From: Holophagaceae bacterium UBA706
Lineage (GTDB): Bacteria; Acidobacteriota; Holophagae; Holophagales; Holophagaceae
Assembly (NCBI GenBank): GCA_002298155.1
Contig: DBME01000026.1
Coordinates: 7,379-22,611, forward strand
Direction: 5' to 3'
Length of the DNA stretch: 15,233 nt
Position 1 is the stretch's first letter; each line of letters opens with the position of its first letter. This document shows positions 1-15,233 of the stretch, piece by piece. Below the pieces are notes generated by a model. It ran no database searches. It had not been told where the DNA came from and saw nothing but the letters and a program-made list of their open reading frames with translations. Both the position numbers and the translations under genes were made by a program.

Positions 1-2059
1 CGCCAAAATGCCCAAGCCCCGCCGCATCCAGGGCTGCCAACGTCCCCCTAAACCCCTCGGCTCCATAGTCCCCCACGTGGTTGTTGGCCAAGGCGACCGC
101 CTGCACCCCCAGCCCCTTGACCGCAGTCAGCCGTGACGCCGCGATTCGGAACACATACCGTTTGGCCACCGCGCGTCCGCCTTCCCCCGCCGTCGTCTCC
201 AGGTTCGCCACCGCCAGGTCCGCCTTGGCCAGAAGCCCCACGAGCCCGTCGGGCGGAGCCCCCTCCTCCCCCGGCATGACATCCCCCCCGACGGCGATCC
301 ACGCGGTCACCTGCCGCGCCGGCCCGAGGTAGACGTCGAAGGTCTCCTGCCGCCGGTGCCCGAGAAGCTCCCCCAGCGCCACCACCTCCGGCGCGCCCCC
401 GAGATGGTGCGCCACCAGATCCTCCGGCCCCAGCGTGCCGATGGGCTCCCGGTCCTCCCAGAGCGCGGCCACATGGGACCCCATGTGGATGACCAGCCCC
501 CGTTCCCCGGCGTCCCCGGGAACTGCGAGGCGGTCCCCGCACCGCACCCGCGCGGCCACGGGCGTCAGCTGGCGCCTGAGCTGCGCGGGGTTGCACCAGG
601 GCATCCGAAGGCCGCTGCGGCGCCAGGCCTGGACCAGGAAGTTGGCGCAGTCGTTGCCGACCCCCGTGTCGGGGCCGCGCCATCCCGCCCTGCGGAGAAA
701 TCCCGCGCCGAAAACATAGGGAAGCCCGAACTGCTCCGAAAGCCCCGCGTGGAACCCGGTGCCCACCGCGCGCCGGATCTCGACCCTCGCCGCGCGCCCG
801 GGCCCGTCATCCGTTTCCAGCTCCGCGGAAAGACGGAGCACCCCGGCCTCCCCCTGGTAGGGCAGGGCGCCCATCCATGCCTCCGCCGGCAAGGTCGCGG
901 TTTCGGTCCGCGCCAGGAGCGAAGGCTCGTAGTCCATCACCGGGGGCGCCGCCCCCGCGAAGACCTTCCCCGACGGCAGCTCCGGCAGGACGTTGTACGA
1001 CCAGGCCTTGGGGGTCCACCGGATCCAGTTCACGTGGCGGATGAGCCCCGGAGACCCGCCCTCCAGATGCAAGTCGGGCTGGGCGCCGGCGCCGGGCCGC
1101 AGGACGCCGTCTGAGCCGGGCTCCGTGCCCTCCATCGCAATGCGCCAGTCGCTGTTCTCCGCCCGCCACCGCCCCAGGAGGTCCTCCCAGCGCGCCGGGT
1201 CGAGCCTCACCTCCAGGCGGGACGCGTTCGCCATGAGCAGGCTTCGCAGCTCGGGCGAGACCGACTCCGGATCGAAGCGGGGAGGCTCCCTGCGCTCGCG
1301 GTAGAAGGCCTTTGCGCGCAGGGAACGGTCCGGTCCCTCAAGGCCGAAGGGCTCGAACCGGATGGAGGCGTGGGCCAGGGAAAGGGCCCCGTTCAAGGCC
1401 ATGCCCACCAGACGCGAAGCCTCCGCATCGTCCGTGAGCCAGGGACGCGAGATGGCGAAGGAGACCGCCTGGAGCCGAGGAAGGCGGAGGACCTTCGCCC
1501 AGATGCGGGAGAAGGCGGCGGCCTGCACGGAGGCGGGGCGCCCGGTGAAGAAATCCAGGTCGATGCTCACCACCACGGGGAGGTGGGCAGGGATCCGGGC
1601 TTCGAAGGAATCCGCATCGGCCAGCGCATACCCGGGGGGAAGGGCGCCCGGGACCCCGGTGGAGGAGCCCGCGGGCCGCACCCAGATCACCTTGGCCACG
1701 GGGCGCGGCATCAACGGCACGATCCAGTCGAAGGCCTGGATCGTCCCGCCCCGGCGCAGGGCCTGGGTCCGGGCCTCGCGTTCCCCGGGCGTGTCCACCC
1801 GGGCGATGCGCTCCCGGATGGACTCCGCGGCCCCGGGCCGGGTGGAATCGGGGTGGGCATCCACCAGCACCAGGGCGCAGGGCTGGGTCAGGTCCAGCGT
1901 CGTGGCCAGGAACTGGAACGTCCCGGCGTGGTTGTCCTCGAGGTACACCGGCAGGGGCCCATGCCCGGCCTGCCCCCACGCCGCCAGGGCGAAGGAGATC
2001 AGGAGGCCGAGAACCCTAACGGGAAGGACTGAATGCCGGTTTCTTGCGAAGCAGGTCAT
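1..2059 (-). CDS. Secreted multidomain protein: UPF0489-like, NlpC/P60-like and CapA-like domains (3' end off window)
   Basis: About 686 codons are visible from ATG 2059 to the left edge, with no stop. I found this frame by reading the minus strand directly. Residues 1-28 look like a signal peptide (basic start, then a leucine/alanine-rich stretch). Residues about 35-260 resemble the UPF0489/arginase fold, with DAHPD at 67-71 and SIDLDFF from 165 as likely metal ligands. A middle part has GNDCANF (Cys471) and a later LVIHMGSH, the Cys and His expected of an NlpC/P60-type peptidase. From about 590 it matches CapA metallophosphatase-like proteins (GGDVMPG, ADLAVANLE, ALANNHVGDYG). The start overlaps the upstream gene by 44 nt with no clear SD, so translational coupling is likely. 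The fold calls are motif-based; the three-part fusion is unusual. The substrate is unknown, with cell-wall or capsule polymer most likely. Confidence 0.75.
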   Translation of the reverse strand, partial: MTCFARNRHSVLPVRVLGLLISFALAAWGQAGHGPLPVYLEDNHAGTFQFLATTLDLTQPCALVLVDAHPDSTRPGAAESIRERIARVDTPGEREARTQALRRGGTIQAFDWIVPLMPRPVAKVIWVRPAGSSTGVPGALPPGYALADADSFEARIPAHLPVVVSIDLDFFTGRPASVQAAAFSRIWAKVLRLPRLQAVSFAISRPWLTDDAEASRLVGMALNGALSLAHASIRFEPFGLEGPDRSLRAKAFYRERREPPRFDPESVSPELRSLLMANASRLEVRLDPARWEDLLGRWRAENSDWRIAMEGTEPGSDGVLRPGAGAQPDLHLEGGSPGLIRHVNWIRWTPKAWSYNVLPELPSGKVFAGAAPPVMDYEPSLLARTETATLPAEAWMGALPYQGEAGVLRLSAELETDDGPGRAARVEIRRAVGTGFHAGLSEQFGLPYVFGAGFLRRAGWRGPDTGVGNDCANFLVQAWRRSGLRMPWCNPAQLRRQLTPVAARVRCGDRLAVPGDAGERGLVIHMGSHVAALWEDREPIGTLGPEDLVAHHLGGAPEVVALGELLGHRRQETFDVYLGPARQVTAWIAVGGDVMPGEEGAPPDGLVGLLAKADLAVANLETTAGEGGRAVAKRYVFRIAASRLTAVKGLGVQAVALANNHVGDYGAEGFRGTLAALDAAGLGHFG

Positions 2060-3431
2060 ACAGGACGATCTTGGCGATGCAGGTGTCCTCGAACCGGGTG
2101 CCGGAACGGACTTCCAGGAGGGTCATGCGGATCTTGCGGACCGGCTTGGCGTAGCCGAGGATGGGCACGAGCTGGGCTTCGGCCCGGTCACCCAAGGTGG
2201 CCGTGAGGTGGAATTCGTCGTTGAGCACGATCTCCACCCGCGCGGGCCGCCCATTCTCCTGGAACAGGTCGGGCTTCTTGGAATGCTGGAAACCCGGATA
2301 GATTCCGATCGCCAGGAGCGGGGCAGGCTTCAGGGGTTCCAGTTCCACCCATTCGCCGATGCCGGGGCCCTTGACGCCCTCGCACCAGGGAACGTCCGAT
2401 CGGTTGGTCGCGAGGTTCTCAGGGCCGAAGGTGTGCCCATGCTGGGGAGCCAGGGTGGAACTGGCCTTCGCCTTGAACCGCTGGTGGCCCTCGCCCCATT
2501 TGCCGGCACGGTGGAGGTAGCTCCGGAGGGGCGGATTCTCCTTATCGGCGTTGTCCGGAATGTCATCGTAATCCCGCCAATGCTCGTAGCACGCTGGAAT
2601 GGCACGGATGGTGATGTCGTCGGCCAGACTGGGCTTGAGATCCTGGAAGGACCAGGTCCACGTTTCGCCTGCGCGCTTGAAACGGGCGCGGGGCTTTAGG
2701 ATCTCCACCTCCGAAGCCGGAATGCCATCCACCCGAACCGTGACCGTCCCCTTCCCGATGGGGCCGTTCCAGACGGCTCCGGTGGAAAGGCGATAGGTGA
2801 AGGAGCGGGGCGTCCAATTCTCATCATCACTCACATAGTCACACTCCCCGAGGTAATCCGCCGAATAGCGGATCTCCAGGACCGTCTCCGAGGCCGCCGG
2901 GAAGGTCACCTCGGAAACCATCCAGCCTGCGATGTTCCGGAGGGCCTTGGAGCCGGGGAAGGGCGGGATCTTGCCGGTGGCGAAGGGTTCGATGGCGAAT
3001 TCAGCCTTCACGGGCTGGCCGTTCATGAGGACGGCGTAGCCCCTGAGCTGCTGGATGGCCCCGAGCAGGTCCTTGCGCCGGCTCTCGCTCTGGGACGGCG
3101 GTTCCTGCCCCGTGGCCGGGTCAGGTCCCTCCTCGATAAAGTCTCCGACCTGGGTCGCCTCCACCGGGAATCCGAATTTCACCTGCTCGGCCTGGGCGGA
3201 GAGGTTCCGCATGGTGTAGCGCACCGTCACCCCGGCCTCGGTGCGGCGCAGGTCGATGGCGAGCTTTTCGTCCAGGATCCGCACATGCCGGGTCCCCGCC
3301 GCCTGGAAGGGGGCCAGGCTGCCCGAGAATTGGACCCCGAAGGTGTAGCCGCCCCCGTTGGCGCTGAGGACGCCCGCGGCCGCGGCCAGAACAAGACCAC
3401 CAAGGAGAGAGGGAAGGCGGCGCCAGCGCAT
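2016..3431 (-). CDS. Secreted DUF4424-like protein with C-terminal discoidin-like (NADase-type glycan-binding) domain
   Basis: 471 residues. I chose ATG 3431 over an upstream in-frame start because it has GGAG 7 nt upstream and begins a clear signal peptide (MRWRR, then a leucine/alanine core, cleavage near residue 24). Residues about 30-300 are a beta-rich domain with features seen in DUF4424 proteins, such as NLSAQAEQVKFGFPVEA and YRLSTGAVWNGPIGKGTV. Residues about 315-465 (HTFGPENLATNRSDVPWCEG, GIGEWVELE, RKIRMTLLEV) resemble the F5/8-like glycan-binding domain annotated as NADase-type in secreted bacterial proteins. Probably periplasmic or surface-exposed. It is first in an operon with the CapA-like gene; a possible -10 (TACACT) lies at 3473-3468, diverging from the tRNA-array promoter. 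The function is not known. Confidence 0.8.
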   Translation of the reverse strand: MRWRRLPSLLGGLVLAAAAGVLSANGGGYTFGVQFSGSLAPFQAAGTRHVRILDEKLAIDLRRTEAGVTVRYTMRNLSAQAEQVKFGFPVEATQVGDFIEEGPDPATGQEPPSQSESRRKDLLGAIQQLRGYAVLMNGQPVKAEFAIEPFATGKIPPFPGSKALRNIAGWMVSEVTFPAASETVLEIRYSADYLGECDYVSDDENWTPRSFTYRLSTGAVWNGPIGKGTVTVRVDGIPASEVEILKPRARFKRAGETWTWSFQDLKPSLADDITIRAIPACYEHWRDYDDIPDNADKENPPLRSYLHRAGKWGEGHQRFKAKASSTLAPQHGHTFGPENLATNRSDVPWCEGVKGPGIGEWVELEPLKPAPLLAIGIYPGFQHSKKPDLFQENGRPARVEIVLNDEFHLTATLGDRAEAQLVPILGYAKPVRKIRMTLLEVRSGTRFEDTCIAKIVLYDLLRKKPAFSPSR

Positions 3432-3568
3432 GATCGACTCCGGGGATTGCCAACGGGAAGGGATATCAGTGTAGCGCGGCGGGACCTTAACCTTGGGTTT
3501 CAACGCCTGATGGCTCCCCTCATGGTCCAGGTGCCGGCCCGGGGCCGAACCGGCCTTTGATGCTAAGT

Positions 3569-3621
3569 CCAAAAAAAAGCTTTCAAAAATTCTTGACGCA
3601 CGACTCCAGAAGGTCTACATT
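3569..3621 (+). promoter_or_regulatory. Strong sigma70-type promoter of the tRNA/Ro array with UP-like element
   Basis: TTGACG at 3593-3598 and TACATT at 3616-3621 are separated by 17 nt. An A/T-rich block (an A8 run, then AAAAATTC) lies just upstream at 3569-3592, as in UP elements of stable-RNA promoters. Transcription would start near 3628 and run into the array. No other comparably good promoter was seen in front of the individual tRNAs, so long co-transcription is inferred. Confidence 0.75.
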
Positions 3622-3665
3622 CGGAATCAGCTTGGTAGACAACCAGCCACCATAGGAGCTTCCCC

Positions 3666-3845
3666 GTGTTACTCAAATCCCTCAGCCCGCTTTGCACCGT
3701 CGGCGTCACCGCGCCGCGCGTGGCGACGCTCACGGCCCTGGGATTCGATGCCCGGTGCTCGGAGTGGCCTGGTTCCCAGGAACCGAAGTCCCACAAGGAC
3801 GATCGACGCCACGAGAATCAAGGCAGCTTGATTCCCACCCTGTAA
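3666..3845 (+). CDS. Possible small leader ORF (59 aa), unrecognised
   Basis: A GTG start has AGGAG 7 nt upstream (3654-3658) and lies about 38 nt after the predicted transcription start, which is a good translation-initiation context. The product (starting MLLKSLSPLCTVGVT) matches nothing I recognise. Its 3' part overlaps a perfect 8-bp hairpin (3815-3834), so this region may instead be structured RNA. If translated it could be a leader peptide controlling array transcription, which is speculation. Confidence 0.3.
   Translation: MLLKSLSPLCTVGVTAPRVATLTALGFDARCSEWPGSQEPKSHKDDRRHENQGSLIPTL
3815..3834 (+). repeat. Perfect 8-bp hairpin in array leader
   Basis: GAATCAAG (3815-3822), loop GCAG and CTTGATTC (3827-3834) form a perfect stem, enclosed by CGCC (3807-3810) pairing with GGCG (3846-3849). 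No T-run follows, so it is not an intrinsic terminator. It is probably a structural element of the leader RNA. Confidence 0.6.
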
Positions 3846-3892
3846 GGCGCTCCCGGACGGAGTTCACAGCCGGAACGGACGCCACCGCTTGA

Positions 3893-3963
3893 ACGGGTAG
3901 CCCAGGGGCATGGGCTGCAGCTCCCGGAATGACGGACACGCAGGATGGACGCGCACGACCCGT
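3893..3963 (+). ncRNA. tRNA-sized structured element or decayed tRNA
   Basis: ACGGGT (3893-3898) pairs perfectly with ACCCGT (3958-3963), 71 nt end to end. Just inside is a D-arm-like hairpin, AGCCCA-ggggca-TGGGCT (3899-3916). No T-loop consensus or CCA is present, and the first tRNA begins at the very next base. It could be a decayed tRNA or a tRNA-like RNA. Confidence 0.35.
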
Positions 3964-4039
3964 GGGGGCGTGGCCCAGTGGCTACGGCACCTGGCTCTGA
4001 CCTAGGCACTCGGAGGTTCGATTCCTGCCGCCCCTTCCA
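3964..4039 (+). tRNA. tRNA-Gln (CTG)
   Basis: Cloverleaf: acceptor GGGGGCG/CGCCCCT, anticodon stem CCTGG/CTAGG with loop CTCTGAC (anticodon CTG, U33 present), T-loop TTCGATT, discriminator T and encoded CCA. The T-stem has one G-G mismatch, so it is slightly degenerate. First tRNA of the array. Confidence 0.8.
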
Positions 4040-4050
4040 CCCATCGCCGA

Positions 4051-4124
4051 TGGGGGATCGTTCAACGGCAGGACGCGGGCTTTTGGCTCCCGAGACCCTG
4101 GTTCGACTCCGGGTCCCCTAACCA
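4051..4124 (+). tRNA. tRNA-Gln (TTG)
   Basis: Acceptor TGGGGGA/TCCCCTA, with the TGGGG start typical of glutamine tRNAs. Anticodon loop TTTTGGC gives TTG. T-arm CCTGG-TTCGACT-CCGGG, discriminator A, CCA encoded. One C-U mismatch closes the anticodon stem. Eleven nt after the previous tRNA. Confidence 0.85.
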
Positions 4125-4135
4125 TTCCTCCCCAG

Positions 4136-4230
4136 GGTGAGGTCAACCGAAACCAGGTATCGGCCCCGGCTGCTATCCGGGTTGGGGATGCTATATCTCC
4201 ATATGGGTTCGACTCCCATCCTCACCGCCA
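4136..4230 (+). tRNA. tRNA-Ser (GCT), class II
   Basis: Acceptor GGTGAGG/CCTCACC, anticodon arm CCCGG-CTGCTAT-CCGGG (GCT), a long variable arm with stem GGGGAT/ATCTCC as expected for serine, T-arm ATGGG-TTCGACT-CCCAT, discriminator G and CCA. The D-stem is CCGA/TCGG. Confidence 0.88.
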
Positions 4231-4423
4231 TTGCATTTCATCAATTCTTGTTCTTTGACAGCTTCATATCGAATATAACTGCAATTCTTCAGCGATTGAC
4301 CTCGCTGAAGCAGGTGGAAAACCTGGCAGGCACCGGCTCTCTTCCAGCCCGGCAGATCAACGTGTTCTCACCCCTTAGAGAAGCGCATCACCGGCTCACG
4401 AGGATCCCGGGCCTGCCTACCTA
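4231..4423 (+). ncRNA. Structured inter-tRNA RNA of unknown family
   Basis: This 190-nt gap holds no tRNA or ORF but has strong pairing: CTTCAGCG/CGCTGAAG (4287-4294 with 4303-4310), then CAGGT-ggaaa-ACCTG (4311-4325). A long-range stem pairs GGCAGGC (4325-4331) plus CCGG (4333-4336) with CCGG (4407-4410) plus GCCTGCC (4411-4417), bulging only A4332; its first base is shared with the second hairpin, so the two may compete. An inner hairpin TTCTC/GAGAA lies at 4365-4382. An end-to-end stem with a distal hairpin resembles Y-RNA layout, but no tRNA motifs are visible. Confidence 0.45.
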
Positions 4424-4502
4424 GGAGCGTTGGAGGAGCCTGGCCGTCCTCGGTGCACTGTCTATGCACACATCGCGGGTTCGAATCCCGTACGCTTCGC
4501 CA
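4424..4502 (+). tRNA. tRNA-Asp (GTC), divergent
   Basis: Acceptor GGAGCGT/ACGCTTC (GGAGCG is typical of Asp), D-stem GAGG/CCTC, anticodon arm GTGCA-CTGTCTA-TGCAC (GTC), T-arm GCGGG-TTCGAAT-CCCGT, discriminator G, CCA. Position 37 is T rather than a purine, which is unusual. Confidence 0.8.
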
Positions 4503-4507
4503 ATCAT

Positions 4508-4585
4508 CGCGGGCGGCTGGTCAGGATCAGATCCGGTCTCATAAGCCGTGAAGCAAATCCCGTTCAACTCGGGAGCCCGCATCCA
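4508..4585 (+). tRNA. Initiator-like tRNA (CAT), degenerate
   Basis: Acceptor CGCGGGC/GCCCGCA leaves C1 opposite A72, the hallmark of bacterial initiator tRNA. Anticodon loop CTCATAA also matches fMet. T-arm TCCCG-TTCAACT-CGGGA, discriminator T, CCA. It lacks the three G-C pairs normally closing the initiator anticodon loop, and the D-arm is short, so initiation activity is doubtful. Confidence 0.65.
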
Positions 4586-4589
4586 CCAC

Positions 4590-4663
4590 CGCTGGGTAGC
4601 TCAGTTGGCCAGAGCGCCGGCCCCATAAGCCGGAGGCCGGGGGTTCGGTTCCCTCCCCAGCGA
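4590..4663 (+). tRNA. tRNA-Met (CAT) with C33
   Basis: Acceptor CGCTGGG/CCCAGCG, D-stem GCTC/GAGC, anticodon stem CCGGC/GCCGG perfect, loop CCCATAA (anticodon CAT, C at 33 instead of U). T-arm GGGGG-TTCGGTT-CCCTC, discriminator A. CCA is not in register (CAC follows; CCA occurs 2 nt late), unlike the neighbours. Confidence 0.75.
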
Positions 4664-4669
4664 CACCAC

Positions 4670-4746
4670 GCCCCTGTAGAGGAACTGGCACACTCGCCAC
4701 GCTCAGAATGTGGACACTCCCGGTTCGAATCCGGGCAGGGGCACCA
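4670..4746 (+). tRNA. tRNA-Leu (CAG) lacking the long variable arm
   Basis: Acceptor GCCCCTG/CAGGGGC perfect, leucine-like D-arm (GGAACTGGCACAC), anticodon loop CTCAGAA (CAG), T-arm CCCGG-TTCGAAT-CCGGG, A73, CCA. The variable region is only ACACT, whereas bacterial leucine tRNAs are class II. Confidence 0.82.
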
Positions 4747-4777
4747 GCAGCACCCCCGGGCCGCCCCGGGGTCTCCC

Positions 4778-4848
4778 GGCCCGCGCTCGGGGAGCAGGTA
4801 GGACTCCAAATCCAACCTAGCGAGGTTCGAGCCCTCGGCGGGTCGCCA
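4778..4848 (+). tRNA. tRNA-Trp (CCA), compact D-arm
   Basis: Acceptor GGCCCGC/GCGGGTC (one G-T), T-arm CGAGG-TTCGAGC-CCTCG, G73 as in Trp, CCA. Anticodon loop CTCCAAA gives CCA. The anticodon stem AGGTAGGA/TCCAACCT has one A-A mismatch, and the D-arm is reduced to GCTC-ggg-GAGC. Only 71 nt. Confidence 0.7.
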
Positions 4849-4852
4849 TCAA

Positions 4853-4941
4853 TGCCGCAGAGCTACACGGACGAAGCAGTCGGCCGATAACCGACCTGCG
4901 CGAAACCGCTCAAGCAGGTTCGACTCCTGCTGCGGCAACCA
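4853..4941 (+). tRNA. tRNA with Ile anticodon (GAT), class II-like, C33
   Basis: Acceptor TGCCGCA/TGCGGCA perfect, anticodon arm GTCGG-CCGATAA-CCGAC (GAT, C33), an 18-nt variable region able to form GCG/CGC, T-arm GCAGG-TTCGACT-CCTGC, A73, CCA. Isoleucine tRNAs are normally class I, so amino-acid identity is uncertain. The D-loop contains GACGAAG, which by chance or otherwise fits the GNCGAA(N)G pattern recalled for animal Y RNAs. Confidence 0.72.
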
Positions 4942-5110
4942 TTCACAAACTTCCTGTGCCGGCCGACCAGAAGGCATCACGCACATGAAACCTCACACCG
5001 TTCGCGCGGGCCCCCATCCGGTGGGGCAGGGCGGTGGTGCGGGCCCTCGCGGCCCGCGGCAGGACCGGACGGGGACCGCGCCCCCCCTGCGAGAAAACCC
5101 TTCACGGCGA
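4942..5110. other. Spacer between array and IS607 right end, with GC-rich hairpins
   Basis: No gene seen. Two perfect hairpins: CCCCA-tccgg-TGGGG (5012-5026) and GCGGGCC-ctcgc-GGCCCGC (5039-5057). If the element ends at 5111, bases just left of it (5110 downwards, minus strand) would act as the guide part of the omega RNA. Confidence 0.5.
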
Positions 5111-5470
5111 GTTGAGCGGAATCGGTATCGCACCGTTCCTAAAACCGATAGCAAATGAGTCATTTGCCATTGGACGCCCCCCGAACAGTGCTGGTGGCGG
5201 ATTCGCGTTCCGGGATCCCACCGGGAACACCTGGGTTGGTCCCGCCCGCGCCAGTTCCCTTTGCCGGTCCGGTGGCGGGTGGGATCGCTCTGGAGCGACC
5301 AGATGTGCGCTGCAAGCGCCGCTCTCTGCGCAGCGTCTTGCCCCAGAAGGACCATACATGCTCCCCACGCTTCCTCACGGGTGCTGGGGAGGTGCCATGG
5401 CCCCTTGACGGGTTGGGACGCTCCGAGAATCGAAAGGCCCTTCGGGTGATCACCAGCGCCGCTGAACCAT
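5111..5470 (-). ncRNA. Probable TnpB guide RNA (omega RNA / reRNA) scaffold
   Basis: TnpB elements encode their guide RNA at the 3' end of tnpB and into the right end. Here the minus strand beyond the RuvC-like part is rich in hairpins: TCGCTC/GAGCGA near 5283-5296, GCGCT/AGCGC near 5310, the GCAAATGA/TCATTTGC palindrome at 5151-5167, and ATCGGT...ACCGAT (5121-5126 with 5144-5149). The 5' limit is arbitrary. Supported by family knowledge and structure, not by expression. Confidence 0.55.
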
Positions 5471-6677
5471 GAAGGGAAATGCCGTACCGCTGGGCGAACT
5501 TGCTCCGCCCAATGATCGAGGTGAAGGCTGGATTGACCTCATGAACCGGAATGCCCGCATCGAAGGCACGGGCTTTCAGGTTCTCCAGGATCCTGGCGTA
5601 GCTCAGGCTGGAAAGCATCCGGGCGTAGCGCACCCCGGAGTCCTTCATCTCCCGCTTCTTGCGGGTGAAGTCCAGGGCCTCGGTCACCAGGGGTTTCCGG
5701 ACCTCCTGAGCGATTCCTATAACCTGCTTGATGGCATCGCCGATCCGGGCCTTGGCCTGCCCGGTGGAGCAACCGTAAGTGATAAGGTCGATCCGGTGGA
5801 TGGTCACCAGGTTCCCATCCCCATCGGTCTCAGCCAGGGCCAGGTGATCCGCGTTGAGATCCAACCCCAGGGCCCCTGCCACAGCCTGCATGGCCCCACC
5901 GGCCTCGACCGCGGTCGAGGCGAATACCCGCCAGCCCTTCTCGTCCCGGAGGAACCGGTAGGAGAGCGCCTGCTCACCAGCCAGGGCCGCCTCCAGGCGG
6001 TTGGCCCCATGGGGGAAGGTCGCTTCCAGGGTGAGGAACTTGGCATGCTCCGCCATCTGGTTGGGAAGGCGGAGCTTCAGGGCGAACCGGCCATCACCCA
6101 GGGGGGTCATCTGGCACCCTTGGCAGCCTGCGGTCTCGTCCTTGGACCCCGGGATGAACACCTCGTCTGCCCGTGCCTCCCGCCAGTCCTTGAGCCAAGC
6201 TGCGTGATCGGCATAGCCGTTCGCCGCCAATGCGAACTGGGCCCTGAACAGCTTCCGGCTCCCGAAGCATATCCGGATCCGCCCCGCGGTGCGGTCAGCC
6301 AGGAGGTCCGCATGCCGCTGCTGGAGGATGCCCAGGCGTCGCGCCTTCTGATGGCGCTTGTTGGAGCCTTTGGGCAGTTTGGACAGTCTTGCCTCCAGGC
6401 CCTCGATACGCCTCGTCAGGTCGGTGATCCGGGCTTTCTGGATTTCCTGTAGACTTCGGACCTTGCCCTTCACGGCAGCGGCCAGGGCATTGTATTGCCG
6501 CGCCGTCAGGCCGTGCAGAACCATGAAGGTGGGCTTGATCGTACCTGGATTCGCCCCGGCTGCCAGGGCGGCGAACAACGCCCGTTCCGCCTGGCCATGA
6601 ATGGCCGCATACTGACCCAGCAGCGCCTCGCCCTCGGGAGAGAGCACGGGCCGCGACTGGTAGGTCCGGGTCATCAT
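5160..6677 (-). CDS. tnpB: TnpB RNA-guided endonuclease of an IS607-type element
   Basis: 505 residues, ATG overlapping the tnpA stop by 4 nt (ATGA). RuvC-like motifs: GLDLNADHLALAETD (Asp273), VTEALDF (Glu333), and VNPAFTSIIGRSKFAQRYGISLHGSAALVITRRA at about 381-414. The third acidic position expected by analogy with canonical TnpB (DxNAAxN) is His403; this form occurs in the TnpB lineage with the HVWSFW C-terminal motif, seen here at 440-445. No zinc-finger CxxC pair is seen in the RuvC insert. The last 60 residues are low-complexity and probably double as guide-RNA template. Whether the nuclease is active cannot be told from sequence. It promotes element retention by cutting empty sites in studied relatives. 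Confidence 0.85.
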   Translation of the reverse strand: MMTRTYQSRPVLSPEGEALLGQYAAIHGQAERALFAALAAGANPGTIKPTFMVLHGLTARQYNALAAAVKGKVRSLQEIQKARITDLTRRIEGLEARLSKLPKGSNKRHQKARRLGILQQRHADLLADRTAGRIRICFGSRKLFRAQFALAANGYADHAAWLKDWREARADEVFIPGSKDETAGCQGCQMTPLGDGRFALKLRLPNQMAEHAKFLTLEATFPHGANRLEAALAGEQALSYRFLRDEKGWRVFASTAVEAGGAMQAVAGALGLDLNADHLALAETDGDGNLVTIHRIDLITYGCSTGQAKARIGDAIKQVIGIAQEVRKPLVTEALDFTRKKREMKDSGVRYARMLSSLSYARILENLKARAFDAGIPVHEVNPAFTSIIGRSKFAQRYGISLHGSAALVITRRAFRFSERPNPSRGHGTSPAPVRKRGEHVWSFWGKTLRRERRLQRTSGRSRAIPPATGPAKGTGAGGTNPGVPGGIPERESATSTVRGASNGK

Positions 6678-7243
6678 TCCCGCACTGCCTTGAGGGGATT
6701 CTGGGCCTTGGCCTTTGCGGAACGGCGACCGTAGAGGCGGGCACAGAACAAGGTGAGAACCTCGACCCTGCCCTGAGCCAGTTCGTCCTTCACGTCGCCG
6801 GGATCAACCACCACGAGGCTTCGCCCCTGGGCTTGGCGTGCCGATTCGACATCCTCGACCCTCAAACGCATCAGGCGATCGCGATACTGGACGGTGATCA
6901 CGTTGATGAGGGGGTCGGCGAGGATCTTCCTCGGCTTGGGGCGATGATCGATGAACCCGCTTCCCACTTCGCCAACAGCCTCTGCTGCCGGGAGGCCGCG
7001 TGCGGCGGCGAACGTCGAGAGCCGACCCAGTTGCGCCTCCAGATCGGATTTCTGCCCAGAACCGGAGACGCGGGGGGAAATCGCGACCTTGCCAGCAACC
7101 GTGCCGGTGGGCGCTGGCTCATCGACCAGGGTCGTCCCGGAGGCGGAAAGGAAGAACGGCACCGGCATTCGGTCATCCTTGACCCACCGCAAGGTGGTTG
7201 CGTAGTGGATGCCCTTCAACTTGGTCCAGTGACTTAGTCTCAT
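6674..7243 (-). CDS. tnpA: IS607 TnpA serine recombinase
   Basis: 189 residues. The N-terminal MerR-like helix-turn-helix (HWTKLKGIHYATTLRWVKDDRMPVP, residues 5-29) is typical of IS607 TnpA. It is followed by the serine-recombinase core: PRVSGSGQKSDLEAQ (Ser60 the likely nucleophile, Arg58 beside it), EVGSGFIDHRPK, YRDRLMRLRVE, SLVVVDP, and a C-terminal LCARLYGRRSAK. The usual YARVSS(H/D)Q motif is altered to ISPRVSGSGQ and HRDRL to YRDRL, so activity may be reduced. There is no SD before ATG 7243. It catalyses excision and insertion of the element. Confidence 0.88.
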   Translation of the reverse strand: MRLSHWTKLKGIHYATTLRWVKDDRMPVPFFLSASGTTLVDEPAPTGTVAGKVAISPRVSGSGQKSDLEAQLGRLSTFAAARGLPAAEAVGEVGSGFIDHRPKPRKILADPLINVITVQYRDRLMRLRVEDVESARQAQGRSLVVVDPGDVKDELAQGRVEVLTLFCARLYGRRSAKAKAQNPLKAVRE

Positions 7244-7261
7244 GTGGCTAAATTAGGTTGA

Positions 7262-7500
7262 ATTCCTATTTATGCCAGTTTATTTACAACTTGCTTGCAG
7301 CCCTTCCGCAGCAGCAACAAACAGGGATACATCGCTCGCAACGCACCGGGCCAGGTACGCCGTGCTCGCAAGAGCCTGGCAAGGACCGCCCCCAGGACCC
7401 AGCTGATACCAGCCGGCCACCCAGGGGGAGAAAGGGTTCGAACCCCTATCGCGAAGGCCCACTCCCTGTTGGCCTCCCTCTGCGGATTCATTTCCACCTA
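7262..7500 (+). other. Array segment without intact tRNA; hairpins and a tRNA T-arm remnant
   Basis: GCCAG (from 7354) and GCTC-gcaa-GAGC-CTGGC form a stem with a GCAA tetraloop and a 9-nt 5' bulge. An AGGG-TTCGAAC-CCCT T-arm-like sequence lies near 7432-7450, followed by an AGGCC/GGCCT hairpin, but no acceptor or anticodon arm fits. It may be a decayed tRNA disrupted by the nearby insertion, or another tRNA-like RNA. Confidence 0.4.
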
Positions 7501-7576
7501 TCTCCCGTAGCTCAGCGCCCAGAGCGGCGGCCTCCGAAGCCGCAGGCCGTGGGTTGAAGTCCCACCGGGAGCACCA
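7501..7576 (+). tRNA. tRNA-Arg (CCG) with altered D/T loops
   Basis: Acceptor TCTCCCG/CGGGAGC (T1-C72 mismatch), D-stem GCTC/GAGC, anticodon arm GCGGC-CTCCGAA-GCCGC (CCG, U33), T-stem GTGGG/CCCAC, discriminator A, CCA. The T-loop is TTGAAGT (G at 56) and the D-loop AGCGCCCA has CC where G18G19 belong, a complementary change. Confidence 0.82.
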
Positions 7577-7580
7577 AACG

Positions 7581-7694
7581 CGGCAGCAAGGCATGGCGGT
7601 ACTTCGTAGCTCAGTTGGTAGAGCATTTGCCATTTAAGCAAAATGTCACTGGTTCAAATCCAGTCAATCCCGCAAGGGATTACCCCGGCTGCCG
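7581..7694 (+). ncRNA. tRNA-like RNA with capped acceptor helix (Lys TTT-like)
   Basis: Contains a D-arm (TAGCTCAGTTGGTAGAGC), anticodon-like arm TTTGC-CATTTAA-GCAAA (TTT, A at 33) and T-arm ACTGG-TTCAAAT-CCAGT. The 5' bases cannot pair as an acceptor strand; instead AATCCC after the T-arm folds on itself (AATCCC-GCAA-GGGATT, 7664-7679). CGGCAGC (7581-7587) pairs with GCTGCCG (7688-7694), and GGTA with TACC, enclosing the whole module. No CCA. Either a Y-RNA-like tRNA mimic or a recombined pseudo-tRNA. Confidence 0.55.
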
Positions 7695-7715
7695 ATTCCC
7701 TCCGCGTAACCAAAT

Positions 7716-7827
7716 CTTGTCGCAGCAAGGCCAAGGGCTTCATCAACGCTGGTTCGATTCCAGCCCTCCCGAATGGGAGGTAGCCAAGTGGTAAAGCACC
7801 AACGCCCTGGCCGATTTCCTCGACAAG
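7716..7827 (+). ncRNA. Candidate Y RNA (YrlA-like) with circularly permuted tRNA module
   Basis: The ends pair: CTTGTCG (7716-7722) with CGACAAG (7821-7827), an internal loop (6 and 8 nt), then GGCCA-a-GGGC (7729-7738) with GCCC-TGGCC (7804-7812). Inside, in order: T-arm GCTGG-TTCGATT-CCAGC (7748-7764), acceptor helix CCTCCC-gaat-GGGAGG (7765-7780) closed by a tetraloop, and D-arm TAGCCAAGTGGTAAAGCAC (7781-7799). This is a tRNA opened in its anticodon arm and closed at its acceptor end, as known for bacterial YrlA RNAs, which tether Ro protein to effectors such as PNPase. It ends 90 nt before the Ro start codon. The exact animal Ro-binding motif (GNCGAA) was not found. Confidence 0.75.
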
Positions 7828-7917
7828 CACCTTCTCCCCCCGGCGCCACCCTGCCAATCCCGGCCAGGCGCCCGCCTCTCCCTCGCGCAGCAGGGCAGTA
7901 CCTGAAAGGAGGCCACC

Positions 7918-9378
7918 ATGGCCCGATTCGCCTTCTGGAAGCGCAAGGCTTCCGAACCCGACACCCTCAACCTCGCCGCAGGCCAGGCCCACACCCTGAG
8001 CCCCAAGCTGGAATTCGCCTCGGCCCTCATGACCACCTTCACCACGGACACCTTCTACGCGTCCGCCGGCGACCAGGTGGCCCGCATCGCCGAACTGACC
8101 CGCAAGCTCGAGGACCCCCTCTTCGCGGCCAAGGCCGCCGTCTACACCCGCAAGCGCAACGGTCTCCGTTCCGTCTCGCACATCGTGGCCGGCGAGCTCT
8201 CCCGCCGGGTGGACGTGAAGGGCGCCCCCTGGCTCCGTTCCTTCTACCGCAAGGTCGTCCAGCGTCCCGATGACATCACCGAGACCCTGGCCTACCTCAA
8301 GGGCTCCGGCAACCCCGAGCTGCGCAAGCTCTCCAACGCCATGAAGCGCGGCTTCGGCGAAGCCCTCGGCGCCTTCGACGCCTACCAGCTCGCCAAGTAC
8401 CAGCGTTCCGACCGGGACCCCAACCTGATCGACGCGGTGAACCTGATCCACCCCAAGTCCACGCCCGCCCTCGCCGCCCTGATGACCGGAACGCTGAAGC
8501 CCGCCGAGACCTGGGAGACCAAGCTCACCCAGGCCGGTCAGCAGGCCGCGAAGGAAGGCCTCACCGAGACCCAGAAGACCGACCTGAAGGGCCAGGCCTG
8601 GGGCGACCTCCTCGTCCAGCGCAAGCTCGGCTACCTCGCCGCCCTGCGCAACCTCCGCAACCTCGCGGAACAGGCCCCGGAAACCCTCCACCTCGCCCTG
8701 GACCTCCTCACCGATGTCCGGCAGGTGGCCACGTCCCAGGTCATGCCCTTCCAGCTCGCCACCGCCGCCGCGGTGCTGGCCCACACCAAGGCCGACACCA
8801 CCCCGGTGAAGAAGGCCCTGGAAAAGGCCATGGAGCTTTCCCTCATGAACGTCCCCACCTTCGAGGGCCAGACCCTCATCGCCGTGGACGTTTCGGGCTC
8901 CATGAACGGCCGGCTGCTCCGCATCGCGGCGCTCTTCGCGGCGGTGCTGTTCAAGTCGCAGGAGAAGGCGGACGTGATGCTCTTCGACACGCAGGTGCAG
9001 CACCTCCGGCTGCACCCGTCCGACTCGCTCACCAGCCTCACCCAGGCGATCGAGAACGCCGCCACCCACGGCGGAACGGACTTCCGGCTCATCTTCCAGA
9101 ACGCCGCGAAGGCCTACGACCGGATCATCATCCTGTCGGACATGCAGGCCTGGGTGGGCCACCAGACCCCGGCCGCCGAGCTTGCCGCCTACAAGCGCAA
9201 GCACAAGGCGGACCCGCGGATCTTCAGCTTCGACCTGGCGGGTCACGGAACCCTCCAGTTTCCGGAGGCGAAGGTCTTCGCACTGGCGGGCTTCACGGAT
9301 GCCGTTCTCGGCACCCTCAAGAACCTGGAAAAGGACCCCTCGGCCCTCGTACACGAGATCGAGGCGGTCCAGCTGTGA
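7918..9378 (+). CDS. rsr: TROVE-domain Ro60 ortholog (Rsr), RNA quality-control ring protein
   Basis: 486 residues, ATG with AAAGGAGG 6 nt upstream. Residues about 10-310 are alpha-helical repeats of the TROVE type (RKLEDPLFAAKAAVYTRK, LRSVSHIVAGEL, LRKLSNAMKRGF, HLALDLLTDVRQV). These form the ring that binds single-stranded 3' ends inside and Y RNA outside. Residues about 316-480 form a von Willebrand A domain with an intact metal site: DVSGS 324-328, GGTDF 385-389, LSDMQ 406-410. Bacterial orthologs act in rRNA maturation, stress RNA decay and, with Y RNA, as part of a PNPase complex. It lies within the tRNA array, preceded by the candidate Y RNA; no rtcB/rtcA RNA-repair genes accompany it. 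Codon use matches a well-expressed high-GC gene. Confidence 0.95.
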   Translation: MARFAFWKRKASEPDTLNLAAGQAHTLSPKLEFASALMTTFTTDTFYASAGDQVARIAELTRKLEDPLFAAKAAVYTRKRNGLRSVSHIVAGELSRRVDVKGAPWLRSFYRKVVQRPDDITETLAYLKGSGNPELRKLSNAMKRGFGEALGAFDAYQLAKYQRSDRDPNLIDAVNLIHPKSTPALAALMTGTLKPAETWETKLTQAGQQAAKEGLTETQKTDLKGQAWGDLLVQRKLGYLAALRNLRNLAEQAPETLHLALDLLTDVRQVATSQVMPFQLATAAAVLAHTKADTTPVKKALEKAMELSLMNVPTFEGQTLIAVDVSGSMNGRLLRIAALFAAVLFKSQEKADVMLFDTQVQHLRLHPSDSLTSLTQAIENAATHGGTDFRLIFQNAAKAYDRIIILSDMQAWVGHQTPAAELAAYKRKHKADPRIFSFDLAGHGTLQFPEAKVFALAGFTDAVLGTLKNLEKDPSALVHEIEAVQL

Positions 9379-9529
9379 AAGCCTCGGGGTCCTAGGCTCT
9401 GGGGTGCTCACCAACGCTCCCCGGCCCTTGGGCGGGGGAGGAAAGGAGGTGATCTGACAACGCACGACCCGGAGTGGAGGGCCGAATCCGACCCTCGGCC
9501 CTCCACGCCCGGCACCGCAGGAAACCCAG
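9379..9529 (+). other. Post-Ro segment: two strong hairpins around an anti-16S sequence
   Basis: CTCCCC-g-GCC / GGC-g-GGGGAG (9417-9440) is a GC-rich hairpin just after the Ro stop. AAAGGAGGTGATC (9442-9454) follows, complementary to the 3' end of 16S rRNA, but no start codon lies at normal distance. Then a perfect 12-bp stem: GTGGAGGGCCGA (9474-9485), 9-nt loop, TCGGCCCTCCAC (9495-9506). No T-runs, so it is not a standard terminator, and tRNAs continue downstream. Confidence 0.55.
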
Positions 9530-9605
9530 GCCCGTGTCGCGAAGAGGTACAGCATCCCGGCTTAAACCCGAGCCATTGCCGGTTCGACTCCGGCCGCGGG
9601 CACCA
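9530..9605 (+). tRNA. tRNA-Leu (TAA) lacking the long variable arm
   Basis: Acceptor GCCCGTG/CGCGGGC, anticodon arm CCCGG-CTTAAAC-CCGAG (TAA; one C-A mismatch), variable region only CCATT, T-arm GCCGG-TTCGACT-CCGGC, A73, CCA. The D-stem is reduced to two pairs. Confidence 0.75.
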
Positions 9606-9610
9606 TCAAC

Positions 9611-9685
9611 GCCCTTGTAGCTCAACGGAAGAGCGCCGCCCCCACATGGCGGAGGCCGTTGGATCAACACCAACCAGGGGCACCA
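9611..9685 (+). tRNA. tRNA-Val (CAC) with C33 and altered T-loop
   Basis: Acceptor GCCCTTG/CAGGGGC, D-stem GCTC/GAGC with GG in the loop, anticodon arm CCGCC-CCCACAT-GGCGG (CAC, C33), T-stem GTTGG/CCAAC perfect but loop ATCAACA (A54; T55, C56 and A58 kept), A73, CCA. Confidence 0.75.
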
Positions 9686-9687
9686 AC

Positions 9688-9767
9688 GGGAGAGAGCGCA
9701 AAGTGGCCGAGCGGCTGGCCTTTCAAGCCAGACAACCTAGCGGGTTCGAGTCCCGTCTCTCCTGCCA
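9688..9767 (+). tRNA. tRNA-Glu (TTC)
   Basis: Acceptor GGGAGAG/CTCTCCT, short D-stem CGC/GCG, anticodon arm CTGGC-CTTTCAA-GCCAG (TTC, U33), 8-nt variable region ACAACCTA, T-arm GCGGG-TTCGAGT-CCCGT, G73, CCA. It begins 3 nt after the Val tRNA. Confidence 0.78.
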
Positions 9768-9771
9768 ACAG

Positions 9772-9848
9772 GCACCTTGAACTTCGAGCGGCAGAAGCCC
9801 CGGCTCTTACCCGGGACGGTGCGGGTTCAAGTCCCGCAAGGTGCACCA
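9772..9848 (+). tRNA. tRNA-Lys (CTT)
   Basis: Acceptor GCACCTT/AAGGTGC perfect, D-arm CTTC/GAAG with GG in the loop, anticodon arm CCCGG-CTCTTAC-CCGGG (CTT), T-arm GCGGG-TTCAAGT-CCCGC, A73, CCA. Confidence 0.82.
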
Positions 9849-9852
9849 ATAT

Positions 9853-9927
9853 CAGCGCGTGGGGCAGCGGCCGCCCTCCAGTTTCGGGAACTGGCTTACG
9901 CAGGTTCGAATCCTGCCGCGCTGACCA
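9853..9927 (+). tRNA. tRNA-Pro (CGG)
   Basis: Acceptor CAGCGCG/CGCGCTG perfect, D-stem GGG/CCC, anticodon arm CCAGT-TTCGGGA-ACTGG (CGG), T-arm GCAGG-TTCGAAT-CCTGC, A73, CCA. Cleanly standard apart from a 3-bp D-stem. Confidence 0.88.
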
Positions 9928-9929
9928 AA

Positions 9930-10003
9930 GGGGGAATCGTCCAAAGGCAGGGCCTTGGTCTTCCAAACCGATGATGCCGGTTCGAATCCGGTTTCCCCCT
10001 CCA
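9930..10003 (+). tRNA. tRNA-Gly (TCC)
   Basis: Acceptor GGGGGAA/TTCCCCC perfect, anticodon arm TTGGT-CTTCCAA-ACCGA (TCC), T-arm GCCGG-TTCGAAT-CCGGT, T73 as usual for Gly, CCA. Two nt after the Pro tRNA. Confidence 0.88.
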
Positions 10004-10051
10004 CTTTCGCCGGATCCGCAAAGGACGAGGCGCCGCGCCTGGCGCGATCGG

Positions 10052-10225
10052 CTACTGCTCCTTGGTCTCCGCGCCCGTTAGCCTGACGATGCGCAGTTCG
10101 GGGGGATTCACTCGGGTCTGTTTGACATTCTGAAGGTTGCGGAGTTCCACCCGGTTCTCGTCCGCCTTCCCGGAGTGGTCGTAGATCCAATAGGCGGACC
10201 GGTTCGTGTGCAACCCGAAGGTCAC
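10052..10225 (-). CDS. Short antisense ORF or gene remnant (57 aa), unrecognised
   Basis: Minus-strand frame from GTG 10225 to TAG 10052 reads as plausible protein (VTFGLHTNRSAYWIYD..., ending TGAETKEQ), unlike the low-complexity shadow frames. A stop lies immediately upstream of the GTG and no SD is visible, so it may be the 3' remnant of a gene cut off when the array formed. It fills most of the 10004-10260 gap, which otherwise shows no tRNA. Confidence 0.35.
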   Translation of the reverse strand: MTFGLHTNRSAYWIYDHSGKADENRVELRNLQNVKQTRVNPPELRIVRLTGAETKEQ

Positions 10226-10260
10226 CTACACCCACGCAGTTATTGCAGATATGAAGCTAC

Positions 10261-10335
10261 GCCTCCCAGGTCATGACGCCGTGACGCACGCCCCGTAAGC
10301 GTGAAGGCTGGGTTGAAGTCCCAGGGGAGGATCCA
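10261..10335 (+). tRNA. tRNA-Thr (CGT) with C33 and altered D/T loops
   Basis: Acceptor GCCTCCC/GGGAGGA (G1-A72 mismatch), D-stem GTCA/TGAC, anticodon arm CACGC-CCCGTAA-GCGTG (CGT, C33), T-stem CTGGG/CCCAG, T-loop TTGAAGT, T73, CCA. D-loop TGACGCCG has CC where G18G19 belong, matching G56 in the T-loop. Confidence 0.8.
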
Positions 10336-10338
10336 TTC

Positions 10339-10416
10339 GCGGGCGTGGCGGAACCGGCATACGCCTCCAGCTCAAACCTGGAGCCCTTGTGGGTTCGAAT
10401 CCCACCACCCGCACCA
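10339..10416 (+). tRNA. tRNA-Leu (CAA) lacking the long variable arm
   Basis: Acceptor GCGGGCG/CACCCGC (one C-A), typical leucine D-arm (GCGGAACCGGCATACGC), anticodon arm TCCAG-CTCAAAC-CTGGA (CAA), variable region GCCCTT only, T-arm GTGGG-TTCGAAT-CCCAC, A73, CCA. Last tRNA, 12 nt before the HNH start codon. Confidence 0.85.
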
Positions 10417-10428
10417 ACGAGGTATCCC

Positions 10429-10944
10429 ATGTCCAGAACCACCAAAAGCCACCGTTTCCAGACCGTCCTCGCCTTGGACTGCCACTTCATGCCCATGGTC
10501 GAGATGTCCCGCCGCAAGGCCCTCAAGGCCCTCGCCACGGGCCGGGCCCACGCCCTGGACCTGCGCACCTGGTCCAAGCTGGGCCTGCAGGAGGTCGCCT
10601 CGCAGCCGCTCCACGCGGTGGTCTTCGCCAAGGTGAAGGCCGTCTCCGAGGCCAAGCTCGGCTTCGGCCGCGGCACCGCCAGCATCCTGCGCCGTGACGG
10701 GCACCGCTGCCAGTACGTGGGCTGCACCCGCCGCGCCACCACCGTGGACCACGTCATCCCCCGCTGCCAGGGCGGCCCCAGCGTCTGGGGCAACCTCGTG
10801 GCCTGCTGCCGCGAGTGCAACGCCCGCAAGGGAGGAAGGACGCCGGAGCAGGCCGGGATGGAGCTCAAGGCGGGGATCCGCTCGCGGCGGGCGCTGCTGA
10901 TGGATCGGTTTCTCGCGATGGCGAAGGCGGGAGGGACTTTGTAA
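10429..10944 (+). CDS. HNH endonuclease at the end of the tRNA array
   Basis: 171 residues from ATG 10429, with GAGGT 6 nt upstream; the longer in-frame ATG at 10345 lies inside the tRNA and is rejected. The N-terminus (QTVLALDCHFMPMVEMSRRKALKALATGRAHAL) matches the leader domain of the COG1403 HNH family. The C-terminal HNH domain has zinc cysteines 94, 99, 127 and 130, catalytic DH (107-108), Asn122 and the CNxxK tail, then RTPEQAGM. All catalytic positions seem present. It is translated from the same transcript as the array. Target unknown: it could mobilise the island like a homing nuclease, or act on foreign DNA. Confidence 0.88.
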   Translation: MSRTTKSHRFQTVLALDCHFMPMVEMSRRKALKALATGRAHALDLRTWSKLGLQEVASQPLHAVVFAKVKAVSEAKLGFGRGTASILRRDGHRCQYVGCTRRATTVDHVIPRCQGGPSVWGNLVACCRECNARKGGRTPEQAGMELKAGIRSRRALLMDRFLAMAKAGGTL

Positions 10945-11007
10945 GCCAACACTCGATCTTTGGGATGGTGTCTCGTCTGGCAGTCCCGGATCGCACGTTC
11001 AAGACCG

Positions 11008-11688
11008 TCACCTGTCCTTCCCCGCGATGTACCGCAAGGTTGGATGCATCCACGCCGGCGCCAACGGCAGGTCCTTTAGGAGGCGCTTGCAGTCCAAGGG
11101 GCTTAAGGTCTCCCTCAGATGGGACACTCTTGCCAGGCTGACATTTCCTTTGCCCAGACTTCGGAGGGCGGCGAAAACAAGGCTGCTTATCGGTGCGGCG
11201 CTTCCCACCTTACGGAGGGGGCGCCGTTTGAGTTCGACACTCAGGGACCCCACGGTCACCAGATGACTTGGCCCATCCGTCAGGAACACAGCCTTCACCG
11301 GCACCTGCTCAGAAAGCCCCAGGAGGTTCGCGGCCATGGCTTCCATGGGCTGGATCGTCGCTCCATCTCGCCGCGCCAGGGCCTGGGCGATGGCCTCAGC
11401 GGTGGGTAGCAGATCGCCCAGCAGTGGATGGGACCGGGGAACGTCATAGAGCCCGCGGGCGAGGTTGCGCAAGCCACCACTCCTCACAAGCCGCATGAGG
11501 GCCATCCCGACACTGTGAGGCGACCCCAAGTCAAGAAAGTCGAATGGTGTGAAAACCCTTCCTGAATCCGTTCGTGCCTGCCGGGCGATGCGCTGGGCGA
11601 GACTCTTGCTGATCGGTTTTCTTTTGGCCTTTGGCCTGAGTTGATGATTGGGTTCCTCGTCTGGGATGGCAGGAGGTAGCTTGGGCAT
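11008..11688 (-). CDS. DUF6088 / AbiEi-like antitoxin-type protein
   Basis: 226 residues from ATG 11688; the longer ORF start at 11748 adds an unlikely AT-encoded leader. It contains the signature of DUF6088 proteins: RVFTPFDFLDLGSPHSVGMALMRLVRSGGLRNLARGLYDVP, then AAANLLGLSEQVPVKAVFLTDGPSH and LLKDLPLAPAWM near the end. Relatives are transcriptional antitoxins usually followed by an AbiEii-type nucleotidyltransferase toxin. Here nothing of the kind follows; the HNH gene converges 63 nt away. It is therefore an orphan regulator or remnant of a toxin-antitoxin pair. No clear SD. Confidence 0.82.
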   Translation of the reverse strand: MPKLPPAIPDEEPNHQLRPKAKRKPISKSLAQRIARQARTDSGRVFTPFDFLDLGSPHSVGMALMRLVRSGGLRNLARGLYDVPRSHPLLGDLLPTAEAIAQALARRDGATIQPMEAMAANLLGLSEQVPVKAVFLTDGPSHLVTVGSLSVELKRRPLRKVGSAAPISSLVFAALRSLGKGNVSLARVSHLRETLSPLDCKRLLKDLPLAPAWMHPTLRYIAGKDR

Positions 11689-11748
11689 GCTGATAATTTG
11701 AACTATTGAGTTAAAAAAACAATGGCAAGTTTTTAACATAATTTGCAT

Positions 11749-11852
11749 GGTGGCATTGAGAAATATCTACATAAAGCTATTAATAAAAACAATTAATATC
11801 TTTGAGTTGCTCGAGTCAACTTATCAATTTTCCGGTGATGGCCAAGGCAACC
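11749..11852. other. AT-rich intergenic segment
   Basis: Markedly low GC compared with everything around it. Includes ATTAAT-aaaaaca-ATTAAT (11777-11795) and AGTTG-ctcgagt-CAACT (about 11805-11821), possible 3' hairpins of the YcxB-like gene and promoter material for DUF6088. It may mark an insertion boundary. Confidence 0.45.
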
Positions 11853-12335
11853 CTACCGTACCTTCCCACCGCTTTGGCGAACCCACGACAAGAGCGCGTT
11901 GGCGGCCTCCTCCGGCAGTTCCTTCACTGGAATAGGCATTGGATGAGTTATGCCTTTCCTGAGGATGAAGATGAACTTCCGGGTTCGAACGACCCTGTCG
12001 ATACCAGCCCACTTCACCGTGGTGGTCACGATGGAAGTCGAGGCGGCCATGCCCTCCTCGTTGAAGGAAAAGACCACCTGAGGGTTCCCTCCCTCTGCCG
12101 CCGACGCCGAGGATTGCCTGAAGGCGCGCACCCAGCCCGACCAGTAGACCAGGACCACACCGAGGCACAGACCCGATAGCGTTCCATATTCAACGTTCTG
12201 GAACCAGAACACACCAAAGGCGAAGAGTGCCAGGGTCAGGACCAGGAAAACGACATTGGTTCGCCAGAGGAATGCGAGGTAAGCCTGCCGCGTCATCGCG
12301 GGCGTGTAGGTGTAAGAGGTTTCGAATGCTTGCAT
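11853..12335 (-). CDS. YcxB-like membrane protein
   Basis: 160 residues, ATG 12335 with AAGGA 7 nt upstream. Two adjacent transmembrane helices at about 27-44 and 50-66, followed by a soluble C-terminal domain with the pattern of YcxB proteins (VVFSFNEEGMAASTSIVTTTVKWAGIDRVVRTRKFIFI ... GITHPMPIPVKEL). It is probably an inner-membrane protein with a cytoplasmic PH-like domain. The role of this family is unknown; no operon partner is evident. Confidence 0.78.
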   Translation of the reverse strand: MQAFETSYTYTPAMTRQAYLAFLWRTNVVFLVLTLALFAFGVFWFQNVEYGTLSGLCLGVVLVYWSGWVRAFRQSSASAAEGGNPQVVFSFNEEGMAASTSIVTTTVKWAGIDRVVRTRKFIFILRKGITHPMPIPVKELPEEAANALLSWVRQSGGKVR

Positions 12336-12600
12336 TGGGTGTCCTTCGGGTCATCGTGGTTTGTTGATCGTTTCTGGCAGTCCATCTATAGGAGCAGGTC
12401 ACAGAGGAGGGACGCTGACTGGATGGAGTGAGCTGCTGGAGTAACCCCATAGATGGAGGACCTGGAAGGGCAGGGGTATGGTTTGTCGGATCAGACGGGA
12501 AGGTACAGGGTTTCACGCGGGCGAACCGGGCTTCATCCGGTGCTGCGCGGCATGCCTCCCTTGAAGGGGCTGGGCCGATTCGGATTCCTGCCCCGTGCCG
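12336..12600. other. Intergenic region, no gene seen
   Basis: Shadow frames only. TATAGA on the minus strand near 12386-12391 might be a -10 for the YcxB-like gene, but no good -35 accompanies it. Confidence 0.4.
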
Positions 12601-13242
12601 TCAACGCTCGAAACCCAGAACGCTCCAACTGACCCCATCCCGCTTCAAGGTGTCTTCCGCCCGCTCCTTGTGGATGCACTGGAGTCCGTGCTGTGCCGCA
12701 AGCCCTTCCAACTCCTCCTCTGAAACCGGGAAGAAGCCTTGTCCCCTGAGGTCTGGCCCGTGTCTCAGGCTGATGATCAACCGCCCCCCGGGCGCAAGCA
12801 TCTCCACGAGCCTGCCGAAGGCCCTGGGCCGATCCCCCGCCTCCAGATGCATCCACACCCCTGAAAGCATCACAAGGCCAAAGCCACCCTCGTACCCAAC
12901 CAGCCTCGCCAGCTCCGGAAGCGCATCCCCGACCCACGTGATCCCCACCTCCGGGTGCCGCAGCCGCCCCTCCCGCCGCATGGCGTCTGAAGGTTCGCAA
13001 GCCACAACTTCGTACCCCTGGCCGGCAAACCAGGCCGCATCGCGTCCCGATCCCGCCCCGATGTCCAGCACCCGCAGCGGGGCAGCGGAGATCAACCCCA
13101 GGATGGAGCCGTGGATGCTTTCGAAGGAAAGCGACTCATAGAGGTCGGCGAAGCCCCCCGGGTCCCTTTCGTAGGCTTTCCATGTGCCTGGCATGGAACC
13201 AGAATGGCCTTTGAGGAGGTTTGTTTGGGAGCGTTTTTCCAC
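12601..13242 (-). CDS. Class I SAM-dependent methyltransferase
   Basis: 213 residues with GTG start 13242, 7 nt after the fic stop codon and with GAGG 5 nt upstream, favouring coupled translation. An internal ATG at 13194 lacks an SD. Motif I is VLDIGAGSGRD (58-68), followed by VVACEPSDAMR, GDALPEL, VMLSGVWMHLE (motif IV) and LAPGGRLIISLRHGP (post-motif), all typical of the methyltransferase-11 type fold. The substrate is unknown. Its tight link to fic suggests a two-gene accessory unit. Confidence 0.85.
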   Translation of the reverse strand: MEKRSQTNLLKGHSGSMPGTWKAYERDPGGFADLYESLSFESIHGSILGLISAAPLRVLDIGAGSGRDAAWFAGQGYEVVACEPSDAMRREGRLRHPEVGITWVGDALPELARLVGYEGGFGLVMLSGVWMHLEAGDRPRAFGRLVEMLAPGGRLIISLRHGPDLRGQGFFPVSEEELEGLAAQHGLQCIHKERAEDTLKRDGVSWSVLGFER

Positions 13243-13249
13243 TGTGGCC

Positions 13250-14398
13250 TCAAACCTCCGTCCCCTCTGCCAGCACCTCCAGGACCTTGTCGTAGGCGAA
13301 AAGCCGGTTCCTCTGTCCTCCGGTGATCTCCCTGATCAGCCCGGCCCGCACCAGGTAGTCCAGGGACTTGTTGACCGTGGCTGGGGAAAGCCCTTCCGCC
13401 TTGCAGATCGCTCCTGACGAGCTGATGGGATGGCCCTGGAGGTGGTGATGTACTTGGATTACCGACGCGGCGACCCGGGTGCTCTGGATGGCCTTCAGGT
13501 CGTCGTTGAACAGGGCAAGGAGGTTTCTGGCGGTAGTGACGGCGCTGTCCGATGTCTCGGCGACACCCTGGTAGAAGAAGTCCAGCCACGCCTCCCAGTC
13601 GCCGTCCTGGCGGACCCTTTGGAGAAGATCGTAATAGGTGGACCGGTGCTCCTTCAGGAAAAGGCTGAGGTAGAGCATCGGTTCCCTCAGAACCCCCTCC
13701 CGGCTGAGGATAAGGGTGATCAGAAGCCGGCCCACACGCCCGTTGCCATCCAGAAAGGGATGCAGGGTTTCGAACTGAACATGGGCCAGGGCCGCCTTGG
13801 TAAGGGGGTCGGAAGGCCCGTGCAGAAAAGCCTCCCAAGACGCCAGACATCCCGCCAGTTCCTCGTGAGGCGGCGGAACAAAGGTCGCATTGCCGGGTCG
13901 GCTGCCTCCGATCCAGTTCTGGGACCGGCGGAACTCTCCGGGCTCCTTGCTGCTTCCTCGCCCCTTGGAGAGAAGCACTCCGTGGATTTCCCTTACCAGA
14001 CGCAGGCATAGGGGAAACCCCTCCCCAAGCCGTCGAAAGCCGAGGGCCATGGCGGCCACATAATTCGATACCTCCACGACGTCGTCCATGGGAGCGCCGG
14101 GAGCCTGGGCATTTTCGAAGGTGAGCAGGTCCGACAATGAAGACTGGGTGCCTTCGATCTGGGAGGAGAGCACGGCCTCTTTGCGGACGTAGCTGTAAAG
14201 GAAGAGCGCTGGATCGGGTAGCAGGGTCGTCACGCCATCGAGGCGGCCAAGGGCGGTGGCAGCCTGCTGGTGGGCCATCACCAATCCGTTTGTCCAGGAA
14301 ATCGGAGGATCCGGTGGCAAAGGTGCCGGGATGAAGGCCCGAACCCTCTCGCTCTGGGTGCTCTGGGTGACGTAATGGCCCGTTGGGGTTCGGAGCAT
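13250..14398 (-). CDS. fic: Fic family protein, AMP-transferase with N-terminal inhibitory helix
   Basis: 382 residues from ATG 14398, chosen because AAGGA lies 7 nt upstream; an earlier ATG at 14452 has none. Catalytic Fic motif HPFLDGNGRVGR (213-224) is intact. SSQIEGT at 78-84 gives Glu82, the inhibitory glutamate of class II Fic proteins that blocks ATP binding until relieved. The C-terminus (about 325-375, ICKAEGLSPATVNKSLDYLVRAGLIREI) is a winged helix-turn-helix, so it may bind DNA and regulate itself. It probably AMPylates a protein target; the target is unknown. Confidence 0.92.
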   Translation of the reverse strand: MLRTPTGHYVTQSTQSERVRAFIPAPLPPDPPISWTNGLVMAHQQAATALGRLDGVTTLLPDPALFLYSYVRKEAVLSSQIEGTQSSLSDLLTFENAQAPGAPMDDVVEVSNYVAAMALGFRRLGEGFPLCLRLVREIHGVLLSKGRGSSKEPGEFRRSQNWIGGSRPGNATFVPPPHEELAGCLASWEAFLHGPSDPLTKAALAHVQFETLHPFLDGNGRVGRLLITLILSREGVLREPMLYLSLFLKEHRSTYYDLLQRVRQDGDWEAWLDFFYQGVAETSDSAVTTARNLLALFNDDLKAIQSTRVAASVIQVHHHLQGHPISSSGAICKAEGLSPATVNKSLDYLVRAGLIREITGGQRNRLFAYDKVLEVLAEGTEV

Positions 14399-14418
14399 CC
14401 GAGGTCCTTCCGAAACTG

Positions 14419-14439
14419 AAATAAGAGTCTGTCTTATTT
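14419..14439 (-). promoter_or_regulatory. Perfect 8-bp inverted repeat upstream of fic, likely operator
   Basis: AAATAAGA (14419-14426), spacer GTCTG, TCTTATTT (14432-14439), just upstream of the fic SD. It probably overlaps the minus-strand promoter (TAAAAT close by). The HTH of Fic itself is a candidate ligand. Confidence 0.55.
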
Positions 14440-14504
14440 TAGCAAATGGCACAATTATAAAATAACAGTTCTACGGATGGCTGTTCGCTTGCCTGATTTA
14501 CACG

Positions 14505-14720
14505 TTAAAACCAATAATATAAATTGTTACAGCTCTGTTCGGCTGCGGTCCGAGGTTCACAATCCAGCACCTCGTGCCACGTGAAGCCGGCAAAGGCCCC
14601 GGCGCCCTTCCATCCGGGCCCAGGTGGATGGCAGGCGATCCGTATCACCGGTTGGCCTTCGCCTGTCAGGGTGGGTATCGACAGGTATCGCACTGTTTTT
14701 CCTTGGTCATTCATTGTCAT
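14505..14720 (-). CDS. Possible small protein (about 71 aa), unrecognised
   Basis: Minus-strand frame between fic and katG, with possible starts ATG 14720 or 14714 (TTG 14729 upstream). The translation has balanced composition (TVRYLSIPTLTGEGQPVIRIACHPPGPGWKGAG..., then FTWHEVLDCEP), suggesting real coding. No SD and no recognised domain. It would be divergent from katG. Confidence 0.4.
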   Translation of the reverse strand: MTMNDQGKTVRYLSIPTLTGEGQPVIRIACHPPGPGWKGAGAFAGFTWHEVLDCEPRTAAEQSCNNLYYWF

Positions 14721-14731
14721 CACAAGCAATT

Positions 14732-14760
14732 CTGTCGCCCTCGGTTTCAGGGGCTATAAT
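14732..14760 (+). promoter_or_regulatory. katG promoter
   Basis: A perfect -10 TATAAT (14755-14760) has a weak -35 (CTGTCG, 14732-14737) at 17-nt spacing, about 35 nt before the katG start. A weak -35 fits activator-dependent control, for example by a peroxide sensor; no clear operator was identified. Confidence 0.55.
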
Positions 14761-14778
14761 CCCCCCGCACGCCTCTGA

Positions 14779-15233
<455 letters not shown>

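Follow-up and report, generated by a model that had tools for sequence, protein, structure and literature searches.

A Ro60 gene and three related RNAs lie within a tRNA array

The window—i.e., the whole stretch of 15,233 nt of DNA analyzed here—contains a Ro60 orthologue embedded in an array of tRNA genes, and an end-motif scan identified three RNAs (elements C, B and A) upstream of this gene (Table 1). Both the TROVE domain (Pfam, 3.8e-14) and the Ro60-type vWA domain (vWA_Ro60, 6.3e-13) exceed their Pfam cut-offs, and the protein also matched TROVE/Rsr/Ro60 chains in the PDB, so that the adjoining Ro60 gene named in the original prediction is real; the predicted location in a tRNA array was likewise borne out by ARAGORN. 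Ordinary tRNAs, tRNA-Lys(TTT) among them, are encoded elsewhere in the host genome, which indicates that the array in the window is accessory—this check consisted of a family search of the host's own genome (an assembly 81.5% complete), with ARAGORN run on 25 of the 30 loci returned.

Table 1. Coordinates of the features discussed in the text, counted from the first nucleotide of the window.
Feature	Position	Strand	Description
Accessory tRNA array	3964..10416	+	17 ARAGORN genes, around the Y RNAs and Ro60
505-aa ORF	5160-6677	-	No Pfam match
Resolvase-domain ORF	6674-7243	-	
Element C	7305..7486	+	182 nt; end motif TCCGCAG / CTGCGGA, T-arm-like hairpin (end-motif scan, fold)
tRNA-Arg(ccg)	7501..7576	+	CCA end one nucleotide ahead of the element B outer stem
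Element B	7578..7707	+	Y RNA containing a complete tRNA, break at positions 7/8
B, outer stem	7578-7583 / 7702-7707	+	
B, D arm	7609-7624	+	
B, anticodon arm	7626-7642	+	Loop CATTTAA
B, T arm	7648-7664	+	
B, acceptor hairpin	7666-7681	+	AATCCC-GCAA-GGGATT
Element A	7716..7827	+	Y RNA; T arm, acceptor hairpin, D-like segment (sequence, fold, RF02553 alignment)
A, outer stem	7716-7722 / 7821-7827	+	CTTGTCG / CGACAAG, 7 bp
A, inner stem	7729-7738 / 7804-7812	+	GGCCAAGGGC / GCCCTGGCC, 9 bp and one bulged A
A, T arm	7748-7764	+	Loop TTCGATT
A, acceptor hairpin	7765-7780	+	CCTCCC-GAAT-GGGAGG (GAAT loop)
A, D-like segment	7781-7797	+	
Ro60 orthologue	7918..9378	+	486 aa, TROVE and vWA domains (Pfam, PDB sequence matches)
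HNH endonuclease-domain ORF	10345-10944		
Fic-domain gene	13250-14452	-	Downstream of the array

The three RNAs have a common end stem, which consists of an outer stem, a CAGCAA / ATTYCCT internal loop and an inner stem. Only element A had been described in the original prediction; the two RNAs directly upstream of it, elements B and C, are absent from that account. We also examined a related island (L042) from another genus of the same family, with a Ro60 that is 77% identical to the one in the window, a similar tRNA array of 30 ARAGORN genes and four RNAs retrieved by the end-motif scan (10062-10194, 10279-10406, 10415-10548 and 10556-10693). At both loci these RNAs share their strand with the tRNAs and Ro60, and the gap of a single nucleotide between the tRNA-Arg gene and the outer stem of element B is found in L042 as well (10277 and 10279). 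The counterpart of element C in L042 (10062-10194) gave a full-length, weak match to the Deinococcus Y RNA family RF01053, which is not significant (20.1 bits, E 0.65, against a gathering score of 80).

Several other genes were noted at these loci. The two minus-strand ORFs within the array span a region of the window (5160-7243) that, by eye, resembles an insertion of the IS607 type encoding a TnpB-like protein. ORFs with an HNH endonuclease domain recur near the islands (in the window, in L050 at 7154-7735 and in L171 at 7802-8998), and both the window and L042 (16738-17817, plus strand) have a gene with a Fic domain on the downstream side of the array. Moreover, TROVE genes adjoin tRNA arrays in L043, L044, L053 and L054, with 20, 13, 23 and 12 ARAGORN genes, respectively, in the stretches examined. 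An uncultured phage of 634,780 bp (LR745206.1, L057) encodes a Ro60 45% identical to that of the window, with Y-like motifs upstream of the gene by eye and no tRNA detected by ARAGORN in the 19 kb examined.

Element A is a divergent YrlA-type Y RNA

In element A, a T arm, a capped acceptor hairpin and a D-like segment follow one another in this order, and the paired ends of the RNA occupy the place of the absent anticodon arm. The features on which the original prediction rested—the permuted order, an acceptor helix closed by GAAT, and ends that pair in the anticodon-arm position through 7 bp and 9 bp with an internal loop—were all located in the sequence. The minimum free energy (MFE) of the RNA is -47.1 kcal/mol (z -4.31), and none of 200 dinucleotide shuffles was equally stable, which argues that the fold is not due to chance. 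The D stem is weak: by reading, two of its four pairs form (GCCA/AAGC), and the unconstrained MFE structure places another hairpin in the D region. With such a D stem and no anticodon arm, element A does not have the 'unusually complete tRNA core' that had been attributed to it; its neighbor, element B, is the complete one.

A covariance search had been named as a check in the original prediction. Element A aligned with the entire Rfam model of YrlA (RF02553, model positions 1-114 of 114; 28.2 bits, E 0.00067), a score under the gathering score of 69, which is a curated Rfam threshold and no biological trait. We therefore call element A YrlA-type by its architecture—it has the YrlA order, with a weak D stem, and an adjoining Ro60 orthologue—and not a certified member of RF02553. 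Its counterpart sits at the same place in L042 (10556-10693; RF02553, 33.8 bits over model positions 24-84, also below gathering), which supports the prediction of a Y RNA with permuted-tRNA architecture next to Ro60. The outer stem of element A is almost identical between the two loci, and the outer stems of its sister elements vary and still pair.

As the alignment makes clear, the order T arm, acceptor, D arm is the RF02553 consensus; RNAs of the same order adjoin Ro60 genes of phages, of a plasmid and of MAGs from other groups, and the permutation itself is already in print. The permutation of element A is thus a known architecture and not a local event, and the proposal that one of the array's tRNAs gave rise to the RNA locally could not be upheld. 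Element A is a divergent example of this architecture, in which the end stem takes the position of the anticodon arm according to the known YrlA plan.

Other variations on this plan were seen in single RNAs. A Y-type RNA of the Methylosinus trichosporium OB3b plasmid pOB3b1 (L064, 5931-6055), which adjoins genes annotated as Ro60, RtcR and RtcB, has a module seemingly opened inside the D loop; in its fold, GAGC/GCTC encloses the T arm and the capped acceptor, supporting the D-loop break in part in this single example. One RNA in L150 (1277-1410) may be opened in the variable loop (T arm, acceptor, D arm, GCAA-capped hairpin), a single example with which the unconstrained fold disagrees, and another RNA of the same source (1047-1183), of the element A order (type A), retains a long variable arm. 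A hairpin after the D arm was found in none of the 67 lenient type A matches.

In element B, the end stem enters a complete tRNA between positions 7 and 8

Element B bears the same end motif as element A, and both have the paired ends and the conserved bulged stem of bacterial Y RNAs. Its remaining parts run in the order D arm, anticodon arm, T arm, acceptor 3' strand, GCAA and acceptor 5' strand. This is neither the YrlA order nor that of an ordinary tRNA, with pairing acceptor strands at its two ends—the alignment with a natural-order model stops at positions 7-66. Rfam detects element B merely as tRNA positions 7-64, because the 5' acceptor strand comes after the 3' strand, to which it is joined by GCAA. 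The fold has a z-score of -2.42, and the MFE structure redraws the D/anticodon region. Our literature searches, which four primary YrlA papers lay outside, brought up no Y RNA that contains a complete tRNA or is broken between positions 7 and 8; relative to this literature, RNAs of the element B order (type B) represent a new variant of Y RNA design.

The two orders were compared using models constructed from 26 natural tRNAs (of 57 eligible), either in natural order (R2) or rearranged as positions 8-72, GCAA and positions 1-7 (R1); the GCAA loop of R1 was picked after element B had been seen, so this model favors GCAA-capped elements. Element B of the window was the best of 153 R1 matches from 16 sources, with 74.6 bits spanning positions 1-76 versus 55.2 bits over positions 7-66 by R2. 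For the five sources given both models, an R2 partner was found for all 62 R1 matches: 51 of them scored between 9 and 24 bits lower with R1, four lay between 0 and -6, and seven favored the rearranged order. Nine of the 51 ordinary matches in this paired comparison also belong to the training set of the models. The seven differences (R1 minus R2) were +19.4 bits for element B of the window, +13.1 for the type B RNA of L170, +12.0 for that of L042, +10.0 for a class-II element of L042, +4.2 for a match at 9421 of L042, +0.6 for the element A counterpart of L042 and +0.2 for the type B RNA of L050. The match at 9421 was rejected as type B, since by eye it is a truncated tRNA-like stretch; the degenerate stretch there (9416-9475) lies in the array and has the normal order.

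Among 87 further sources, the best R1 match came from L136 (67.7 bits, versus 49.3 by R2); the corresponding R1 and R2 scores were 47.0 versus 41.4 bits for L072, 44.1 versus 42.4 for L131, 53.1 versus 51.5 for L130 and 47.7 versus 48.1 for L121. Three more cases gave 61.5 versus 55.7 bits (L249), 31.0 versus 25.3 (L118) and 52.6 versus 52.7 (L051). Hence R1 scarcely separates L050 (+0.2), L051 (-0.1), L130 (+1.6) and L121 (-0.4), and the type B RNA of L054 is absent from the R1 matches. Some R1 matches that had no R2 partner, e.g., those in L104 and L110, proved to be type A on folding; the score difference alone is therefore no proof of type B, and every case was also read by eye.

Type B RNAs recur next to Ro60

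Altogether, we identified 27 type B elements in 24 sources, comprising six bacterial genomes and 18 IMG/VR contigs. The bacterial genomes are the present one, JACPUT010000006 (titled Acidobacteria), Akkermansiaceae UBA2367, Verrucomicrobia MAG-85, a genome from the same phylum as MAG-85 (G281) and a Chitinophagales MAG. Nine elements were kept from 25 lenient type B matches, the other 16 being dropped by eye as type A, other or chance (L048, L053, L083, L089, L091, L094, two in L115, L122, L127, L136 at 5753, L145, L148, L156, L171 and L172). Six came from reading the sequence together with model matches (L136, L118, L121, L050, L054 and a second one in L051), and 12 from pattern scans after near-identical contigs had been merged by eye. 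All four arms are present in 21 of the 27 elements, including L050 and L266, in which the acceptor is weak. An acceptor hairpin is missing in five elements (the second of L051, L253, L257, L264 and L267), and L054 has no clear D arm.

The pattern scans, which combined the Y motif with a D arm and were repeated with a variant, used no Ro60 information, and yielded 18 viral contigs with the first pattern and three with the variant. By tblastn, Ro60 was found in 20 of these 21 contigs, on the same strand and within about 1.3 kb; four of the 20 had previously been fetched via Ro60 and several are near-identical, and among the distinct new contigs the gene was present in 12 of 13. One pattern match, in L271, was rejected as an ordinary tRNA and has no Ro60. 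A control pattern with a shuffled prefix matched no viral contig, a weak control given that a single shuffle was used. In bacteria, the first pattern was found in one of 396 genomes of this phylum (the present one) and in one of 387 genomes of the other phylum (G281)—lower bounds for type B, because the pattern misses known type B RNAs in two members of these genome sets (G014 and G201). A partial tRNA match in a further contig (G000:C251) was discarded as an ordinary tRNA truncated where the contig ends.

We further observed that ARAGORN calls some type B RNAs as tRNAs, namely tRNA-Arg(cct) in L170 (8593-8665, minus strand), tRNA-Tyr(gta) in L131 (2378-2456) and tRNA-Asn(gtt) in L051 (8820-8893); type B RNAs may accordingly be misannotated as tRNAs. 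When 11 type B bodies were compared with 441 unique ARAGORN tRNAs, among them a few type B RNAs miscalled as tRNAs, they were 74-83% identical to the nearest tRNA, with inconsistent nearest isoacceptors, and 52-77% identical among themselves. These identities support neither a recent capture from a known tRNA nor a single descent.

Covariation supports the rearranged fold

The type B structure was examined in an alignment of seven cores, which retained L130 despite a misplaced gap and left out L121, L051, L050 and L118, in which MAFFT had misaligned or cut the acceptor. The proposed partners pair in 94.2% of the cells, as compared with at most 47.4% when the partners are slid, and two-sided changes occur in 12 of the 20 pairs. 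The helix specific to the type B order, namely the acceptor hairpin, is 90% paired, with two-sided changes in four of six pairs. Unconstrained folding reproduced the arms in the type B RNAs of L042, L136 and L249. Individual elements have moderate fold z-scores (five elements, -1.80 to -3.07), and seven of 200 shuffles were as stable as the type B RNA of L042. By reading, the acceptor is capped by a GNRA tetraloop in 14 of the 27 elements and by another loop in eight. The L042 element at 10415-10548 is of the class-II type, with acceptor, anticodon and variable arms each ending in GCAA.

Interpretation of the Y RNA set

We have high confidence in the architecture and Ro60 linkage of the Y RNA set described above. 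In the mechanism that we propose, the locus would encode a set of Ro60-partner Y RNAs, each joining one end stem to a tRNA-like module that has no free ends. These RNAs would be cut out of the transcript of the tRNA array, and Ro60 would bind the end stem, by analogy with other Y RNAs. In element B, the end stem is inserted between positions 7 and 8, with the four arms kept and the acceptor sealed by a GNRA tetraloop; lacking a CCA end, such an RNA could not be charged, and it would instead present its tRNA body and anticodon loop to a tRNA-reading enzyme. As to use, the RNAs may keep enzymes that cut or repair tRNAs occupied, or recruit them, as a decoy or as a tether by a Ro60/RtcB repair module—a tentative proposal to which we give slightly less than even chances, both variants being compatible with the sequence. 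As a whole, an explanation that joins architecture, Ro60 linkage and use seems probable to us.

The anticodon loop has 7 nt in 17 of the 23 type B elements examined; among these 17 clear loops, U33 is present in 16 (the exception being element B of the window) and a purine at position 37 in all, together with 11 different triplets. A tetraloop replaces the anticodon loop in three of the 27 elements (two in L072 and the class-II element of L042). In type B, the arm is kept and the identity of the anticodon is variable. It is quite conceivable, if short of likely, that type B RNAs act like other Y RNAs, gating Ro60 and tethering an exonuclease such as PNPase via the tRNA-like fold, with a passive anticodon arm. 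PNPase tethering is the function of a bacterial Y RNA reported as tested in the parts available of PMC7790460 and PMC8394870, and both the variable triplets and the tetraloops would suit a passive arm; the frequency of U33 and of purine 37, however, exceeds that anticipated for a loop without a role, unless the modules were recently captured from tRNAs. In a more specific proposal, which we consider rather unlikely, type B RNAs would be anticodon-bearing decoys held by Ro60, soaking up the anticodon nucleases, or other defence enzymes that read tRNAs, encountered by the phage or bacterium with the island. Each island would then show an unchargeable tRNA body bearing an anticodon triplet particular to that island, and replacement and repair of damaged tRNAs would fall to the tRNA array and to any RtcB present.

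Element B could also be read as a true permuted tRNA gene, the ends of which would be cut and joined (e.g., by RtcB) and the GCAA removed by RNase P/RNase Z to give a working tRNA. The presence of a whole tRNA with mostly normal anticodon loops and the RtcB genes of L042 and L170 would fit this scenario, as would the known permuted genes, which break at various positions and may have an intervening sequence as short as one nucleotide (PMC3978253). Yet the frequent GNRA caps form a loop without CCA, five elements have no acceptor hairpin and three have an anticodon tetraloop, element B of the window lacks U33, the ends bear the motif of the neighboring Y RNAs, and the host already has an ordinary tRNA-Lys(TTT)—all of which makes a working tRNA very improbable. 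Finally, it is extremely improbable that element B represents a former tRNA gene of the array, now decayed, with a hairpin-capped look by chance: single elements do fold just moderately better than shuffles, and other degenerate tRNA-like stretches exist in the array, but the covariation of the seven cores, the Ro60 genes adjoining nearly all pattern matches and the shared end motif contradict this idea.

Comparison with known RNA systems

The Ro60-partner Y RNAs proposed here can be compared with known systems. In YrlA (RF02553; Salmonella structure 6CU1), as in elements A and B, a paired-end stem is combined with a tRNA-like module, a capped acceptor and an adjoining Ro60 (PMC11472068, PMC8394870). 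When superposed on tRNAs, the 6CU1 structure is related to them by a circular permutation (PMC11472068); Ro60 orthologues are described as binding the Y RNA stem, and YrlA as a substrate of tRNA-modifying enzymes (PMC8394870). Element A shares the order T arm, acceptor, D arm with YrlA, whereas element B differs from it in its order (D arm, anticodon arm, T arm, acceptor hairpin), in having its ends between positions 7 and 8, and in the retained anticodon arm. These differences suggest that bacterial Y RNAs imitate tRNA by more than a single design. Because the Ro60 stem can enter the tRNA elsewhere, the whole molecule, including the anticodon arm, may be displayed with its charging end sealed. 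YrlA has been suggested to act as a competitive inhibitor against an anticodon nuclease (PMC7790460, accessible text), and type B makes this suggestion directly testable, since it carries the part of a tRNA that such nucleases read. For phage tRNAs, in turn, a role as decoy or as supplement in the face of defence systems that cleave tRNAs is under discussion (PMC13096335).

The permuted tRNA genes of red and green algae and Thermofilum resemble type B in their permuted parts and in the short joiner of the acceptor strands (PMC3978253). In contrast to type B, with its many GNRA-closed acceptors and the Y RNA motif at its ends, these genes mature to tRNAs by splicing at a bulge-helix-bulge junction. 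The rsr-yrlBA-rtcBA RNA repair operons (PMC7790460) bring together Ro60, Y RNAs and RtcB, as do L042, L170 (both with type B) and L171, in which RtcB (PF01139) was found among the selected ORFs scanned; unlike in these operons, no RtcB was found among the nine window ORFs scanned with Pfam. The islands described here further differ from the repair operons in that they lie within tRNA arrays and carry several Y RNAs of differing order.
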